The notes under the pieces were generated by a model. It made no database searches, had not been told where the DNA came from, and saw nothing but the letters and a program-made list of their open reading frames with translations. Positions 1-57,614 of a DNA stretch of 57,614 nucleotides are shown here, one piece after another (positions within the stretch are counted from its first letter, which is position 1; each line of letters opens with the position of its first letter). This DNA comes from a virus: positions 1-57,614 of IMG/VR virus record IMGVR_UViG_3300042934_000106; one strand, 5' to 3'. The translations under genes and the position numbers were made by a program.

Positions 1-127
1 AGTGGAGATGAGACCAGCCTCCACCATGTCTTCGTAGTCCTGGTGCTCCGGGTCACAGACGATGTGGACGCTCACCGGGACCTGTACCGCGGGGTAGTCC
101 TCCAGATATCGGGAGCTGTAGTTGCTG
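1..127 (+). repeat. Exact copy of window end (assembly overlap)
   Basis: Same 127 bases as 57488-57614; see that entry. The junction lies inside the ribonucleotide reductase gene and keeps its frame. Confidence 0.95.
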
Positions 128-468
128 CCCACCCCCCCACCCTCCGCAAGACGGAGGAGAGTGAAAGTGAAGTGCTCCTCAGGCTTGCTGCTGTCCCAGC
201 CAGCAGCCCAGCAATTGTTCAGCGCAAAGTCGTTGACACCACTGGACTTGAGGTGCCGGCCAGCCGGCAGAACCTTGAAGGACTCGATGAGGTCGATCAG
301 GGCCTCACGCTCACCCTCTTCGATGTACCGCGGCTCAACCAGCTTCAGGTTGCCGTCAACCACGCGACGAACAGTCTCAGGCCACTGTTCCTGTGAGCCG
401 TCAGGCTTGGTCCGGCTGTAGGTCCGATAGTAGACCTGCTTGGAAGTATCGTTCTTGAACTCAGTCAT
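1..468 (-). CDS. nrdJ: Ribonucleotide reductase, class II, N-terminal part (gene cut by window ends)
   Basis: This is the first 156 codons of the gene whose remainder lies at 55892-57614; joined across the 127-base overlap it encodes 687 residues in one uninterrupted frame. The ATG at 468 follows a good ribosome site (TTAGGAGA) that overlaps the stop of the small gene 477-644. The N-terminal part carries the LPAGR element and the Asn-Asn-Cys motif (Cys86), which aligns with the first redox-active cysteine of adenosylcobalamin-dependent ribonucleoside-triphosphate reductases. The enzyme reduces ribonucleotides to deoxyribonucleotides in the cytoplasm and needs no separate small subunit or oxygen. 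It sits among other nucleotide-supply genes (ThyX, dCMP deaminase). Confidence 0.93.
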
Positions 469-476
469 GCATTCTC

Positions 477-644
477 CTAAACGTCTTCAACAACAGCCGT
501 GGTAGTCCAGTTGGAGGTGAACTCTCCTCCAGCGTCTCCATGCTCAAGAGCCCAAAGGAGGACTCGTCCCTCATCAGAGTCGAACTCATCCTCAAACACA
601 TCGTCATCGATCTCGACAACCAGAGTGGTCGTGATTCGCTTCAT
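477..644 (-). CDS. Small acidic phage protein, function unknown
   Basis: A 55-residue frame from ATG at 644, which overlaps the stop of the gene upstream by four bases (ATGA). Its stop overlaps the ribosome site of the reductase gene, so the two are translationally coupled. The N-terminus begins [17 protein letters not shown], a beta-strand pattern followed by a run of acidic residues; the end is also acidic. No family is recognised. Placement in the nucleotide-metabolism operon is the only clue to its role. Confidence 0.75.
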
Positions 645-865
645 GCCTTCTCCTTGTTCGTCGGCTGTCGGCTCCCCAGCTCATCCCGTGCAACAGAGAG
701 CATGTGAATCAGGGTGTTCAGGTCATCAAGGCTCAGGTCTTCTCCCAGGTCTGGGCAGTCGTCTATACCAAACTGGAGGTTAACCGCATCAAGGTCACCC
801 CCAAAGGTGACCCGAATGAAGTAGCTACTTCCGTACAGCAGATGGGAAAGCCTAGTCTCGATCAT
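641..865 (-). CDS. Hypothetical phage protein, 74 aa
   Basis: ATG at 865 overlaps the stop of the sigma-like gene (862-1419) by four bases and its own stop overlaps the next start, so it is embedded in a tightly coupled operon. The protein is acidic in the middle (GEDLSLDDLNTLIHML) and looks like a small alpha/beta protein. No motif links it to a known family. Confidence 0.75.
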   Translation of the reverse strand: MIETRLSHLLYGSSYFIRVTFGGDLDAVNLQFGIDDCPDLGEDLSLDDLNTLIHMLSVARDELGSRQPTNKEKA

Positions 866-1419
866 CGCCCCGTCCGGATGTTTCGGTTCATCAGTGCAGT
901 CAGGCTGTCAATAGCCCTGTAAGCGGCCCTACGCTCCCTCTCAGACTCCGGAGGGATGCCGAAGATGAAGACCTTGTTCACGGCCATCTGATAGCCCTCA
1001 GGAAGCTTCTCAAGAGCCTTGGAGGCGTCTGCTCGGGCAGACACGATGTTGTCCGAGATAACAGCCCTTACAAGGTCATCCTTCTTGCCGATGACCTGAC
1101 CAATGTCCTCGTCCGAGTGGACGAAGGACCGGAGAGCAAGCCGGACTTCGTCCGGGGTGTACCAGTACTGGTCATCCATCAGATCGAAGTGACGACGTTC
1201 CTTGGAAGCAAACCGCTTGCCGGCCACCCAGCACACCTTACGGACGAACACCTCGTCTCCGAGGTGCTCAGCAAGCTTCTTCCGCTCTCGAAGCAGGTGT
1301 TCAAGAATCTCCTGCTTCACATCATCGGCCTCTACACAGGACCACTTCTCAGCAAGCTCGTAAGCGACCTTGCCCGCGATCTCGATGACCGGTTCCCAGT
1401 CAAACTCAGTCTCGGTCAC
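862..1419 (-). CDS. Sigma-70-like RNA polymerase factor (probable)
   Basis: A 185-residue protein starting at GTG 1419 (GTGA overlap with the upstream stop). Residues 15-50 (WSCVEADDVKQEILEHLL) resemble sigma region 2, where a helix binds the beta-prime coiled coil; residues 130-180 (EKLPEGYQMAVNKVFIFG, then a helical segment) resemble the start of sigma region 4 with its LP-x-x-x-R/Q element. Distant sigma factors of this size are common in Streptomyces phages. If active it would redirect host polymerase to a class of phage promoters, for example the duplicated element at 13393 and 44207. An anti-sigma or other role cannot be excluded. Confidence 0.6.
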   Translation of the reverse strand: MTETEFDWEPVIEIAGKVAYELAEKWSCVEADDVKQEILEHLLRERKKLAEHLGDEVFVRKVCWVAGKRFASKERRHFDLMDDQYWYTPDEVRLALRSFVHSDEDIGQVIGKKDDLVRAVISDNIVSARADASKALEKLPEGYQMAVNKVFIFGIPPESERERRAAYRAIDSLTALMNRNIRTGR

Positions 1420-1643
1420 TCGTCCTCCGTGTAAATCTGGTACTCGCCATCGATCACCACAGGTTCAAGCTCCCCATCGTCATCCCGACTCCAGGTCTGA
1501 CCCCAACCCCCACACTGAGCACAGACACCGCCGGGAGCTTCCTCCCACGCCTGTTCAATAATCTCCTCGGGGTCCTCGGAATCTGTCTCTACGGTGACGG
1601 AGATTCCGATGGTCTGGTTGAAGAGCACAGTCTTCTTAGCCAT
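1416..1643 (-). CDS. Small protein with CxxC zinc-knuckle motif
   Basis: 75 residues from ATG at 1643, chosen because it overlaps the upstream stop (TGATG); a start 21 bases earlier would overlap the neighbour more deeply. The centre contains CAQCGGWG, a single Cys-x-x-Cys knuckle, flanked by acidic stretches; the start (MAKKTVLFNQTIGISVTVE) suggests beta strands. It may bind one metal as a dimer. Function unknown. Confidence 0.75.
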   Translation of the reverse strand: MAKKTVLFNQTIGISVTVETDSEDPEEIIEQAWEEAPGGVCAQCGGWGQTWSRDDDGELEPVVIDGEYQIYTEDE

Positions 1644-1945
1644 CAGTCCTTCACCGGCTTCCACTCGGTCTTGGTCACCTGAACCTGTTCGACCTCTACA
1701 GCCTTGATCTCCTTCTCGTAGCCCCAGAGATCAGCCTCCTGCATCTCAGTAGCCCCCGTCTCGTAGTACACGAGGTACGCCTTACCGTCGTCAGGGGCCC
1801 TGAAGACGAACTCATAGATGTGAGACCACCGAGTGGTGTCGAACAGCTCGTCATACAGCTCTTCGGCATAGCCGTTCTTGGGATCACACTCGAAGGGAAC
1901 TCCGATGGCCTCAAGCTCGTCACGGGTGAATACGCGAGTCTTCAT
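1643..1945 (-). CDS. Hypothetical phage protein, 100 aa
   Basis: ATG at 1945 overlaps the stop of 1945-2133. The protein is acidic with aromatic-rich beta-type segments (HIYEFVFRAPDDGKAYLVYY) and ends in a Val/Lys-rich tail. No family recognised. The operon position between a sigma-like factor and an exonuclease gives no specific role. Confidence 0.75.
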   Translation of the reverse strand: MKTRVFTRDELEAIGVPFECDPKNGYAEELYDELFDTTRWSHIYEFVFRAPDDGKAYLVYYETGATEMQEADLWGYEKEIKAVEVEQVQVTKTEWKPVKD

Positions 1946-2133
1946 CAGTCCTCAACCTCCGGGTAGTCCATTCCGTTGAAGTAGTCCCGGAGCTTCACAG
2001 TGAAGTCCCACTCAGCAACCCGCTCTTCGAGCCGCTTCACAAAGTCAAAGAGGACATCCCTATCCAGCTCCTCAAGGTTGTGGACCAGTCCATCCAGGTC
2101 CACCTTCAGTTCAAGCCATACGGACTCGTTCAT
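1945..2133 (-). CDS. Hypothetical helical phage protein, 62 aa
   Basis: Starts at ATG 2133 within TGATG shared with the upstream small membrane protein. The sequence is rich in Leu, Asp and Glu with heptad-like spacing (LDRDVLFDFVKRLEERVAEW), so it is probably helical. Function unknown. Confidence 0.72.
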   Translation of the reverse strand: MNESVWLELKVDLDGLVHNLEELDRDVLFDFVKRLEERVAEWDFTVKLRDYFNGMDYPEVED

Positions 2134-2255
2134 CACTTGCCTGCCTTCTGCTGAGAGAGCCCCTTGAAAGCCAGGAGGAGCCAGAAGAGGGACGCAGCCA
2201 TTGACCCGGCTGCGAAGCCGCAGAATCCAATTACAAGAGCGTCCAGGTAGTTCAT
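2133..2255 (-). CDS. Small membrane protein, 40 aa
   Basis: A short frame beginning MNYLDALVIGFCGFAAG and running into a hydrophobic stretch of about 25 residues with small residues and LLLAF, then a short basic tail (QQKAGK). It fits a single membrane span. The start lies one base beyond the stop of the exonuclease gene and its stop overlaps the next start. Its role in the host envelope is unknown. Confidence 0.7.
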   Translation of the reverse strand: MNYLDALVIGFCGFAAGSMAASLFWLLLAFKGLSQQKAGK

Positions 2256-2996
2256 CTACTTCTCTCCTCGAACATCGATGCTGCTCATACGCTTTCCGCC
2301 CCGACTCCACTTGCCACAAGAACGGCACTGGTAACGCTGATAAGACCCGAGCTGTGTGTAAGAACGGCCTCGCCTCTCCAGCTCTACCGACCCACAATTG
2401 GGGCAGGAGGGGAACTCGTTTTCGTCGTAGAGGCCATGGGCCGGATGAGAAGCAATCCAGGGAAGCAGCTTGTCGTAGAGCTGCTCAGTGATCACAACGT
2501 CCTGGACGTTGTACTTCTTCATCTCCTCCCAAGCCTGATAGTCACCAGCCATGCACTTCACCCAGAGCTGGTGACCTCCGTTCTGCACCTTGTGGTCCAG
2601 GCCGAGAGCCTTGGTGACGTAGTCGAGCTTGTTGCTCGGGAATCGGAACTGCTTCTTGACGACCTTCAGGAGGTCGATCTGAGCGTAAGGAGAAGGCGGC
2701 CTCAGGCCAGCCTCAACGAACTCCCGGTTGAGATGAGGGATGTCAAACCGCTGACCGTTGTAGTGGATTACAGCGTCAGCCTCGTCCAGGAACTTGTGAG
2801 CAAGATGAACCATCTGGCTCTGACCCACATGGAACTTGCTGAAGAAGTCCACCTCTTCTGAGTCGTACCACTTGGCTGCGAAGCAGATGACCTCTCCGCT
2901 CTCAAGGAGCTGGTTGAGTCCAACGTTCTGCTGCCACAGGCCCCAGACGTGAGCCAGATTGGGGGAAGTCTCAATGTCGATCGTGAGTAGCTTCAA
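2256..2996 (-). CDS. DnaQ-like 3'-5' exonuclease with C-terminal zinc ribbon
   Basis: 246 residues. Residues 1-175 carry the RNase H-fold exonuclease signature: TIDIET near residue 5-10 (metal-binding Asp and Glu), NGQRFDIPHL near residue 80 and a late YNVQDVV Asp near residue 165. The C-terminus holds CPNCGS and CRSCGK, a four-cysteine zinc ribbon not found in the simplest members, probably a DNA-binding add-on. It likely degrades or proofreads DNA or RNA during replication or recombination; DNA polymerase in this phage has its own exonuclease domain, so this is an extra nuclease. The downstream membrane protein starts at the next base. Confidence 0.85.
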   Translation of the reverse strand: MKLLTIDIETSPNLAHVWGLWQQNVGLNQLLESGEVICFAAKWYDSEEVDFFSKFHVGQSQMVHLAHKFLDEADAVIHYNGQRFDIPHLNREFVEAGLRPPSPYAQIDLLKVVKKQFRFPSNKLDYVTKALGLDHKVQNGGHQLWVKCMAGDYQAWEEMKKYNVQDVVITEQLYDKLLPWIASHPAHGLYDENEFPSCPNCGSVELERRGRSYTQLGSYQRYQCRSCGKWSRGGKRMSSIDVRGEK

Positions 2997-3229
2997 GAGC
3001 CGTCCTCCGAGTCAATGAGGTTGAACTGAATCTGAAGAACCTGACCCGGAGGGATGAAGACGTATCGCGTCTCCTCCATCACCAGGAAGAAGCCGTCCTT
3101 GGTGACGACATCAATGCTTTCTTGGACATCGGAAAGGAAGTCCTCTGCCTCAATCTCTGAGCGGACGATATGGACCTGGTTAGATCCATCAGGGCCTCTG
3201 TAATCAATGATGATCTCTGCCTCAGTCAC
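2993..3229 (-). CDS. Hypothetical acidic phage protein, 78 aa
   Basis: ATG at 3229, four-base overlaps with both neighbours. The sequence alternates hydrophobic and charged residues (EIIIDYRGPDGSNQVHIV; FFLVMEETRYVFIPPGQVL), suggesting a small beta-rich fold. No family recognised. Confidence 0.75.
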   Translation of the reverse strand: MTEAEIIIDYRGPDGSNQVHIVRSEIEAEDFLSDVQESIDVVTKDGFFLVMEETRYVFIPPGQVLQIQFNLIDSEDGS

Positions 3230-3411
3230 TGCTGTACCTCCTTGATGACGAGAGCCTTGCCGGCCGGCAGGGACTCTAGAAGTTCCTCAACAGAGTCCGG
3301 TGCACTGTCGAAATCGAAGTCAAAAACATGACCCCCGTTTTGCATGGGGCTAACGTTCCATTCACAGATGCTCTGGTGAGCATCAACAATCCAGGATTCG
3401 AAGATGCGCAT
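3226..3411 (-). CDS. Hypothetical phage protein, 61 aa
   Basis: ATG at 3411 touches the stop of the DUF3310 gene. It is short, with an acidic centre (FDFDFDSAPDSVEELLESL) and a hydrophobic C-terminus (KALVIKEVQQ). Function unknown; translationally coupled to its neighbours. Confidence 0.72.
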   Translation of the reverse strand: MRIFESWIVDAHQSICEWNVSPMQNGGHVFDFDFDSAPDSVEELLESLPAGKALVIKEVQQ

Positions 3412-4094
3412 CAGACAGTGCCCCCAAGACGAAGAACCTCACGAGTGACGTACCAGAGAGCCTTCTGAAGGTCTTCAAGCTCCTTCTCGGAGCCACCCTT
3501 CTTTCCCGCGCGACTCAAGTACTTGACCGCGTTACCGCGGTTGAAGTTCAGGTGCTCCGTGATGTCAATGACTTCAGCACCGTTAGACCAGCCATCGGCG
3601 TAGTGCGAGGGGTGATTAATTACGTCTTCCCCCTCATTTCCAGTATGATCGACATTTGGTCGCATGTCAACCTGAGTCATAGAGGAATCTTCGTCAGCCG
3701 GCGGGGCCGACAACATGTCATAGACGAACTCATGCTCCAGCTCATCAGCAAGGTATGGAAGAGGGACTTCCCACTCCTCGTCAGGAAGCTTCACCTTGTA
3801 ATCCCAAGGACTCCTGTCAAATACCTCAACAACCTCTCCTCGGGAACGGAAGAACGTTCGTCCAGGATCAACCACAACCACACGATCCCCGACCTGGAAC
3901 TTCTGGTTCGAATGCATGTCAAGCAACTCCAACTCCTCCCTCATGAAGCGGTATTCGCCGTAGCCTTCCACCAGTACGTTGACGGAAAGAGCCTCGTCTG
4001 TGATGTCCAGAACCTTTCCTTGCTGACCCAAAAAGGTATTCGGCCCACCAAGCTTGTTCTTCACGACCACAACGCGGTCACCAACCTTGAACAT
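3411..4094 (-). CDS. Tandem KOW/SH3-like domains fused to DUF3310
   Basis: 227 residues from ATG 4094 (TAATG overlap with the upstream stop). Two repeats begin FKVGDRVVVV and FQVGDRVVVV (about residues 1-60 and 65-115), each a small SH3-like beta barrel of KOW type. Residues about 155-227 hold the DUF3310 signature HPSHYADG...EVIDITEHL with KYLSRAGKK. DUF3310 often accompanies phage nucleotide-metabolism genes but its biochemical role is not established. An operator-promoter copy (3658-3671 with a -10 at 3642-3647) lies inside the gene just before the DUF3310 part. Confidence 0.8.
   Translation of the reverse strand: MFKVGDRVVVVKNKLGGPNTFLGQQGKVLDITDEALSVNVLVEGYGEYRFMREELELLDMHSNQKFQVGDRVVVVDPGRTFFRSRGEVVEVFDRSPWDYKVKLPDEEWEVPLPYLADELEHEFVYDMLSAPPADEDSSMTQVDMRPNVDHTGNEGEDVINHPSHYADGWSNGAEVIDITEHLNFNRGNAVKYLSRAGKKGGSEKELEDLQKALWYVTREVLRLGGTV
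3658..3671 (-). promoter_or_regulatory. Operator (T form) with promoter, inside DUF3310 gene
   Basis: GGTCGCATGTCAAC. Leftward -35 TTGACA (3665-3670), 17-base spacer, -10 CATACT (3642-3647). Lies inside the coding region of 3411-4094. Confidence 0.8.
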
Positions 4095-4486
4095 TAGGCA
4101 GGTACCTCTTCCTTCTCGAAATCGTGACAAGACACCAAGCCAGCAAAGTCCTTGTGGAATACAGCCTGGCCAAAATCCCCAACTCGGACGTGATCTGCTG
4201 GAACGTAGTAGGACCAGACCATAAATCCAAGCTCAGAAAGGAGTTCGGTGTATCCCTCGAACCACCGATAGAGAGCCTCCTTGGAGTCAAACCCACATCG
4301 CTCGTCTTCATAGATGAGACCAAGACGTGCATCTGAAGACGGGGGACGGTGGCTATTGTCTGTGTGAGCCCAAGACATACCGTCCGTTGCGTTGTAAATA
4401 TCGTCCGTCAGCCCGTCACTTATATAGGGACCCGAAGGAAATCCCTTGTACGTCTGGCTTTGGTGTGCCACTCGCCACACTCGCAT
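4094..4486 (-). CDS. Hypothetical phage protein, 130 aa
   Basis: ATG at 4486 (MRVWRVAHQSQTYKGFPSGP). The sequence has conserved-looking aromatic patches (YRWFEGYTELLSELGFMVW) and resembles uncharacterised proteins that recur in actinophages. It has no membrane segment and no catalytic motif that I can name. Its stop overlaps the following start. Confidence 0.7.
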   Translation of the reverse strand: MRVWRVAHQSQTYKGFPSGPYISDGLTDDIYNATDGMSWAHTDNSHRPPSSDARLGLIYEDERCGFDSKEALYRWFEGYTELLSELGFMVWSYYVPADHVRVGDFGQAVFHKDFAGLVSCHDFEKEEVPA

Positions 4487-4506
4487 GTGGATTCGCCCTT
4501 TCAGGA

Positions 4507-5205
4507 CTAGTCGATGCCAAGCAGTCGTCGGATAACTCCGTCTCCCTGCTCTCGTCGCAGGGAGTCAGGATCTGAGCCATCAGGAAGAGTCACAGGCACT
4601 CCGTTAGGGAGTCGCTCTGCAAGCTTCTCCGTCATCTTGGCGCCGGCCTCGTCTCCGTCACCGAGGATGAAGACCTTTTCGTAGCCAGCAAAGGCCCTGT
4701 CAAAGTGGTCCTTCCAGGCAGACACCCCCTGTACCGCTACCGCGGGGATGCCGTCCAGCTCCACTGCCCAGGACGAGAACTCGCCCTCAGCAATGGCTAC
4801 GCAAGGACTAGCTGTGATGAGAGCCGCAGTGTTGTAGAGCCGCGGACTGTCGGCAGGAAGGCTCTGATACTTCGAGTGCTTCCCGTGGTCTTCCTTCTGG
4901 TTCTTCAGGAAGTGGTAGACACCATCAACGTCCTTGACGCACTCGTCTCGAACACACCGGAAGCGAACTGTCGAAATGAACTTGGTACCAGCCGGCCGAA
5001 GGTACGGAATGACGAGGTGCTGACGGTACTTCTCATGTCCCGTCTTGACCGAATCTCCGACGTACCCGGGGAGCCATCGAACTGCCCCCTCCCCCAAACC
5101 GCGGGCGACTAGGTAGCTTTCGGCTGGACTTCCCTGATACTGGCTCTGGTACAGCTTCGCTGCTTCCACTGATCCCGGCATCTGCCCAATGGATCGCTTC
5201 GCCAA
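4507..5205 (-). CDS. DnaG-type primase, Toprim part
   Basis: A 232-residue frame opening at TTG 5205. It carries the primase catalytic core: an RNA-polymerase-like segment, then the Toprim signature with Glu140 in AIAEGE and the DGDEAG element (residues 183-188). It would synthesise RNA primers. It lacks the zinc-binding domain, which is encoded just upstream in the other frame (5033-5449); the two overlap by 173 bases, the Toprim frame lying +1 to the zinc frame. The TTG has no clear ribosome site, so a +1 frameshift, reinitiation or a sequence error could all explain the arrangement. Split primases are known in cluster A mycobacteriophages. Confidence 0.8.
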   Translation of the reverse strand: MAKRSIGQMPGSVEAAKLYQSQYQGSPAESYLVARGLGEGAVRWLPGYVGDSVKTGHEKYRQHLVIPYLRPAGTKFISTVRFRCVRDECVKDVDGVYHFLKNQKEDHGKHSKYQSLPADSPRLYNTAALITASPCVAIAEGEFSSWAVELDGIPAVAVQGVSAWKDHFDRAFAGYEKVFILGDGDEAGAKMTEKLAERLPNGVPVTLPDGSDPDSLRREQGDGVIRRLLGID

Positions 5206-5449
5206 AGCTCATACCTCCTTCACGAATGAGTACATCGATTGAGTCCTCAGAGACATCGCAGGCGTGACAACACCATCTGTTGGCCTCTGGATTGATGGAG
5301 GCACTGGGACGCTCCTCCACATGGAGCGGGCACAGAATCTTCTTCCAGGGCCCTCCCCAGTCAGGCACCTCTACCTCAGGGTAGAACTCCTCGAAGACTT
5401 CGAGGATGGGTGGTTTAGGAGTAAGGGTTCTCGACTCGGACCAGCGCAC
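5033..5449 (-). CDS. DnaG-type primase, CHC2 zinc-binding part
   Basis: 138 residues from GTG 5449, inside the end of the preceding small gene. The middle has CPLHVEERPSASI and CCHAC, the Cys-His-Cys-Cys zinc ribbon that lets primases read template sequence, followed by a typical helical tail (SFGEAIHWADAG). After that the frame turns low-complexity and basic until its stop at 5033, while the other frame (4507-5205) becomes the recognisable primase. The useful protein therefore probably ends, or shifts frame, near 5160-5205. Confidence 0.75.
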   Translation of the reverse strand: MRWSESRTLTPKPPILEVFEEFYPEVEVPDWGGPWKKILCPLHVEERPSASINPEANRWCCHACDVSEDSIDVLIREGGMSFGEAIHWADAGISGSSEAVPEPVSGKSSRKLPSRPRFGGGGSSMAPRVRRRFGQDGT

Positions 5450-5576
5450 GCGAACCGTCCTCAGTCGTCTGGAAGACGTTGACAGGGAAGCTGTACTCAC
5501 GCTCAAGCTGCTTCATGAAGTGAGCGTTACCGGCGTACTCGCGGAAAGAGGAGACGTAGTGGTCAAGCTCGTTCAT
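5415..5576 (-). CDS. Small hypothetical protein upstream of primase
   Basis: 53 residues from ATG 5576, overlapping the stop of the HNH gene (5573) by four bases; stop at 5415. The sequence begins MNELDHYVSSFREYAGNAHF and is mixed in character, with no known motif. The next gene starts inside it at GTG 5449. Confidence 0.65.
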   Translation of the reverse strand: MNELDHYVSSFREYAGNAHFMKQLEREYSFPVNVFQTTEDGSRALVRVENPYS

Positions 5577-6001
5577 CGGTCTGTGTCCTTACGATTGTCA
5601 CGATGGATTCGGATTCCGAGGATCTGAAGTGCCGGTGGACGCTCTAGGTAGTCCGCGGCATTGCGAAGGGTGTCGGGCTTATCCCGAGCTGCTGTGAGAA
5701 GCCGGCCGTTGCACATCCGGCAGAGAAGACCCCGCACCTGTCCGGACTTGTGGTCGTGGTCTACAGAGAGACGCTGTCTCCGAGTGCCCCCGCAGATGGC
5801 ACACTTCCCGCCCTGTGCCTCGAAGAGGCGGTCATACTCACCTGGTTCAAGTCCGTATGTGTCCGTGACCCGAGCCTCATGGGACGCCTTGCTGCGTCCC
5901 TTCTTCCGGCAGTCAGCGCAGAGCTTGCCTCGTGGTGTGAAGAAGCGAAGAGCCCTGTTCTTCAGACACCGACTGCACTTCCTAGTCTTAGAGCTTGACA
6001 C
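5573..6001 (-). CDS. HNH endonuclease, endonuclease VII family
   Basis: 142 residues from GTG 6001. The N-terminus has a CxxC...CxxC zinc pair (CSRCLKN, CADCRKK); residues about 60-110 match recombination endonuclease VII: KCAICGG, LSVDHDHKSG and RGLLCRMCNG, i.e. four zinc cysteines and a His-Asp-His active site. Enzymes of this family cut branched DNA or act as free-standing homing endonucleases. The start codon directly abuts an operator copy (6002-6015), an unusually short leader for which I see no strong ribosome site. Confidence 0.85.
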   Translation of the reverse strand: MSSSKTRKCSRCLKNRALRFFTPRGKLCADCRKKGRSKASHEARVTDTYGLEPGEYDRLFEAQGGKCAICGGTRRQRLSVDHDHKSGQVRGLLCRMCNGRLLTAARDKPDTLRNAADYLERPPALQILGIRIHRDNRKDTDR

Positions 6002-6296
6002 GGTCGCAAGTCAACTTACGCTCCAAAAAAAGGAGCCGGGACTCAATGAAGGCCGACTGAAGGCGGCCAAGGAACTCCAGCATGCTCATCTTGACCCGCC
6101 CACGGTTCCCCTGGTCAAGGATCAGGGTCCTGTAGCCACCTGAGAAGAAGTGCATCAGGGTCTTGCCGAGGGTCTCGGTGTTCAGTCGGCGGGGGTTGGT
6201 TATCCGAAGGTGGACCACAGCCTCACCCTTGAAGATGTCCTTCTGGAGACCGAAACCGTTGCTGCGACTTGTGTGCTTCTTGTGTGCGTTGTTCAT
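5988..6296 (-). CDS. Hypothetical basic phage protein, 102 aa
   Basis: Start chosen at ATG 6296, just downstream of an operator copy (6320-6333); longer frames would run through that operator. The protein is strongly basic with a mid segment EAVVHLRITNPRRLNTETLG. Its last codons contain the next operator (6002-6015). Function unknown. Confidence 0.65.
   Translation of the reverse strand: MNNAHKKHTSRSNGFGLQKDIFKGEAVVHLRITNPRRLNTETLGKTLMHFFSGGYRTLILDQGNRGRVKMSMLEFLGRLQSAFIESRLLFLERKLTCDRVKL
6002..6015 (-). promoter_or_regulatory. Operator (A form) at HNH gene start
   Basis: GGTCGCAAGTCAAC adjoining GTG 6001; a weak TAAGAC lies 18 bases past the -35. Confidence 0.75.
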
Positions 6297-6319
6297 GTGT
6301 TCAGTGTGCTCCTTGTGTT

Positions 6320-6333
6320 GGTCGCAAGTCAAC
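6320..6333 (-). promoter_or_regulatory. Operator (A form) before 5988-6296
   Basis: GGTCGCAAGTCAAC. Weak CACACT -10 at 18 bases; the next gene starts at 6296. Confidence 0.75.
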
Positions 6334-6363
6334 CATGGGGAGGAGTTGTGAAGGTGATCCACA

Positions 6364-6693
6364 TCACTCCACAACCGGAAGGATGTCCACCTCATCTTCA
6401 GAAACGTGGTCCCCCTCCGGGTACTCCAGTACGTAGTAGGGGTTCTTGGTTCCTCGCCAGGTGAAGGGGCCGGCAACCACCTTGAGAAGCCCATCAACGT
6501 AGCGGGCACGAACCACCTGACCCTCCTTGAACTTGGGCACAGCAGTCAGGTAGCTCTCTCCTCCAGTGAAGTGCTTCCCGTCGTCCTTCCGGACGAGGTA
6601 ACGAGGCTCGTATCCCGAGATGCCCTCAAAGGGGCCATACACGATGACACCCTGGCCCTGGGTGTGCTCAACCTTGTCTCCGGGCTTGAACAT
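6364..6693 (-). CDS. Hypothetical protein with two SH3/KOW-like repeats
   Basis: 109 residues. It begins MFKPGDKVEHTQGQGVIVYG and repeats a related unit later (FKEGQVVRARYVDGLLKVV), the same x-GD/GQ-V-V pattern as in the DUF3310 fusion at 3411-4094. Such small barrels often bind nucleic acid or protein. The gene lies directly downstream of the helicase gene in the operon. Confidence 0.7.
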   Translation of the reverse strand: MFKPGDKVEHTQGQGVIVYGPFEGISGYEPRYLVRKDDGKHFTGGESYLTAVPKFKEGQVVRARYVDGLLKVVAGPFTWRGTKNPYYVLEYPEGDHVSEDEVDILPVVE

Positions 6694-6704
6694 CCCTGTC
6701 TCCC

Positions 6705-7535
6705 TCAGAAGTTGACTGCTGCGTAGTCGTCTGCGTCCTTGAGACGCAGGGTGTTGCTGTCCAGCTCCAGCCGGGCAAAGGTGTTACCCGATGGGTCAAC
6801 AACGCCTTCACGGTTCTTCACAGGACTGACGTTGAGGATGCGGTTCATACCGGCCTCATCAGGGTCCCGATGGATGGTCAGGATCAGTGAAGGGACACGA
6901 CCGATCTTGCCCTTCACACCAGACAGAGGGATGGGCTTTAGCCCATCACTCCACTCCCCCGTTACGTGATGGAGGGCCTGGACGTGAGCCTCAGTGTGTC
7001 GAGCCATCTCGGAGAGGTATTCACACATCCCCTCCAGCCCAAATGTGAAGGACTCCGCGTCACTGGCACCGCCAGTGTCCACGTTGGTGATGTTGTCCAC
7101 GGCAGCCAGATGTGGGTAGCAACCGAAGACCTCGTAATAGACGGCTAGGTCAGCTTCCATGTCTGCCGGCGTCGGCATGGCTTCGTAGTTGAACCTGATC
7201 CACCACTGCTTGGACAGACGCTCCTCGTACTCCTGGAACCGATCCTCCAGGATCGCCTTCTTCACATCCTTCACATTCTCGCCAGTCAGGATGGCCGTGG
7301 ACCTGGAGAGCTGCGTTGCAGCGTTCGAGTCCGCGGACCAGTACAAGACTGGCATGGAGCCATGGAGAGCAAGGTTCAGGGCGAACAGGCTCTTGCCTGT
7401 ACCAGGACCAGCAGCGACAAGGGACAACTCCCCTCGTCGGAACTCGACTTCGAGCTTGCGGAGACTCTCGAACGGCATCTTCAGGGGCTCACCAGACGAG
7501 CCCCGGATACGTGCGGACTGAGCCAGGGAATACAT
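6705..7535 (-). CDS. DnaB/RecA-fold replicative helicase or ATPase
   Basis: 276 residues from ATG 7535 (SD AAGGAG four bases before; an ATG 18 bases upstream lacks one). Walker A is GPGTGKS at residues 43-49, with a Walker-B-like hydrophobic strand ending in Asp (HLAAVDNITN, about residue 143) and a later LHHVTG segment like the DnaB sensor strand. The protein lacks the DnaB N-terminal domain, as in many small phage helicases. It probably unwinds DNA at the fork with the split primase. A strong hairpin terminator precedes it (7560-7588). Confidence 0.82.
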   Translation of the reverse strand: MYSLAQSARIRGSSGEPLKMPFESLRKLEVEFRRGELSLVAAGPGTGKSLFALNLALHGSMPVLYWSADSNAATQLSRSTAILTGENVKDVKKAILEDRFQEYEERLSKQWWIRFNYEAMPTPADMEADLAVYYEVFGCYPHLAAVDNITNVDTGGASDAESFTFGLEGMCEYLSEMARHTEAHVQALHHVTGEWSDGLKPIPLSGVKGKIGRVPSLILTIHRDPDEAGMNRILNVSPVKNREGVVDPSGNTFARLELDSNTLRLKDADDYAAVNF

Positions 7536-7606
7536 CCATCTCCTTCCAGACATACGAAAGGGCCCCGAGATGTAGTCACTCGGGGCCCGCGGTGTGGGGT
7601 TGTGTA

Positions 7607-7789
7607 CTAAACGGGGTTACACGGAGGGGTCTTGTCTCCCTGAAGGGTGTTCCAGCTCTGGTCGCCAAGAGTCCACTCGGTCCACCACTGTCTTGCATAC
7701 GGATGAGGTCGCTGGTCAGACAGCATGGTGCAATCCTTGCACCTCTTCCTGTGACTGCTGACTTGCTCCCACCGATGCCGCTTAGCCAC
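7607..7789 (-). CDS. Small protein with one CxxC, 60 aa
   Basis: GTG at 7789 follows a good GGGGGAG ribosome site and overlaps the end of the upstream gene. The sequence is basic and aromatic-rich, with CKDC in the middle (HRKRCKDCTML) and a tryptophan cluster after it. A terminator follows at 7560-7588. Function unknown. Confidence 0.65.
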   Translation of the reverse strand: MAKRHRWEQVSSHRKRCKDCTMLSDQRPHPYARQWWTEWTLGDQSWNTLQGDKTPPCNPV

Positions 7790-7991
7790 TACTCCCCCTT
7801 GACGTACGATCGATCTTCCGGGCCACAGTCTCAAGGACACTGTTGATCAGCATCTTGTCTGCGTCGATCGGAAGTTCCGTGATCTTCTCAGATCGGATCT
7901 CCTCCGCCAACTCGTGACTGTGCTCGTCAAGCACAATCTGAATCTCGTAAACCGACAGTCCAAGCTCCAAGAGCTTGTCGTGAGCACTCAC
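7782..7991 (-). CDS. Hypothetical helical protein, 69 aa
   Basis: GTG 7991 overlaps the upstream stop (GTGA). The sequence is helical and acidic, e.g. DKLLELGLSVYEIQIVL and HELAEEIRSEKITEL. Its opening resembles that of the small gene 8923-9072 (VYDKLLRILE), so the two may be distant paralogues. Function unknown. Confidence 0.68.
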   Translation of the reverse strand: MSAHDKLLELGLSVYEIQIVLDEHSHELAEEIRSEKITELPIDADKMLINSVLETVARKIDRTSRGSSG

Positions 7992-8149
7992 TTGGACTCC
8001 CTTCGAGCCATCTCCGAGGAGATGCGCAGAGACAGACTGGAATGAGCCTGCTCAAATCCAGGCTCCCACTCATCGGGATTGCTGGACATCAGATCACCCA
8101 GGTTTCCCAGGGCAAAATGCATGACCTCAAGCTCTCGGTCTGTCCACAT
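7988..8149 (-). CDS. Small hypothetical protein, 53 aa
   Basis: ATG at 8149 and stop at 7988, overlapping the next start. The protein begins MWTDRELEVMHFALGNL and is helical throughout. The ribosome site is a modest GGAG a little upstream. Function unknown. Confidence 0.65.
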   Translation of the reverse strand: MWTDRELEVMHFALGNLGDLMSSNPDEWEPGFEQAHSSLSLRISSEMARRESK

Positions 8150-8154
8150 CACTT

Positions 8155-8685
8155 CTACTCCTCAATGTCCTCTACAGGCGGTAGACCAAGGTGGGCTCTG
8201 ACGAGGCCGGCAGCCGGCCCATCCTCAGTCAACGGATACTTCGGGTCCAACAGATCCTCATGTGTCCTGACCTCGGACACACCCTTCCAAGCCAACTGAT
8301 CAGCCTGGACTTCATCCACCAAGTCCTTTATGGACCCTTCAGCTTCCTCAGGCCACTTGGCCTGTGACAGCCCCTCAGAGAACTTCCTGTTCGCCTCAGG
8401 CATCCCCTTGCAGGCTTCCCGGACCTTCGGGAAGTCAGAAGAGGTTGTCTCTCCAGACTCCAGAAGGGGATTCATGACTTTGGTGCACTTCTCCAGGGCC
8501 TCGTTGAAAGGCTCCACAAGCTTCAGGTACTGCTCTGCTCCTTGCTCCCGCGTGACAGCCGCGGGAGAGACTGAAGCCGAGACAGACGGAGAGGACGAGG
8601 GCTTTGGGTCCGACTGCTCCGAAGAGCAGCCGGCGCCCAGAGCTACCAGACCAACGACCAGGGCGAGAACGCGAGTTGTCTTCAT
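8155..8685 (-). CDS. Secreted lipoprotein, possible exclusion factor
   Basis: 176 residues. A classic lipoprotein signal: MKTTRVLALVVGLVALGAG followed by Cys20, i.e. charged start, hydrophobic core and the lipobox LGAGC; then a Ser/Pro linker (residues 25-45) and a helical acidic domain with two further cysteines. After lipidation it would sit on the outer face of the membrane. The gene has no clear ribosome site, and TGCTAATGT, an extended -10-like sequence, lies about ten bases before the ATG, so it may be expressed as a leaderless mRNA from its own promoter, perhaps in the lysogen. Phage lipoproteins often block superinfection, but that is inference. Confidence 0.75.
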   Translation of the reverse strand: MKTTRVLALVVGLVALGAGCSSEQSDPKPSSSPSVSASVSPAAVTREQGAEQYLKLVEPFNEALEKCTKVMNPLLESGETTSSDFPKVREACKGMPEANRKFSEGLSQAKWPEEAEGSIKDLVDEVQADQLAWKGVSEVRTHEDLLDPKYPLTEDGPAAGLVRAHLGLPPVEDIEE

Positions 8686-8740
8686 ACCCGGACATTAGCA
8701 CCGAGCCAGACGACCCATCCTCAAGTCACAGGATCGTGAC

Positions 8741-8923
8741 TTACTCGTCCTCGTCTACCTCGTAGAAGTCGTCCACCTGAACAAGGGATGTGGTGAACTC
8801 CCCAGAGTGCTTGTCCCCATAGAGAAGGGCTGCGTTAACCCAACCAGCGGCCTCCATACCGGAATCAACAGGCTCGTCGTCGTAGACGACCATGGTTCCA
8901 GTGAACTCGATACGAGTAGGCAT
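8741..8923 (-). CDS. Hypothetical acidic protein, 60 aa
   Basis: Starts at ATG 8923 (TGATG with the upstream stop). Short beta-type segments (RIEFTGTMVVYDDEPVD) and a very acidic end (YEVDEDE). A 7-bp inverted repeat (AAGTCAC) follows the stop and separates it from the lipoprotein gene. Function unknown. Confidence 0.68.
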   Translation of the reverse strand: MPTRIEFTGTMVVYDDEPVDSGMEAAGWVNAALLYGDKHSGEFTTSLVQVDDFYEVDEDE

Positions 8924-9072
8924 CAGCTCGACACCCCCAGTTCCCGAGCGTGTTCGTCCAGCAGCTCTGCTGCGATCTGGTCCAGAGGAACATCCTTGTC
9001 CGGCCACATGTCATCTAGGGTGAAATCCGAAGTGTTCTCCAGGATGCGAAGAAGCTTGTCGTAGACAGTCAC
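8923..9072 (-). CDS. Small hypothetical helical protein, 49 aa
   Basis: GTG at 9072 overlaps the RNA ligase stop (GTGA); stop overlaps the next start. The sequence (VYDKLLRILENTSDF... IAAELLDEHARELG) is helical and similar in pattern to 7782-7991. No function can be assigned. Confidence 0.65.
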   Translation of the reverse strand: MTVYDKLLRILENTSDFTLDDMWPDKDVPLDQIAAELLDEHARELGVSS

Positions 9073-9713
9073 GCAGCAACCTCCCACTTACCAGCATCCT
9101 GGTTGTCCAGGGTGACCTTGAAGACACCACCAGTCTGAGTGTGGTAGATGCAGACACCCTCAGGGTTCATGAACCCCTGGGCTGCGAAAGACCCATACTT
9201 CTGGAGATCCTGGAGGAAAGACTTGATCTGCTCTTCACTGAAGACTCCTGCATACAGGATTGGAACAGCGTCGATCACACCACAGAGACTGGACTGAACA
9301 GCCCTCTCATCCATGGAGTCACCAGACTCGTCAAACCGATACCAGCGCTCAGTGTTGAAGAGGCTGAACCGCTTCTCCTCCAGGCCGTAGCGGCGCTGGA
9401 TACCCTGGCCCCACCACTCACCAAAGTGCAGACCCTCACCCAGGATGTGAACCAGCTCCGCGGCGTTGTCGTACACCCAGCTGGCGAAGCCGTAGTTGTC
9501 GGTCGTCTTGCCCGGGGTGATGAGGCGCTTGCGGCTCTGAGCAGTAAGAATGTAGACAGTCCCGTCAACGTTCACAGATGTCGAGTTCTCAGGGACCTCA
9601 AAGGATTCAGCCTGACCAATGTGGATCGCGCTGTTCGTACCGTCCAGCTTCTCTGTCACAACGATGTCTCGGAAAAGGCGCTTGGTCTTCGGCCACTCAA
9701 CGAACTCATGCAT
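9069..9713 (-). CDS. RNA ligase (nucleotidyltransferase family)
   Basis: 214 residues from ATG 9713. Motif I is EKLDGTN at residues 21-27, in which Lys22 would be adenylylated; further nucleotidyltransferase motifs are FGEWWGQG (motif III), EGVCIYH (motif IV) and VFKVTLD (motif V). Length and motif spacing fit the small RNA ligase (Rnl2-like) group rather than full DNA ligases. Such enzymes join nicked RNA, classically repairing tRNA cut by host anticodon nucleases; this phage also carries a tRNA gene. A DNA-joining activity cannot be excluded from sequence alone. Confidence 0.82.
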   Translation of the reverse strand: MHEFVEWPKTKRLFRDIVVTEKLDGTNSAIHIGQAESFEVPENSTSVNVDGTVYILTAQSRKRLITPGKTTDNYGFASWVYDNAAELVHILGEGLHFGEWWGQGIQRRYGLEEKRFSLFNTERWYRFDESGDSMDERAVQSSLCGVIDAVPILYAGVFSEEQIKSFLQDLQKYGSFAAQGFMNPEGVCIYHTQTGGVFKVTLDNQDAGKWEVAA

Positions 9714-10035
9714 TGTTGGACTCCTTGAATCCACCGCGGGCAACAGCCCGACGAACAGCGTTGGCCTCGTGCTCAAAGAAGGACTTCTCATCCTCGTCTA
9801 GCTCCGACCAAGGAGCATCCCGAGGGAAGAACCGGTTGTACAGCCACTCAGCAAGGGTGTCCTTCTCAGGCTCCTCAGCCTGATATAGCCAAACGGAGTC
9901 CGTTACGGGAACGAACTGACTCGCGCACACCCACTGAAGGTTGCTCAGGTAAGTGCCGTGGTCCTCGCTGAAATGCAGGATCTGGAAAGGACTGCCCTCT
10001 ACGAAGACCGTGTCATTGATCTGAGGTTCGGGCAT
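9706..10035 (-). CDS. Hypothetical phage protein, 109 aa
   Basis: ATG 10035 touches the stop of the small membrane gene; the end overlaps the RNA ligase start by eight bases. The first half is beta-like (NDTVFVEGSPFQILHF), the second helical and charged. The opening resembles the KOW-like small barrels seen elsewhere in this phage, but weakly. Function unknown. Confidence 0.7.
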   Translation of the reverse strand: MPEPQINDTVFVEGSPFQILHFSEDHGTYLSNLQWVCASQFVPVTDSVWLYQAEEPEKDTLAEWLYNRFFPRDAPWSELDEDEKSFFEHEANAVRRAVARGGFKESNNA

Positions 10036-10226
10036 CAGTCACTCGCCTTCGCAGCACCAACAGCCCCACCAACAAGGACGTTGACCAGAAGCACCAGCCA
10101 CAAAGCACCTGCGTAGTTGAACGTGGGGACCTCATTCACATTGGAGTGAACAGCTCCAATGAGGAGCATTGCGAACCATGCCTCCAGTGAGGTGAACCCT
10201 GCGGCGATCAGTACGTAAAGGGCCAT
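10035..10226 (-). CDS. Membrane protein with two spans, 63 aa
   Basis: The sequence has two hydrophobic stretches, MALYVLIAAGFTSLEAWFAM and AGALWLVLLVNVLVGGAVG, separated by a short polar loop, so it probably crosses the membrane twice. ATG 10226 lies eight bases from AAGGAG; a GTG immediately before it is also possible. Function unknown; a holin-like or envelope role is possible. Confidence 0.68.
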   Translation of the reverse strand: MALYVLIAAGFTSLEAWFAMLLIGAVHSNVNEVPTFNYAGALWLVLLVNVLVGGAVGAAKASD

Positions 10227-10330
10227 CACTGAGACTCCTTCAGAAGATTGGGTGCCGGCTTCGCCACCATGCCGAGAGTGGAGCCAATAGACAGACAGAG
10301 AACCGCAGTCAGGATGATGTAGGGACTCAC
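10226..10330 (-). CDS. Small membrane protein, 34 aa
   Basis: Begins at GTG 10330, overlapping the upstream stop (GTGA). VSPYIILTAVLCLSIGSTLG forms a single membrane span followed by a short polar tail. It is coupled to the next membrane protein by a TGATG overlap, so the pair may work together. No family recognised. Confidence 0.62.
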   Translation of the reverse strand: MSPYIILTAVLCLSIGSTLGMVAKPAPNLLKESQ

Positions 10331-10515
10331 TCGAACACCAACTCCTGAAGGTGCTCGATCAGGCCCTTGACATCGTTTCGGTAGAGAAACACATCCGTCC
10401 AGCCGTGGACATCCTGTGTACTGAATGCATACCGAGCTGCATCAGTAGTGGAATCTCCATGCTTCTCCACGATCAGGCGATTTCCGTACTCATCGTCAAG
10501 AGTGTAATTTTTCAC
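10327..10515 (-). CDS. Hypothetical protein, 62 aa
   Basis: GTG 10515 overlaps the upstream stop. The sequence starts MKNYTLDDEYGNRLIVEKHG and looks like a short beta sheet followed by a helix (VKGLIEHLQELVFE). Function unknown. Confidence 0.7.
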   Translation of the reverse strand: MKNYTLDDEYGNRLIVEKHGDSTTDAARYAFSTQDVHGWTDVFLYRNDVKGLIEHLQELVFE

Positions 10516-10733
10516 GTCTCAACCTCTGGGTCGATCTCGTCTGCCACATGGTCGAAAGCCTCAGTCATCTCGCTGTATCCAACGATCTGCGACTTCATCG
10601 CCCGAACCTGCTCAGCAAGCTCGTGTGCTACCGCGTTGTACAGCTCCTGCGCCAAAGTGTCTGCCTGCTCTTCAGTCCAAAGAGAGGCTGTCAACCCAAG
10701 TCGGATCTTGGCGAGAGCATCAATCTCATTCAC
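10512..10733 (-). CDS. Hypothetical helical protein, 73 aa
   Basis: ATG 10733, with four-base overlaps on both sides. Almost entirely helical (ALAKIRLGLTASLWTEEQAD; AQELYNAVAHELAEQVRAM), acidic at the end. Function unknown. Confidence 0.7.
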   Translation of the reverse strand: MNEIDALAKIRLGLTASLWTEEQADTLAQELYNAVAHELAEQVRAMKSQIVGYSEMTEAFDHVADEIDPEVET

Positions 10734-10963
10734 TTCGGATTCCTGGTGTAGGGAGGGTCAACCTTGGTGATCTCAGTGGTAGTCACGAACCGAAAGACCT
10801 CGTACTTATCTGCCAGTCCCTCACGGTCGTAGTAGTCCAAGGAATTCCAAGCCTCCTGAGCCTGTTCCCGGCCTCCGTACTGACGGAGCCTCTGCTGAGC
10901 GTGCTCAATGTCCAGGCCGGCTTGGTAGACCGTCTCAATCTCGTGGTAACTGACCTGCTTCAC
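10730..10963 (-). CDS. Hypothetical protein directly behind an operator, 77 aa
   Basis: GTG 10963 follows the ribosome site GAGGGAG, which itself begins only a base after the operator copy 10978-10991. The protein is charged and helical (AGLDIEHAQQRLRQYGGREQ). Its leader between 10964 and 11078 contains two operators and a hairpin, so it heads a separately controlled transcription unit. Function unknown. Confidence 0.72.
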   Translation of the reverse strand: MKQVSYHEIETVYQAGLDIEHAQQRLRQYGGREQAQEAWNSLDYYDREGLADKYEVFRFVTTTEITKVDPPYTRNPK

Positions 10964-10977
10964 TCCACACTCCCTCT

Positions 10978-10991
10978 GGTCGCATGTCAAC
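10978..10991 (-). promoter_or_regulatory. Operator (T form) before 10730-10963
   Basis: GGTCGCATGTCAAC, 15 bases before the GTG; no good -10, so it may act as an elongation block rather than a promoter. Confidence 0.75.
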
Positions 10992-11006
10992 TTGGGGGCT
11001 AAAATT

Positions 11007-11025
11007 AGGGGCTTCGTCAGCCCCT
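11007..11025 (-). terminator. Hairpin between two operators
   Basis: AGGGGCT and AGCCCCT, seven-base stem, followed on the minus strand by AATTTTAG. It lies about 25 bases past the -10 box of the promoter at 11049-11077. Confidence 0.6.
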
Positions 11026-11048
11026 TCGTTCCCTTGCCTTCTAACTCC

Positions 11049-11078
11049 AGTATGACAGACCGTTGGTCGCAAGTCAAC
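11049..11078 (-). promoter_or_regulatory. Operator (A form) with leftward promoter
   Basis: Operator GGTCGCAAGTCAAC at 11065-11078; -35 TTGACT (11072-11077), 17-base spacer, -10 CATACT (11049-11054). Same spacing as at 3658 and 43513. Confidence 0.82.
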
Positions 11079-11927
11079 TCAACGGCTGCGGAAGTACGAG
11101 CAAGCATGTGAGACAGCACAGAAGTTGCAGTCAAACCCCGGCTTGGGCTCGAACCGGCCGGCCTTCACGCCCTGGTCCATGGCGACGTACCGAGCTGCGA
11201 CCTGCCCCTCAGTCACCTCGGTGAGGTCCACGGTCTTGGACAGCTTCCCAGTCTTGCCGAAGTACCAGTCCCCTGAGTTGACCTCAAGCCCATACTGCTT
11301 CTCAACAGCGACCTTGTACGTCTCAAGCTGAAAGTGCGACTTTGAGGAGCCAGTCTTGAGGTCCCGGACTCGGTAGGCCCCGATGTCCTTGGGGTCCCTC
11401 ACCAACTGGTCGATGTAGCCGCGGACCTGGACGCCGCCCAGCTCCACCTTGAAGTACATCTCCAGGCCCATCTTCAGGTCGTAGTTGGGGGCTTCCGAGA
11501 TGTCGTGTCCGTCCCAGAGGTCTGAACCCTCCATCCAAATCTCAGGCTGGTTCTCCTTGGACCACCTGACGTAGTCACGGACCTGAGACTGACCGAGGCG
11601 GTACCTCTCTTCGATGTCCGCGCCGGCAGGCTTCTTGTTGGCAGTCATCCATCGGTCAAGGTTGGGCTCCTTGTGCATGGCACCGTTCACCATGGCTGCG
11701 TACTGATCAGAGAAGAGCTGAACCATCTCCTCCTCAGACGGCTCCCTGAACTCCTTCTCGAACTTCTCAGCAGCCGAGTGGAACGCTGTGCCCTGGAAGC
11801 TCCAGGCAGCCGGCCGCTCGGTCACGCGCTCTACCCGCTGGAGGTAGAACCGGTGACCGCACTTCTCGTACTGCTCGGTCTGTGACACCGACCGCGGTTG
11901 CGTTTCGATGCTCTGCTTGAACGCCAT
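11079..11927 (-). CDS. Cas4/RecB-like exonuclease with iron-sulfur cysteines
   Basis: 282 residues from ATG 11927 (SD GGAGGAAG). The PD-(D/E)xK nuclease core is seen as YIDQLV (Asp173), RDLKTG (Asp189 and Lys191) and a Gln200-x-x-x-Tyr motif. Cys23 plus the C-terminal set Cys267, Cys270 and Cys276 (CX2CX5C) match the four ligands of the 4Fe-4S cluster in Cas4 and AddB. There is no CRISPR array or other cas gene here; in actinophages this gene most likely processes DNA ends for recombination. The stop codon overlaps an operator (11065-11078). Confidence 0.85.
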   Translation of the reverse strand: MAFKQSIETQPRSVSQTEQYEKCGHRFYLQRVERVTERPAAWSFQGTAFHSAAEKFEKEFREPSEEEMVQLFSDQYAAMVNGAMHKEPNLDRWMTANKKPAGADIEERYRLGQSQVRDYVRWSKENQPEIWMEGSDLWDGHDISEAPNYDLKMGLEMYFKVELGGVQVRGYIDQLVRDPKDIGAYRVRDLKTGSSKSHFQLETYKVAVEKQYGLEVNSGDWYFGKTGKLSKTVDLTEVTEGQVAARYVAMDQGVKAGRFEPKPGFDCNFCAVSHACSYFRSR

Positions 11928-11948
11928 CTGTCTTCCTCCAGACATGAG

Positions 11949-11982
11949 TGAGGGCCGTGTCTCCTGATTGACACGGCCCTCA
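11949..11982. terminator. Strong hairpin between exonuclease and 11996 gene
   Basis: TGAGGGCCGTGTC and GACACGGCCCTCA form a 13-base perfect stem with an eight-base loop, with no clear T run on either side. Confidence 0.65.
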
Positions 11983-11995
11983 ATAGGGTGGGTTC

Positions 11996-12328
11996 TCATC
12001 CTCCGTACACCATCACAAGATCGAAGTACGAGCTGCCCGGAAACCACGGGTGAGGCTCTTCGACCCTCGTTCGTTTAACAACACAGTCGGGGAGATTCTT
12101 CCCCAACTCGTCCGACAGTCGACGGAGTTCGTCAACATCTTCCTCGTCAACACCATCAGTGATGATGAGTTGGAAGTACCGCCCGTAGGGCTGGCCTTGA
12201 ACCTCCGTGATCAGAAGGTTTGACGTCTGGACCCGCCGGCGGGTCGTCTCAACCTTGCCCTTGTAGATCAGGTCCAGTACGTCTCCGGAAGCCCCCGCGG
12301 CTTCCTCAGACGTGATCAGACGGAGCAT
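11996..12328 (-). CDS. Hypothetical protein, 110 aa
   Basis: Start chosen at ATG 12328, which has GGGGGA seven bases upstream. The protein mixes helices and strands (RYFQLIITDGVDEEDVDELR) and contains one isolated cysteine. It is the first gene downstream of the repressor gene, between the repressor's terminator and a long perfect hairpin at 11949-11982, with a variant operator (12404) in front. It could be a partner of the immunity system, but nothing in the sequence proves it. Confidence 0.65.
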   Translation of the reverse strand: MLRLITSEEAAGASGDVLDLIYKGKVETTRRRVQTSNLLITEVQGQPYGRYFQLIITDGVDEEDVDELRRLSDELGKNLPDCVVKRTRVEEPHPWFPGSSYFDLVMVYGG

Positions 12329-12403
12329 GGACCATCCCCCTTGCCTCAGCGGATCAACTATGACCCGGTGCTCACAAAACATACACACTCTGTTGACCTT
12401 CTT

Positions 12404-12417
12404 GGTCGCAAAACAAC
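12404..12417 (-). promoter_or_regulatory. Variant operator upstream of 11996-12328
   Basis: GGTCGCAAAACAAC: the GTCAAC end becomes AACAAC, so the -35 reads TTGTTT. No good -10 seen. Confidence 0.55.
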
Positions 12418-12477
12418 GTGACGATGGTCACATACTTCAACGTACAACCATTAGGCAGACCTAAGGAGACATGCAAA

Positions 12478-12501
12478 AGACCCCCTGGTTACAGGGGGTC
12501 T
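12478..12501 (-). terminator. Terminator of the repressor gene
   Basis: AGACCCCCTG and CAGGGGGTCT with a four-base loop, then TTTTG on the minus strand. Confidence 0.85.
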
Positions 12502-12516
12502 GAGTGCCAGTCAGGT

Positions 12517-13014
12517 CTACTCCGGAGGCTCTGGTCCCAGCTCCAGGGCCTTCTTGAACTTCTCTGACGGGAACGGTAGTGACCTGGGCCAGTCGATGAC
12601 TAGTCGACCGTCGATCTTGAGCCGGGGCCTGTAGTACCAGCCCTCTTCGGTGTCTGGGTCGTAGCAGAGGACCGTGCCGTCTCGGTGAAGACGACGCTCC
12701 CAAGCCTTGGCTCGCTTGATCTGGTCCTCGCTCAGCTCGTCGCCAAGCCTCCACCTGAGCCACTCCGTCAGCCGCTTGGCTGAGTAGGAGTTGTGGTGAC
12801 TGTCCTTGCCCGGGGTGGTGTGGATGGTCCACCTCTGAGCCAAGCCAGCCTGGACCTCCCGTGCGATGGGATGGCGGTAGAGGCCCATGTCGACCAGACG
12901 CTTGCTTACGGCTTGTCGAGTAACTCCGAACTTGTCCGCAATGCGCTGGTTGTTCCAACCTAGATGGAAGTACTCCACCAGCTCCGTGTCTGTAAACCTC
13001 ACGTCGGTGGGCAT
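12517..13014 (-). CDS. Helix-turn-helix protein, probable immunity repressor
   Basis: 165 residues. Residues about 15-40 form a clear helix-turn-helix: NNQRIADKFGVTRQAVSKRL, in which IADKFGVTRQAV is the helix-turn-recognition-helix. The remainder is basic then aromatic (GWYYRPRLKIDGRLVIDW) and may be a second DNA-contacting part, as needed to read a long asymmetric site. Position (far end of the leftward early block), the single-gene unit with its own terminator (12478-12501) and the two variant operators in its upstream region (13109, 13203) make it the likely repressor acting on the dispersed GGTCGCAWGTCAAC sites. Family membership with L5 gp71 is inferred from role and layout, not from an alignment. 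Confidence 0.72.
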   Translation of the reverse strand: MPTDVRFTDTELVEYFHLGWNNQRIADKFGVTRQAVSKRLVDMGLYRHPIAREVQAGLAQRWTIHTTPGKDSHHNSYSAKRLTEWLRWRLGDELSEDQIKRAKAWERRLHRDGTVLCYDPDTEEGWYYRPRLKIDGRLVIDWPRSLPFPSEKFKKALELGPEPPE

Positions 13015-13108
13015 GTCATGTCCTTAATCGGCGATAGATCATGTCAGTAGCCCTCCAAGGGCCGGCGCCCCGAGTCGCCAACACCTTAACGCGACAGGAG
13101 GCAAGTTG

Positions 13109-13122
13109 GGTCGCAGAACAAC
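13109..13122 (-). promoter_or_regulatory. Variant operator upstream of repressor (copy 1)
   Basis: GGTCGCAGAACAAC; identical to the copy at 13203. 94 bases apart. Both lie in the region that should contain the repressor promoter. Confidence 0.6.
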
Positions 13123-13202
13123 CTGTGACCTGGCTCACACTCCTTACTGGAACCTTGAAATCCGCAACCGAAGATGCCTCAAGCCACACGCGCCCCTCTG
13201 AG

Positions 13203-13216
13203 GGTCGCAGAACAAC
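13203..13216 (-). promoter_or_regulatory. Variant operator upstream of repressor (copy 2)
   Basis: GGTCGCAGAACAAC, second copy. The AACAAC end distinguishes repressor-proximal sites from the promoter-type sites. Confidence 0.6.
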
Positions 13217-13392
13217 CTTACCGATCTTGGGGACTTTCCGCATCTCCTAGACCGTCAGATCTAGCCATAGACACCCTCCTGGGCCACCTGAGGCTGGTCG
13301 TTAACCCTTGGCCAACGGAGATGCTCCAGTCTATACCCTTAGGCATGTGATCTGAGTCTCACTTCCCCCTTGACTGTCACAAACCCTGCCTC

Positions 13393-13413
13393 AGTGACAC
13401 CTACGTCTATAGT
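13393..13413 (+). promoter_or_regulatory. Duplicated promoter-like element (copy 1)
   Basis: AGTGACACCTACGTCTATAGT; 18 of 21 bases match 44207-44227. Upstream of the rightward operator-promoter. Possible binding site or -10 region for a phage or host sigma factor. Confidence 0.5.
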
Positions 13414-13454
13414 AGAGAAGAAAAGAAGTACTTAAAAGCATGCCAACCCATCAA

Positions 13455-13484
13455 GTTGACATGCGACCAAGTACATGCTAGACT
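13455..13484 (+). promoter_or_regulatory. Rightward operator-promoter for late region
   Basis: The only rightward copy of the operator (reverse complement of GGTCGCATGTCAAC at 13455-13468). -35 TTGACA (13456-13461), 17-base spacer, -10 TAGACT (13479-13484). It precedes the hairpin array and the HNH gene. Confidence 0.82.
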
Positions 13485-13509
13485 GAAATTAAGAGAGTAA
13501 GTAGTTAGA

Positions 13510-13766
13510 GGGGCTCTTAAGGAGCCCCGATAAGTAGTAGTAAGTGAGTCTCCTTGAAGAGACTCACCAAGGTTTCCTTCTTGTTCGATCTCCCTGTTGA
13601 GTAGTTGGCCAAGGCTTCTAAGAGCCTTGGCTCTCGGTTCCAGGTTTGAAGAGATCCAGGAAGGTGTTGGGCCCCGGCTGCCAGTTCAGTATCCAGCCGG
13701 GGCCAGGACTTAGCCGTCTTCCGCGGGAAGACGGAAGCGGGATCAGGTGGCCTGGGGCAGACCAGG
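13510..13766 (+). ncRNA. Row of six hairpins in the late leader
   Basis: Perfect stems: GGGGCTC/GAGCCCC (13510-13528), GTGAGTCTC/GAGACTCAC (13544-13567), GCCAAGGCT/AGCCTTGGC (13608-13631), GGCCCCGGCT/AGCCGGGGCC (13670-13704), CCGTCTTCC/GGAAGACGG (13714-13734) and CCTGG/CCAGG (13751-13766). No gene covers them. About 25 bases past the promoter's -10 box and ending just before the HNH ribosome site. The only long open frame here (13646 onward) runs into the HNH gene. Confidence 0.5.
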
Positions 13767-13804
13767 AGCCTGGTTCTGCGAAGAGATTTCTTGGAGGTGC
13801 ACAG

Positions 13805-14122
13805 GTGCCCAGAGCCGCAATGATCTGCCTGCGAGCCGGCTGCATCTCCAAGACCTTCCGGGACGGACGATGCCGAGAGCATCAGACTCGGAAGCCCTGG
13901 CAGAACGTCTCAGCCAGGAACCAAGCAAGGCCGGCCAACTGGCCCTCCATCAGGGCTCAGGTGTTGGCAAGGGATGGGTTTGCCTGCCAGATGTGCGGAA
14001 CGAGATCCGAGCTGGAGGTTGACCACATCATCCCTGTGGCCAAGGGAGGTTCCTGGGAGATGGAAAATCTGTGGGTCCTCTGCAAAGAGGACCACAAGGC
14101 CAAGTCCAGGAAGTTTGGTTAG
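13805..14122 (+). CDS. HNH endonuclease next to terminase module
   Basis: 105 residues from GTG 13805, seven bases after GGAGG at 13793-13797; ATG 13820 is the alternative. The active region reads [20 protein letters not shown] then [11 protein letters not shown]: two zinc cysteine pairs around a His-His-Asn/His nuclease core. An HNH nuclease at the head of the terminase operon is typical of cos-packaging phages, where it helps terminase cut concatemers. It is the first gene after the rightward promoter and the long hairpin array. Confidence 0.87.
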
Positions 14123-14123
14123 G

Positions 14124-14197
14124 CCCTCGGTAGCTCAGTTGGTCAGAGCGTCGCCCTCATAAGGCGAAGGTCGCTGGTTCAAGACCAGCCTGAGGGA
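14124..14197 (+). tRNA. tRNA with CAU anticodon (Met or lysidine-modified Ile)
   Basis: A complete 74-base cloverleaf: acceptor CCCTCGG/CTGAGGG (one G-U pair), D stem GCTC/GAGC, anticodon stem TCGCC/GGCGA with loop CTCATAA (anticodon CAT at 14158-14160), T stem GCTGG/CCAGC with loop TTCAAGA, and discriminator A. No CCA is encoded. The C1-G72 pair argues against an initiator tRNA. A CAU anticodon can read AUG as Met or, if the C is changed to lysidine, AUA as Ile; the body does not settle which. Confidence 0.93.
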
Positions 14198-14420
14198 CGA
14201 AGGCACGTGAAGTCTAAAGCCGGTAGCTCCGGATGGCTGGGGATCGCCTCCCTGACGTGCCGAGGTGCCTGATAAGGAAGCGGTGGGGCCGTGCTCCTGT
14301 CCTTGTCGGGCCACGGGGAGGCTGGCCGTGTGCCGGCGTGAGTAAAAGCACCGATGGTGCCACAGGGTGCAAGTCCCTGACTCCCTACTAACCACACCAT
14401 CTAGTGACCGAGATGGCTTG
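14198..14420 (+). ncRNA. Structured gene-free RNA between tRNA and terminator
   Basis: No plausible gene lies here, yet the stretch has many complementary segments: GGCACGT (14202-14208) with ACGTGCC (14255-14261), several inner GC-rich pairs around 14222-14252, GCACC/GGTGC (14348-14360), and CAGGG-TGCAAGT-CCCTG (14363-14379), which is shaped like a tRNA T arm. It would be co-transcribed with the tRNA and end at the terminator 14421-14448. I could not fold it into a tRNA. It may be a decayed tRNA cluster or a distinct small RNA. Confidence 0.45.
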
Positions 14421-14448
14421 ACCCCGCTCACATCGAGCGGGGTTTTTT
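14421..14448 (+). terminator. Rho-independent terminator after tRNA region
   Basis: ACCCCGCT and AGCGGGGT form a perfect stem with a six-base loop, followed by six T. It separates the tRNA/RNA unit from the small genes leading to terminase. Confidence 0.9.
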
Positions 14449-14472
14449 CATTCCCTCAATCAGGAGTTCGTC

Positions 14473-14628
14473 ATGTGGTTCGGAACCTTCAGGATTCGAT
14501 CCTGGTGGAAGTGGCTTCCGCTTTACCTGTCCCCTGTCTTTAAGGACAACGACAAGAAGATTAGGTCTTCGGTTGGTGTGGCTATCGGCTCCTTCGGCCG
14601 AGCTTTCTACGTGATGAGGAAGCTCTGA
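14473..14628 (+). CDS. Small basic protein, 51 aa
   Basis: ATG 14473 with CAGGAG six bases upstream. The sequence is basic and aromatic (MWFGTFRIRSWWKWLPLYL) and may be an amphipathic or membrane-associated peptide. First gene after the terminator; stop overlaps the next start. Function unknown. Confidence 0.65.
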   Translation: MWFGTFRIRSWWKWLPLYLSPVFKDNDKKIRSSVGVAIGSFGRAFYVMRKL

Positions 14629-14729
14629 TGCCTACCGAAGAAGAGATGCGTAGCCCCACCTGGTGCTGGACGCACAACTGCGAGATGTCCCAGTGCCCTC
14701 CCCCTCCACCGCCTCAGGAGCCCAAGTGA
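14628..14729 (+). CDS. Tiny Cys- and Pro-rich protein, 33 aa
   Basis: ATG 14628 overlaps the previous stop (TGATG) and its stop overlaps GTG 14726. It has three cysteines in CWTHNCEMSQC and then a run of six prolines. Small Cys-Pro proteins of this kind recur in actinophages without known function. Possibly metal-binding. Confidence 0.55.
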   Translation: MPTEEEMRSPTWCWTHNCEMSQCPPPPPPQEPK

Positions 14730-14902
14730 CGGCTCGTAAGAGCGCCTACGACATCCCCGTTGATCTCCTTGTTCGGATTGGTGACGTAACCGAGCTGATT
14801 GAGCTGGGGACCTTCAAGTTTCCCTGGCCGTACAACGCTTACCAGGAGCTTCCGCGGATGCTGCGGGAAGCAGCAGACGCCATTGAGAAGGGGGCTCCAT
14901 GA
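14726..14902 (+). CDS. Hypothetical protein, 58 aa
   Basis: GTG 14726 lies five bases after GGAG and overlaps the previous stop. The protein runs VTARKSAYDIPVDLL and then GTFKFPWPYNAYQELP; no motif. The stop overlaps the next start by four bases. Function unknown. Confidence 0.7.
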   Translation: MTARKSAYDIPVDLLVRIGDVTELIELGTFKFPWPYNAYQELPRMLREAADAIEKGAP

Positions 14903-15414
14903 CTGAGACTCAGCCCCTGCCGGGGGATATCGGACTGACCAAGATCGGTGGACTGGCCGGCCTGTTCGTGAACTTCGGCCAGTGGTTCGTCGGTGACTTC
15001 GCTCCTGTCCAACACGCTCTGATCTATGTCGGAGACGGCATGGTCGTCCAGGCCATGCCTTCGGGCGCAGAGCTGATCCCCCTCGAAGAGGCTTCGCCTG
15101 TTGTGAAGTGGTCTACAGGGCTCATCAAGCTGACAGACCAGCAGAGGGAGGCCATAGCTGACGAGGCTTACGGCCTCGTTGGTACTCCGTATTCCTTCCT
15201 GGACTACGTCTCCATTGCCCTTGAGCGGCTTGGTATCCGTCCGCGGTGGGTGCTGGAGCGAGTGGCCTCGTCCGGCCACCTGATCTGTTCTCAGTTGGTC
15301 GTAGAGGCATACCGCCGTGCCGGCGTCGATCTGTTCCCCGGCAAGTTCCCAGGCGACTCCACGCCTGGTGACATCTGGAAGCTCCTCAAGAACCTGGAAG
15401 ACGCTAATGCCTGA
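14899..15414 (+). CDS. NlpC/P60-like (circularly permuted) hydrolase
   Basis: 171 residues. The order of motifs, GDIGLTK near residue 9, His39 in HALIYVGDG and then Cys130 in LICSQLVVEAYRRAG, fits the permuted NlpC/P60 (YiiX/YaeF-like) superfamily, in which His precedes the nucleophilic Cys. Members cleave peptide or amide bonds, often in lipids or cell wall. It has no signal peptide and lies before terminase, away from the lysis genes, so a role in particle assembly or entry is as likely as lysis. Confidence 0.75.
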   Translation: MTETQPLPGDIGLTKIGGLAGLFVNFGQWFVGDFAPVQHALIYVGDGMVVQAMPSGAELIPLEEASPVVKWSTGLIKLTDQQREAIADEAYGLVGTPYSFLDYVSIALERLGIRPRWVLERVASSGHLICSQLVVEAYRRAGVDLFPGKFPGDSTPGDIWKLLKNLEDANA

Positions 15415-15586
15415 GTTTGATGAAGACCTGCTGGAGTTCTTCCCTGAAGACGTTCTAATGAAGGCCAACAAGCCTTCTAAGGCGTCTGAGCGCCGTTCCT
15501 GGAAGGAACAGGCCAAGGCAGACCTTGAAGAGCTTGCAGACCTCTACCCGGAGTACGCAGGCGTTCTGAATGAGGTCCAGCTCTGA
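15407..15586 (+). CDS. Hypothetical helical protein, 59 aa
   Basis: ATG 15407 overlaps the hydrolase stop. Strongly charged and helical (KASERRSWKEQAKADLEELA), resembling small pre-terminase proteins of actinophages. Function unknown. Confidence 0.68.
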   Translation: MPEFDEDLLEFFPEDVLMKANKPSKASERRSWKEQAKADLEELADLYPEYAGVLNEVQL

Positions 15587-15762
15587 TGGCTCGGATGCTG
15601 GGTAAGTTCTCTCGCCCCTACTGCCGCCAGTGCGCGTGTGAGTCCGGCCCTGACTGTCCGGACTACAGCCGTTCCAAGAGGTCTCAGAAGGCCAAAGAGA
15701 AGCGGGACTGGGGCAAGACAATTGTGGATGCCATTGAGGAGGTCTTCGATGTGTTCACATGA
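15586..15762 (+). CDS. Small zinc-knuckle protein, 58 aa
   Basis: ATG 15586 overlaps the previous stop. Four cysteines lie in YCRQCACESGPDC, followed by a highly basic stretch (SRSKRSQKAKEKR). This is consistent with a small nucleic-acid-binding zinc knuckle. Function unknown. Confidence 0.66.
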   Translation: MARMLGKFSRPYCRQCACESGPDCPDYSRSKRSQKAKEKRDWGKTIVDAIEEVFDVFT

Positions 15763-15955
15763 GGACTGCTGGGTTGAGGTGCTTCCTGACGGACAGATCG
15801 ATGAGACTCACGTGACTTCATTGGATGAGCTGGTTGAACTCAAGGTGCTTCAGAAGAAGTTGAACGAGGTCATAGAGAACATGTCCTTGGCTTCCCGAGG
15901 CTATGGGATTCCTTATCACTTCACTACCAACGCAGGGGAGGTTCCTAATGGGTAG
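15749..15955 (+). CDS. Hypothetical protein before terminase, 68 aa
   Basis: ATG 15749 follows GAGGAGG and overlaps the previous gene by 14 bases. It has two cysteines at the N-terminus (MCSHEDCWVEV) and a helical centre. Its stop overlaps the terminase small subunit start. Function unknown. Confidence 0.68.
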   Translation: MCSHEDCWVEVLPDGQIDETHVTSLDELVELKVLQKKLNEVIENMSLASRGYGIPYHFTTNAGEVPNG

Positions 15956-16376
15956 TCGGGGACCAACCCCAAGCGGGAATGCCCGTAGGCGCAACAAGCA
16001 CGAGTCGGCTACTGAGATTCCCAAGGAGTCTCGTCCTGGTCGCCCTCTCCCCAAGTACCTCCCCGTTTCCACTGCTGCTGCTAAGCACTTCTGGAAGGTC
16101 TGGTCCGAGTCTCCTCAGTCGGCTACATGGATTGAGACTGACTGGCTGGAGCTGGAGTCCACCACCAAGTTGGTGAACGACCTTTACCTAGGTGACAACA
16201 AGGTGGCCGGCGAGATCCGGCAGAGGGTTGCCAAGTGGGGCGCCACCAACGAGGACAGGGCTCGACTTCGCATGAAGTTCGAGGAGACCCCTGAAGGCCC
16301 CTCTGGGCCCTCTGAGGAAGAGCTGACGAACTTCGACATGGATCAGGAGATTTACAACAAGCTGAGAGCCGTATGA
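15948..16376 (+). CDS. terS: Terminase small subunit
   Basis: 142 residues from ATG 15948 (SD GGGGAGG). The N-terminus [15 protein letters not shown] is the usual basic opening of actinophage small terminases; the middle is helical with the pattern AAAKHFWKVW...TDWLELESTTKLV. It would recognise packaging DNA and present it to the large subunit encoded 16 bases downstream. Confidence 0.88.
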   Translation: MGSRGPTPSGNARRRNKHESATEIPKESRPGRPLPKYLPVSTAAAKHFWKVWSESPQSATWIETDWLELESTTKLVNDLYLGDNKVAGEIRQRVAKWGATNEDRARLRMKFEETPEGPSGPSEEELTNFDMDQEIYNKLRAV

Positions 16377-16392
16377 CGCAAGGGAGGTCCCT

Positions 16393-17976
16393 ATGCAAAC
16401 GGGGAACCTCCCGGAATCAGTACCGTCTCCCAAGGAGACGCTGGGCTATCACGTCATTCGATGGGCCAAGAAGTACGTTGTCACCCCTGATGGTGAACGT
16501 GCTGGTGAGCCTTGGGAGTTTACTCCTGAACAGCTCAGGTTCGTCCTCTGGTTCTATGCCATCAACCCTGATGGAACCTGGAAGTACTCCGCGGGCACGC
16601 TGAGACGTGCGAAGGGATGGGGCAAGACACCGCTCCTGGCAGCCCTGGCTATTGCCGAGTTCATTGGTCCTGTCCGCTTTGATGGTTGGGACGCCTTCGG
16701 CCTCCCCAAGGCCAAGGCAGTACCTCTCCCCATTGTGCAGATCGGTGCTACGGCACTGGACCAGACAGCACAGACGATGGACATGATCCGAGGAATGCTC
16801 TCGGAGTCCCCGGCCGAAGCACATTACGGCCTGGACATCGGCAAGTCGGTGGTTCAGTTCAAGTCTGGTAAGCCCGGCACCATCAAGCCCAAGGCGACTG
16901 CCGGCGGTACCAACGAAGGTAACCGCCCATCGTTTGTCGTCATGGACGAGTGTCACCACTGGATCTCCACCAACGGTGGCCCTGACTTCTATCAGGTACT
17001 CAAGCGTAACGTTGAGAAGACCACGAAGATGGGTTCTCGCTGGGTATCTACGACAAACGCCTATAACCCTTCCCAGGACTCCGTTGCTCAGATCATTCAT
17101 GAATCCGAGATGGTCACTAAGGATTACTGGCTCTATGACTGTCTCGAAGCCTCAATTGACGTTGAGGACATCAGGGATGAGGAGAAGGTCCGACAGGCCC
17201 TCATAGAGGCGTATGGGGATGCTGACTGGGCTGATATTGATGGTCTCACCAAGACCATCCTCTATGACCGGACGACTCCGGACTCAACCTACTGCCGGTA
17301 CTACTTCAACCAGATTGCAGAGTCCTCAGACGGTTGGATGTCCAAGGCTGAATGGGACGCAGTTCATTCCAGCTATGAGCCCATCAAGCCGGGTGATCAG
17401 ATAGCCATAGGCTTTGACGGATCGATCCGCAATGACGCGACTGGTCTTGTGGGTTGCCGGCTCAGTGATGGCAAGCTCTTCGTCCTGGACGTATGGGAGA
17501 AGCCTGAGAATGCCAAGGATGACTGGGAAGTAGACACTCTGGCCGTTGAGGCGGCTGTTTACAAGGCTTTCCAGACCTACAAGGTTGAGTGGTTCTACGG
17601 GGACCCTCCCTACTTCCAAGAGGCCATGGGCCGATGGGCAATCCAGTTCGCCACCAGAGACACCGAGTACGTCTATGAGTTCTGGACGAACAGGCCCACT
17701 CGCATGGTCCAGGCAACAGAACGTTTCCGTTCCGCGGTCATGACCAAGGAACTCTGTCACGACGGAGACGAGCGTCTTACTCGTCATGTCCTCAACGCCG
17801 TTACCCGTGAAGTCATGGTGGGCGGTGAAGTCGGAATTCTCATTCAAAAAGACAGCCCACGATCCAAGAGGAAGATTGACCTTGCGGTGTGCGCAATTCT
17901 CGCCCTGGAGGCGAGAGCGGATGCTATAGCCGACGGACGCATGAAGCGACGGAGGTCACGCGTCGTGGGGTTCTAG
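16393..17976 (+). CDS. terL: Terminase large subunit (ATPase and nuclease)
   Basis: 527 residues. The ATPase domain has a Walker-A-like RRAKGWGKT (residues 71-79) and Walker B FVVMDE (181-186). The C-terminal nuclease domain has an RNase H-type Asp in AIGFDGS (Asp342) with a second acidic cluster in DPPYFQEAM (about 395-405). It pumps DNA into the prohead through the portal and cuts concatemers. SD GGGAGG lies five bases before the ATG. Confidence 0.95.
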   Translation: MQTGNLPESVPSPKETLGYHVIRWAKKYVVTPDGERAGEPWEFTPEQLRFVLWFYAINPDGTWKYSAGTLRRAKGWGKTPLLAALAIAEFIGPVRFDGWDAFGLPKAKAVPLPIVQIGATALDQTAQTMDMIRGMLSESPAEAHYGLDIGKSVVQFKSGKPGTIKPKATAGGTNEGNRPSFVVMDECHHWISTNGGPDFYQVLKRNVEKTTKMGSRWVSTTNAYNPSQDSVAQIIHESEMVTKDYWLYDCLEASIDVEDIRDEEKVRQALIEAYGDADWADIDGLTKTILYDRTTPDSTYCRYYFNQIAESSDGWMSKAEWDAVHSSYEPIKPGDQIAIGFDGSIRNDATGLVGCRLSDGKLFVLDVWEKPENAKDDWEVDTLAVEAAVYKAFQTYKVEWFYGDPPYFQEAMGRWAIQFATRDTEYVYEFWTNRPTRMVQATERFRSAVMTKELCHDGDERLTRHVLNAVTREVMVGGEVGILIQKDSPRSKRKIDLAVCAILALEARADAIADGRMKRRRSRVVGF

Positions 17977-17988
17977 TTAGGAGGCCCC

Positions 17989-19434
17989 ATGATTGTCCCT
18001 CCCAGTGGCTATTCGTCTGTTGGTCCACCTCAGACAGAGCTTGACTGGCTGGCCTTCCTTCAGGGGAAGATAACCAGTGGTAGAGAAGACATCCTCAAGT
18101 ACATTGCGTACTACGAGGGTGAGCAACAGAAGATGGCCTTTGCTCAGGCCCGGTACAAGAGTGCATTCCGGGATCTCTTCAACGACTGGCGAGACAACTT
18201 CTGTGGTCTCATCATCGACTCCGCTACAGAGCGGATGAGGGTAGATGGTTTCCGCATCCCATCAGAGGGTGGGATGAGCAAGGAAGCCCGGGAGTTCTGG
18301 CAGAGGAACAGTCTGGATTCACTGGCCAATGCGGTCCACCTGGACGCAATGGTGCAGGGCAAGGCTTACGTTGTGGTCTGGGGTGACTCCAATGGGGAGC
18401 CCATTGTTACCCCTGTCTCTGCTGAGGAAATGGCAGTCCAGTACAAACCCGGCTCGCTCACCGAGCTGGAGGCCGCGGCTCGCTTCTTCATGGACTCATG
18501 GGGACGTACATGGGTGACGTTGTGGACCGAGACCTACGTCTATGAGGTTCCTCTTGGCAACACCATGTGGGAGCAGGGAGAGAGGAAACCGAACCCTTTT
18601 AAGAGGGTTCCAGTCGTCCCCTTCCACAACAGGTCTCGCATCAATGGTGAGCCTTACTCGGATCTTGCTAACGTCATCCCCATTCAGGATGCGGTCAACA
18701 AGATCACATCTGATGCCCTCCTGGCTTCTGAATTTGCGGCCTGGCCCCAGAGGTGGGTTACTGGCCTGGAAATCCAGGAGGATGAGAACGGCAACGCAAA
18801 GCCTCCCTACGACGTTGGTGTGGACAAGCTTCTTCAGGCCGAGAATCCCGAGGTTGTATTCGGCCAGTTCGAAGCAAGTGACCTCAGTAACTACGTCAAC
18901 TTCATCAATCTTCTGGTACAGCACCTTAGTTCTGTATCCAGGACCCCAAGCCATTATTTCCTGGTTAACCAGGGCACCGCTCCTTCCGGTGAGGCGATTA
19001 TCAGCGCTGAGGCCGGCCTTGTCTCCAAGGTGAAGGAGCGGATGCTGTACTTCGGGGAAGCCTGGGAGCAGGTGATTCGACTGTGCTTCCAGATCAAGAA
19101 AGACAAGAGGGCTGACGAGGTCGCTCTTGAAACTGTGTGGGCTGATCCTGAGTACAGAACTGAGGCCCAGCACATTGATGCTCTGCTCAAGCTGAAGCAG
19201 CTCAACGTTCCCGAGGAAATCTTGTGGATGCGAGCTGGCTTCTCGTCTGCCGAAATCGAGATGTTCCGCGAAATGCGGAAGGACGATGCTAAGGCAGCCA
19301 AGGAAGTGTCAGAGCTTGGTCCCCAGGCACCTCAGCCTGGTGCCCCTGGAGAAGGCAAGGCAGCCGCAATGGCGAACAAGCCGCCTCAGGGCAACTCTGG
19401 GAATGTCTCCCGGAAGCTCAACGAAAAGAAGTAA
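17989..19434 (+). CDS. Portal protein (SPP1 gp6-like)
   Basis: 481 residues with SD AGGAGG. It is the right length and lies directly after terminase; features such as DAVNKITSDALLASEFAAWP and PSGEAIISAEAGLVSKVKER are typical of the gp6-type portal family, with a low-complexity tail. Twelve copies form the DNA channel at one capsid vertex. Confidence 0.92.
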   Translation: MIVPPSGYSSVGPPQTELDWLAFLQGKITSGREDILKYIAYYEGEQQKMAFAQARYKSAFRDLFNDWRDNFCGLIIDSATERMRVDGFRIPSEGGMSKEAREFWQRNSLDSLANAVHLDAMVQGKAYVVVWGDSNGEPIVTPVSAEEMAVQYKPGSLTELEAAARFFMDSWGRTWVTLWTETYVYEVPLGNTMWEQGERKPNPFKRVPVVPFHNRSRINGEPYSDLANVIPIQDAVNKITSDALLASEFAAWPQRWVTGLEIQEDENGNAKPPYDVGVDKLLQAENPEVVFGQFEASDLSNYVNFINLLVQHLSSVSRTPSHYFLVNQGTAPSGEAIISAEAGLVSKVKERMLYFGEAWEQVIRLCFQIKKDKRADEVALETVWADPEYRTEAQHIDALLKLKQLNVPEEILWMRAGFSSAEIEMFREMRKDDAKAAKEVSELGPQAPQPGAPGEGKAAAMANKPPQGNSGNVSRKLNEKK

Positions 19435-19443
19435 CACACTGAA

Positions 19444-19502
19444 GCGCATGCCGGCCAACCGAAATGGGAGGTCGGTCTAACCGAAATGGGATGAGCGCAT
19501 GC
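19444..19502 (+). repeat. Paired direct repeats upstream of scaffold gene
   Basis: GCGCATGCC occurs at 19444-19452 and 19494-19502 (exactly 50 bases apart), and AACCGAAATGGGA at 19457-19469 and 19479-19491 (22 bases apart). The second GCGCATGCC includes the scaffold ATG. Confidence 0.8.
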
Positions 19503-20059
19503 CTGAAGAGAACACGACCGAGACGACCACCACGGAGACCACGACTACTGAGACCTCGTCTCAGGAGCCGAAGACTCCCACCACTCTGGAAGAGGCTCTG
19601 GCCCTTCTGGAGAAGGAGCGGGAGAACACCACGAAGTGGAAGGGCCTGTCTCGACAGAACGAGGACAACTACAGGGCTGTCTCCAAGGAGCGAGACGACC
19701 TCAAGGCGTCCCAGATGACCGATGCAGAGAAGGCTATTGAAGCCGCACGCACTGAGGGCCGGAATTCCGCACTCAGTGAGGTGGGCACAGACCTGGTTAC
19801 CGCCGAAATGGCGCTTCAGGCTGCTACGGCTGGAGTCACTCTGCCCCCGGCTGAGTTCCTGGACTACTCCAAGTTTTTTGGAGATGACGGACGTCCGAGC
19901 AAGGACAAGGTCAAGACGTTTGTGGAGTCCCTTCCCAAGGCCAGGGAAGAGTTCCCCAACCTTCAGGGTGCCGGCAAGCAGACCGGTGGCGTCCCTGAGA
20001 TTACGACCATGGACCCCAAGGAGCTTGCAGACATCATCTCGGACGGGTCGATCATCTAA
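19499..20059 (+). CDS. Capsid scaffolding protein
   Basis: 186 residues, very acidic, with a Thr/Glu-rich start (MPEENTTETTTTETTTTETS) and a long charged coiled-coil-like middle (EALALLEKERENTTKWKGLS), the usual profile of scaffold proteins. It precedes the capsid gene. The ATG lies just after a pair of direct repeats (19444-19502) and I see no strong ribosome site. A leaky terminator follows at 20079-20105. Confidence 0.85.
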   Translation: MPEENTTETTTTETTTTETSSQEPKTPTTLEEALALLEKERENTTKWKGLSRQNEDNYRAVSKERDDLKASQMTDAEKAIEAARTEGRNSALSEVGTDLVTAEMALQAATAGVTLPPAEFLDYSKFFGDDGRPSKDKVKTFVESLPKAREEFPNLQGAGKQTGGVPEITTMDPKELADIISDGSII

Positions 20060-20078
20060 CACCCTCTAACCATCTGTG

Positions 20079-20105
20079 AGCCCTCCACCTCCGGAGGGCT
20101 TTTTT
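20079..20105 (+). terminator. Terminator between scaffold and capsid genes
   Basis: AGCCCTCC and GGAGGGCT form a perfect eight-base stem with a six-base loop and a run of six T. There is no promoter visible between it and the capsid gene, so it must be partly read through or overcome by antitermination, perhaps to set the scaffold-to-capsid ratio. Confidence 0.85.
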
Positions 20106-20127
20106 CATGCCCTTTTGGAGGCCGTAC

Positions 20128-21216
20128 ATGGCTACTACGCACCACTTTAATCTTGACCCCAAGCAGGTCACCATTGCTGCTCTGGGTCTGCTTGACCGAC
20201 AGCTCACCCTTGGTTCTATCCCGGCTCGTTACTCTGAGCTGAACTTTGAAGGTGGCCTGGGTGACGTGATTAACGTCAACCGTCCGAGCCGCTCCATTCC
20301 GGTGCAGGAGACTGGCGTCTCTAACATCATCAAGAACACCATCACTGGTGACAAGAACGTCTTTGCCGCTGCTGCTGAGCGTCCGGACCCGACCAGCCGG
20401 CGGGCCCCGAACGGTTTCATCAACGAGACCCGATTCCCGGTCCAGCTCACGACTTTGGTCCAGAATGCCTCTCCGCTTTCGATGGAGCAGGTTGCTTTTG
20501 ACCTGAAGAAGTTCGGTGGTCAGATTCTGGCTCCGCTCACCCGCGGTATGGCTGAGTACTTTGATGACACCATTGCGGCCTGGATCAAGGCCAACATCAC
20601 GCGTGGGGGCCTGACCACGGCTCAGAAGAACGTCGTTGGTGGTGACGTTGAGGTTTCCATTCCGCAGTACGACGGCACCCGAGAGAACATGATGGAGCGT
20701 GCGCTTCGTCTGCGTACCGCGTTCGTTGATGCTCGTCTGGCTCTTCGTCGGGCGAACGTTCCAGACTCTGAGCGCTACGTCATTGCCGGCCCCGAGGTTG
20801 AGGCCATCCTTCTGAAGGACCCCGAGTTTGTGAGTGTCGACTACAGCGGAGACACCAACGCCCTTCGTCGGGCCACCATCGGTTCCTTCTACGGCTTCGA
20901 TGTCGTGATTCACAACTCGTTCGACCTGGAGATGTACTTCTTCCACAAGAGTGCCTTCCTCCTGGCCACCGTTTGCCCGGCTATCCCGATGGGTGCGGTC
21001 ACCGGTTCTGTCCAGTCCGTCAACGGCATTGCCACCCGCATGCTGGTCGACTACGACTACGACAAGAAGGCCGACACCATCGGCCTGGACACGATGTACG
21101 GCTTCACCACCATCAAGGAAGACCCGGACTACAACGTCCGCGGCACCGTGATCGGTGAGAAGTTCGTCCGTGGTCTGAAGGTGAACATCACCGAGGTTGC
21201 TCCGGTAACTCCGTAA
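20128..21216 (+). CDS. Major capsid protein
   Basis: 362 residues from ATG 20128 (SD GGAGG). Position after the scaffold, length and content are typical of the HK97/P22-fold major capsid proteins of actinophages: an N-terminal arm, a long helical spine segment, a beta-rich P domain and the C-terminal A domain. There is no clear protease gene, so maturation may not need cleavage. Confidence 0.92.
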   Translation: MATTHHFNLDPKQVTIAALGLLDRQLTLGSIPARYSELNFEGGLGDVINVNRPSRSIPVQETGVSNIIKNTITGDKNVFAAAAERPDPTSRRAPNGFINETRFPVQLTTLVQNASPLSMEQVAFDLKKFGGQILAPLTRGMAEYFDDTIAAWIKANITRGGLTTAQKNVVGGDVEVSIPQYDGTRENMMERALRLRTAFVDARLALRRANVPDSERYVIAGPEVEAILLKDPEFVSVDYSGDTNALRRATIGSFYGFDVVIHNSFDLEMYFFHKSAFLLATVCPAIPMGAVTGSVQSVNGIATRMLVDYDYDKKADTIGLDTMYGFTTIKEDPDYNVRGTVIGEKFVRGLKVNITEVAPVTP

Positions 21217-21248
21217 TTCAGCCTTCCCTTTGAAGGGAGGGATGACTA

Positions 21249-21806
21249 GTGGCCTTTGTCACTGTTGAAGAGGTGGCCACCCGTCTTGGGTGGCCCCTCA
21301 CCCCTGAAGAGGAAGCCAAGGTCCAGGCTTTCATTGATGACTGCACTGTCCTCATTGAGGACTACTGCGGTAAGGACTTCGAGCGTCGGACGAACCAGAG
21401 TTTCCAGCTCCCCGCCACAGGGAGCTGCTTCCTCAAGGTTCCCCGCCGGTATCTTCCCTTCCTCCAGGTGGACCAGGTCCAGCTTGGTACCGAGGTCATC
21501 ACTGACTGGGTGCTCAACGACCTGGAGGTTGGTCTCTACCGCTCTGCCGGCTGGCCTCAGCCAGTCACCATCACGGGATCGTGGGGCTACTTCACTCCCC
21601 CGGCAGTCCTCAAGACTGCTACCGCGGCTGAGGTCATCAGGTGGATGGCTCAGACTCCTGGTCTTGCCATGGAACGGACTGGAGAACGAGAGGTCGAGTT
21701 CGCTACGTCCTCGTCTCCTCAGTCTCTGTCTGCTGCTGCCATGCAGGCCCTGCGTAGGTACCGGCCTTCAGCCGGGACCATCACCCTCAAGCGGGGTGAC
21801 TGCTGA
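21249..21806 (+). CDS. Head-tail adaptor (gp6/gp15-like)
   Basis: 185 residues from GTG 21249. The opening FVTVEEVATRLGWPLTPEEE and the following IDDCTVLIEDYCG are characteristic of the small all-helical head-tail connector proteins that sit under the portal. It is followed immediately by the stopper gene. Confidence 0.82.
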   Translation: MAFVTVEEVATRLGWPLTPEEEAKVQAFIDDCTVLIEDYCGKDFERRTNQSFQLPATGSCFLKVPRRYLPFLQVDQVQLGTEVITDWVLNDLEVGLYRSAGWPQPVTITGSWGYFTPPAVLKTATAAEVIRWMAQTPGLAMERTGEREVEFATSSSPQSLSAAAMQALRRYRPSAGTITLKRGDC

Positions 21807-22135
21807 TGAGTCAGTGGGACGAGCTTGTAGAGGTCTACAGAGCCGACAAGGTTGAAGGTGCCTACTCCACCAAGCTGGACTGGACTAATCCCATCCTGGT
21901 CCTCACTTCGAGGGCCAGTGTCCAGCCTGACAGGAACTTCGAGATGAGGTCCCCTGAACGGGACTTGGCTCAGGAGCGGCTCAACGTCTTCATTCCCTAC
22001 ACCACGGTCATTGACGACCAGCACAGGGTGAAGCGGCGAGGTCTCTGGTACGAGATTGACGGACCTCCTGACCTCTGGCCCTACGGCTCTACCCGTCACA
22101 CCCTGCTGAAAATCTGGAGGGCGAAAAACGGATGA
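21806..22135 (+). CDS. Head-tail stopper
   Basis: 109 residues, ATG at 21806 overlapping the previous stop. The beta-rich content (YEIDGPPDLWPYG) and the slot in the connector module match the phage head-completion (stopper) family, which closes the channel after packaging. Confidence 0.75.
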   Translation: MSQWDELVEVYRADKVEGAYSTKLDWTNPILVLTSRASVQPDRNFEMRSPERDLAQERLNVFIPYTTVIDDQHRVKRRGLWYEIDGPPDLWPYGSTRHTLLKIWRAKNG

Positions 22136-22482
22136 GCAATGACTTCAAGATGACGTGGGACAAGGGATTTGAGAACAGGATGCTCTCAACCCTGGAGGCA
22201 GGTGCCCTGGTCGCCGAAGTCACTGGAGAGATCCGGGACATGGCTATCAGGGATGCCCCTCGTTCCAGGACGACCAGAACGAACTGGAACCAGATCAAGA
22301 AGAACATCTCTGCCTTTGTTGAGAAGGATGTCAAGGGTTACTACGGCAACGTCACCATTGAAGACAATGACCGTGTCCGTCACGCTCTTCTTCAGAACTA
22401 CGGATGGACCGACCGTAAGGGCCGTAAGCACCCCGGCAAGAAGTTCCTCCAAGAGGTGCTGCTGAAGGCGAGGGTTGACTGA
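22132..22482 (+). CDS. Tail completion/neck protein (HK97 gp10-like)
   Basis: 116 residues. The motif pattern EIRDMAIRDAPRSRTTR and the C-terminal GRKHPGKKFLQEVLLKA are typical of the HK97 gp10 family. It overlaps the previous gene by four bases. Confidence 0.8.
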   Translation: MSNDFKMTWDKGFENRMLSTLEAGALVAEVTGEIRDMAIRDAPRSRTTRTNWNQIKKNISAFVEKDVKGYYGNVTIEDNDRVRHALLQNYGWTDRKGRKHPGKKFLQEVLLKARVD

Positions 22483-22862
22483 TGGACCCTATTACTTCTG
22501 TGGTCACCTTCCTGAGAAGTGTTCCTGACCTCCCTCCTGGCTCTGTGACGGGCGATATGAACGCCCGTGAAGTCGGAGACCCAACCACTTATGTGGAGGC
22601 CGCAGGCGGCTACCTGGCTCTTCGAGATTCCATGTCCAGGTTCTACGTCTACTACGAGTGCTATGACCTGGATAGAGAGGTGGCCTCTCAAAGGGCCTAC
22701 CTAGTGCGGAGACATCTCCTCAGAGGTCTTCGTGACACCACTGTCGGAGGTCTGTACTTCCTGGATTCCAGGGAAGAGGAGATGCCTCATTACGACCCCG
22801 ATGACGCTTCCCGAGAACACGTGTACTGCGGGGAGGTTTCCCTGTTCTACGTAGAACCCTGA
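22482..22862 (+). CDS. Tail terminator protein
   Basis: 126 residues directly before the tail tube gene. The TVGGLYFLDSREEE segment and overall size match the tail terminator family that caps the tail tube. Assignment rests largely on gene order. Confidence 0.75.
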   Translation: MDPITSVVTFLRSVPDLPPGSVTGDMNAREVGDPTTYVEAAGGYLALRDSMSRFYVYYECYDLDREVASQRAYLVRRHLLRGLRDTTVGGLYFLDSREEEMPHYDPDDASREHVYCGEVSLFYVEP

Positions 22863-22871
22863 GGAGTTTTT

Positions 22872-23471
22872 ATGGCTAACACTGATGCCGGTAAGATCCG
22901 GTTTGCCCCTTCGGGCATGCTCTCTATCGCCCCTACTGGGGGCTCTCTTGTGGTCCCGGCTGAGGTCGGTGATGGCGGGGACACCATTCCTGCCGGCTAC
23001 AAGGCGCTTGGTTATGTGACTGAAGAGGGTGTCACTCTGACCCCGACCATTCAGACCACGCCTCACAATGCCTGGCAGTCCGCGGCCCCGGTGATTTACA
23101 ACGTCGACAGTGCTGCGTTCCAGGTTCAGGCAACCCTCATGGAGGCTTCGAAGATCGTCACTGAGACGTTCTTCGGTACCAAGTGGGAAGAGGTCATGGA
23201 GGACGTTGGCGGTACTCCGACCCCCACGGGTACCTACAAGCTGAACCTCTCCAGCCTGCCTGAGCTTGTTGAGTTCAGCCTTGTTGTGGACTGGAAGCAG
23301 GGTGGTCATTTCTGGAGGACCGTCCTCAACCGGTCCATGGTCTCTGAGCGAGGTGCTATCACCCTTCAGCGGACTCAGTCGAAGCAGTTCCAGCTCACGA
23401 TTGACGCCATGGACCTTGATGGGTCCCTGGGTGATGTCTACACCAACGAGGTCATGACTGACACCCCGTGA
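22872..23471 (+). CDS. Major tail (tube) protein
   Basis: 199 residues. The sequence is beta-rich with typical openings (DAGKIRFAPSGMLSIAPTGG) and GYVTEEGVTLTPTIQTTP, the conserved core of tube-forming proteins. It is followed by the frameshifted chaperone pair, as in other siphoviruses. Confidence 0.9.
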   Translation: MANTDAGKIRFAPSGMLSIAPTGGSLVVPAEVGDGGDTIPAGYKALGYVTEEGVTLTPTIQTTPHNAWQSAAPVIYNVDSAAFQVQATLMEASKIVTETFFGTKWEEVMEDVGGTPTPTGTYKLNLSSLPELVEFSLVVDWKQGGHFWRTVLNRSMVSERGAITLQRTQSKQFQLTIDAMDLDGSLGDVYTNEVMTDTP

Positions 23472-23539
23472 TGTGCCGTCTTGCCGGGAGACGTTAAACC
23501 CCGGCACTCTCACTCACTCACTTGTTCAGGAGATTCACC

Positions 23540-23869
23540 ATGGCTGCTCCCCGTAAGACTGCTGCATCCAAGACTTCCTCGCTTGCTGCGAAGCAGGCTG
23601 AGGCTACTCACGACCAGAAGACCGAGGATGAGGCTCCCAAGACCGCTGAGTTCGAGTACAAGGGCACCGCTTACACGGTGCCGGCTGACCCTCTGGACAT
23701 GCCCCTTGAGGTCGCCTACGCCGAGTCTGAGGTTGATGTCATTGAGGCCATCGTTGGCCCGGACCAGTGGGTAACGTTCCGCAAGTCCCGACCGACCATG
23801 CGGGAGTTCGGCGCCTTTGCTGACCTGGTCCTCAAGGCGTCTGGGCAGGGTGACGAAGAGGGAAACTGA
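23540..23869 (+). CDS. Tail assembly chaperone, short form
   Basis: 109 residues from ATG 23540 (AGGAG seven bases upstream). The Ala/Lys-rich start leads to EFEYKGTAYTVPADPLDMPL, typical of the G-like chaperone. The heptamer GGGAAAC at 23860-23866 lies immediately before the stop, giving a -1 frameshift product (see 23866-24285). The two products chaperone the tape measure during tail assembly. Confidence 0.9.
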   Translation: MAAPRKTAASKTSSLAAKQAEATHDQKTEDEAPKTAEFEYKGTAYTVPADPLDMPLEVAYAESEVDVIEAIVGPDQWVTFRKSRPTMREFGAFADLVLKASGQGDEEGN

Positions 23870-24285
23870 TTCTGGTCGTCCGTGTCCTACAGGAGTTCTA
23901 TGACGAACTCGAAGCAGACCTTAGGGAGTTCTTCCAAGAGGATCTGAACGACCTGTGGCGCGGACGGCTTTCGTTTCGAAAGATCGGCTCCTACATCAAG
24001 TCCCTGATGAAGAAGCCCGGGAGATCCACTCTCCTCATGTCCCTGGACGAGTCCGCAGAGTGGACCCCGGAGATGTACGTCCTGGCTCGCATCAGCGACG
24101 CAGAAGAGGTGTCCAACTATCTCTTCCTCCAAGCCAACTCTGCTGAGGATGCAGAACCTATTGACGCTCCTCGCCCCATTCCTCGTCCTGGTGAGCCTGA
24201 CGAGCCTGAACCTGAGAAGCCCAAACCGGAGGACTTTGCTAGTGGTCAAGAGGTGGCTGCTTTCTTCCAGAGATTCAACGCCTAG
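23866..24285 (+). CDS. Tail assembly chaperone, frameshift extension
   Basis: This frame (-1 to the upstream gene) has no good start; it opens at 23854 and reads on from the slippery site G-GGA-AAC into LILVVRVLQEFYDELEADL and a 139-residue extension that ends at 24285. The short and extended forms together correspond to the G and GT proteins of lambda. The fused product would be 248 residues. Confidence 0.88.
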   Translation: MILVVRVLQEFYDELEADLREFFQEDLNDLWRGRLSFRKIGSYIKSLMKKPGRSTLLMSLDESAEWTPEMYVLARISDAEEVSNYLFLQANSAEDAEPIDAPRPIPRPGEPDEPEPEKPKPEDFASGQEVAAFFQRFNA

Positions 24286-24293
24286 GAGGTTGC

Positions 24294-27200
24294 ATGGCCA
24301 CGACTGGAAGCGGACGCGGGCCGATCAAGGTTGGTTCGGGTTACATTGAGGTCTATCCCCGCATCGACGCAAAGAAGATGCGGGAGACCAAGGCTCAGCT
24401 TGAGAAGCAGATGGGAGCCTCTGGCAAGAAGGCCGGCAAGGCATTCTCTGACGGAGTGATCTCTCAGGTAGCCACCATTCCCAAGAAGGCCAAGGCTGCT
24501 GCTGACAAGGCTCAGAAGGAAATTCAGAAGTCTGCCCTAGACTCCAAGAAGGTGCTCTCCCGGATTGAGAAGGAGATCACCAAGCAGTACGGAACCGAGG
24601 CAGGCAAGCGGTTCCGTGAGGCTGCTGAGCTGGAGAAGAAGAAGCAGAAGCTTCTTCAGGGCACCTCCACTGAGGCCCGCAGGGCTCTTCGTCAGACCTT
24701 GCAGGAAGAGGAGAGGGCCGCTAGGACCACTGCACGGGCTTGGCAGCAGGCAGAGAAGGAACGGCTTCAGTTCATCCGAGACAGGCAGCGGGCTGCTGAG
24801 AGGGCAGCCCGTGAAGAGACTGCGGCTTACCGTCGTGCCCAGCAGGAGCAGAGGGCTGAACTTCGCAGGACTCTAACGGAGATGCGGACGGCTCGTCTGG
24901 CAGACCTCCGGTCCCAGGCTGACGCTCACCGGACTCAGATTGCCCAGCTCCGCGGACAGCTCCAGGGCTACCGCCGGCAGATGCAGGACCACACCAGGTC
25001 TGTGGGCCGAAGCCTTGCCACGCTTCGGACCAGTTGGAACAAGCAGGGCACTGCCATTGAGCAGCTCGGTACCAACATCACTGAGACTGGCCGGCTGGTT
25101 GGGACTCAGCTCCTGGCCCCGCTTGCTGCTGTCTCCGGGATGCTTACCACCATCGGTGTGAAGTCTGCGGATATGCGCATTCTCGGTCAGATGGGTCTGT
25201 CTGCTGCTGGAGTAGACAAGAAGCAGTCCGCTGCTCAGATGAATGCCATTCAGCAGTACGCCATTGACACGCCTTTCAGTGTCGACACGATGCATGAATA
25301 CCAGATGAAGCTGATTCGCTCCATCGCTGGTAATGACGATGAGTGGTACAACAAGAACACGAAGACCAAGGCAGCCAACAGGGCTGCTGGGAAAACCACA
25401 GACATCATCATGTCCGTGGGTGACTCCATGGCTCAGGCAGGCAACCTGGACCCGAATATGTTTGCTCGGGCCATGTACGCCATTGACCGCATCATGGACC
25501 TTGACAAGGCTCCGACCAGGAACATCAACCAGCTTGTTCAGGCAACTGGTATTCCTGCGGGTGAGCTTGCCCGGATGTTCGGCTTTGAGAACGCGGGGGC
25601 CTTCTGGAAGCAGGTCGGTACTCCTGTCGCCAAGGGCGGTGGTATCAACGGTCAGGACATGGTCAACAACCTCCTTCAGCACTGGGACCCGAATTACTTC
25701 GTGCTGGACGAGAATGGCAAGCCGAAGATTGACCCCAAGTCTGGCCAGCCTATAGTCAACCCCAACTCCTCCAGGACTGGCGGTTCTGCTGGATACGGCG
25801 AGAAGATGACCTCTGCGACCATTACCGGTCGCATCTCCCAGATGAAGGAACAGGCCCAATTCAACCTGGGCTCACTCTTCGCTTCTGAGGACCCCAAGAC
25901 TGGTGAATACAAGTACACCAAGCTTGGCGAGTCCATCATGGGTACTGCTACAGGCAAGGACAAGCAGGGGAACACCATCTACGAAGGTGGTCTTCTTCAG
26001 CAGGTCCAAGACCTGATGTCTGGTCAGAAGGGGAATGTAATCAAGCTCCTCCAGACCTCCTTTGAGGCTCTGGGGACCTTCATTGAGCAGATTCAGAGCT
26101 TCTCTGACTGGCTCGACCAGCATCCTGAGATCAAGGATGGCTTGGCCGAGATGGTCAAGTTGGCCGTGGCCATCGCTCCGTATGTTCTGGCAATTGGTCT
26201 CGGTACCAAGCTTCTTGGCAAGTTCAACAAGATTCTAAGTGCCTCAATGGGACCCTTTGTTGCTCTGGGTAAGGGTGCTCGTGCTGCTACCCGCGGTGTC
26301 CGCCAGACTGCTGCCGGCGTCCGCTCTGCCAGGAACGGCGACGGCTTCCGTCAGGGCTACCGGGATCGACGTACCGAGCTGCGGGGTGGAGACACCCGCG
26401 GTCCCCTGGCCCGTACCAGGGACCGGATCACTGGTGAAGACTCTGGTCGTTCCCAGCTCACTCGTCAGATCCGTGAGACTGAGGACGCCATCAGGGCGTC
26501 TGAGGAGGAGCTGAGGCGCCTTCAGCGCCAGATCCGGGACACCAACTCTGTCTCCATCCGTCAGCAGATCGACCAATGGGCCGGCACTGGCAACGGAAAC
26601 CTCCAGGGTGCTGCTCAGAGCGCTGGTGGACAGATCCAGAACACTACGAACCAGATAAACCAGGTCAACCGACAGGGTCTTGGTCAGGTCTCTGGGGAGT
26701 TCTCTGGCCTGACTGACAAGGTCAAGGATCTCAACGACAAGATAGGCAAGTCCTCTTCCGAGCTGACTGACCTGAACGGCAAGAAGCTCACCTCTCTGAA
26801 GGTGGAGATCGATGGTACCCATGGGACTGTCACTGATCTGAAGAACGAGGTGCAGAACACCTCCTCTGCTGTTGGTGCTCTTAGCCGTCGAAAGCTCGAC
26901 ACCCTTCGGACCGAGTTCAACAAGTCCACTTCGGACGCCAACAAGTTCAAGGAGAAGGTGGACGATGCCCGAGGGGCTGTGAACAGTCTCAACGGCAGGA
27001 AGCTCAGCACTCTCCGCAAGGAATTCACGTCGCTGAAGACCGCGGTGAACGACGTGTACAAGCTCGTTGGCACCACCAAGTCCGGCCTCGCCGGCCGGGT
27101 GACGAACCTGGATCAGCGGAAGCTCGACAACGTCACTGGTCGGGTGAATGACCTTAAGGATGCCCTTGAAGAAGCCGGTGACAAGGCCGACAGGCTGAAC

Positions 27201-28835
27201 AAGTTCCTGAAGGACATTGCCGACAACGCCCCCGGTGACGGTGGCAGTGGTGGTGACTCCAAGAAGAAAAAGAGGAAGGCCACAGGTGGTGTCCTTACTG
27301 GATACACGCCTGGTAGGGACGTGCACTCCTTCTACTCCCCCACTGGCGGTCAGCTTGACCTCTCTGGTGGAGAGGCAGTCATGCGTCCTGAGTGGACTGC
27401 GGCTGTTGGCCCTCAGTACGTGAACCAGATGAACGCTATTGCTCGTGCCCAGGGTGCTTCCGGTATCCGTCGGGTGATGGCACATCAGCAGTTCGCTGAG
27501 GGTGGAGTCATTCAGAAACTGGGCCTTGACAGGCTCATTGAGTTTGCCAAGAGCTACAACGTGGGTCCGGATGTCTCGGCGTCCATCGCCACCATGGACA
27601 TGGACGCTTCCTCAAGGGCCCTTGGTGGTCCCGTTCAGGACGGGGTTGTTGGTACTGGTACCACGGCAAGCCACGGTGTAGGTCGTGACTTTGCCATGAA
27701 GTACAAGGGCATCTTCGACTTCATCTCCAAGGGCTCCTGGAAGTCCCTCAAGGGGCTTCCTACGGGCCTGGGACAGGTCGTAGGCATCGTTGGCGGTGCT
27801 CTCGCTCCTAGCGCGGGAGAGTACTTCTGGGACGATGTCTGGAAGGGTTCAGGAAACATCCTCGAACGAGGAAACAAGTTCATGGGGCACCTCTTCTCGG
27901 GTGAGAACATGAACAAGATTCTGACCGGCTTCTTCAAGGGCATCGTGGAGTCCGGCAAGGGAATCTGGGACATGGGCAAGGCTCTTGTCACAGACCCCTT
28001 TGGGACAGTGGAGGACGCCGTTGGTGGCGTCTTCGACCTGGTGTCGTCCGAGTACAACTCTTTGACTGGAATGGTCCAGGGACTTCGGGAGGTCTGGCGA
28101 TCCCCCAAAGACTATGCGGCGCGAGTCATCGCAGACACCTTCACCACGGCCAAGGAATCTCTTCCGAACCTGGAAGGGCTCTTTGACTTCAGTGGAGACA
28201 AGCTGGACGCCAAGCGTCCAGACGTAGAGGGTGCTGCTGACATCACCATGGGAATTCCTGGTGTTGGAGACAATGTTTCCCGCTGGACTCCCCAGGTCAA
28301 GATGGCTCTTGCCCAGCTTGGTCTTCCGATGTCGGATGTTCCGCTGGTGCTTCACCGAATCCAGGTGGAGTCCGGGGGTAACCCGAAGGCCATCAACCTG
28401 TGGGACAGCAACGCAAAGATGGGTCAGCCCTCTCAGGGTCTGATGCAGACCATTCCGAGCACCTTCAATGCGTATGCCGGCCCGTACCGCTCTCGGGGAA
28501 TCACTGACCCGATGGCAAGCATCTATGCCGGCCTCAACTACGCCACTCATCGCTATGGCTCCAAGTGGCGCCAGGCTCTCTCGGGAGTCAAGGGCTACTG
28601 GACTGGAACGCTTTCCGCGTCTCCTGGTCTCGCCCTGGTAGGCGAGAGGGGTCCGGAGCTGATGGACATGGGCCGAGGTGGTCAGAGGATTCTCAACAAC
28701 CAGGACACCGAATCCCTGTTGTCAGGCAAGCAGCCTGTGTCAATCACTGTCAATGAAGCCAAGCATGAGGTGACCCCTGACGCCGTGATCCGTGGCCTTC
28801 AGTGGTATGACGCCATGTACGGCAACCGACTGTAG
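24294..28835 (+). CDS. Tape measure protein with lytic transglycosylase domain
   Basis: 1513 residues, the longest gene here. The first 250 residues are lysine-rich coiled coil, followed by helical repeats and hydrophobic patches (residues about 620-680), as expected for a protein that sets tail length. Near the end, VPLVLHRIQVESGG (catalytic Glu about 1359) with SQGLMQTIPSTF and ATHRYGSKWRQAL form a soluble lytic transglycosylase domain that would open the cell wall during DNA injection. Confidence 0.94.
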   Translation: MATTGSGRGPIKVGSGYIEVYPRIDAKKMRETKAQLEKQMGASGKKAGKAFSDGVISQVATIPKKAKAAADKAQKEIQKSALDSKKVLSRIEKEITKQYGTEAGKRFREAAELEKKKQKLLQGTSTEARRALRQTLQEEERAARTTARAWQQAEKERLQFIRDRQRAAERAAREETAAYRRAQQEQRAELRRTLTEMRTARLADLRSQADAHRTQIAQLRGQLQGYRRQMQDHTRSVGRSLATLRTSWNKQGTAIEQLGTNITETGRLVGTQLLAPLAAVSGMLTTIGVKSADMRILGQMGLSAAGVDKKQSAAQMNAIQQYAIDTPFSVDTMHEYQMKLIRSIAGNDDEWYNKNTKTKAANRAAGKTTDIIMSVGDSMAQAGNLDPNMFARAMYAIDRIMDLDKAPTRNINQLVQATGIPAGELARMFGFENAGAFWKQVGTPVAKGGGINGQDMVNNLLQHWDPNYFVLDENGKPKIDPKSGQPIVNPNSSRTGGSAGYGEKMTSATITGRISQMKEQAQFNLGSLFASEDPKTGEYKYTKLGESIMGTATGKDKQGNTIYEGGLLQQVQDLMSGQKGNVIKLLQTSFEALGTFIEQIQSFSDWLDQHPEIKDGLAEMVKLAVAIAPYVLAIGLGTKLLGKFNKILSASMGPFVALGKGARAATRGVRQTAAGVRSARNGDGFRQGYRDRRTELRGGDTRGPLARTRDRITGEDSGRSQLTRQIRETEDAIRASEEELRRLQRQIRDTNSVSIRQQIDQWAGTGNGNLQGAAQSAGGQIQNTTNQINQVNRQGLGQVSGEFSGLTDKVKDLNDKIGKSSSELTDLNGKKLTSLKVEIDGTHGTVTDLKNEVQNTSSAVGALSRRKLDTLRTEFNKSTSDANKFKEKVDDARGAVNSLNGRKLSTLRKEFTSLKTAVNDVYKLVGTTKSGLAGRVTNLDQRKLDNVTGRVNDLKDALEEAGDKADRLNKFLKDIADNAPGDGGSGGDSKKKKRKATGGVLTGYTPGRDVHSFYSPTGGQLDLSGGEAVMRPEWTAAVGPQYVNQMNAIARAQGASGIRRVMAHQQFAEGGVIQKLGLDRLIEFAKSYNVGPDVSASIATMDMDASSRALGGPVQDGVVGTGTTASHGVGRDFAMKYKGIFDFISKGSWKSLKGLPTGLGQVVGIVGGALAPSAGEYFWDDVWKGSGNILERGNKFMGHLFSGENMNKILTGFFKGIVESGKGIWDMGKALVTDPFGTVEDAVGGVFDLVSSEYNSLTGMVQGLREVWRSPKDYAARVIADTFTTAKESLPNLEGLFDFSGDKLDAKRPDVEGAADITMGIPGVGDNVSRWTPQVKMALAQLGLPMSDVPLVLHRIQVESGGNPKAINLWDSNAKMGQPSQGLMQTIPSTFNAYAGPYRSRGITDPMASIYAGLNYATHRYGSKWRQALSGVKGYWTGTLSASPGLALVGERGPELMDMGRGGQRILNNQDTESLLSGKQPVSITVNEAKHEVTPDAVIRGLQWYDAMYGNRL

Positions 28836-28850
28836 AAATGAGGTGGCCGT

Positions 28851-29867
28851 ATGCCTATTCCAGTGCTACGGAGGCCCCCTGAGGTCCCTACACCTTCGGG
28901 GCCTCAGCCTCCTCAGAAGGTGCACTGGGGGAGGACATACGTATCCATCACAGGGAGGAACGGTAAGGGCGAGGAGATCGCCCTTACCAACTTCTCTAAC
29001 GCCCGTTGGCCGGGCATCTTCGTGATGCCCGGTGCAACCGGATTGGATGCGCCTCCTTTTGAACTCCACGCGGACGACAGTCCGAACCTTGATGGCGGGA
29101 TATTCCGTGATGCCAGGGCAGTTGCCCGGGAAATCATGATCCCTCTCTTCCTCCATGGCATCGACAGGAAGACCATCCGGGAACTGAAGCGCAGACTGGT
29201 GTCTGAGCTGAACCCCAAGAAGGGGTTCTGTGTCCTCAAGTTCATTGAGGGCGACGCAGTTCCGCGGTACCTCAAGTGCTACTACAAGAGCGGGATGGAA
29301 GGCAGTGAGACCGAGGACCAGAGCGGCTTCACCTGGAAGAAGTTCGGTATCCAGCTCACTGCCTATGACCCCTACTTCTATGGTGACGATGTCCAGGTTG
29401 CTGAGTGGGCCTTCGGTGAGGGAGAAGCCTTCCTCCATGAGGAGTCGTTCTTCCCTCTGCACCTCAACGCAGGCATCGTCATTGGGTCTGAGATCGACGT
29501 AACCAACCCTGGTGATGTTGAGGCTTGGCCTCGGTGGGAGCTGACGGGCCCGATCAAGGGCTTCAAGTTCACGAGTCCTGAGATTGAGAAGCCTGACGGC
29601 ACGAAGGTGACTTACTCCTTCGGTATCGCCGCGGACGGCTCGGGAACAGACATAGTCCCTGCCGGACGAGTGCTCACTGTCGACACTCGTCCTGGCGTCA
29701 AGTCCCTTCGGGACAACCTGAATACGAACTACTGGCCTTTGCTGGACGACAGCCCGCAGCTCTGGTTCCTCCCCGAAGGGGAGTCCCAGTGCACGGTAGA
29801 TATCGTCCCTGGCTCAGCCAATGCAAAGGTCCGGCTGACTTTCCAGCCCAGATACGAGGGGTACTGA
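28851..29867 (+). CDS. Distal tail (Dit-like) protein
   Basis: 338 residues directly after the tape measure. It has the pattern of siphovirus tail-component proteins: a beta-rich N-terminal domain with DARAVAREIMIPLFLHG and RELKRRLVSELNPKKG, then TAYDPYFYGDD, which marks the Dit family. It would form the ring at the tail tip. Confidence 0.82.
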   Translation: MPIPVLRRPPEVPTPSGPQPPQKVHWGRTYVSITGRNGKGEEIALTNFSNARWPGIFVMPGATGLDAPPFELHADDSPNLDGGIFRDARAVAREIMIPLFLHGIDRKTIRELKRRLVSELNPKKGFCVLKFIEGDAVPRYLKCYYKSGMEGSETEDQSGFTWKKFGIQLTAYDPYFYGDDVQVAEWAFGEGEAFLHEESFFPLHLNAGIVIGSEIDVTNPGDVEAWPRWELTGPIKGFKFTSPEIEKPDGTKVTYSFGIAADGSGTDIVPAGRVLTVDTRPGVKSLRDNLNTNYWPLLDDSPQLWFLPEGESQCTVDIVPGSANAKVRLTFQPRYEGY

Positions 29868-29868
29868 T

Positions 29869-31335
29869 GTGGCCTACAGAATTGAGGTTCGGGACAAAGA
29901 CCTGAACCGAGTTGGTGAGATCGATACTTGGATTCAACTGGATATGGTCGTGCAGTTCAACGACCAGGGATCATGGAACCTCCTGGTAAAGGCGGGCACT
30001 CCACAGGCCGAACTCCTCCAGCAAGGAGGGGGGGTGGCCATCTACCAGGACGGGGTGCAGACCCCGATCCTGACTGGGCAGATAGAGACCTTTCAGAAGT
30101 ACTGGACGACAGTCCAGCACAGCTCAGAGGGCTCGGTGTTCGTAGGTGGAAAGACTGACAACAAACTGGCTTATCAACGTCTGGCCTTCCCCGCACCGAA
30201 TCTCCCAGTGTCACAGCAGTATTCCTCCCCCAATGACACCAGGGTGGTCAAGAAGCAGGCCAACGTTCTGATGTGGGAAGAAGTCCACAAGTCCCTTGGT
30301 CCTGGTGCCCTGGCCAACCGACAGGTGGCCGGCGTGACCACGGGTACGGCACCCACCGGGTTTGGTTCAACCAAGTCTGACACTCTCCGGTACGACGTGA
30401 TCGGAGAGAAGTTCAGTGAGTGGAGTGCCGACAACAAGACTGGTTGGCGGTTCATTTACAACCCCAACACCAAGTCCATTGAGCTGAGGGTGTATCAGCC
30501 TCGTGACCTGTCCAAGAGCATCCGCTTCTCGCCCGAACTGGGAAACCTGCGGGAGTACATCTGGACCCTGACGGCACCGAAGGTGACCCGGGTCATTGTT
30601 GCCTGTCAGGGCGAGGGCAAAGAGCGGTATATCTGGCAGAAGATTGACTCAGTCTCTGAGACTGAGTGGAATCTCCAGATCGAGCAGTTCGTAGACCGCA
30701 GGGACATCCCTCTCAAGACGGATTCCAATGGCAATCCTGTGCTTGTGGTCAAGAAGGACGCAGACGGTTTTGATGACCTCGGGGAGAACCCTGATGGTAC
30801 TGACTGGACTTCTGACCTGTACCGGGCACGACGGGACTATCAGAGCGCGGTTCTCGAAAGGGATGCAGCCCAGGCCCAGCTAGACGCTGCTGAGACCGAC
30901 GCGGAGAAGGCTGCTGCCAATGCTCGTCTGTCGGCAGCCAACACAGCACTCAACGATGCCAAGTCGGATCTCATTCAGGAGATCAATGCGGCCAAGGCCA
31001 CAGTAGTGGATTACTACCTGGAAGTCATTGAGCAAGCTGCGGACGAAGTCCTCAAGGAGGGCGAGAAGTCTGGGAACTTTCAGATCTACCCCATTGACAC
31101 AGAACAGATCAAGTTTGGCAGAGATTACTTCGTAGGAGACATCGTCACGGTGGAAGTCGACGGAGTTTCCTACTCGGACATTGTCCGTGAGGTCAGCATC
31201 TCCGTGGACGACGGAGGCAACGCAGTCTCCGTGTCTCCCAAGATTGGTGAACAAGGAGCTGGTGAACCGCTGAATCTTTACAAGAGCGTCTACGAGATGC
31301 GTAGGAAGCTGCGCAAACTGGAAGCGAGGATGTGA
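29869..31335 (+). CDS. Tail protein (Gp37-like), baseplate component
   Basis: 488 residues from GTG 29869. The N-terminal half (RDKDLNRVGEIDTWIQLD and GQIETFQKYWTTV) matches the actinophage tail proteins of the ReqiPepy6 Gp37-like group. Residues about 325-380 are a long Ala-rich coiled coil (AAQAQLDAAETDAEKAAANA), then a beta domain (FGRDYFVGDIVTVEVDG). It probably follows Dit in the baseplate. Confidence 0.82.
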   Translation: MAYRIEVRDKDLNRVGEIDTWIQLDMVVQFNDQGSWNLLVKAGTPQAELLQQGGGVAIYQDGVQTPILTGQIETFQKYWTTVQHSSEGSVFVGGKTDNKLAYQRLAFPAPNLPVSQQYSSPNDTRVVKKQANVLMWEEVHKSLGPGALANRQVAGVTTGTAPTGFGSTKSDTLRYDVIGEKFSEWSADNKTGWRFIYNPNTKSIELRVYQPRDLSKSIRFSPELGNLREYIWTLTAPKVTRVIVACQGEGKERYIWQKIDSVSETEWNLQIEQFVDRRDIPLKTDSNGNPVLVVKKDADGFDDLGENPDGTDWTSDLYRARRDYQSAVLERDAAQAQLDAAETDAEKAAANARLSAANTALNDAKSDLIQEINAAKATVVDYYLEVIEQAADEVLKEGEKSGNFQIYPIDTEQIKFGRDYFVGDIVTVEVDGVSYSDIVREVSISVDDGGNAVSVSPKIGEQGAGEPLNLYKSVYEMRRKLRKLEARM

Positions 31336-31336
31336 A

Positions 31337-32410
31337 ATGGCAGAAACTAGCTACCCGTTTGCGGACAGTTCGGCCGGCGGTGGAGGCAAGCTCGTCTCCG
31401 TTGGACAGTGGCAAAGCATGGCCCACCTCTGGGGGCCTGATGCGATTGACCATCAACTTGTCCTGGGGGACACCGCGGTTGGTCTCCCGTTCCACTGTGT
31501 TCTTGATGGAACTAACCTTGTAATTCAGCCTGGAGAAGCCACGGTTGGTGGCTTCAGATACAAGCTTGACGCGCCTCTGACTATCCCTGCTCCAACCAAC
31601 CCCTCCCTCTCTCAGCGTCGGATTGACTTGGTTGTCATCCGAGCCGACATGGCTACTGGCTCAGTGAACATCAAGGTATCCGAAGGTCAGCCGGCCATCG
31701 TGGCACGTGAGCCTGAGCCCAAGCGGGAGCTTGGCGGTATCTGGGAACTCCCCATCTGGTCCGTCGAGCTGGCCTCCAACAACCAGTCCAGGACCCTCAA
31801 TGACAGGCGTCGATACAGCCACTCAGGCTCCGTAGATGTTGCCTGGAACAGGGATTTCGTCTCCAAGAGCCTCCCCGTAGGCACCTTCACTGTGGATCAG
31901 GACATCAACTCCTCTGGTGGACAGCAGGAGGGGTTCAGGGGAGCTGATGGAGACATGGTGACCCGCGGGCTTGGTGCCCGGCGGAAGTTCACCCCTGACA
32001 TCCTGACTGTCTCCAACAAGCCTCCCGCGGCTAACCGGGAGTGCTACTGGCGAATCATTGCTCCGGGGACAGCGTCGTTCTCCATGCAGATCAGGAACAC
32101 CTCGTCCACCGAGGTGAAGTCCTCTTCCGCCGTAGTCATCACTCTTCCTGAGATTCCGGCCAACACCATTCCCACGATCCTTACTGGCTACATCGACAAC
32201 CCGGAGTCCCGGAACGGGCTTCCGAACATCGTTCATATCGTGGCCAAGACCTCTTCTGTGGGACAGAACTACCTTTACCTGTACTACCCCGCAACCAGCA
32301 CCCTCAGTGAGGGGCTGAATGTTCTTACGACCATCCCGGGCAAGTCAACGCTGATTATCTCTGGAGTCTATGAGACGGGGCAATTTGAGGGGGCGTCGCT
32401 GAATGGCTAG
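31337..32410 (+). CDS. Minor tail protein, 357 aa
   Basis: ATG 31337 follows the previous stop by one base. The N-terminus (ETSYPFADSSAGGGGKLVS) and IQPGEATVGGFRYKLDAPLT are typical of actinophage minor tail proteins with a baseplate-docking domain. The C-terminal half is beta-rich. It overlaps the tailspike start by eight bases. Confidence 0.8.
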   Translation: MAETSYPFADSSAGGGGKLVSVGQWQSMAHLWGPDAIDHQLVLGDTAVGLPFHCVLDGTNLVIQPGEATVGGFRYKLDAPLTIPAPTNPSLSQRRIDLVVIRADMATGSVNIKVSEGQPAIVAREPEPKRELGGIWELPIWSVELASNNQSRTLNDRRRYSHSGSVDVAWNRDFVSKSLPVGTFTVDQDINSSGGQQEGFRGADGDMVTRGLGARRKFTPDILTVSNKPPAANRECYWRIIAPGTASFSMQIRNTSSTEVKSSSAVVITLPEIPANTIPTILTGYIDNPESRNGLPNIVHIVAKTSSVGQNYLYLYYPATSTLSEGLNVLTTIPGKSTLIISGVYETGQFEGASLNG

Positions 32411-34328
32411 AAACTTGTTTGGTGGTACCGCTGCTGATGCAGCGGAAGACATCACTGGCGTCCGGGTGCCTGGCGCTGAAGGCACCGTCTGGGATGGTCC
32501 TGGTGTGGGGGCACTCCAGGTCACTGACCTCCTGGACTTCAACAACCAGCCCATCAAGACCCTTGTCTCTGGCCCTGAAGGCATGGTCAGCCACTTCTAC
32601 GGTCCTGATGGCGTGACTCTCCTGTATGTCGACTTCGGAGCCGGCCGGGTGGCTATGGCTCCGGTCAACACCTCTACAGACCTTGCCAACCACCTCAATG
32701 CCGCGGACCCTCATGGAGCCAAGGCGGGTGCTCTCGCCGAGATCACTGCTCAGAAGGGGGCTGCCAACGGCATTGCCACCCTTGACCCAACCGGCAAGGT
32801 TCCTTCCTCTCAGCTCCCTGCGCTCAGCGGAGACGGCTCCGACGGAACTCACTGGCTCAATGTCAAGAACGTTCCCTACGGAGCCAAGGGGGATGGGGTC
32901 ACTGATGACACCGCGGCCATCCTTGCTGCGATTGACGATGCGGGATACGGAGACGTTGTCTATTTCCCTGCGGGTGTCTATATCCTCTCCCAGCCCATTG
33001 ACCTCTACAACAGGGGTGTGACCCTTCGTGGGTCACATTCCAACCTCATGGCCGGACCCGGCATGGTTCCTGATGAGTGGCCGTGCTACATACAGGCAGC
33101 CCCGACCTTCACTACAGGAGCCATGATCACCATCATCGGTGAGGATGATGGGGAGCATCCCGCTATCAACGGAGAGATCCGCATTGAGAATCTGATGCTG
33201 GACGGCTCCAAGGTTGCCGGCTGGGGTCTGGACGGCATCTACTCCCGCGGTAATGTGCAGAACGTCGTTCTGCGGGATGTATGCATTCGTCAGATGCCGA
33301 ACAACGGCATTGTTACTGCCTCGGTGGGCACAACCTGGCCCTACTCCTGGCGTCTCCATTCCGTCATGGTGGACAACTGCCACGTCAACGGGATGGTGTT
33401 CGAGGGGAACACTGACCTGACCCTGGAGGACTGCCAGGTGATTGGGTCCTGGTCTACTGGCTTCAAGCTCATCAACTGTGCCAACACCATCGTTACCCAC
33501 TCTCGTGCAGAGTGGAACGGCAACTATGGCTTCCACATCACTGGAGGCTGGGGCAACTGGCCTGGTAGCGGAAGCATGACCATGACTGGCTGTTCTACTG
33601 ACCGCAATGGCTGGGATGGCGTCAGGATTGACGCTTCCGGCAATGGGCCCTTCCTCATCAGTGCCCTTCAGACACGCAGGGATGGTCGTAATGGGGGCCC
33701 TGGCGGAGGCGGTTATGCCGGCCTGAGGCTGAGTGGCACCGCTCCTGTAGTCGCAACGAACGTGGGCTGCTATGTCGGTACGGACGATGGGGGCACCGCC
33801 AACACCTCTCCCGAGTACGGTGTCCGGGTAACGAATGCCAAGGATGTACAGCTTGACTCGGCATACCTTCACGGTCTGACTGCTGGTCTGATCCAGGACG
33901 GAGTTAACACCCGGATTACCCTGGGAACCAACATCACTACCGTGGCTGGCAACAACTTCTCCGAAGACAGGGTTTTGGTTAGTAGTGCTGTCTCCAGAAC
34001 AGGAACAAGCACTGGGGTGGCTGCAACTCTCACTGGAAACGGCACGGCAGATCCACTAACTGTTAACGGAGGCCCAGCCACATCAGAGCGCTTTGTTGTT
34101 CGTAAGGACGGCTCGGTCTACAGCAACAGTCTCCTCAACACGTTCTACAACCTCGGTATTGGTCCAGGGAGCACGCCCTTTGGAGGGGGTAGGTACGTTC
34201 TTGGTATGCAGAACGTACAGACAGCCCCAACAGGAACCCCTGGGACTGGAGGCATCCTCTATGTGGAGGGCGGCGCTCTGAAATTCCGCGGCTCCAGTGG
34301 CACCGTCACAACTATTGCTCCTGCTTAA
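32403..34328 (+). CDS. Tailspike-like protein with right-handed beta helix
   Basis: 641 residues. After an N-terminal adaptor and a collagen-free linker (GSDGTHWLNVKNVPYGAKGD) the pectate-lyase-3 signature begins at GDGVTDDTAAILAAIDDAG, followed by many short beta-helix turns (NVVLRDVCIRQMPNNGIVTA and similar). It probably binds or cuts surface polysaccharide of the host. Residues in the last part (about 560-641) form a short trimerisation-like tail. Confidence 0.85.
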   Translation: MARNLFGGTAADAAEDITGVRVPGAEGTVWDGPGVGALQVTDLLDFNNQPIKTLVSGPEGMVSHFYGPDGVTLLYVDFGAGRVAMAPVNTSTDLANHLNAADPHGAKAGALAEITAQKGAANGIATLDPTGKVPSSQLPALSGDGSDGTHWLNVKNVPYGAKGDGVTDDTAAILAAIDDAGYGDVVYFPAGVYILSQPIDLYNRGVTLRGSHSNLMAGPGMVPDEWPCYIQAAPTFTTGAMITIIGEDDGEHPAINGEIRIENLMLDGSKVAGWGLDGIYSRGNVQNVVLRDVCIRQMPNNGIVTASVGTTWPYSWRLHSVMVDNCHVNGMVFEGNTDLTLEDCQVIGSWSTGFKLINCANTIVTHSRAEWNGNYGFHITGGWGNWPGSGSMTMTGCSTDRNGWDGVRIDASGNGPFLISALQTRRDGRNGGPGGGGYAGLRLSGTAPVVATNVGCYVGTDDGGTANTSPEYGVRVTNAKDVQLDSAYLHGLTAGLIQDGVNTRITLGTNITTVAGNNFSEDRVLVSSAVSRTGTSTGVAATLTGNGTADPLTVNGGPATSERFVVRKDGSVYSNSLLNTFYNLGIGPGSTPFGGGRYVLGMQNVQTAPTGTPGTGGILYVEGGALKFRGSSGTVTTIAPA

Positions 34329-34340
34329 AGATCCACCAGG

Positions 34341-34364
34341 GGGGCCCTGTTTACGCAGGGCCCC
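34341..34364 (+). terminator. Hairpin after tailspike gene
   Basis: GGGGCCCTG and CAGGGCCCC form a perfect nine-base stem with a six-base loop; only two T follow, so it may be a partial terminator or a processing site before the lysis genes. Confidence 0.6.
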
Positions 34365-34450
34365 TTACTCATGCTCTGGCGCGAGTCACTAACGGGGGTT
34401 AGCACTCAAGACCATTGACTTATGTGGGAATCCCAGAGGGGGAGGAACCC

Positions 34451-34708
34451 ATGCTCGAAATCATCAACAACGGCGGCATCATCGCTGGTGCCGTCGCCAT
34501 CATCCTTGCCGGCTTCCGTACCAACACAGCCCGTGTGTGGAAGGACGAGGCGGAAGCCCAGAAGACACGTGCAGACCGGCTCATTGCTGAGCTGGACGAG
34601 GTGAAGGAACGCCTGGGCGAACTGGAGGCCCACACTCAGGGCCTGGTCCGTCTGCTCTCAAGGATTGACCCTCAGAAGCTCGAAGAACTCACCCCGAGGG
34701 GGCGCTAA
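34451..34708 (+). CDS. Holin-like membrane protein
   Basis: 85 residues from ATG 34451 (SD GGGGAGGAA). One membrane span (GGIIAGAVAIILAGF) is followed by a charged coiled coil (KTRADRLIAELDEVKERLGE). The four-base overlap with the endolysin gene and this topology suggest a holin or holin partner. Confidence 0.7.
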   Translation: MLEIINNGGIIAGAVAIILAGFRTNTARVWKDEAEAQKTRADRLIAELDEVKERLGELEAHTQGLVRLLSRIDPQKLEELTPRGR

Positions 34709-35712
34709 TGAGTGATGCAGCAAAGATACTGGCTATAGCAGCCGGTGAAGTTGGTACCAAGGAGAAGTTCGAGGGAGGCCACTGGGTCAACAACTCGAAG
34801 TACAACCGATGGTTCGGCAAGATCCCCGGTTACTCTCAGGACGGCTATGGCTGGCCTTGGTGTGCGGCCTTCGTTACTTGGGTTGCCCATGAGGCGGATC
34901 TCCCCTCGCTCTACCCCAAGACTGCTGGGTGTGCGACCGCCGTAGCGTGGTTCAAGAACAAGGGACGCTTTTCCGAATACCCGGCTATTGGTGCCCAGGT
35001 ATTCTTCGGAAGCGGCGGGGGTTCCCACACGGGAATTGTCTATAAGTACGATGCCACCTATGCGTACACCATAGAAGGTAACACGAATCTTTCCGGGTCC
35101 GCGGAGGGAGATGGCGTTTACAAGCGTAGTCGTCTTCGTCGGGATTCTTACCTGTACGGATATGGGTACCCGGAGTTTTCTGAAGGCATTGTGACTGCTG
35201 ACCCCTCCAAGAAGGGCAAGAAGGGCTTCACCTACAAGGCTTCCGCCAGTGCCCCCGCTGCGCCGGCCAAGCCGACCGCTCCTAGCGGGAGTGACTACGT
35301 GGTGAAGGAAGGGGACACTCTCTCCAGCATCGGAGACAAGCTGAACGTCCCCTGGACTCAGCTTGCCAGTGTCAACAAGATCAAGGCCCCGTACGTTATC
35401 AAGCCTGGTCAGAAGCTCAAGGTCACTGGACCCACTGTCAGTGCTCCTAAGCCAAAGCCTGTGTCGTATGAGCCCTTCCCTGGTGCTGCGTACTTCAGGA
35501 AGAACCCTAACTCCAGCCTCATTGAGAGGCTGGGTAAGCGACTGGTCCAGGAAGGCTGCTCTGCCTACCAAGTTGGTCCCACCAAGCAGTGGACTGAGTC
35601 GGACCGGAAGAGCTACCGGAAGTGGCAGTTGAAGCTTGGCTACCGCGGCAGTGATGCCGATGGTTACCCCGGTAAGGCTTCGTGGGACAAGCTCAAGGTG
35701 CCGAAGGCCTGA
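34708..35712 (+). CDS. Endolysin: CHAP, LysM and peptidoglycan-binding domains
   Basis: 334 residues. The CHAP peptidase domain has Cys52 in WPWCAAFVTWVAH and His107 in GSHTGIVYKY. After a Pro/Ala linker a LysM repeat (DYVVKEGDTLSSIGDKLNVP, residues 197-239) follows, then a C-terminal peptidoglycan-binding domain (about 255-334, KRLVQEGCSAYQVGP and YRKWQLKLGYRG). It cleaves cross-bridge or stem peptides after holin release. Confidence 0.93.
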   Translation: MSDAAKILAIAAGEVGTKEKFEGGHWVNNSKYNRWFGKIPGYSQDGYGWPWCAAFVTWVAHEADLPSLYPKTAGCATAVAWFKNKGRFSEYPAIGAQVFFGSGGGSHTGIVYKYDATYAYTIEGNTNLSGSAEGDGVYKRSRLRRDSYLYGYGYPEFSEGIVTADPSKKGKKGFTYKASASAPAAPAKPTAPSGSDYVVKEGDTLSSIGDKLNVPWTQLASVNKIKAPYVIKPGQKLKVTGPTVSAPKPKPVSYEPFPGAAYFRKNPNSSLIERLGKRLVQEGCSAYQVGPTKQWTESDRKSYRKWQLKLGYRGSDADGYPGKASWDKLKVPKA

Positions 35713-35959
35713 CCAGGCAGAGGGGGTCGAGCCCTCGCGGGTGTCCGTGTGCGGGTAGGCGCTTAGGCGCCCCCGCGCGCGAGTCACTTTCGGGCTTTCA
35801 AATATCAGCAGATTTGAATAATCTCGTAGCACAGAATTTCATTCGCTTTTCCGGCCGAGCCTAAAGCATTTGAGTTCCCTCGCTCCCGGTTCCACCGGCC
35901 CCCTCTATTCCCCTACTCCCTTTCCCGCTTTATCTAGTGCTCCCAAGCTTTCCCTTTGT

Positions 35960-35995
35960 GAATGAATGAATCAGGGTACTCAAATTCATTCATTC
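35960..35995. repeat. 12-bp inverted repeat GAATGAATGAAT
   Basis: Perfect arms GAATGAATGAAT (35960-35971) and ATTCATTCATTC (35984-35995) around a 12-base spacer. The right arm continues into GTGCATG, an extension shared with the copies at 43554 and 43894. Confidence 0.85.
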
Positions 35996-36013
35996 GTGCA
36001 TGAGCATGAGAAA

Positions 36014-36038
36014 GGCCCTGTCCGTTATGGACAGGGCC
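36014..36038. terminator. Hairpin, probable bidirectional terminator
   Basis: GGCCCTGTCC and GGACAGGGCC form a ten-base stem with loop GTTAT. On the minus strand it is followed by TTTCTC, on the plus strand by CCTGG. Confidence 0.6.
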
Positions 36039-36074
36039 CCTGGTCGTTGTCCCTCCTCAGACAGAGGTGAATGA

Positions 36075-36281
36075 ATGAAAGAACGTGCTCTCCGCCATGT
36101 CGTCCGACTGTCCGCCCTTGTTGCTGCGGCTGCTCCTGTAGCTGTCTCCGTGCTTGACTCCCTGTCGTGGGAGTGGGCCGTGTCCCTGTCTGCTGTCGTC
36201 CTCACCGCAGGTGAGTACGCTCAGCGTGTCGAGAACAGCAAGACCCTTCGTGCCTTCGTGGACGGGGCCTACGGCGAGTAG
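36075..36281 (+). CDS. Small membrane protein, second holin candidate
   Basis: 68 residues from ATG 36075; GAGG lies seven bases upstream within a GAATGAATGAA repeat. Two hydrophobic stretches (LSALVAAAAPVAVSVL and WAVSLSAVVLTAGEYA) could cross the membrane twice, with a charged C-terminus. Isolated after the endolysin, it may be a holin; the alternative is a small envelope protein. Confidence 0.65.
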   Translation: MKERALRHVVRLSALVAAAAPVAVSVLDSLSWEWAVSLSAVVLTAGEYAQRVENSKTLRAFVDGAYGE

Positions 36282-36416
36282 CTGCTTGCCGGCACACAAG
36301 CTGTGGTCGGTGGAGACTGACCACTAGGGGACTCCCGGAGTCCCTGAGAGTGAGAGAGGCGTCAGAATCGCTGATGCCGACTGGGGCCCGGACAACCGGC
36401 CCCTGAACGCAAGAAT

Positions 36417-36447
36417 GCCCCCTGGCCAATGGCCAGGGGGCTATTCG
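36417..36447. terminator. Bidirectional terminator closing late and cassette operons
   Basis: GCCCCCTGGCC and GGCCAGGGGGC form an 11-base stem with loop AAT; T-rich tracts follow on both strands. It separates the end of the rightward late genes from the end of the leftward cassette. Confidence 0.85.
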
Positions 36448-36452
36448 TGTTT

Positions 36453-36566
36453 CTACCGCCAGTGAGTGGTCAGGTACACCAGTACCAGGACCACATCAAG
36501 GGTGATCAGTACCGGTATCCACGCACGTCGTCTTCCTCGCATACTGCTGACCCCCCGTTGTCTCAT
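36453..36566 (-). CDS. Small membrane protein at the end of the cassette, 37 aa
   Basis: A basic N-terminus (MRQRGVSSMRGRRRAWIP) leads into one hydrophobic span (VLITLDVVLVLVYLTT). An inner ATG at 36542 is an alternative start. It overlaps the next upstream gene in another frame and is followed by the terminator at 36417-36447. Function unknown. Confidence 0.5.
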   Translation of the reverse strand: MRQRGVSSMRGRRRAWIPVLITLDVVLVLVYLTTHWR

Positions 36567-36648
36567 GCTTCCATGTCCCGTCTGACCAACGACGGACCAG
36601 AGCCGTATAGCGGCCCTGGACTACGTGTGTTCTCTTGTGCTGGGGCAT
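36496..36648 (-). CDS. Small basic protein, 50 aa
   Basis: ATG 36648 with AGGAG immediately upstream. Sequence MPQHKRTHVVQGRYTALVRR... is basic and lacks a known motif. It ends inside the frame of the small membrane protein 36453-36566. Function unknown. Confidence 0.55.
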   Translation of the reverse strand: MPQHKRTHVVQGRYTALVRRWSDGTWKHETTGGQQYARKTTCVDTGTDHP

Positions 36649-36659
36649 GTCTCCTGGAT

Positions 36660-38003
36660 TCACAACCAACCCCCAGACAGCATAAGTTCTTGTGTCTCGG
36701 GGTTGTCCAGGGTCCGCACCTTAGGTTGCTCCGGAATCCGTACCTGTGCCGGCACGGGCTCTTGTTCCTGCTGTTCTGCCTCAGGTTCCGCAGGAACGCT
36801 CTCGACGTTGGCCCACCGGTACTCGGTTCCAGGTCGACCACGGCCAGAGGTAACCCCCGTGACAATCCGAATGTCGGGCATACCTTCCAGCGCCTTACGG
36901 AAGGCTGCTGCCTTTGCTCGTGCTCCCAGAGCACGGAGCATGTCGGAATGAGCCACCTTGCCATCGTGTCGAGTCATGATCTCTCGGATTAGATCAGGCA
37001 GACTCTTGAACTCTCCTCGGCTGGAAGCCTTTGTGTCCTCTCGAACAAGCTTCCCTACGCTCTGAGTGGAGTATTGAACGAACGCCCACGCAGCATTGAC
37101 AGCCTTTCGGCTGATGACTGTCTGGCGCTCTGTCGCGGTGAGTACCGCGGCCACCCTCAGAATCTGCTCTGGAGTTCGTTCGACATAGCAGGAAAGGTGC
37201 TTAGGAGTCTCCTCCTGCTTAAGTTCGAACTCAACGCGGAGTTCGTCAAAACGCTCCCCCGCGGAAGGGTCCAGTGTAAGCACACGGGGACGGCTACGAG
37301 CCCAATCATAGGCTTCAGCAAGCCCCTTCACCTCTGGGTAAAGCTCCCTGTTGTTGTATGGCAGGATCTTGGACCGGTGCACAAGCACGGGGAGGAGCCT
37401 GTTATAGCTACCTCCCCGGGCATCCCGCGGTTTGATGTAGTCAGTCCACTCCCCTGGTGTGATGTGGGAGTGAAAGCCCAGACGGGGATCAGGGACAGTC
37501 ATAGACACTCTTGTCGTGGTGTGCCGGATGGTGGCCCCATCCCAGCAATTCCGTAGCTTGCTGGCAAAGGTAGGACACCGGTTCTGTCGCTTCAGGTTCT
37601 CTGACCACTCCTCATCAATGGTGATGACTCGTGTGTCCGGACCTCCTTCAGTTCCCTCCGTCCGCTCCTGTTGCTCAAACAGAACCTGAGTGAGAGACGG
37701 ACCAGACGACACACCCCCCGCGGTGCGGTCTTCCAGGAACGCACCGATAGAGGGTTGCAGCATTCCCTTGGCTACCCGTAGCGCAGTCCCCTTACGGCCG
37801 ATGGCAGATTCCCCCGCAAGTACAGTCCAGACGACGACAGGGCGCCCGTTCCAGAGCGTCACGTGTCCACCGATGGCACTGGACCACAGAGCAAGCACCG
37901 CGGCGTACACACCTACCGGGTCTGCCTCTGTGTAAGGGTCCGCGGCAACGACAGCATCGCCGATGGGCCCATACCTCATGCTCTCGAATGCTTCCAGGCT
38001 CAT
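36660..38003 (-). CDS. DUF3987-like replication initiator or helicase-like protein
   Basis: 447 residues. The N-terminal part (ADPVGVYAAVLALWSSAIGG) followed by LAGESAIGRKGTALRVAKGM is a P-loop-like segment as seen in DUF3987/YfjI-type replication proteins of actinobacterial phages and plasmids. A winged-helix-like end is visible in IREIMTRHDGKVAHSDMLRAL. The usual Lys-Ser/Thr of Walker A is replaced by RKGT, so the nucleotide site may be atypical. The gene is the largest of the cassette and its repeats nearby are iteron-like, which makes an initiator role attractive but unproven. Confidence 0.6.
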   Translation of the reverse strand: MSLEAFESMRYGPIGDAVVAADPYTEADPVGVYAAVLALWSSAIGGHVTLWNGRPVVVWTVLAGESAIGRKGTALRVAKGMLQPSIGAFLEDRTAGGVSSGPSLTQVLFEQQERTEGTEGGPDTRVITIDEEWSENLKRQNRCPTFASKLRNCWDGATIRHTTTRVSMTVPDPRLGFHSHITPGEWTDYIKPRDARGGSYNRLLPVLVHRSKILPYNNRELYPEVKGLAEAYDWARSRPRVLTLDPSAGERFDELRVEFELKQEETPKHLSCYVERTPEQILRVAAVLTATERQTVISRKAVNAAWAFVQYSTQSVGKLVREDTKASSRGEFKSLPDLIREIMTRHDGKVAHSDMLRALGARAKAAAFRKALEGMPDIRIVTGVTSGRGRPGTEYRWANVESVPAEPEAEQQEQEPVPAQVRIPEQPKVRTLDNPETQELMLSGGWL

Positions 38004-38131
38004 GACTCCCCCTTTTCCGGAGTGTCACATGTCGAGCCCAATGGATTGTCCCCGTCAAGGACGTGCACCCATCGACCCATCCAAATAACCAGGACTCCAC
38101 AGTTCTTGCACATTCCACTGAACTTACTCAC
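38000..38131 (-). CDS. Small zinc-ribbon-like protein, 43 aa
   Basis: GTG 38131 overlaps the upstream stop; its own stop overlaps the start of the initiator-like gene. Contains CKNCG and a further cysteine. Likely metal-binding. Function unknown. Confidence 0.6.
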   Translation of the reverse strand: MSKFSGMCKNCGVLVIWMGRWVHVLDGDNPLGSTCDTPEKGES

Positions 38132-38328
38132 TGTCCTACCTCCATCGGATCTCCGAGAATCTGAGTGAACTGGTCAGCGAACTTGTCCTCATGCTCCTTG
38201 CACAAGAACCACGTCTTGCCGGCAAGGCGGATCTCTACCACGGAGTCAGTAGCTGATCCGTCCTTTCGGTAGCACCCATCACATGCGTTCTCTATGACTT
38301 GCTCGATCATTCTCACTACTCGTGCCAT
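38128..38328 (-). CDS. Small Cys/His protein, 66 aa
   Basis: ATG 38328. The pattern CDGCYRKDG...WFLCKEHED gives a C-x2-C ... C-x2-H zinc motif, followed by a helical end. Part of the Cys-rich cassette. Function unknown. Confidence 0.68.
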   Translation of the reverse strand: MARVVRMIEQVIENACDGCYRKDGSATDSVVEIRLAGKTWFLCKEHEDKFADQFTQILGDPMEVGQ

Positions 38329-38441
38329 TGCTCCTCCTTAAGCCGCTGGATAGCGGCATTCCTTGCTTCCTCGTTGCTCAATCCAGCCTTCTTGTACTCC
38401 GCGTAGTAGTTGCGGTATCGCTGGTACCATCCCGTTCTCAT
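38316..38441 (-). CDS. Small basic helical protein, 41 aa
   Basis: ATG 38441 with GGAG five bases upstream. MRTGWYQRYRNYYAEYKKAG is rich in Tyr and Arg, then helical. It resembles the N-terminal halves of the small coiled proteins at 48112-48845. Function unknown. Confidence 0.62.
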   Translation of the reverse strand: MRTGWYQRYRNYYAEYKKAGLSNEEARNAAIQRLKEEQWHE

Positions 38442-38478
38442 CTACTCTCCTCTATTGACTGACCAACCATGAACGCAA

Positions 38479-38508
38479 GCAGTCCCCCGCGGTTAAGAGG
38501 GGGACTGC
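38479..38508 (-). terminator. Hairpin between two cassette genes
   Basis: GCAGTCCCCC and GGGGGACTGC form a ten-base stem with a ten-base loop, followed on the minus strand by TTGCGTT. It may end the upstream transcript and separate two units in the cassette. Confidence 0.6.
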
Positions 38509-38525
38509 GTACGAACATGAGAGGC

Positions 38526-38765
38526 TCAGACAGTCACTCGATACGTCGTAGTCCGACGCTGGTACAGGAACTCCTTTACGACTGCCTTGACCAGGAACCT
38601 AGTTACCTGGGCAGGATCTGCGTAAGCCTGAGCTGTTGTCCCGCAGTCCTCAAACACTGCCCTGAGAGCATCCATTCGGAGTTTGGGGGTCTCCATCCAT
38701 GCTGCTGTCATGGCACGGAAGACAAGCTCCCCTGACTCTTCTGCGTACCGCTTCATGAGGCTCAC
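38526..38765 (-). CDS. Hypothetical helical protein, 79 aa
   Basis: GTG 38765 lies seven bases after GGAGG; ATG 38756 is an alternative. Content is helical (RFLVKAVVKEFLYQRR near the end). One cysteine pair-free protein between Cys-rich neighbours. Function unknown. Confidence 0.65.
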   Translation of the reverse strand: MSLMKRYAEESGELVFRAMTAAWMETPKLRMDALRAVFEDCGTTAQAYADPAQVTRFLVKAVVKEFLYQRRTTTYRVTV

Positions 38766-38769
38766 TTGA

Positions 38770-39021
38770 TTACCTCCACACAGTAGAAACACGGATGGCC
38801 ATTTCCTCTGTTACGGGAAAGAGGATGTGGACACAGGTTACGTAGGACGATCTGTTGAGGAGCCCTCTTGCCTTTTCCACGGCTCCGGCATAGCTTTCCG
38901 GCTGAGGGTGAATCCATGACTCATCTTCAAAGGGTTTCCCCTCCTGATCTACGCCCACCAACTCAAAGAAGAGTGTGGCGGGGTCGAACGTCACGCCGTT
39001 TACTGTCTCCTGCACTGCCAT
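38770..39021 (-). CDS. Hypothetical protein, 83 aa
   Basis: ATG 39021 overlaps the upstream stop (TGATG). The sequence ETVNGVTFDPATLFFELVG looks beta-rich; no motif. Function unknown. Confidence 0.66.
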   Translation of the reverse strand: MAVQETVNGVTFDPATLFFELVGVDQEGKPFEDESWIHPQPESYAGAVEKARGLLNRSSYVTCVHILFPVTEEMAIRVSTVWR

Positions 39022-39401
39022 CACATCCAATACTTTCCCTCAGCGTGCCAAACGGCACGGAGTACACGGGCAATCTCCGCTTCGATGAACGACCACTCAG
39101 CCTTAATGACGTGGCGGACACTGATGTCTGTCCGGTGTGCCGCCCGCTTTGCCTTGCGCCATTCCAGCGCACGATGAATGGTCATCAGTTCCAGCTTGGA
39201 CAGTTCCCACGCCTGTTCATCAGGCAGGAAGTTGTCCGAACTCATATGCACCATGCCGCGGGCAGCACTCACGTACTCCGTGCCAGTCCAGATGTTGTCT
39301 CGTGACTGGAGTTCCAGGGCCCTGCGGAGTGTGGTCCGGACGTAGGCTGTACATGCGTAGCTGTAGGTAGCTACGCGGTAGGTCTGTTCCGTGTCGTTCA
39401 C
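39021..39401 (-). CDS. Hypothetical protein, 126 aa
   Basis: GTG 39401 follows GGAGG seven bases upstream. The protein is helical with aromatic residues and basic patches (RALEWRKAKRAAHRTDISVR). No family recognised; it is the longest protein of the middle part of the cassette. Confidence 0.7.
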   Translation of the reverse strand: MNDTEQTYRVATYSYACTAYVRTTLRRALELQSRDNIWTGTEYVSAARGMVHMSSDNFLPDEQAWELSKLELMTIHRALEWRKAKRAAHRTDISVRHVIKAEWSFIEAEIARVLRAVWHAEGKYWM

Positions 39402-39493
39402 TGCCTTACCTCCGTGTTGTGCGCTAAGTGGTTCCTAGCGACTCGGCAAAGGTGACTGGCAAACGTCAGTCACCAATGCCCAATCCCTAGGAA

Positions 39494-39694
39494 CTAGTGC
39501 GTGACAGGGGCAGTGGTGATGCCCGGATCATCGTCCTTACGGTGCGTCTCGCACCGAAGAACACATGAGCAGTGCTTGTCCCCGCGGAACTCAAAGAACT
39601 CCCAATGAGTGGGAGACTCCTCACAGAGGGGGATGCACTTCTTACCCTCCGAGGCCGCATAACTGGAGTAGTGAACGCCGATACGGTTACTCAT
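39494..39694 (-). CDS. Small Cys/His-rich protein, 66 aa
   Basis: ATG 39694. Cysteines and histidines cluster in CIPLCEESPTH and HCSCVLRCETH, giving two C-x(2-3)-C pairs. Probably zinc-binding. It follows a hairpin region (39424-39490) with nested inverted repeats. Function unknown. Confidence 0.66.
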   Translation of the reverse strand: MSNRIGVHYSSYAASEGKKCIPLCEESPTHWEFFEFRGDKHCSCVLRCETHRKDDDPGITTAPVTH

Positions 39695-39761
39695 TTGTCT
39701 GCCTTTCCGGGCATAGAAAAGGGACCAAGGGCGTGTTCCCTCAGTCACACCTACTGCTGTT

Positions 39762-40145
39762 TCAGGCGCCGTTCCGGCATCCTTGCTTGACGTATTCAGC
39801 CTGTGCTCGCACGGAACGGCGCTCCCCGTTGTCCGTGTCGTCTGACACTAGGTCTCGGTACATAACGCGTCCCGCTTCAGTCTCCTGCATGGCCCCGCAA
39901 GGACCGTAGGACGCAGTCAGAGACTCCACTGTGGGTTCGTCCACACAGAGACGGCCGTTACCGTCTTCCTTGACGGAGGAGCCATCCTCGAAGGTGATGG
40001 TTGAACAGGCTCCGTCCTTGAATGCAGACACCCTTGCCCGCTGCACTTCCTGTCGGTTGTGCTCTTGCATCACGGAGTGAGTGATGCCCACGGAAACACC
40101 CGCAGAAAGGATGATGGACACCAGTGCAGTAGCGATGTACCTCAC
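39762..40145 (-). CDS. Membrane-anchored or secreted protein, 127 aa
   Basis: GTG 40145. An N-terminal hydrophobic segment (MRYIATALVSIILSAGVSVG) can act as a signal anchor; the rest is hydrophilic with four cysteines, possibly two disulfides outside the cell. It is one of the few cassette proteins with export features. Function unknown. Confidence 0.68.
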   Translation of the reverse strand: MRYIATALVSIILSAGVSVGITHSVMQEHNRQEVQRARVSAFKDGACSTITFEDGSSVKEDGNGRLCVDEPTVESLTASYGPCGAMQETEAGRVMYRDLVSDDTDNGERRSVRAQAEYVKQGCRNGA

Positions 40146-40146
40146 G

Positions 40147-40347
40147 TCAGTTCCCCGTCTCGTCGTAGTTGTACGCGTCGTCTCGCTGGCATGTGAACCA
40201 GGAATGATGCTCCTGGCCTACCTGGGAGTTCCAGTCTCGGCAGTCAGCCTCTTGGCATTCCGAGCACAGTTCAGGCTTTGTGGTGTCACTCGATACCGTG
40301 ATGTCCATGCAGTCACGGCAAGCGCAGTGCGTGTTTCCGCTGGTCAT
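40147..40347 (-). CDS. Small Cys-rich protein, 66 aa
   Basis: ATG 40347 begins three bases after the upstream stop. HCACRDC, LCSECQEADC and FTCQRD give seven cysteines in a compact protein that should bind more than one metal. Function unknown. Confidence 0.66.
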   Translation of the reverse strand: MTSGNTHCACRDCMDITVSSDTTKPELCSECQEADCRDWNSQVGQEHHSWFTCQRDDAYNYDETGN

Positions 40348-40349
40348 GT

Positions 40350-40733
40350 TCACGCCCCCCATTCCGTCATCGCGTGACGCTCACCGTGGTACTCACTTCC
40401 GCATCCCTGGCAATCAGACATGCTGAATGTGTTCGTCTCGCAGTCGCATTCGTAGTCGTCTGGGTAGACGTGGTCCGACGGGTCGTGGTGAGCCCGGGAG
40501 TCGTCTCCGTGCTCTTCACAGTCGTCGCCGTGAGTGCACATGCACTTGACCGCGCATGCGTCGTCATGGTCCTCCCGCCCCATACCGGGACACGCCTCAG
40601 GGGACAGGCGAGAAAGAGGCTCACCCCCCTCATGCCCCTCATCACGATGGCAGTCTCCGCACTCGCCGTTCGCAGCGTGCATGATGCAGTTCGTGCACAC
40701 CCAAATGGTCCACGACTCACGTGTCTTGCCCAT
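40350..40733 (-). CDS. Cys/His-rich acidic protein, 127 aa
   Basis: ATG 40733 with AAGG upstream. About fifteen cysteines and many His/Asp are spread in pairs (CTNCIMHAANGECGDC, CMCTHGDDC, CDCETN, DCQGC). This is unusually metal-rich for a phage protein; no family recognised. Confidence 0.68.
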   Translation of the reverse strand: MGKTRESWTIWVCTNCIMHAANGECGDCHRDEGHEGGEPLSRLSPEACPGMGREDHDDACAVKCMCTHGDDCEEHGDDSRAHHDPSDHVYPDDYECDCETNTFSMSDCQGCGSEYHGERHAMTEWGA

Positions 40734-40769
40734 AGTCTTGCCTTTCACTTGAACGGATAGGGTCAATAC

Positions 40770-40792
40770 GGGGGCCGGGCTTGCCGGCCCCC
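40770..40792 (-). terminator. Hairpin between two cassette genes
   Basis: GGGGGCCGG and CCGGCCCCC form a nine-base stem, loop GCTTG (plus strand); no T run follows on the minus strand (GTATTG). It lies between the gene 40811-40987 and its downstream neighbour. Confidence 0.6.
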
Positions 40793-40810
40793 TCTATTCA
40801 CCCGACCCAT

Positions 40811-40987
40811 TCAGGAGTGGTGCAGGAAGAACGAGTGAAGCTCATCCATGTCATTCCGAGAGAGCCAGTGGTTCCACTCAGGAGACAACGGGGGGCGGAA
40901 CATTCCCTCCGGAAACCAGTCAGGCAGAGGACCCTTTGTGAGTCCCTGCATGGGCAGAGGCAGATCCTTGTCCAGGGTGACGCTCAT
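40811..40987 (-). CDS. Small proline-rich protein behind an operator, 58 aa
   Basis: ATG 40987 with AAGGA upstream. The protein reads MSVTLDKDLPLPMQGLTKG... with Pro and Trp-rich turns and ends HSFFLHHS. It is the first gene downstream of the operator at 41016-41029, so it should be controlled by the repressor. Function unknown. Confidence 0.68.
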   Translation of the reverse strand: MSVTLDKDLPLPMQGLTKGPLPDWFPEGMFRPPLSPEWNHWLSRNDMDELHSFFLHHS

Positions 40988-41000
40988 TCTCGTGTCCTTT

Positions 41001-41029
41001 CATGCGACCCTGATTGGTCGCATGTCAAC
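41001..41029 (-). promoter_or_regulatory. Operator with inverted half-site before 40811-40987
   Basis: Operator GGTCGCATGTCAAC (41016-41029) preceded by its inverted half CATGCGACC (41001-41009), six bases apart. It forms a nine-base dyad that could bind two protein units. Confidence 0.75.
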
Positions 41030-41052
41030 CTATGGGTAAAAAAAGGAGTGGG

Positions 41053-41223
41053 TCAGCGAGAGAGGTACTTACGGATAGACTGGCGGAACTTGCTTTCGTC
41101 ACCGCGCTTGACACTGCGACGCTTCACCTTGCGCCCCCTACCGGGAGGCTGGCCACAGCAGTAACAGTCTCGCCCTCCGGGTCCCTCCGGGCACTGCTTG
41201 CCTGGCATCCTGCCCTGGTTCAC
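41053..41223 (-). CDS. Small basic zinc-knuckle-like protein, 56 aa
   Basis: GTG 41223 overlaps the upstream stop. CPEGPGGRDCYCCGQ provides four cysteines and GRKVKRRSVKRG is strongly basic, so a nucleic-acid-binding role is plausible. Function unknown. Confidence 0.65.
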   Translation of the reverse strand: MNQGRMPGKQCPEGPGGRDCYCCGQPPGRGRKVKRRSVKRGDESKFRQSIRKYLSR

Positions 41224-41402
41224 TTGCTCCCCCTGCCCACACGGAGTGCCTGATACGTCGACCTGAGATCCTGAGGACGATTGTCCCTGAGGTAGTAACC
41301 CCAACCCCAAAGGGTGACCGGATCGTTCTTGTTCCGACGTGCCTCCAACACGTCCTCCGGAACGGGCCCCTTGGGTGCGTTCTGCTTGGCCAGGTTAACC
41401 AT
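41220..41402 (-). CDS. Hypothetical basic protein, 60 aa
   Basis: ATG 41402 overlaps the upstream stop by one base. Basic N-terminus, aromatic centre (LWGWGYYLRDNRP). Function unknown. Confidence 0.68.
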   Translation of the reverse strand: MVNLAKQNAPKGPVPEDVLEARRNKNDPVTLWGWGYYLRDNRPQDLRSTYQALRVGRGSK

Positions 41403-41599
41403 TACTCGTCACCTCTGATTCCGTACTCCGTGTTGACCATACGGGCGTCAATCTCTGCCCCGTAGAAGTTGATGAGCACGACCGCAGCTTGCTTGACGTG
41501 ATCCGGGGTGTCCGGGTGGTTGCGGATCAGATCCATACGGAATCGAGCGTTGTACAGATCTTCACCAGTCATGCTCTTGAGCGCAGGGATGTTCCTCAT
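41402..41599 (-). CDS. Hypothetical protein, 65 aa
   Basis: ATG 41599 overlaps the upstream stop (ATGA). The sequence MRNIPALKSMTGEDLYNARF... is helical and mixed. Function unknown. Confidence 0.68.
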   Translation of the reverse strand: MRNIPALKSMTGEDLYNARFRMDLIRNHPDTPDHVKQAAVVLINFYGAEIDARMVNTEYGIRGDE

Positions 41600-41871
41600 G
41601 CTGCCCTCCTGACGAACTTGTACGGACCGGCGTTGCCGGCACGCATCATGAGCCTGCCGTTCTTGCTCCACTTGGTCTCGTAGCTCTCGTAGAGGGTTGT
41701 GAAGGCGTCGCTGTGCTCCTTGTACGCCTCAGCGTGGAATGCAGCCCACTCCTGTGCCTCCGTCATGTCCGGGGCCTGATGCGTCATGCCCACAGAGGGA
41801 GCCGTGACCATGCCACCGATACCGAGACCGAACACCACGGTCATGACCGCGGAGATAACCCACATGATCAT
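41596..41871 (-). CDS. Membrane-anchored protein, 91 aa
   Basis: ATG 41871 with GGAGAGG upstream. MIMWVISAVMTVVFGLGIGG is a membrane span; the rest is polar and helical. It lies directly downstream of structured element E1 (41887-41950). Function unknown. Confidence 0.68.
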   Translation of the reverse strand: MIMWVISAVMTVVFGLGIGGMVTAPSVGMTHQAPDMTEAQEWAAFHAEAYKEHSDAFTTLYESYETKWSKNGRLMMRAGNAGPYKFVRRAA

Positions 41872-41886
41872 TGCTCTGTCCTCTCC

Positions 41887-41950
41887 TAGACGGAAGTAAC
41901 AGGACACACGGACGGTTCATGCCGTCCGTGTGTCCGATACCTCTTATCTA
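41887..41950 (-). repeat. Structured intergenic element E1
   Basis: Begins TAGACGGAAGTAA and ends CCGATACCTCTTATCTA on the plus strand. It contains a 14-base inverted repeat (GGACACACGGACGG and its complement, 41911-41935 region). Ends match E2 almost exactly. It sits between the genes 41948-42187 and 41596-41871. Confidence 0.8.
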
Positions 41951-42187
41951 GCGGTACATTGTTGCTGCGGTAAGACCAATCCACTCCCCAACGATCTCTT
42001 CCGGGGTGTATGCAATGTCATCCCACATGACCTCTACTGCGTCGAACGCGTCGATGACGTTCAACCACTGATAGCGGTTGATCATCTTAAGTGCTCCCAG
42101 TGCTTCCGCGTATTGCCCGCTGTTGTACTGACGGATGATCCCGTTACGGAACGGGATCAGGGTGTTGCTGTATCCGGTTTGCATCAT
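41948..42187 (-). CDS. Hypothetical protein, 79 aa
   Basis: ATG 42187 (ATGATG) with AAGGAG six bases upstream. The sequence is helical with aromatic residues (MINRYQWLNVIDAFDAVEVM). It lies between elements E1 and E2. Function unknown. Confidence 0.7.
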   Translation of the reverse strand: MMQTGYSNTLIPFRNGIIRQYNSGQYAEALGALKMINRYQWLNVIDAFDAVEVMWDDIAYTPEEIVGEWIGLTAATMYR

Positions 42188-42216
42188 GATGTACTCCTTT
42201 ATATCGCCTTTAAACA

Positions 42217-42271
42217 TAGACGGAAGTAAGAGGGCGCCTGTACGAGACAGACGCCCGATACCTCTTATCTA
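42217..42271 (-). repeat. Structured intergenic element E2
   Basis: Plus strand TAGACGGAAGTAAG at the left and CCGATACCTCTTATCTA at the right, as in E1. The centre is GGGCGCCTGT...ACAGACGCCC, a hairpin whose outer stem TAAGAGG/CCTCTTA is shared with E1. It lies in the leader of 41948-42187 just behind the operator 42285-42298. Confidence 0.82.
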
Positions 42272-42284
42272 GGTCAGCATGTAT

Positions 42285-42298
42285 GGTCGCAAGTCAAC
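42285..42298 (-). promoter_or_regulatory. Operator (A form) before element E2
   Basis: GGTCGCAAGTCAAC. TAGATA lies 20 bases past the -35, at the edge of element E2; spacing is unusual. Confidence 0.7.
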
Positions 42299-42303
42299 TT
42301 AAG

Positions 42304-42660
42304 CTAGTCCGTTGTCTCTACGTAGACCAGGTAACCGTCCTGGCGCTCCCAGTGGTATCCGAGCTTGACCAGTCCATCGAACACGAACACCGCCCGACCG
42401 CAGTCGGCGCACTGGTGAGGGTGAGTGTCCGTGCTGGCCTTGATAGGGCCCTGGTCCACCACGCAACGGACCACGTTACTGGGAACGCTGTCCTCCTGCT
42501 TGGCCTGTGGCTTGAACTTGCTCTGGTCCACGTTGTGGTTGATCAGAGTCAGGTTCGCGTAAAGACGGACCGAGGACAGCATGCGTGCCGCTTCGAGTTC
42601 ATCCGTGAACTCAGGACGGAATACCTTGCCCTGGTCGTCCTTGTACTGTACGTAGAACAT
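42304..42660 (-). CDS. Hypothetical protein with CxxC, 118 aa
   Basis: ATG 42660 with AGGAG seven bases upstream. The first two thirds are helical and charged (TDELEAARMLSSVRLYANL), and HQCADCGRAVFVF forms a possible half zinc ribbon near the end. Function unknown. Confidence 0.7.
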   Translation of the reverse strand: MFYVQYKDDQGKVFRPEFTDELEAARMLSSVRLYANLTLINHNVDQSKFKPQAKQEDSVPSNVVRCVVDQGPIKASTDTHPHQCADCGRAVFVFDGLVKLGYHWERQDGYLVYVETTD

Positions 42661-42678
42661 TGATGCTCCTGTATCTGC

Positions 42679-42733
42679 TAGGCGACAGTAAGAGGACGCT
42701 GGTTCGAGACCAGCGCCCGATACTGCTTACCTA
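42679..42733 (-). repeat. Structured intergenic element E3
   Basis: Plus strand starts TAGGCGACAGTAAG, has a hairpin GCTGG-ttcgaga-CCAGC and ends CCCGATACTGCTTACCTA. Same frame as E1 and E2 with a different hairpin. It precedes the gene 42304-42660. Confidence 0.75.
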
Positions 42734-42921
42734 TGCTTAGAGCACGTATTTAGACCTAGCTGTCTCGGCCTCTTACAGGGAGTCCCCTTGACCGTCGTCT
42801 TACCGCACTGCCAGTAGGGGTCATGTGTTACACAGACTGCCTTGCCTTTCTGTGCGTTGTTGATGCACTTGTATCCGTTGTCCCTTACCTTGGAGCACTT
42901 AGCCACCGTGTCACTCTCCAA
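42727..42921 (-). CDS. Protein with two tandem zinc motifs, 64 aa
   Basis: ATG 42921 (GTG 42906 possible). Two copies of C-x9-C-x10-C-x2-H are seen: one from Cys9 to His34 and one from Cys39 to His63. Each repeat could bind one zinc. Its end overlaps element E3. Function unknown but likely nucleic-acid or protein binding. Confidence 0.75.
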   Translation of the reverse strand: MESDTVAKCSKVRDNGYKCINNAQKGKAVCVTHDPYWQCGKTTVKGTPCKRPRQLGLNTCSKHR

Positions 42922-43231
42922 TGGCGCGGTTCACCCGTGCCTGATACTGCTTGTAGACCGAGTCCGTGTCAGTGGAGGGGGACACAACCTCCTGTCCCTC
43001 TTGGATGATCCGAGCCTGGCCGACCCATTCCTGGTACCGCAGTCCGCTAGCAGGATGGCCAACGACGGTGGCCCACTCTTCTACCGGCTCAGTCGGCACC
43101 CCTTCCTCATCGAACCAAGAGTAGGTGTGTGCCTCCCTCTTCTCCGTGGTCTGATGTGTTCCGCGGTGCCCTGATTCCAGAACACACACATCCCGTCCGT
43201 ACTTCCAACGGTTACCACACTTGTCTGTCAT
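42911..43231 (-). CDS. Hypothetical protein, first gene of the cassette, 106 aa
   Basis: ATG 43231 with AAGGAG six bases upstream. The first 30 residues have KCGNRWKYGRDVCVLESGH, a Cys-Cys-His pattern that may bind zinc. The remainder is polar. It is the first gene downstream of the promoter at 43.5 kb. Function unknown. Confidence 0.72.
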   Translation of the reverse strand: MTDKCGNRWKYGRDVCVLESGHRGTHQTTEKREAHTYSWFDEEGVPTEPVEEWATVVGHPASGLRYQEWVGQARIIQEGQEVVSPSTDTDSVYKQYQARVNRAIGE

Positions 43232-43246
43232 GTCTTGCTCCTTGCA

Positions 43247-43309
43247 TAGGCGACAACATGCCGGCACCTAGACTCCGGAGAGGCTAGCTACCGTCATGCC
43301 GCTTACCTA
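43247..43309 (-). repeat. Structured intergenic element E4 (divergent copy)
   Basis: Plus strand begins TAGGCGACA and ends GCTTACCTA like E3, with a different centre (ATGCCGGCACCTAGACTCCG...). It lies in the leader of the cassette's first gene. Less certain than E1-E3. Confidence 0.55.
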
Positions 43310-43391
43310 TCAATGTGTTGTCAGGATGCAGCCGCGGAGGGTTTCATGCCCCCGCACCCTTGACGCTTAGCCTATTACGCTTAGGCGGTTT

Positions 43392-43408
43392 CACTGTTGA
43401 GTTCTCAA
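43392..43408 (-). promoter_or_regulatory. rRNA-operon-like boxA (Nus antitermination) sequence
   Basis: On the minus strand TTGAGAACTCAACAGTG, the conserved boxA region of actinobacterial rRNA operon leaders and spacers, which loads NusB and S10 onto RNA polymerase. It lies about 85 bases downstream of the promoter's -10 box and just after a boxB-like hairpin (43438-43451). Confidence 0.65.
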
Positions 43409-43437
43409 GGTGTAGCCGATGGCTCACTTTGTACTGA

Positions 43438-43451
43438 GCTAGGTGACTAGC
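43438..43451 (-). promoter_or_regulatory. boxB-like hairpin upstream of boxA
   Basis: GCTAG and CTAGC flank a four-base loop; it precedes boxA in the leftward leader. Confidence 0.5.
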
Positions 43452-43496
43452 CGTTCCTCCGGGCCCTGTCGTCCGGTTGCCCTTCCGACACAGAGA

Positions 43497-43525
43497 ACAT
43501 TACGGGGTCCGTGGTCGCATGTCAA
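43497..43525 (-). promoter_or_regulatory. Leftward promoter of the cassette
   Basis: -35 TTGACA (43520-43525), 17-base spacer, -10 TAATGT (43497-43502). The -35 box is part of the operator 43513-43526. Confidence 0.75.
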
Positions 43526-43526
43526 C
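43513..43526 (-). promoter_or_regulatory. Operator (T form) at cassette promoter
   Basis: GGTCGCATGTCAAC, overlapping the -35 of the cassette promoter (43497-43525). Confidence 0.82.
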
Positions 43527-43553
43527 CGGACCACCAAGATCTTCTGTGCAGAC

Positions 43554-43566
43554 TTCATTCATTCAT
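43554..43566 (-). repeat. GAATGAATGAA-family repeats (first of the 43.5-44.4 kb set)
   Basis: Copies: 43554-43564 (reverse), 43821-43830 (forward), 43894-43904 (reverse), 44132-44142 (forward), 44334-44344 (forward, AATGAATGAAA) and 44389-44397 (partial). The three reverse copies (35984, 43554, 43894) run into a GCATG tail. Confidence 0.75.
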
Positions 43567-43704
43567 GCATGGGTGTGGTGGGAGCACAGGGTGTAGGCCC
43601 GTACCTCTACATAGAGGAACGCGTGTGCGCGCATACCACAGTATGCGGGTGTGCACAAATACGCAGGTCAGTATGCATGCAGTGCTGTGAAGGGTGAGGC
43701 ACAG

Positions 43705-43732
43705 AGGTAGGCACAGGTGCACCTGACTACCT
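43705..43732. repeat. 28-bp near-palindrome
   Basis: The perfect 12-base palindrome CAGGTGCACCTG (43714-43725) is flanked by AGGTAG and CTACCT, so the symmetry extends to about 28 bases. Candidate binding site for a dimeric protein. Confidence 0.75.
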
Positions 43733-44206
43733 GCCCACCGGGCCCTGAGGCTGGCTACAGCTGTACCCGCTCCCCGTCCATTGGGTCATGATCCTGCGCT
43801 CCCCCGCCAGGTATCTCATTGAATGAATGACCTAATTCCAGGCCAGCATGGATTGAATGCCGGCATGCTATTGCCTCAACCCTGCCCGCGTTTATTCATT
43901 CATTTGCATGCGTGTGTACACACCCGGGGTAATGCGTTTATATATACGCAACGGACCCGCCGGGGGCACCTTCCTTCGATCGTGTACGGGTAATGAAGCG
44001 TTGAGAGCCTCTCTAAGAGCCTCCCAGCCCTATCCCTGCCCAAGTCCCTCCAGACCCCTTTTTGAGCCCTCTGAGGGACTCTCAGGCCCTTTCTGGCCCT
44101 ATCCGGGCCTCAGACCCTCCATCTGGGACGAGAATGAATGAAAGAAGTGCCCTCATACGTGTGATCTGGCTCTCAGTTCCAGGATTCTTGACACCAACCA
44201 CCGCGT

Positions 44207-44227
44207 AGTGACACCGACATCTATATT
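44207..44227 (+). promoter_or_regulatory. Duplicated promoter-like element (copy 2)
   Basis: AGTGACACCGACATCTATATT; 18 of 21 bases match 13393-13413. Followed by the hairpin row at 44279. Confidence 0.5.
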
Positions 44228-44278
44228 GTAAAGGGTTTGAGATATATACCCCCTAGTGATCTTGAGTGTGACAGTAGA

Positions 44279-44375
44279 GCCCCGCCGGGGGAGGCGGGGC
44301 GACAGTAGTAGGGCCGCTCCCTCAGAGCGGCCTAATGAATGAAATAAGTGTTAGCCGGCCCCCAGAGGGGCCAGC
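44279..44375 (+). ncRNA. Row of hairpins before a terminator, possible small RNA
   Basis: Three hairpins: GCCCCGCC/GGCGGGGC (44279-44300), GGCCGCT/AGCGGCC (44312-44332) and GCCGGCCCC/GGGGCCAGC (44354-44375, one mismatch), joined by A-rich linkers containing AGTAGTAG and AATGAATGAA; a strong terminator follows at 44419. No open frame covers them. A promoter-like element AGTGACACC...CTATATT lies at 44207-44227. Confidence 0.45.
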
Positions 44376-44418
44376 ATAGTGCAGGAAAGAATGAATTAAG
44401 TAGCCCGGGACATGAGAA

Positions 44419-44458
44419 AGCCCCCTCCCCCGCAAAGGGAGGGGGCTATTTCTGTTTT
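44419..44458. terminator. Bidirectional terminator
   Basis: AGCCCCCTCCC and GGGAGGGGGCT form an 11-base stem; on the plus strand followed by ATTTCTGTTTT, on the minus strand by TTTCTC. It closes the leftward gene 44460-44744 and any rightward RNA. Confidence 0.88.
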
Positions 44459-44459
44459 C

Positions 44460-44744
44460 TCAGTTGTAGAACTGAGTTCCAGGGTCGAACGGAGAAGTCT
44501 GAGGCTTCCTGGGCCTCCAGTTCCGAGGAGTCTGACCCTCTCCTGTCCTGTCCCACTCCAACCAAGAAAGGAAGCAGTGGTTTAGCCACGCCTGGGCACC
44601 GTGCTTGGTGTACCACTCCAGGGGTTTGGTGTTGCCTTGGTCATCCACCAAGGAACAGTAGTCGTACCACTCCAGATCTAGGATGCCGAACTTTCTTCCA
44701 TCCCTGGTGGCAGTGATCTTGTAACGTCCTACGCTCTGCTCCAT
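44460..44744 (-). CDS. Hypothetical protein near integrase, 94 aa
   Basis: ATG 44744 overlaps the upstream stop. Sequence MEQSVGRYKITATRDGRKFG... aromatic-rich, ending with Pro/Arg-rich tail. No family recognised. Small genes beside a serine integrase sometimes encode the directionality factor, but nothing here identifies it. Confidence 0.68.
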   Translation of the reverse strand: MEQSVGRYKITATRDGRKFGILDLEWYDYCSLVDDQGNTKPLEWYTKHGAQAWLNHCFLSWLEWDRTGEGQTPRNWRPRKPQTSPFDPGTQFYN

Positions 44745-45085
44745 CACCCCTCCTTGGTGACAATCAGGGTCCTAGCCTCACCATGAACCCAGATGGGACA
44801 ACGCCACTCCCCTACAGAAGCCACGGTCGCCCCCACAGACCCTGTCTGGAAGTCCCTGTTGGCCTGTACGGCGCTCATCGCCACCCCATCGGGGTCTTCG
44901 GCCAGTAGTTCGGTCAGAACCTCCATGGAGGCTGCCTGAATCTCCTGCATGGTCCCCTTCTTCAGGGCTTGGCCGGCCAAGGTGGCTGTGTAGGTCATGG
45001 GAGCCATTCTGCCCCGGACTCGGACCTCTTGTAGATAGTTGGCACAGACGACCTCGGTTCGTTGTAGTCTCTGACCACGGGCCAT
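44744..45085 (-). CDS. Hypothetical protein near integrase, 113 aa
   Basis: Start chosen at ATG 45085 directly after GAGGGGG; spacing is tight, so the true start may differ. Middle part EIQAASMEVLTELLAEDPDG is helical, the end beta-like. Function unknown. Confidence 0.6.
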   Translation of the reverse strand: MARGQRLQRTEVVCANYLQEVRVRGRMAPMTYTATLAGQALKKGTMQEIQAASMEVLTELLAEDPDGVAMSAVQANRDFQTGSVGATVASVGEWRCPIWVHGEARTLIVTKEG

Positions 45086-45190
45086 CCCCCTCAAGTTTGG
45101 CCCACAGAAGACCCCTGTACTCCTCGTCTGGGTTACCGGCCACTGGCCGGGGGCTGAGGGCAGGGGTCTTCTCACGCCCAGGACAGCAGA

Positions 45191-45219
45191 AAGCCCCCTC
45201 CCGAAGGAGGGGGCTTTTT
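45191..45219. terminator. Bidirectional terminator
   Basis: AAGCCCCCTCC and GGAGGGGGCTT with a four-base loop and T run on both strands (TTTTTC plus, TTTCTG minus). It follows the gene 45231-45413. Confidence 0.88.
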
Positions 45220-45230
45220 CGTAACCCAGG

Positions 45231-45413
45231 CTACGCCGGGCCAACGTCGTTCACCTGGATTCCCTTGCCCAAGTCATGTGCCAAAAAGACCTGACCTCCT
45301 CCTACCTCGTGACCTTGATCCCGGAGAGCTTGAAGCATGTCCTGCTTCATGGAGTCGAGAGCCTGGAGCTTGACTACGGCCGACTCAACTTCCTCAGACA
45401 CAGACTCATCCAT
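45231..45413 (-). CDS. Hypothetical helical protein, 60 aa
   Basis: ATG 45413 overlaps the upstream gene by eight bases. First half helical and acidic (DESVSEEVESAVVKLQALDS). Ends near the terminator 45191-45219. Function unknown. Confidence 0.65.
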   Translation of the reverse strand: MDESVSEEVESAVVKLQALDSMKQDMLQALRDQGHEVGGGQVFLAHDLGKGIQVNDVGPA

Positions 45414-45633
45414 GAGGCCCCGCCTTCACCTTGTACTGAACGAGCATCTGAGGAACCGTACCGCGGTCCTCGTAGCCCTGGAGCCAACCATGCTCCAGGA
45501 TGTTGGCCATCATCTTCAGAGCCCACCTGGTGGCCTCGGACTGAGACTTCCCTGTCTCCATGATGATCTTCAGAGACCTGTCGGACTCATCCGTCCTCGG
45601 GACGGACAGGTTCTTCACTACGCGCTTGGTCAC
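45406..45633 (-). CDS. Ribbon-helix-helix-like DNA-binding protein, 75 aa
   Basis: GTG 45633. Residues 10-45 (VPRTDESDRSLKIIMETGKS, then QSEATRWALKMMANIL) have the strand-helix-turn-helix pattern of the CopG/Arc type. Beside a serine integrase it is a candidate regulator or directionality factor; the sequence alone does not prove it. Confidence 0.6.
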   Translation of the reverse strand: MTKRVVKNLSVPRTDESDRSLKIIMETGKSQSEATRWALKMMANILEHGWLQGYEDRGTVPQMLVQYKVKAGPHG

Positions 45634-45737
45634 TGGTCGTCCTCCTCAGTCAGAAGGTCGTAGATGGTCTCCAGAGACTCCCTGGGGACCTCTGGTGACT
45701 GTCGCAACCAGTGATCGATCCACTCACGGTCTGTCAT
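45630..45737 (-). CDS. Small acidic protein with WxxxWL motif, 35 aa
   Basis: ATG 45737. REWIDHWLRQSPEV followed by an acidic helix. A clear paralogue is encoded at 47435-47533 on the other side of the integrase (EWLEKWLSEAPDL), with matching spacing of Trp, Pro and Leu. Function unknown. Confidence 0.65.
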   Translation of the reverse strand: MTDREWIDHWLRQSPEVPRESLETIYDLLTEEDDQ

Positions 45738-45798
45738 CTTCCCTGCTCCCCGGCTTGTCTCACGTACGGAGTCTGATAGAACTCCGCGCATCCGAAGT
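45738..45798. other. Divergent region before integrase, candidate attP
   Basis: Only 61 bases separate the leftward gene and the integrase. They contain the inverted repeat CGGAGT/ACTCCG around an eight-base centre (45768-45787), and AGTACGTACT, a perfect palindrome, overlaps the integrase start (45807-45816). Serine-integrase attP sites are imperfect dyads near int, so this is a plausible location, not proof. Confidence 0.4.
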
Positions 45799-47385
45799 TT
45801 GACACAAGTACGTACTCCAGCGCTACTCTCCCTCTACCAGAACGAGGGGGTTGAGTTGCTGTCACCCGACTTGCCACTAGCAGGGTACTGCCGGATCTCG
45901 GATGCAGACCTAGCAGACATCAGAAGAGCCTTGCGACAGGGAGACATCACAGAAGAGGAAGCCGCGGAGCTTGAGAGGAAAGGTGTCCTCAAGCAGAGGG
46001 ACGACGTAAGGACCCTGGCAGAGCGTCATGGTCGAGAGGTCATCTACTACGAGGACAACAACCTCAGCGCCTTCAAGCGCAACGTCCAGAGGCCACGGTT
46101 CCTTCAGATGGTCAAGGACTTGAAGGCCGGCCGACTGGCCGGGATGGTCGTCTACGACATTGACCGAGGCTTCAGACAGCCTCGGGACCTTGAGAAGGTC
46201 ATTGACATCTACCAGGACTTTGCCGAACGCAAGGACGTCCGGATGATCTTTGACACGATGTCAGGCCAGAACTACGACCTCTCCACTGGGGATGGTCGGT
46301 TCTCGGCCCGTCTGTTCGTCAGCATCGCCAACAAGTCCTCCGAGGACACCTCCAGACGGATCAAGAGGGACAACCTCTCCAAGGCCAAGAAGGGTGTCTT
46401 CCACGGAGGAGGCCCTGCCTTCGGTTGGCGCGAAGACGACAGGACCAAGCTAGACCCCAAGGCCGCCGAGCTGGTGAGGAACGTCGTCCTGGGCCACCTC
46501 AAGGGTGACAAGATCGCCACTTGCATGGAATACCTCAATGACAATGGTGCTCTCAACCCCAGCACAGGGAAGCCCTTCACCTGGGCTGGCACCAAGACCC
46601 TCATCTTCAGGGCACGCAACTTTGGGATCAGGATCTACCAAGGTGAGCCACAACTCAACGAGGACGGAGGCTACGTCCTCGGAGACTGGGAGCCCATCTT
46701 CACCAAGGACGACGGCACCCCCGACTTCGATCTCTGGGAGCGCCTGGAGGCGCTGAAGAAGGGCAAGAGCCCTGAGGGGGTACAGGACAAGTCTCAGGTC
46801 AAGTACCTGCTCTCCAGGATTGTCCGATGTGGTCGTTGTGGCTACCCGATGGTTGGTAAGACCGTATGGGTCCGCGGGAAGAAGTCTGAGTCCTTCGCCT
46901 ACAACTGCAACAAGAGCAACCCTGATGCCTGTGGTCGGATGGGAGCTACCGGCCCGAGGGTTGACGAGCTGGTAAAGCAGCTCGTCTGGGCTCAAGTCCT
47001 CCGAGCCAGCAAGAACCGTGCTGTCCCAGAGCCTCAGGACTCCTGGAACAAGGAGTCAGAGCTGAAGGACGTTGAGGATCAGATCACAGAGCTTAAGGCT
47101 CTGTGGGTAGCCAAGAGGGTCAAGGCTGCAACCTACGTCACCACTCTTGATGATCTGGAAGAGCAGAGGTCTGAGCTGAAGGCGGAACGAGCCTTCCATA
47201 CGGCTACGCCGGCAGTTCGCGTCATCACTCCCGAGCTGATGAAGAACGGCTGGGAGGGTCTCTCTGTCGAGAGGCAGCGGATCATCATCAGGTCTGTTCT
47301 CAAGGCAGTCATCATCCACCCTGCCAGGGACGGCAAGAAGGGCGGGCCGTTCGACCCTGCCCGGGTCGAACCAGTCTTTGCCTAG
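45799..47385 (+). CDS. int: Serine integrase (large serine recombinase)
   Basis: 528 residues. Catalytic domain: YCRIS with Ser34, then GRLAGMVVYDIDRGFRQPRD. The recombinase domain follows, and a zinc ribbon CGRCGYPMVG ... YNCNKSNPDACGRM (about 345-385), with a coiled-coil motif near 420-470. It should recombine phage attP with a host attB without cofactors other than the directionality factor for excision. The start is uncertain: TTG 45799 is the only reading that keeps the full N-terminus, and it has no strong ribosome site. Confidence 0.95.
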   Translation: MTQVRTPALLSLYQNEGVELLSPDLPLAGYCRISDADLADIRRALRQGDITEEEAAELERKGVLKQRDDVRTLAERHGREVIYYEDNNLSAFKRNVQRPRFLQMVKDLKAGRLAGMVVYDIDRGFRQPRDLEKVIDIYQDFAERKDVRMIFDTMSGQNYDLSTGDGRFSARLFVSIANKSSEDTSRRIKRDNLSKAKKGVFHGGGPAFGWREDDRTKLDPKAAELVRNVVLGHLKGDKIATCMEYLNDNGALNPSTGKPFTWAGTKTLIFRARNFGIRIYQGEPQLNEDGGYVLGDWEPIFTKDDGTPDFDLWERLEALKKGKSPEGVQDKSQVKYLLSRIVRCGRCGYPMVGKTVWVRGKKSESFAYNCNKSNPDACGRMGATGPRVDELVKQLVWAQVLRASKNRAVPEPQDSWNKESELKDVEDQITELKALWVAKRVKAATYVTTLDDLEEQRSELKAERAFHTATPAVRVITPELMKNGWEGLSVERQRIIIRSVLKAVIIHPARDGKKGGPFDPARVEPVFA

Positions 47386-47395
47386 ACAGCAAACA

Positions 47396-47423
47396 GCCCC
47401 ACCTCCCCGAAGGGAGGTGGGGC
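47396..47423. terminator. Bidirectional terminator after integrase
   Basis: GCCCCACCTCCC and GGGAGGTGGGGC, a 12-base stem with loop CGAA. Ends int on one side and the leftward early block on the other. Confidence 0.85.
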
Positions 47424-47434
47424 CTACTCATGCC

Positions 47435-47533
47435 TTACTTCAGCTTCATCAACTCAAGGATCTCATCCGTGGTCTCCTCATCAAGGTCAGGAGCCTCGGA
47501 GAGCCACTTCTCAAGCCACTCCTCTTGGCTCAC
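47435..47533 (-). CDS. Small acidic protein with WxxxWL motif, 32 aa
   Basis: GTG 47533 overlaps the upstream stop (GTGA). EEWLEKWLSEAPDLDEETTD then an acidic helix; paralogue of 45630-45737. It is the last gene of the leftward early block. Function unknown. Confidence 0.62.
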   Translation of the reverse strand: MSQEEWLEKWLSEAPDLDEETTDEILELMKLK

Positions 47534-47685
47534 TCAGTCACCTCACTCAGAGGGCCCCAAACCTTCTCCAGAACCTCTCTACTCGACAAATACGAATAGG
47601 AGTAGGGGTCTGGCTCAGAGACACACTCCCACCCTCCGTCTTCGTCTTCCTCCCAGATATCCCCATCACAGTCTCGAACCTTCAT
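47530..47685 (-). CDS. Small protein with DGDIW motif, 51 aa
   Basis: ATG 47685 overlaps the upstream stop (TGATG). VRDCDGDIWEEDEDGGWECV is a beta-hairpin-like unit shared with 47927-48112 (YRDSDGAIWQDG) and 50266-50430 (YVDTDGDVWQGP). Function unknown. Confidence 0.66.
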   Translation of the reverse strand: MKVRDCDGDIWEEDEDGGWECVSEPDPYSYSYLSSREVLEKVWGPLSEVTE

Positions 47686-47927
47686 CACACGACCTCCCAG
47701 GAGGGGTTACTGACCTCAATACGGGTGTCCAGGGTGTAGGAACCCTGCCAACTCCAACCACGGTTCTGCTGGTAAGCCAGGATGCGCCTCTCTTTGTTGA
47801 CAACCGAGGTTGCAGGAGCCTTGGCAGTGAAGGGGCCGTGGAAGGTCGTTACCGACCTCCCGTTCTCGTAGGTCTTCCCAATCACCGCACGATAGAGCTT
47901 CTCTGACTCCGCCATGTAGCGCGCCAT
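47685..47927 (-). CDS. Hypothetical protein, 80 aa
   Basis: ATG 47927 overlaps the upstream stop. Basic, beta-type sequence (SVTTFHGPFTAKAPATSVV). Function unknown. Confidence 0.7.
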   Translation of the reverse strand: MARYMAESEKLYRAVIGKTYENGRSVTTFHGPFTAKAPATSVVNKERRILAYQQNRGWSWQGSYTLDTRIEVSNPSWEVV

Positions 47928-48112
47928 CAGACCTCCTCCCAGCCACTAGGACGTACCTCAACGATCGGACCAAATGACTCAGAGACCTCGTACCAGGGCT
48001 GAGGAATGCCTATCGCGGTGTCTCCCTCATCGTCTGGATCAACAATGCAATGAAGTCGATCATCCATACCGTCCTGCCAGATAGCACCATCAGAGTCTCG
48101 GTAGAACGCCAT
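47927..48112 (-). CDS. Small protein with DGxIW motif, 61 aa
   Basis: ATG 48112 with GGGAGGG just upstream. MAFYRDSDGAIWQDGMDDRL shows the repeated D-G-x-I-W unit; the second half is acidic. Function unknown. Confidence 0.66.
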   Translation of the reverse strand: MAFYRDSDGAIWQDGMDDRLHCIVDPDDEGDTAIGIPQPWYEVSESFGPIVEVRPSGWEEV

Positions 48113-48417
48113 CAGCCCTCCCCTGCCGTCTCCCAGCACCGAAGGAAGTAATCAACCTCATCCGGGTACCGATCAGGTCCCCCGTCTTCGGGGGACTCCA
48201 GCATCTTGTGAATGTCGTAGTCCAGTTCTGCGATGTACATACGGAGAGCCGATTCCAGCCGGCTTGGGTCAAGCTCCTGGTTAGAAAGGTGGATCTTGGC
48301 AAACAAAATCTGGTGTCGTAGTACTTCGTTCAGGTCTTCAAGGTCTGCCACCTTCCCAGCAAGGCCCTTGACATCCCACTCACAGTATTCCTGGTACCGC
48401 TCTTCCCAGTCAGTCAC
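48112..48417 (-). CDS. Coiled-coil-like protein, 101 aa
   Basis: GTG 48417, seven bases after GGAG and overlapping the upstream stop. TDWEERYQEYCEWDVKGLAG then long helices (KVADLEDLNEVLRHQILFAK). Paralogous in its first 45 residues to 48410-48592. Function unknown. Confidence 0.68.
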   Translation of the reverse strand: MTDWEERYQEYCEWDVKGLAGKVADLEDLNEVLRHQILFAKIHLSNQELDPSRLESALRMYIAELDYDIHKMLESPEDGGPDRYPDEVDYFLRCWETAGEG

Positions 48418-48592
48418 GGTTACGCTCCTCCAAGCTCTCAAGAATCCGATCTGCAAACTCTTCCAAGGAATTGGATTCACGGTAGATGGCGTCCATGCGA
48501 CTAAGCTCGTCTTCAAGGTCTACAAGCCATTCAGCAAGCTCACGAGTACCGTGGTGGTAGTACTCCTCAATACGCTCGTCACGTGATCTCAT
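48410..48592 (-). CDS. Small helical protein, 60 aa
   Basis: ATG 48592 with GGAG upstream. RDERIEEYYHHGTRELAEWL is similar to the start of the downstream gene. Function unknown. Confidence 0.65.
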   Translation of the reverse strand: MRSRDERIEEYYHHGTRELAEWLVDLEDELSRMDAIYRESNSLEEFADRILESLEERNRD

Positions 48593-48845
48593 AGCCAAGC
48601 TCCTCCAGGATTGACAGAACAGCATCTCCAAAGGCGATGTATCCAGGTGATCCATCAGCCGCGGCAGCAATAGCCTTGATGGCCTTGTCTGACTCCTTGT
48701 ACTTCAGAGTCAGTCGAGCAGCAGCCAACTGGCGTTCCTTGGCCTTCCTGTTCTCTGTCAGAAGGGCTCTGCTAAGACGACGCTCTTCCTGGTATCGCTC
48801 GTACCAGTGATTTACTCGACGCTCTGCGTCTTCCAGGTAGTTCAC
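48579..48845 (-). CDS. Helical protein, 88 aa
   Basis: GTG 48845 overlaps the SLOG-like gene's stop. Charged helices (NHWYERYQEERRLSRALLTE). Third of a row of similar small coiled proteins. Function unknown. Confidence 0.66.
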   Translation of the reverse strand: MNYLEDAERRVNHWYERYQEERRLSRALLTENRKAKERQLAAARLTLKYKESDKAIKAIAAAADGSPGYIAFGDAVLSILEELGYEIT

Positions 48846-49211
48846 TTGATCACCTTCACAGGGATGCCGGCCTTTTTGCACTCGTTGACGCAATTCCAGG
48901 TGCCTCGGGATTCCCCGAGAGGGAAGGCCAAGCAGAGGTCTGCGCCGGCCTGAGCCATCTCACGGTTTCGAATAGGCCCTGCGGCCTTACCGTGCTGCTC
49001 CCAATCCGCGGCATAAACAACCTCGTAAACCCCACCGTTAGGACCAAACTCCTTGGTGTAGTCACTGGCGAACCGATCAGCCCCAGTAGGGCAACCCCCA
49101 TGCACCACACGAAGTGCTCCGTAGGTGACCTCCGATAGGTTGTCCAGCTCCCTCCAAACATCGGTCTGGTACTCATAATCCCGGCTCCCCAGTCACAATG
49201 ACTGTGAACAT
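48842..49211 (-). pseudogene. SLOG/YspA-like (DUF2493) gene broken by a one-base insertion
   Basis: The coding body 48842-49108 gives HGGCPTGADRFASDY and ADLCLAFPLGESRGTWNCV, hallmarks of the YspA/cpYpsA-related SLOG family that binds nucleotide-like ligands. Upstream, the family's start MFTVIVTG is read from ATG 49211 in one frame, and SRDYEYQTDVWRELDNLSEV in the next frame. The switch lies at the G run (minus strand; plus CCCC at 49187-49190). Deleting one G restores a 122-residue gene; the span is 370 bases, one more than a multiple of three. Either a real mutation, a sequence error or a programmed shift. Confidence 0.7.
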
Positions 49212-49378
49212 CAGCCGTCCCTCCAACGCTTGGTCTGACTCATGTAGTAGGTCTTGTAGGCATAGTTCATGGCGTCTACGCAGTACTTGAAGGTGCCAAA
49301 GGCCAGAGGTCGCGTCTCATAGGGCATGTAAAGCAGCCAGTGACCTTGTCCCTTCTTGATTCTCCATTTGGTGTACAT
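49211..49378 (-). CDS. Small basic protein, 55 aa
   Basis: ATG 49378 and stop 49211 overlap their neighbours (TGATG on both sides). MYTKWRIKKGQGHWLLYMPY has many Tyr, Lys and Trp. Function unknown. Confidence 0.7.
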   Translation of the reverse strand: MYTKWRIKKGQGHWLLYMPYETRPLAFGTFKYCVDAMNYAYKTYYMSQTKRWRDG

Positions 49379-49788
49379 CAGGTAGCCCAGGTCCCTTCAT
49401 ATCCTTCAGAGTCAGCCCAGAAGACGCGGGCTACTCCCGCGGCTCGAATGAGCTTGGTGCAGTCCTTGCAGGGCTCTCGGGTCACAAAGAGCGTCGAGCC
49501 CTGGCAGTCTTCCCAAGACGCATAGAGGAGCGCATTGGCCTCGGCATGGACTTCAATACAGGACTCATACCCTGACCCTGACGGTTGGTCTGAAAGGCAT
49601 CGCTCGCATTCTCCAGCGCTGCAAGACGGGCCTCCCGGATACGATCCGTTGTACCCCGTGGACCGAATTCGAAGATCTCGTCCCACAAGAACCGCTCCAA
49701 CGCGGCATCGGAGACAATCACCTCTTGATGCCACGGCAGTAGCGATCCCCAGGAAATACGTCGTCCAGCCTGGTCGCTCATTAGTCAC
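49378..49788 (-). CDS. dCMP deaminase-like protein
   Basis: 136 residues from GTG 49788 (AAGGAG five bases upstream). Zinc site: His81 and Glu83 in EVHAEANAL, Cys107 and Cys110 in REPCKDC. Converts dCMP to dUMP for ThyX. A C-x2-C-x... pair near residues 25-28 is not part of the catalytic zinc. Confidence 0.9.
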   Translation of the reverse strand: MTNERPGWTTYFLGIATAVASRGDCLRCRVGAVLVGRDLRIRSTGYNGSYPGGPSCSAGECERCLSDQPSGSGYESCIEVHAEANALLYASWEDCQGSTLFVTREPCKDCTKLIRAAGVARVFWADSEGYEGTWAT

Positions 49789-50012
49789 TCAGTCTCCTTG
49801 GAGTCAAACACGGTCTCTTCCTTGACCACACGGATTCGGTAACGACCGCCGTGTTTGGTGACAAGACGCTCACCAACACCGCGGGCCCTATCAGTCATTT
49901 CAATGCTCCCAAGACCCCACGCCTTGGTAAGACTTGCCTTCTCATGCCAGAAGGTCTCATTGCCCAGGTCTACGAACTGCTCAACAAGCCAGTACTCCAT
50001 GGAGTCGTTCAC
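49785..50012 (-). CDS. Hypothetical protein, 75 aa
   Basis: GTG 50012 overlaps the upstream stop (GTGA). Sequence has an aromatic helical start (MEYWLVEQFVDLGNETFWHE) and a basic strand. Function unknown. Confidence 0.7.
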   Translation of the reverse strand: MNDSMEYWLVEQFVDLGNETFWHEKASLTKAWGLGSIEMTDRARGVGERLVTKHGGRYRIRVVKEETVFDSKETE

Positions 50013-50266
50013 AGCCCCTCAACCTCTCCGTCGATGATGTATGTCGTCGTGGACTCAGGCTTCATCTCGTAGTTCCAGTAGTCCAAGGCAATCTGCTCCG
50101 CGGCCTTCCTGGAGAGGCCGGCGGACCGAGCCGTTCTCTTGAGACTGCCGACATGGATAGCAACCGTCCGAGCAATCTCAGCTCGGAGGTTAAGAGCCTC
50201 AACAAGCTGCTCTGTCTTCATGTCTCCAGTGATCTGCTCAAACTTGTGGTTGAAGTCCTGGTCCAT
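50009..50266 (-). CDS. Hypothetical helical protein, 85 aa
   Basis: ATG 50266. TARSAGLSRKAAEQIALDYW has a helix-turn-helix-like look; the rest is helical too. It may be a small DNA-binding protein, but this is weak. Function unknown. Confidence 0.66.
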   Translation of the reverse strand: MDQDFNHKFEQITGDMKTEQLVEALNLRAEIARTVAIHVGSLKRTARSAGLSRKAAEQIALDYWNYEMKPESTTTYIIDGEVEGL

Positions 50267-50430
50267 CAGTTCTCCTCCAGGAGAATCAGTTCGCTGCCCA
50301 TGAAATGCTTCTCAATCCAAGACCTAGGCTTAGGCTGACCGTAGGGGTTGCCTTCCTCGTCTAGGAGTTGGAGGTTGTCTTCGTCCGGACCCTGCCAGAC
50401 ATCCCCGTCTGTATCCACGTAGCTCTTCAT
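50266..50430 (-). CDS. Small protein with DGDVW motif, 54 aa
   Basis: ATG 50430 overlaps the DNA polymerase stop (TGATG). YVDTDGDVWQGPDEDN is the third copy of the D-G-x-x-W unit. Function unknown. Confidence 0.66.
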   Translation of the reverse strand: MKSYVDTDGDVWQGPDEDNLQLLDEEGNPYGQPKPRSWIEKHFMGSELILLEEN

Positions 50431-52466
50431 CAGTGCTTAGACCCTTCCTTGTCGAGACAGGAACCCCAGCTCCTGTCTCCGATTTCGTAGTCAGCAGGGA
50501 TTTTCAACCCGTTGTAAACGAACTCCATGATTCGGGCTGCCTGGGCAGCCATCTGCTCTGCACGATCCTTGGGGAAGCTGAACACGATCTCGTCATGCAC
50601 TGGCAGGCGCATGTAGGGCGTGAAGCCTGCCTTGTCCAGCTCGATGATTGCTCTGGCAGTGATATCCCGACAGGTCGACTGAATCCGGTAGTTCATGCCG
50701 GCATAGGGACGGCTTTCATCCGTCAAGATCTTCCGACCAGTAACGGTCATGATGAAGCCGTTACGCTTGGCTTCCTCACTGCACTTGTTGGACAGCTTCT
50801 TGGTAGCCGGGAAGGTCTCCCAGAAAGCCTTTACGGCCGTTCTGGCATCGTCCTCAGCGATACCCCACTGAGTGGAGACAGCGTTCCAGCCACCACCGAA
50901 ACAAACGGTGTAGTTGGTGCCCTTTCCAGCCTTCCTCTTGGGGTGCCCAGCCTCCTTCCCCTTCTCGTCCTTCTGGGTGTCGTCCCACCCCATCGCACCA
51001 AAGGCACTGGCCGCGGTGATGTTGTGGATGTCCTTTCCTTCTCGATAGGTCTTGAGCATCCGTCGATCACCGCTGTCCGCGGCAAGGAACATCAGCTCCA
51101 TAGAGCTGTAGTCAATGGTTGCCGAAACGTGCCCAGGCTCCGCCAGGAAGGCGTTACGAACATAGCCAGTACCAGACGGCAGGGTCTGTGCCGCGATAGC
51201 CCCTGTCACGGTCATACGGGCACTTCTGGCCTGGCATGAGTTGATGGAGACGTGGACCCGTCCATCTTGGTCCACGTTCTTCAGGATGTTCTCGAACCAG
51301 GTAGAGCGCTTCTTCTCAGCCGACTTGGCCTTGAGAATCGCCTCAGTCAGAGGATGGTCAATGGACTTAAGCACTGACTCATCAGTCGAGAGCTGTCCTT
51401 CGGGATGTGCCTCAGTCGGCTTCGTCCTCTTAGCGTCCTTGCCGAACTTGTGGCCGATGGCCTCCAACGCAGCAATGATCTGGTCAGAGGAGCCAATGAG
51501 ATCAACGCCCCACTCAGCAGCTACAGCTCTCCACTTGGCCTCTTCCTCCTTCAGCTCCTCAATCCGCATCTTGACGTAAGGAACGTCAACCAGGTAGCCG
51601 GTCCGCTCCATCTGGTAGGTAACCCAGTGAAGCCGGTGTTCCCAGCCAATCAGTCCGGACTCAAGAGACTTCCGCGGGATCTTAGGAAACAGGATCTTGA
51701 CGAGTCGGTAGGCAAAGATCGGGTCCATGCCGGCGTAGAGGTTGTAGCCCTCATGCTGGAGAGGAACCTTGGCCCATACGTTGTCCTTGGTGACCTTGCC
51801 GTAGATGCCTTCCCTGAACTCCCTGATGTAGGAGTAGCCTTCGGCCTTCAGGTCTTCCTTGGTGAGCCCAGGACGATCCGCGAAGCGGAACTCATGAGTG
51901 ACCTTGTCCTTGTCCCGGGCCTTGAAGCCAACGACCTCCTTCTGAGCATTCATGCTCTTGGCGATCTCGTTCATGGAGCCCTTAATACGAGCACCAAGAC
52001 CCGGGTCCACGTAGTGCTTGACAAGCTCTTCGAGCTTGAGCCCAATCCCCCCTTCCTTGACCGCCCGCCCATCAACGAGATGGGCGAGGATCTTGGTGTC
52101 CCAGGTCTTCTGAACCAGAGGGAAGGGGTCAACACCAAAGCAGGACTCAATGACATGGAAGTCGAAGCCGCGGTTCTGAGCTGCAAGACGCTTGACCCTG
52201 CCCAGTGCCCACTTCATCGCTTCAACAAAAGAGCCTCCATACTCCACAGGGAGAATGAAGGCCGTGTCCCAGTTTCCGAACTGTGCTAGCCGGCAACCGT
52301 AGTTGTCTGGTGCATCCCACCAGTTGAAGCCTCCTGTGGTCTCAGTGTCGAACCCAAGGAAGTCCTGGTTGGCTTCTACGAAGCTCTTGAACGCCGGAAG
52401 ATCCTCCTCCCTCTCCACTATGTAAATCTTGACCGGTCCACGTACGTCAGCTTCGAGGATCTTCAC
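50430..52466 (-). CDS. DNA polymerase I (family A) with 3'-5' exonuclease
   Basis: 678 residues from GTG 52466. Exonuclease motif GFDTETTG (Asp40, Glu42) near the start, polymerase motif A IDYSSMELMF (Asp452), motif B RKAGKGTNYTVCFGGG (511-526) and motif C VHDEIVFSF (Asp625). Motif order and length match phage family A polymerases. It replicates phage DNA with the helicase and primase. Confidence 0.95.
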   Translation of the reverse strand: MKILEADVRGPVKIYIVEREEDLPAFKSFVEANQDFLGFDTETTGGFNWWDAPDNYGCRLAQFGNWDTAFILPVEYGGSFVEAMKWALGRVKRLAAQNRGFDFHVIESCFGVDPFPLVQKTWDTKILAHLVDGRAVKEGGIGLKLEELVKHYVDPGLGARIKGSMNEIAKSMNAQKEVVGFKARDKDKVTHEFRFADRPGLTKEDLKAEGYSYIREFREGIYGKVTKDNVWAKVPLQHEGYNLYAGMDPIFAYRLVKILFPKIPRKSLESGLIGWEHRLHWVTYQMERTGYLVDVPYVKMRIEELKEEEAKWRAVAAEWGVDLIGSSDQIIAALEAIGHKFGKDAKRTKPTEAHPEGQLSTDESVLKSIDHPLTEAILKAKSAEKKRSTWFENILKNVDQDGRVHVSINSCQARSARMTVTGAIAAQTLPSGTGYVRNAFLAEPGHVSATIDYSSMELMFLAADSGDRRMLKTYREGKDIHNITAASAFGAMGWDDTQKDEKGKEAGHPKRKAGKGTNYTVCFGGGWNAVSTQWGIAEDDARTAVKAFWETFPATKKLSNKCSEEAKRNGFIMTVTGRKILTDESRPYAGMNYRIQSTCRDITARAIIELDKAGFTPYMRLPVHDEIVFSFPKDRAEQMAAQAARIMEFVYNGLKIPADYEIGDRSWGSCLDKEGSKH

Positions 52467-52498
52467 GGCGCCCCCTATCTAGTTGTTGGGTCAGTCAT

Positions 52499-52675
52499 TC
52501 ACCAGTCCTGTCCATCTGCCTCGTCTGCCATCTTGATGAGCCGAAGGCCCAGAAGACGGGCCTCATCGGGGCTGAGGTCACTCGAACCCCACTTGTCTAC
52601 CTTCGGATCAATCAGTAGACGAACAAGACCCCCATGTGCATAGGGCTCGTGAACACCTTCTCCGTACTTGCTCAC
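52499..52675 (-). CDS. Small hypothetical protein, 58 aa
   Basis: GTG 52675 overlaps the upstream stop (GTGA). MSKYGEGVHEPYAHGGLVRL, then helical. Directly upstream of the polymerase. Function unknown. Confidence 0.68.
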   Translation of the reverse strand: MSKYGEGVHEPYAHGGLVRLLIDPKVDKWGSSDLSPDEARLLGLRLIKMADEADGQDW

Positions 52676-53037
52676 AGCGACTCCAAGAACTCGTCCAGCT
52701 TGTGACCAAGGATCATCTCTACGTTTGAGTCATCGATCTGGCTCAGGAACTCCCGGACCTTGTTCGCTTCAAAGATGAGAGTTACTGCCCCATCAGGAAC
52801 GTCAAGATGGACACGAAGTCCGTAACCCCAGTACTCCATCACCACATCACCAGCCCCATGTGATGAGCCAGGAGAGCTACTGAGCGTCTCTCGGAGGAGG
52901 TCTACAGACCAAAGCCAAGTGGAGTTATGGCCACGGAAGTCCACCTCCACAAACCAGGGCTCATCGGGGAGATGGGTCCATTCAGAAACGACAGGCTCTA
53001 CCCAAAGACCATCAGTGGCAGTACATTCAATGACCAT
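52672..53037 (-). CDS. Hypothetical protein, 121 aa
   Basis: ATG 53037 overlaps the upstream stop. Content is beta-rich with acid-aromatic segments (LPDEPWFVEVDFRGHNSTWL). Function unknown. Confidence 0.7.
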   Translation of the reverse strand: MVIECTATDGLWVEPVVSEWTHLPDEPWFVEVDFRGHNSTWLWSVDLLRETLSSSPGSSHGAGDVVMEYWGYGLRVHLDVPDGAVTLIFEANKVREFLSQIDDSNVEMILGHKLDEFLESL

Positions 53038-53216
53038 CAGTCCTCCACCTTCTCCCAGCCGATTCCCTCGCCATCCGTGGGGAAGAACCAGTCATCCGCA
53101 GTGAAGTCCTCGTCAGACACCCAACCCGCTTCGAGAACATCACCCGCACTTACCGCGGCACACCAGTACGCAGTCTTAAGAATCCGGATCTTGTCGCCAA
53201 CCTTCAGGTCACTCAC
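53037..53216 (-). CDS. KOW-like small barrel protein, 59 aa
   Basis: GTG 53216. LKVGDKIRILKTAYWCA is again the small SH3/KOW opening seen in 3411-4094 and 6364-6693. Stop overlaps the next start. Function unknown. Confidence 0.68.
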   Translation of the reverse strand: MSDLKVGDKIRILKTAYWCAAVSAGDVLEAGWVSDEDFTADDWFFPTDGEGIGWEKVED

Positions 53217-53308
53217 TTCGTCTCCTCACAGTTGATGCATTTCAGAACGAACTTGCCTGCAATCCAGACTGAGATGTAGCAGTGTCCTGGGCAGTTCAGT
53301 GGAACCAC
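53213..53308 (-). CDS. Tiny zinc-ribbon-like protein, 31 aa
   Basis: GTG 53308, overlapping the next start. CPGHCYISVWIAGKF and KCINCEE give two C-x(2-3)-C pairs. No clear ribosome site. Function unknown. Confidence 0.5.
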   Translation of the reverse strand: MVPLNCPGHCYISVWIAGKFVLKCINCEETK

Positions 53309-53397
53309 TTCCAAAGCCAGTCCCCTACAGCAAGACCAATGGCATAGAAGACTGCTGCTATGGCGATGTGAAGGGTGGCGAGTTCAAGGAGAGGCAT
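53296..53397 (-). CDS. Small membrane protein, 33 aa
   Basis: ATG 53397. LHIAIAAVFYAIGLAVGD forms one span. It lies directly downstream of ThyX. Function unknown. Confidence 0.6.
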   Translation of the reverse strand: MPLLELATLHIAIAAVFYAIGLAVGDWLWKWFH

Positions 53398-53398
53398 C

Positions 53399-54097
53399 TC
53401 AGCTCCCGTAGGGCTCGTCAGGGATGTCCTGGAAGCTGTTGGGGGCCACCTCTCGCAGGTGGCTGAGGACCAGGCCGGCGAAGCGGCAGATCTCTACGTC
53501 AGCAGCCATGTGCCAGCGCTTACCGAGGACATCTCGCCAGGCACGGAGATTCCCGGTAACCACCATGTCCACAGGAGCGGCATTCGGGAGAACAGCCCTG
53601 GCAGCCTCACGGGCCTGCTTACGGCTCTTACCGAGGTCCTCCATGAGGAACTTCACCAAGCCCTCATAGAAGAGGGTCTGAAGCTCGTACTCTCGCTGAA
53701 TACTCTCAGCCGCGGGAGTATCCTCCAGAGTCGGCGGGATAACCGGCTCAGTCTTCGAGTAGTCCACATACCGCTGAGACACCACGGAGAAGGACAGGTG
53801 CCGATGACGAGTCAGCTCAGTCAGAAGAGCACGAGAGACACCGCGGACAAGGAATGTCACTGAGGAGTGCTCCAGGACACTGAAGTGTCCCTGGTCCAGG
53901 ATGTTCTTCAGGTAGTCCTCGTTCCGAGCCGTATTGGGGTTCGGACGGTTGAAGGACTTGTAGCACAGCCTTCCCGAAAATTCTGCAAGGGCATCGGCAT
54001 CAGAGTGGTAAACCCGGTCCGGGTAAGACTCGTACTCGTATGCCTCCCAGGGGGTCTGGTCTCCGTACTGAGTCGTGGCAATGACGTCAACCTGCAT
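53399..54097 (-). CDS. thyX: Flavin-dependent thymidylate synthase ThyX
   Basis: 232 residues. ThyX motif [13 protein letters not shown] (residues 97-109), with an acidic N-terminal part and [11 protein letters not shown] near the end. Makes dTMP from dUMP with FAD and methylenetetrahydrofolate; complements the dCMP deaminase and ribonucleotide reductase in the same operon. Confidence 0.96.
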
Positions 54098-54105
54098 TGT
54101 GCTCC

Positions 54106-54681
54106 TTAGTACCAGTGGTTGTTCTGCCAGAAGCTCCAGGCGCTACAAGCGCCTCCGTACCGGCCATCTACATAGCCCTTGACCCAAGTCAACTGAGTTC
54201 GGGCTGAAGTCCTCCAGTCCGCTCCCGCGGAAGCCATCTTCTGTGGAGGTAAGGCCTGTCCGAGTCCGTACGCACCTGAACTAGGGTTGGTCGCCGTGAC
54301 AGACCAACCGCTCTCCTTCTGGATAAGGGAGTTGATGCAGGAGAACTGGGAACCGAAGATCGACCGAGCAATGTCCCGAGCAGAACCAGAGGGTGCCACA
54401 GTCGCCTTGGACTTCTTGGGAGACTTCCGCTCGTTGGAGCGGGAAACCCCCTCAGGGATATCAGGACGAACAGTCTTGGTGACTTCCACCTTCTTGGTGA
54501 CAGTTGGACCAGGGATCTCAACCCTCATCGGCTTGTGCACGGTCTCAGTGACCGTGGGACCAGGAAGGTAGACCTTCTCTGTACCAGCCTCGGGAACCGA
54601 GTATGTGACTACACCTGCAATGAAGCCAGCCCCGAGGACTGCGCTAACAGAAACGAGGATCTTGCCTGTCTTGTCATTCAT
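54106..54681 (-). CDS. Membrane-anchored lytic transglycosylase
   Basis: 191 residues from ATG 54681. An N-terminal span ([20 protein letters not shown]), a Pro/Val/Thr-rich stalk, then the transglycosylase domain: [19 protein letters not shown] (Glu acid), [11 protein letters not shown] and [15 protein letters not shown]. It would act outside the membrane on peptidoglycan. As an early-region protein it may remodel the wall or block other phages, rather than lyse. A signal-anchor rather than a cleavable signal seems likely. Confidence 0.82.
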
Positions 54682-54703
54682 ACATCTCCGATGCCGAACC
54701 AAA

Positions 54704-54729
54704 GGGGGCCGGCCGGATTACCGGCCCCC
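54704..54729 (-). terminator. Hairpin downstream of an operator
   Basis: GGGGGCCGG and CCGGCCCCC, perfect nine-base stem with an eight-base loop. On the minus strand it is followed by TTTGGTT. It lies 13 bases past the operator 54742-54755, as if every transcript starting there met this hairpin first. Confidence 0.65.
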
Positions 54730-54732
54730 AGA

Positions 54733-54755
54733 GCGACCATTGGTCGCATGTCAAC
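54733..54755 (-). promoter_or_regulatory. Operator with inverted half-site before transglycosylase gene
   Basis: Operator GGTCGCATGTCAAC (54742-54755) next to the inverted half GCGACC (54733-54738), three bases apart. A hairpin follows at once (54704-54729). Confidence 0.75.
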
Positions 54756-54771
54756 CTTTGGGTAAAAAGAA

Positions 54772-55314
54772 TCAGACCCAGATAGGCGAGGCATCCACTC
54801 CCCGCGGAGGGAACCAAGCCTTGTAGGGCTTACCGTTCTTGTTGGTCCCCTCCTTGTACGTCCAGCCGTCCGGAACGTTCGCCGGGCGAGGCGGACCAGA
54901 CTGAGCAGGGGCCTGGTTGCCATACTGAACCTGACCACTCGCCGGGTTGAATGAAGGCTGAGCAGCCGGCGCAGCCTGAGTCTTGGCTCCGCCCTTGAAC
55001 TGACCACGGGTGTACTCAGCAGCCTGAGAAGTCAGGTCAATCAGACCAACCTTCTGCATGGCCACCAGGAGATCCTTGCCCCGCTCCGCGGTCTCAGCAG
55101 CAGTGGAGCCGTAGACAGTCGGAGTAAGCCACTCAGCGTCATAGCCAGAAGCAGCCTTGAGAGTGAAGCCGATCTTGAAGGGGTTCGGAGCAGGGTTAGC
55201 AGCAACAGGCTGGTTGGTCACGGGCGCCTCCTGAGTGGGCTGGTTCTGAGTCTGGCCGGCCTGGTCCCACGGGGACCGGTCACCAAACGGGTCAGTCGGG
55301 TCAAAGTCAGTCAT
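54772..55314 (-). CDS. Possible ssDNA-binding-type protein with disordered tail
   Basis: 180 residues from ATG 55314 (GGAG five bases upstream). The first 50 residues are Asn/Gln/Pro-rich and disordered, then a compact domain NPFKIGFTLKAASGYDAEWL, a second disordered Ala/Gln stretch, and a basic C-terminal WTYKEGTNKNGKPYKAWFPP. The layout is reminiscent of phage single-strand-binding proteins, but no OB-fold motif is certain. Operators lie on both sides. Confidence 0.5.
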   Translation of the reverse strand: MTDFDPTDPFGDRSPWDQAGQTQNQPTQEAPVTNQPVAANPAPNPFKIGFTLKAASGYDAEWLTPTVYGSTAAETAERGKDLLVAMQKVGLIDLTSQAAEYTRGQFKGGAKTQAAPAAQPSFNPASGQVQYGNQAPAQSGPPRPANVPDGWTYKEGTNKNGKPYKAWFPPRGVDASPIWV

Positions 55315-55327
55315 CAAGTCTCCATCC

Positions 55328-55352
55328 GGGAGGGGCCTTTGGAGCCCCTCCC
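55328..55352 (-). terminator. Hairpin in leader of 54772-55314
   Basis: GGGAGGGGC and GCCCCTCCC with a seven-base loop, nine-base perfect stem. It lies between the operator 55379-55392 and the gene start, so it is in the mRNA leader. May be an attenuator or stabiliser. Confidence 0.6.
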
Positions 55353-55378
55353 TCTAATTCCATTGTGGCAGTAGAGTT

Positions 55379-55392
55379 GGTCGCAAGTCAAC
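55379..55392 (-). promoter_or_regulatory. Operator (A form) before 54772-55314
   Basis: GGTCGCAAGTCAAC, 64 bases before the gene start; no clear -10. A hairpin lies between (55328-55352). Confidence 0.75.
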
Positions 55393-55412
55393 CTAGATGC
55401 CTGTGGTGGGGG

Positions 55413-55895
55413 TCACACCCGTCTCTTGCGGGCCTCCGAACAGTCCTCATGAAGGCACCTACGGAGCTTGCCCGGCTGGTACTCAGGCAAGGGGTGTCCC
55501 CTCTTGCAATGAGTCTTGCTCTTACCCATGCGGTCTCTGTTGCGTCGCCTCTTCTCGCTCTTAGGCATGGCGATCTTGTCATGAGGTGGTGGCACGGCTC
55601 GTCCCTTACCCCACATGTCCCTTACGTTGTCTGCTTGGGTTCCGAGGAAGAGGTGCCTAGGATTCACACACTTTCTGTTGTCACAGGTGTGACAGACAAC
55701 CTTACCTTCGGGTATCTCACCGAAGTGAATCTTCCAGGAGACTCTATGAGTGCCCTGCTTCCGCCCTTCGCCATATATCCGTCCGTAACCAGTGCTGGAG
55801 CAGAAATAGCGCTGCCACTCCCAGCACTGGTTCTCAGACTGCTTGGCTACGCCGGCCCAGAACCTCTCTTCAATCGGTGGCCAATCCTTGCTCAT
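55413..55895 (-). CDS. HNH homing-type endonuclease
   Basis: 160 residues from ATG 55895, overlapping the reductase stop (TATGAGC). [20 protein letters not shown] and [19 protein letters not shown] are the HNH_3 family signature (His, Asn, His). Free-standing homing nucleases often sit beside ribonucleotide reductase genes in phages. Confidence 0.86.
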
Positions 55896-57614
55896 ACGAT
55901 CCCGCAAGATCCGGAGGCACAGACCTCATCGAATCCGGTGTCCGTCACCTCAATGCCCACCTCCTCAGCACGAGCCTTGTACTCCTCGAAGGACACGCGC
56001 TCATAGGGGCTCTGAGGCATGCTCATCTCAGGGAACACGGTGACTCCCTTCAGCTCAGGCAGGAACTCAGCCAGGAGCCGGCTCAGCTCATCCGCTGAGT
56101 ACTGCCCCGGGTCCACGTTGGCCGTGTAGCTCACGGCCTGGTCTGCCCAGTACTCCTGATACATCCGCTGAACGTTCAGCATGTCCCGGATGGTCAAGTC
56201 CCCTGCATGCTGGAAGTACTCGGGATACTCCAGCTCGTCAAGAAGGCTGTCCTTGGTCGGGATCTCAACCACAGAGGTATTGGCTGCGTACTGACAGGGC
56301 TCCACTCGATAGCCCTGCCGGCGGTACTCATCAACCTGGGCAACCTCGTTGGGGTCCACGTTGGAGAACCGAATCCGGCGGATGAAGTATGCAGCGAACG
56401 GAGCATGGGTGGCTTCGCCACTCACGCCGGCCAACTTGCTGATAGTGCCAGTCGGAGCAATCACCCTCTTCTTGATGGGGACAGGGATACGAAGTTCATT
56501 GGCATACTCGGCTGCCGCCTCGTCCACCTCGTCAGCCCACTCAGTGAGCATGGAGGCTACGTAGCCGTTACCGTCCACTTCCGTGGCCTCCGTGTACTTG
56601 ATCCCCTGCTTATAGAGCCAGTCAGCAAAGCCAAGGTGACCAACACCAATACGACGGTAACGAGCGATGGCCTCAGCAGACTTGGGGTCTGCCACGTCAG
56701 CAAACGTGGCCCTAATCAGGTACCGAGTGATGTACCGATGAGCCTCGCTCAGGCCCTCATAGTCAACGGACCCGTCCCCGTCCACGAAGGCAGCCAGGTT
56801 TACAGAACCCAGGTTGCACGGCTCCCAGGGAGTCAGTGTGGCCTCACCACAGGGATTCGTGACGTAGATTCCGTCAACCTCCCCTTCCGCGGTAAGAGCT
56901 GAGTTCCACACACCAGGCTCCCCGTTGTGGAGCATGCCTTCAGCGATGGCCGTAAGCACATCGTGAACGTGGTACAGAGACCCGTCAAACGGTCCGAGAC
57001 TGGTAGTCAGGGTGTCCAGGTGCTCAAGGAAGTTCTGGTCCACCTCAACACTGATGTTGGTGGTCCAGTGACCACCCTCCTTCTTGATGTTGATGAAATC
57101 GAAGATCAGGTCATCGTCCCAACGCATGATGGACATGCGAGCAGAACGACGAACACCACCAGCCACGATGGCCTTCGCAATGGAGTGATCAATGTTCATA
57201 GCGTCGATGCCGTCAATGTGATCCGCTGCTCCAGACTCACGGAAGACGTAAGCGAGGACGCTTCCGATCTCAGACATCATCTCGGCGAAGGGCGCCGGCC
57301 CCGAAGCGGTGCCCCCAAAGGTCTTCAGCGGAGAGCCCTTACACCGGACACGGCTCACGTCGTAGACCCTCTGAGTGTGACGGGTCTTCGGGTCATGAGC
57401 AGTACGGATCAGGTCACCGAGGGCTTCAGCCCAGCCCTCTCGGGAGTCCTCCACCGCATACGCGCCGGCCCAAGTGTGGCTGTACTCAGTGGAGATGAGA
57501 CCAGCCTCCACCATGTCTTCGTAGTCCTGGTGCTCCGGGTCACAGACGATGTGGACGCTCACCGGGACCTGTACCGCGGGGTAGTCCTCCAGATATCGGG
57601 AGCTGTAGTTGCTG
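55892..57614 (-). CDS. nrdJ: Ribonucleotide reductase, class II, main part
   Basis: C-terminal 574 codons of the gene whose start is at 468; the frame continues past the window end. NPCGE contains the second active-site Cys (residue 369 of the joined protein) and the neighbouring catalytic Glu371; CNLGSVNL follows. The last residues, CASGSC at 679-684, form the C-x4-C pair that shuttles electrons from thioredoxin in B12-dependent reductases. This supports an adenosylcobalamin enzyme using ribonucleoside triphosphates, acting as a monomer. Confidence 0.95.
57488..57614 (+). repeat. Exact copy of window start (assembly overlap)
   Basis: 127 bases identical to positions 1-127. This is what a circular contig assembled with a 127-base k-mer leaves behind, so the molecule is closed and the true length is about 57,487 bases. 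It is not a biological terminal repeat. Confidence 0.95.

What the first reader, a model, noticed from the sequence alone, without database searches (positions are those of the whole stretch)
13510..13766. Six consecutive hairpins in the late-operon leader
Between the rightward promoter (13455-13484) and the HNH ribosome site (13793) there are six stems, five of them perfect with 7-10 pairs, at short, regular spacing with A-rich linkers and no convincing gene. Such stretches can be antitermination RNA (as the put RNA of phage HK022, two stem-loops at the transcript start), a processed leader, or an independent small RNA. This phage has terminators inside its late operon (14421, 20079), so an antiterminator would be useful.
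Basis: partly seen in the sequence, partly recalled or inferred. Interest (0 to 1): 0.7.

Follow-up and report, generated by a model that had tools for sequence, protein, structure and literature searches.

The report
Two-armed antiterminator-like RNA leader
Upstream of the late genes of a large family of Streptomyces phages lies a conserved two-armed RNA structure that has no entry in the RNA-family library searched here, and its position and company suggest that it lets RNA polymerase run through stop signals built into those genes.

Summary
The six hairpins are real (leader z = -7.7), but they are not six equal units. Two are parts of one conserved RNA at 13574-13707. Arm II (13670-13704) is an 11-bp stem with a 13-nt loop, YYAGAYMAGNANC. 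The other hairpins vary between relatives.

I recovered 61 distinct copies, where checked upstream of HNH/terminase genes of Streptomyces-group phages and prophages. Of 30 modelled pairs, 25 show changes on both sides (0/500 shuffles). A terminase-based search found the element in 46 of 50 relatives. Rfam has no match.

Element-bearing late operons carry strong coding-strand terminators in gene gaps: 14 in 91 kb in four phages, against 2 in 179 kb in nine terminase relatives presumed to lack the element. There is too little room after the window's terminators for a new promoter.

The best reading is an RNA that loads RNA polymerase (alone or with a protein) for processive antitermination. It works like HK022 put or the RNA part of conAn, but homology is not shown. 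The structure is near certain; the function is inferred (about 0.62).

The parts
13456..13484 (+). Sigma-70-like promoter TTGACA-17-TAGACT (TG before the -10)
   Evidence: TTGACA/TAnACT at matching place in the window's clade
13510..13528 (+). Leader hairpin 1 (8 pairs), present only in some relatives
13544..13567 (+). Leader hairpin 2 (9 pairs), sequence changes between relatives with pairing kept
13576..13664 (+). Arm I: P1 13576-13583/13657-13664, bulge 13584-13586, P2 13587-13592/13651-13656, P3 13593-13596/13641-13644, UU bulge 13597-13598, 13599-13600/13639-13640
13608..13631 (+).
13670..13704 (+). Arm II: 11-bp stem 13670-13680/13694-13704, conserved 13-nt loop 13681-13693
13714..13734 (+). 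Extra hairpin after Arm II, not conserved
13805..14122 (+). HNH endonuclease gene (start GTG inferred from SD at 13793-13797)
14124..14198 (+). tRNA-Met (CAT)
14420..14450 (+). Strong intrinsic terminator between HNH/tRNA and the terminase genes
20078..20106 (+). Intrinsic terminator between scaffold and capsid genes, upstream of the capsid SD (20117-20121)

Best explanation
The leader encodes a cis-acting, two-armed structured RNA (Arm I + Arm II, 13574-13707) that acts as a processive antitermination element for the roughly 23-kb late operon. Transcription starts near 13491, the nascent RNA folds into the two arms, and these bind RNA polymerase, directly or through a host or phage protein, using the Arm II loop and the two UU bulges of Arm I. 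The modified polymerase then reads through the terminators at 14420 and 20078, so that terminase, capsid and tail genes are made only from transcripts that began at the proper promoter. Shown: the conserved RNA structure on this strand, its fixed place before HNH and terminase, and terminator sequences inside these operons. Inferred: polymerase binding, readthrough, and whether a protein is needed.
For: (1) Covariation: 61 distinct sequences, 95.7% of cells paired, 25 of 30 pairs with both-side changes, score 0.281 against 0.141 shuffled (0/500) and at most 0.092 when slid. The same holds on a plain MAFFT alignment of 37 loci. (2) Strand: 75 G.U cells against 16 A.C in paired columns. (3) The loop keeps A, G, G, A and C invariant at five positions while the closing stem changes. 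(4) Sampling by terminase protein, blind to the RNA, finds the element in 46 of 50 loci, always upstream of the terminase gene. (5) Coding-strand terminators: in 23 of 48 element-to-TerL segments, none on the other strand of the same 92 kb; one or more in the 5.5 kb after the TerL start in 24 of 34. Over whole late operons: 14 in 91 kb (4 element phages) against 2 in 179 kb (9 terminase relatives), score threshold 19; on the other strand 0 and 2. (6) The window's terminators are followed within about 25 nt by the next SD and start, too little room for a promoter, so downstream genes need readthrough or a promoter inside an upstream gene.
Against: No transcript or readthrough data. About half of the element-to-TerL segments show no U-tailed terminator by this scan, for example L017. 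The four element-positive genomes are relatives, so the terminator contrast is not many independent events. Controls were chosen by terminase homology and only P318 was searched with the model, in part. L145, without a clear element, still has one late terminator. A leaky terminator without any antiterminator would give the same sequence picture. No N, Q or NusG-like protein was recognised, but not every gene was tested.
Confidence: 0.62

Rival explanations
1. Protein-bound leader: the two arms are the binding site of a phage or host protein that controls stability, processing or translation of the late transcript, and the terminators are only partly effective or tuned by other means.
For: Two UU bulges in the same context and an invariant loop look like protein-binding sites. 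Loop letters are kept while the stem changes.
Against: Does not by itself explain why coding-strand terminators recur in these operons. The distance to the HNH start varies and tRNA-like sequence lies between element and HNH in one clade, which speaks against control of HNH translation.
Confidence: 0.2
2. Attenuator: the leader decides between early stop and readthrough at its own apical hairpin, and has no lasting effect on polymerase.
For: In eight relatives the apical hairpin of Arm I is followed by a T-rich run and scores as an intrinsic terminator.
Against: The window, Ibantik and the other clades lack that T run. The 5' strand of Arm I is made before the hairpin and does not compete with it in the predicted fold. 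It does not explain the terminators further down.
Confidence: 0.07
3. DNA site: the inverted repeats serve packaging (cos or pac) or repressor binding as DNA.
For: The element lies next to HNH and terminase genes, as packaging sites often do.
Against: Stem sequences change while pairing is kept, and G.U cells are frequent, which points to RNA. Ibantik's deposited genome ends lie elsewhere in the genome, if they are physical ends.
Confidence: 0.04
4. Independent small RNA: the leader is cut out or ends on its own and acts in trans.
For: Very stable folded core (z -5.4 for 13574-13707).
Against: No terminator closely follows Arm II in the window. The fixed place before the late operon suggests action in cis.
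Confidence: 0.05

Closest known systems
put RNAs of phage HK022 (putL, putR)
   Same: Two stem-loop arms with internal bulges, promoter-proximal in a phage operon with terminators downstream; about 70 nt there, roughly 90-140 nt here (put features from PMC9378689).
   Different: Late rather than early operon, high-GC Gram-positive host, one copy per genome where searched instead of two. An HK022 stretch (26-34 kb) gives no hit to model R2; put sites are not annotated in that record, so their presence in the stretch was not checked. RNA polymerase binding untested.
conAn of conjugative plasmids such as pLS20 (conAn2 RNA + ConAn1 protein)
   Same: An RNA component at the start of a long operon with many internal terminators in Gram-positive bacteria (PMC8955417).
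   Different: Phage late operon; no protein partner identified; no sequence comparison, because the primary paper was not held.
EAR RNA of Bacillales exopolysaccharide operons
   Same: RNA-based antitermination of a long operon (cited in PMC8955417).
   Different: The element has no Rfam match; that EAR is in Rfam and how it folds are from memory. Not compared directly.
lambda N/nut and Q systems
   Same: Antitermination of phage operons.
   Different: Protein-based; no N- or Q-like protein was recognised among the window genes tested.

Membership tests
HK022 put RNA | two-arm RNA with internal bulges, promoter-proximal | tested here: met
   promoter 13456-13484
HK022 put RNA | terminators downstream in the same operon | tested here: met
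   14420 and 20078 in the window; relatives
HK022 put RNA | sequence or structure homology with putL/putR | tested here: inconclusive
   model R2 has no hit in HK022 26-34 kb at E up to 10 and the motifs are absent there, but the put coordinates were not verified and no model of put was available
HK022 put RNA | binds the beta-prime zinc-binding domain and gives readthrough without a protein factor | not testable with these tools
   needs in vitro transcription
conAn bipartite antitermination | ConAn1-like protein together with the RNA | not tested
   no ConAn1 sequence at hand; that family was not searched
Any Rfam family (release 15) | reaches a family's gathering score | tested here: not met
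   window; region at E up to 10; divergent members
Intrinsic terminator (14420, 20078) | GC-rich stem followed by a U run | tested here: met
   termination itself not tested

The most novel reading that the evidence does not exclude
An RNA-only, put-like antiterminator that binds actinobacterial RNA polymerase and controls the late operon of a whole phage family: a second, independent case of protein-free RNA antitermination in phages.
Probability: 0.33. Interest if true: 0.86.

Novelty: new variant of a known kind. Interest (0 to 1): 0.72.

Why it matters
RNA elements that make polymerase ignore terminators are few: the paper read here (PMC8955417) names put, EAR and the RNA part of conAn, and no actinobacterial case was found in the searches made. 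A family with 61 aligned natural variants, a fixed place and ready-made terminators downstream gives a direct test in Streptomyces lividans. If it works, it explains how these phages express late genes, offers a tool for reading through terminators in long Streptomyces gene clusters, and provides a comparison for how RNA can bind RNA polymerase.

Tried and rejected
Six equal hairpins as the unit: rejected, since the first two and last two vary between relatives. HNH-specific riboregulator: disfavoured by tRNA-like sequence between element and HNH in one clade. cos/pac site: disfavoured. Minus-strand structure: disfavoured (G.U against A.C). I first took the pre-capsid terminator for a hairpin that hides the capsid SD, because an in-frame ATG follows its U run at 20107; re-reading showed an SD at 20117-20121 and a likelier start at 20128, so it is upstream of the SD. 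A loop-pattern scan of IMG/VR also gave 13 chance hits without the stem, which were excluded. Literature searches for Ibantik, put-like RNA, actinobacterial processive antitermination and Streptomyces phage late transcription found no prior report of this element in the held library (titles and abstracts only for most). Low-score matches of the model to the opposite strand of Arm II are palindrome artefacts.

Full report
What the window is. The window is an IMG/VR virus record that resembles Streptomyces phage Ibantik (71% DNA identity over the region) with the same gene order but another starting point. Leftward genes include a repressor (12517-13014), exonuclease, helicase and primase; rightward genes start with HNH and run through terminase, portal, scaffold and capsid. 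The leader lies in the divergent gap between repressor and HNH.

Observation. All six stems exist; the sixth is weak. The leader is far more stable than shuffles (z -7.7). The promoter 13456-13484 is the only sigma-70-like site found in the area, and the same type of promoter is present 79-167 nt upstream of the element in the window's clade. The HNH start is probably the GTG at 13805 with SD GGAGG.

Folding of relatives shows one unit. Arm I is a long stem: P1 CCUUCUUG/CAGGAAGG, a bulge UUC (UU in most relatives), P2 GAUCUC/GAGAUC, P3 CCUG/CAGG, a second bulge UU, then GA/UC and an apical hairpin. The context UG-UU-GA opposite UC-CA thus occurs twice; a plain UU is found in 38 and 37 of 61 sequences at the two places. 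Arm II follows after a few nucleotides: 11 bp around a 13-nt loop. Hairpins 1, 2, 5 and 6 are clade-variable.

Is it RNA structure? On a MAFFT alignment of 37 loci, 92.6% of cells pair and 17 pairs show both-side changes (0/500 shuffles; the structure tested came from the window's own fold). With divergent members found by covariance model, 61 distinct sequences give 25 of 30 pairs with both-side changes and a covariation score of 0.281 against 0.141 shuffled and at most 0.092 slid (this alignment is fitted to the model, the first is not). In divergent members the inner Arm II stem changes from GGCUG/CAGCC to GGAG/CUCC or GGCG/CGCC while the loop stays YYAGAYMAGNANC. G.U cells outnumber A.C 75 to 16, which favours the + strand.

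Distribution. A loop pattern found 61 IMG/VR stretches, of which 13 are chance, and six loci in one-per-species genomes, all Streptomyces or Kitasatospora. The model finds it in 8 of 392 genomes of the genus sampled and in 2 of 394 of the class, one of them the same genome, as expected for a prophage element. Searching instead with the terminase protein, 46 of 50 loci have it 1.0-3.5 kb upstream of TerL; of the four without, two have only 2 kb of upstream sequence and two (L145, L169) lack a clear copy. Named phages with it: Ibantik, Ponzi and Success. Thermobifida phage P318, a more distant relative, gave no hit in the part searched and has a different series of hairpins there.

Why antitermination. 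In the window a strong terminator (14420-14450) separates HNH/tRNA from the terminase genes and another (20078-20106) lies between scaffold and capsid genes; the scan finds two on the coding strand of the 32-kb late region against 0.25 expected in shuffles. Relatives repeat this with several different terminator sequences: 23 of 48 element-to-TerL segments on the coding strand, 0 on the other; 24 of 34 have one or more in the 5.5 kb after the TerL start. Ponzi and Success add terminators before the major tail gene. Across whole late operons, 14 in 91 kb in four element phages compare with 2 in 179 kb in nine terminase relatives (rough binomial P about 1e-5, which ignores shared ancestry). The nine controls were picked by terminase homology; only P318 among them was searched with the model, and only in part, so 'element-free' is presumed for the rest. 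Downstream genes begin within a few tens of bases of the U runs, so expression needs readthrough or promoters inside upstream genes. A promoter-proximal RNA whose structure is kept while its sequence changes is the natural candidate for the factor.

What is not shown. No expression, readthrough or binding data exist here. Half of the element-to-TerL gaps show no U-tailed terminator; some clades may use U-poor terminators, as the hairpin after HNH in L076 suggests. Whether a protein helps is open: no N, Q or NusG-like protein was recognised among the genes tested. The window does encode a sigma-factor-like protein (862-1419 minus, PHROG 354, E 1e-20), and a second conserved motif ACACCKACRTnnnTAGTGA lies upstream of the element in many relatives, so late promoter choice may be phage-controlled.

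Compared with the known. It would work most like HK022 put (two bulged stem-loops, cis, terminators downstream; PMC9378689) and like the RNA part of conAn (PMC8955417). Membership is not claimed: no hit of the model in the HK022 stretch searched, no Rfam match, polymerase binding untestable here. I rate it a new variant of a known kind: an RNA family not listed in Rfam, probably an antiterminator.

Noticed in passing
window 862-1419 (-): Sigma-factor-like protein (PHROG 354 'sigma-K factor', E 1e-20), conserved in Ibantik, Ponzi and Thermobifida phage P318, where it is annotated as a sigma factor; it could direct phage promoters.
   Followed up: partly
window 13397-13415 and upstream of the element in many relatives: Conserved motif ACACCKACRTnnnTAGTGA (window ACACCTACGTCTATAGTAG) 45-224 nt upstream of the element in several clades, including clades without the TTGACA/TANACT promoter; possibly a phage promoter or operator.
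   Followed up: partly
window 13346-13364: TGTGATCTGAGTCTCACTT, a GTGA/TCAC dyad repeated with variations in the relatives' gaps; perhaps a repressor operator.
   Followed up: no
window 14199-14410: Stretch between tRNA-Met and terminator 14420 with a tRNA-like T arm (GGGTGCAAGTCCC); Ibantik has an annotated 93-nt tRNA-Gly at about the matching place, but ARAGORN and Rfam call no tRNA here.
   Followed up: no
L004, L005, L006, L008, L018, L035, L053, L071: The apical hairpin of Arm I is followed by a T-rich run and scores as an intrinsic terminator inside the element itself.
   Followed up: partly
L171 (Ponzi) 26434, 29102, 29827; L174 (Success) 6157, 9816, 13182: Intrinsic terminators on the coding strand placed just before the start of capsid, major tail and other late genes.
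   Followed up: partly
L173 6805-7020 (Thermobifida phage P318): Four different hairpins in a row upstream of HNH-like sequence, without Arm I/II: perhaps a different leader of the same kind.
   Followed up: no
L090 2215-2251: Match exactly at the gathering score to Rfam abiF RNA inside a phage tRNA cluster.
   Followed up: no

What the first reader, a model, noticed from the sequence alone, without database searches (positions are those of the whole stretch)
43392..43451. Host rRNA-type boxA in the leader of the leftward cassette
On the minus strand TTGAGAACTCAACAGTG lies shortly after the promoter 43497-43525, preceded by a small hairpin. This is the boxA core of actinobacterial rRNA operons that loads NusB/S10 for antitermination. 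A phage transcript with it could read through the many hairpins that separate genes in the 36.4-43.2 kb cassette. To my knowledge such captured rRNA boxA in actinophages is not widely described.
Basis: partly seen in the sequence, partly recalled or inferred. Interest (0 to 1): 0.75.

Follow-up and report, generated by a model that had tools for sequence, protein, structure and literature searches.

The report
Phage copy of host rRNA leader
A Streptomyces virus starts a block of its genes with the stretch of leader RNA (boxA and its surroundings) that the host uses to keep its polymerase going through ribosomal RNA genes; the same module heads operons in many other actinobacterial viruses and in Streptomyces plasmids, probably so that these long operons are read through.

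Summary
Observation confirmed: TTGAGAACTCAACAGTG lies at 43392-43408 (-), once in the window, about 80 nt after a TTGACA-17-TAATGT promoter and 160 nt before the first gene of the leftward cassette. It is the boxA of Streptomyces rRNA leaders: six or seven exact copies in each of five Streptomyces genomes. The resemblance goes beyond boxA. A covariance model trained only on 26 host 16S leaders finds this leader as its best hit in the window (43390-43465, E 1.8e-5). The related phage Ibantik (same place), phage Lannister and two plasmids match host leaders outside boxA better than any of 300 shuffles. The exact 17-mer occurs in 70 IMG/VR contigs against 8 for the reversed control, and the sites inspected mostly lie ahead of co-directional operons (antirestriction genes; a tmRNA/tRNA cluster; WhiB-headed plasmid operons). 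Best explanation: a captured rRNA-type antitermination leader that loads host Nus factors and needs no phage N protein. Sequence, position and promoter are shown; Nus binding and read-through are inferred. What is overcome (Rho or hairpins) is open: recurrent structured hairpins follow in this phage, but some other phages with the module lack them. Ten literature searches found no report in actinophages. New variant of a known kind.

The parts
43497..43525 (-). Vegetative-type promoter TTGACA-17-TAATGT of the leftward cassette
   Evidence: in Ibantik TTGACA-17-TAGTCT at the matching place; other boxA leaders often TTGACA-17-TAGAGT
43390..43465 (-). rRNA-leader-like (nut-like) element, full length of the host-trained model
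   Evidence: 27.8 bits, E 1.8e-5, model positions 1-69 of 69; best hit in the window
43456..43464 (-). GCCCGGAGG block shared with Streptomyces 16S leaders
43437..43452 (-). Hairpin 1 (GGCTAG-TCAC-CTAGCT), the 'small hairpin'; host leaders also have a hairpin here, of other sequence
   Evidence: statistical support for the fold is weak
43407..43434 (-). GTACAAAG block and hairpin 2 (AAGTGAGCC-ATC-GGCTACACCTT), corresponding to host GTACAAAGGAAGCGTCCGTTCCTT
   Evidence: conserved as sequence, no covariation for the stem
43392..43408 (-). boxA, TTGAGAACTCAACAGTG
43241..43304 (-). First (divergent) copy of the recurrent hairpin unit, between boxA and gene 1: candidate attenuator or processing site
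   Evidence: at the place of Ibantik copy L121 11872-11816
42911..43231 (-). First gene of the leftward cassette (106 aa, no Pfam match)
41886..42737 (-). Three further hairpin units, 42737-42678, 42271-42215, 41950-41886 (TAGATAAGAGGTATC-GG...CC-TCTTACTTCCGTCTA)
36660..43231 (-). Leftward cassette of small genes, ending with a DUF3987 protein; 20 leftward genes annotated in the Ibantik counterpart

Best explanation
The leader of the leftward cassette is a captured or imitated copy of the Streptomyces ribosomal RNA leader, with its antitermination signal. A promoter at 43525-43497 starts a transcript in which, after about 25 nt, the host-like blocks follow: GCCCGGAGG, a hairpin, GTACAAAG with a second hairpin, and boxA. 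Host NusB/S10 would bind boxA on the nascent RNA and, with NusA and NusG, convert the polymerase into the rRNA-type, termination-resistant form, as for host rRNA. This would let one promoter, about 440 nt inside the physical right end of the genome, drive a cassette of about 7 kb through the long untranslated leader and through structured intergenic hairpins. No phage-coded antiterminator is needed in this model. Shown: sequence identity with host boxA, extended likeness to the host leader (strong in relatives, moderate in the window itself), conservation in Ibantik, promoter, position, distribution. Inferred from the known rRNA system: Nus binding, antitermination, early timing.
For: boxA exact and single; same motif same place in Ibantik; host 16S leaders carry the 15-mer; host-only model ranks this site first in the window, E 1.8e-5, and hits Lannister 5e-11, Joe 5e-10, Ibantik 5e-7, FlowerPower 6e-6, HaugeAnator 5e-5; outside boxA, Ibantik, Lannister, Gilson and two plasmids beat all 300 shuffles; 70 IMG/VR contigs against 8 for the reversed 17-mer, 28 of the 70 with E<0.01 for the whole leader and none of the 8 controls; promoter-like sites upstream of 17 of 75 non-redundant sites, none downstream, 0.6 expected from shuffles; ahead of co-directional operons with antirestriction genes or a tmRNA/tRNA cluster and of plasmid operons.
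Against: No transcript, Nus-binding or read-through data. In the window alone the part outside boxA is only moderately like host leaders (3 of 300 shuffles as good); the link runs through Ibantik. Hairpin 2 shows no covariation. The host sequence after boxA (GTGCCAA) is not kept. E. coli rRNA antitermination acts mainly on Rho termination, so reading through intrinsic hairpins is not assured. phiC31 lacks the element, so actinophages do not all need it.
Confidence: 0.72

Rival explanations
1. The element protects against Rho only: it shields a long untranslated leader and a weakly translated small-gene operon from Rho, and the intergenic hairpins serve RNA processing or stability rather than termination. 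(This is a rival on the target; it shares the rRNA-type boxA with the best explanation.)
For: Known main effect of rRNA boxA (PMC4807359, PMC6614801); the module also heads a tmRNA/tRNA cluster in PegLeg and operons with few intergenic hairpins; the hairpin units have a conserved outer part and poor U tails, unlike plain terminators.
Against: In this phage a hairpin unit lies between boxA and gene 1, and 8 of 11 strong Ibantik hairpins are intergenic.
Confidence: 0.45
2. The leader acts in trans: abundant phage boxA RNA binds NusB/S10 and draws them from host rRNA synthesis.
For: Perfect host boxA directly behind a consensus promoter.
Against: Found in cis ahead of operons, including plasmid operons, usually one or two copies per genome.
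Confidence: 0.07
3. The likeness is a by-product of an rRNA-type promoter and processing region taken as a block; boxA is carried along and the RNA structure only sets stability or RNase III cleavage.
For: The -10 hexamer TAGAGT of host rRNA promoters recurs in several phage leaders at a similar distance from boxA.
Against: boxA is the best kept part and survives where the rest is no longer recognisable (Bantam, PegLeg).
Confidence: 0.1
4. Chance or assembly artefact.
For: A 15-mer alone is expected many times by chance in a collection as large as IMG/VR.
Against: 70 against 8 in the reversed control; conserved in Ibantik; host-trained model finds it.
Confidence: 0.01

Closest known systems
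Streptomyces 16S rRNA leader with its boxA (rrn nut site)
   Same: Identical boxA; GCCCGGAGG, hairpin, GTACAAAG, hairpin, boxA in the same order; about 75-80 nt from -10 to boxA in host and Likavirus leaders.
   Different: No 16S rRNA follows; the host GTGCCAA after boxA is missing; stronger -35 (TTGACA); heads protein-coding genes.
Lambda-type nut sites (boxA-boxB with N protein)
   Same: Phage early leader with a boxA behind the promoter and hairpins between genes; host Nus factors.
   Different: boxA is of the full rRNA type; hairpins lie before, not after, boxA; no N-like protein recognised or needed in the model.
rrn nut site of Mycobacterium tuberculosis (NusA-RNA work of Arnvig 2004 and Beuth 2005, cited in PMC5676007)
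   Same: Actinobacterial rRNA antitermination signal binding Nus factors.
   Different: Host rRNA operon; the originals were not held in the library, so their sequences were not compared here.
suhB boxA of E. coli (PMC5725501)
   Same: boxA outside rRNA and lambdoid phages.
   Different: It represses a host gene; here boxA heads mobile-element operons in actinobacteria.

Membership tests
Actinobacterial rRNA-type leader (nut) element | boxA identical to that of host rRNA leaders | tested here: met
Actinobacterial rRNA-type leader (nut) element | Whole leader recognised by a model made from host leaders only | tested here: met
   E 1.8e-5; relatives stronger
Actinobacterial rRNA-type leader (nut) element | Likeness outside boxA significant in the window itself | tested here: inconclusive
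   3 of 300 shuffles as good for the window, 0 of 300 for Ibantik
Actinobacterial rRNA-type leader (nut) element | Conserved hairpin before boxA, supported by covariation | tested here: inconclusive
   83% of cells paired but no double changes; weak
Actinobacterial rRNA-type leader (nut) element | Binds NusB/S10/NusA and suppresses termination | not testable with these tools
   needs biochemistry or reporters
rRNA operon (an rrn fragment carried by the phage) | Followed by 16S rRNA | tested here: not met
   no 16S in the window; so the leader is rRNA-type but not part of an rRNA operon
Lambdoid N/nut system | boxB hairpin after boxA and an N protein | tested here: not met
   hairpins lie before boxA; only two of ten proteins scanned have Pfam matches, DUF3987 and the integrase, though a short N-like protein could be missed this way
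Any described Rfam family | Match to a curated RNA family | tested here: not met
   none up to E 1 in 42600-43968

The most novel reading that the evidence does not exclude
Actinobacterial phages and Streptomyces plasmids share an antitermination module taken from the host's own rRNA leaders that works with host Nus factors alone, so that their first operons are transcribed by an rRNA-type polymerase without any phage-coded antiterminator.
Probability: 0.55. Interest if true: 0.75.

Novelty: new variant of a known kind. Interest (0 to 1): 0.62.

Why it matters
Lambda N is the textbook case of phage antitermination, with a phage protein on a phage site. Here phages and plasmids of another phylum seem to have taken the host's rRNA signal whole. 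If true, their early or leading operons, several with antirestriction genes, are tied to the rRNA transcription machinery of the host. It makes actinobacterial Nus-dependent antitermination testable in small constructs, and gives a way to spot the main operon start in unannotated actinophages. The host-trained model is a ready search tool.

Tried and rejected
Hairpin 2 was tested for covariation and gave none. Hairpin 1 folds better than shuffles in only 7 of 23 mobile and 18 of 65 host segments at P<=0.05. 'Hairpins between genes are the general target' was tested on seven other phages: 13 of 46 strong hairpins intergenic, no single phage significant; a strong hairpin just after boxA in 11 of 36 sites against 2 of 36 random stretches and 7 of 36 upstream stretches. 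phiC31 lacks the motif. A role as attachment or packaging site was considered and dropped: orientation and promoter are kept, and plasmids have it ahead of operons. Beuth 2005 and Arnvig 2004 are not held. The second model hit at 41108-41193 (E 0.031) matches mainly the GCCCGGAGGG end and was not pursued.

Full report
WHAT IS THERE. On the minus strand of the window TTGAGAACTCAACAGTG lies at 43392-43408. It is the only match with up to three mismatches (0.14 expected). Upstream is TTGACA-17-TAATGT at 43525-43497, the only promoter of that form on the minus strand of the cassette. Downstream is a cassette of small leftward genes, the first starting at 43231. The window is a virus record. Its nearest named relative is Streptomyces phage Ibantik, which has the same motif and promoter in the same place. 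The physical ends of Ibantik map to window 43968/43969, so the promoter lies about 440 nt inside the right end.

IS IT THE HOST SIGNAL. Whole-genome counts gave 6, 6, 6, 6 and 7 exact copies in five Streptomyces genomes; the reversed control pattern gave two hits in all, allowing one mismatch. The host leader reads GCCCGGAGGAAAGCCCGAGAGGGTGAGTACAAAGGAAGCGTCCGTTCCTTGAGAACTCAACAG. Ibantik reads GGCCCGGAGGAAAGCCTGAGAAGGTGAGTACAAAGTGAGCCTTTGGCTACACCTTGAGAACTCAACAG, and the window GGCCCGGAGGAACGGCTAGTCACCTAGCTCAGTACAAAGTGAGCCATCGGCTACACCTTGAGAACTCAACAG. A covariance model of 26 host leaders, no phage included, has its best window hit at 43390-43465, E 1.8e-5. With boxA left out, local alignment to 87 host leaders beats all 300 shuffles for Ibantik, Lannister, Gilson and two plasmids; for the window itself 3 of 300 shuffles are as good; for Gordonia phage Bantam and Mycobacterium phage PegLeg nothing beyond boxA is seen against Streptomyces leaders. 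So the wider likeness of the window leader rests partly on Ibantik as a bridge.

HOW WIDESPREAD. The 17-mer occurs in 70 IMG/VR contigs, its reversed form in 8. Of the 70, 28 match the whole host leader at E<0.01, none of the 8 controls does. Among named phages boxA, exact or with one or two changes, is in Likavirus, Camvirus, Flowerpowervirus, Immanueltrevirus, Gilson, Coruscant, Gordonia Bantam, Rhodococcus RGL3 and Mycobacterium PegLeg, not in phiC31. Two phages have two copies about 400 nt apart. BLAST with the host leader finds it in 23 records of the plasmid collection, 22 of Streptomyces and one Nonomuraea replicon of 11.85 Mb, by its size a chromosome.

CONTEXT. In Lannister, FlowerPower, Gilson, Bantam, RGL3 and HaugeAnator it lies between genes, 100-700 nt ahead of the first gene of a co-directional operon; in five of these six this is the right-arm leftward operon. 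In Joe the site is overlapped by an opposite-strand call that its annotators note as not called by GeneMark, and in Coruscant it lies inside an annotated gene. Operons include Ocr-like, ArdA-like and other antirestriction genes. In PegLeg the site is directly ahead of a tmRNA and tRNA cluster. In plasmids it precedes operons headed by WhiB-family or small unknown genes. Promoter-like sites lie 73-173 nt upstream at 17 of 75 non-redundant sites, none in a downstream control stretch; several have the host rRNA -10 TAGAGT.

HOW IT MAY WORK. Known: in bacteria NusB-S10 binds boxA in nascent pre-rRNA and, with NusA, NusG and partners, makes polymerase resistant to Rho (PMC4807359, PMC6614801); antitermination boxes that bind Nus proteins are described for mycobacterial rRNA (PMC5676007). 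Inferred: the phage leader recruits the same host proteins for its own operon. What it must overcome is open. In this phage and Ibantik a recurrent hairpin unit, TAGATAAGAGGTATC-GG(variable stem)CC-TCTTACTTCCGTCTA, occurs four and three times; the first copy lies between boxA and gene 1; the inner stems differ in sequence but stay paired. In Ibantik 8 of 11 strong hairpins are intergenic although roughly a sixth of the stretch is. Elsewhere such hairpins are few. Protection from Rho is therefore at least as likely as passage through intrinsic terminators.

WHAT IS KNOWN. No paper in the library describes rRNA-type boxA in actinophages or Streptomyces plasmids; a report in a subscription journal could be missed. 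PMC5725501 describes Nus factors as historically confined to rRNA and lambdoid phages and adds suhB. The finding is a new variant of a known kind: an rRNA-type antitermination leader used by mobile elements.

Noticed in passing
window 43304-43241, 42737-42678, 42271-42215, 41950-41886 (-); L121 11872-11816, 11460-11404, 11258-11205 (-): Recurrent structured unit with conserved outer sequence and variable paired stem between cassette genes; no Rfam match in the part scanned; only two IMG/VR contigs (L032, L379) match its pattern, both with the rRNA-type leader.
   Followed up: partly
L374-L378 and 17 further Streptomyces plasmid records: Streptomyces plasmids carry the rRNA-leader-like element ahead of long operons, often headed by a WhiB-family gene and next to a GntR regulator.
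   Followed up: partly
L284:4001-4447 (Mycobacterium phage PegLeg): boxA variant TTGAGAACTCAATAG directly ahead of a phage tmRNA and tRNA cluster.
   Followed up: no
L286 and L287 (RGL3, HaugeAnator): Two boxA-like sites about 400 nt apart on the same strand, recalling the leader and spacer boxA of rRNA operons.
   Followed up: no
L181:2519-2550 and L227:7365-7396: Chromosomal copies of the leader element without a 16S gene found within 1500 nt, perhaps integrated elements.
   Followed up: no
window 1-127 and 57488-57614: 127-nt exact terminal direct repeat: the contig looks like a circular assembly joined across the Ibantik-type genome ends.
   Followed up: partly
window 45799-47385 (+): Large serine integrase (Resolvase, Recombinase, zinc ribbon), as in Ibantik gene 5: probably a temperate phage.
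   Followed up: no
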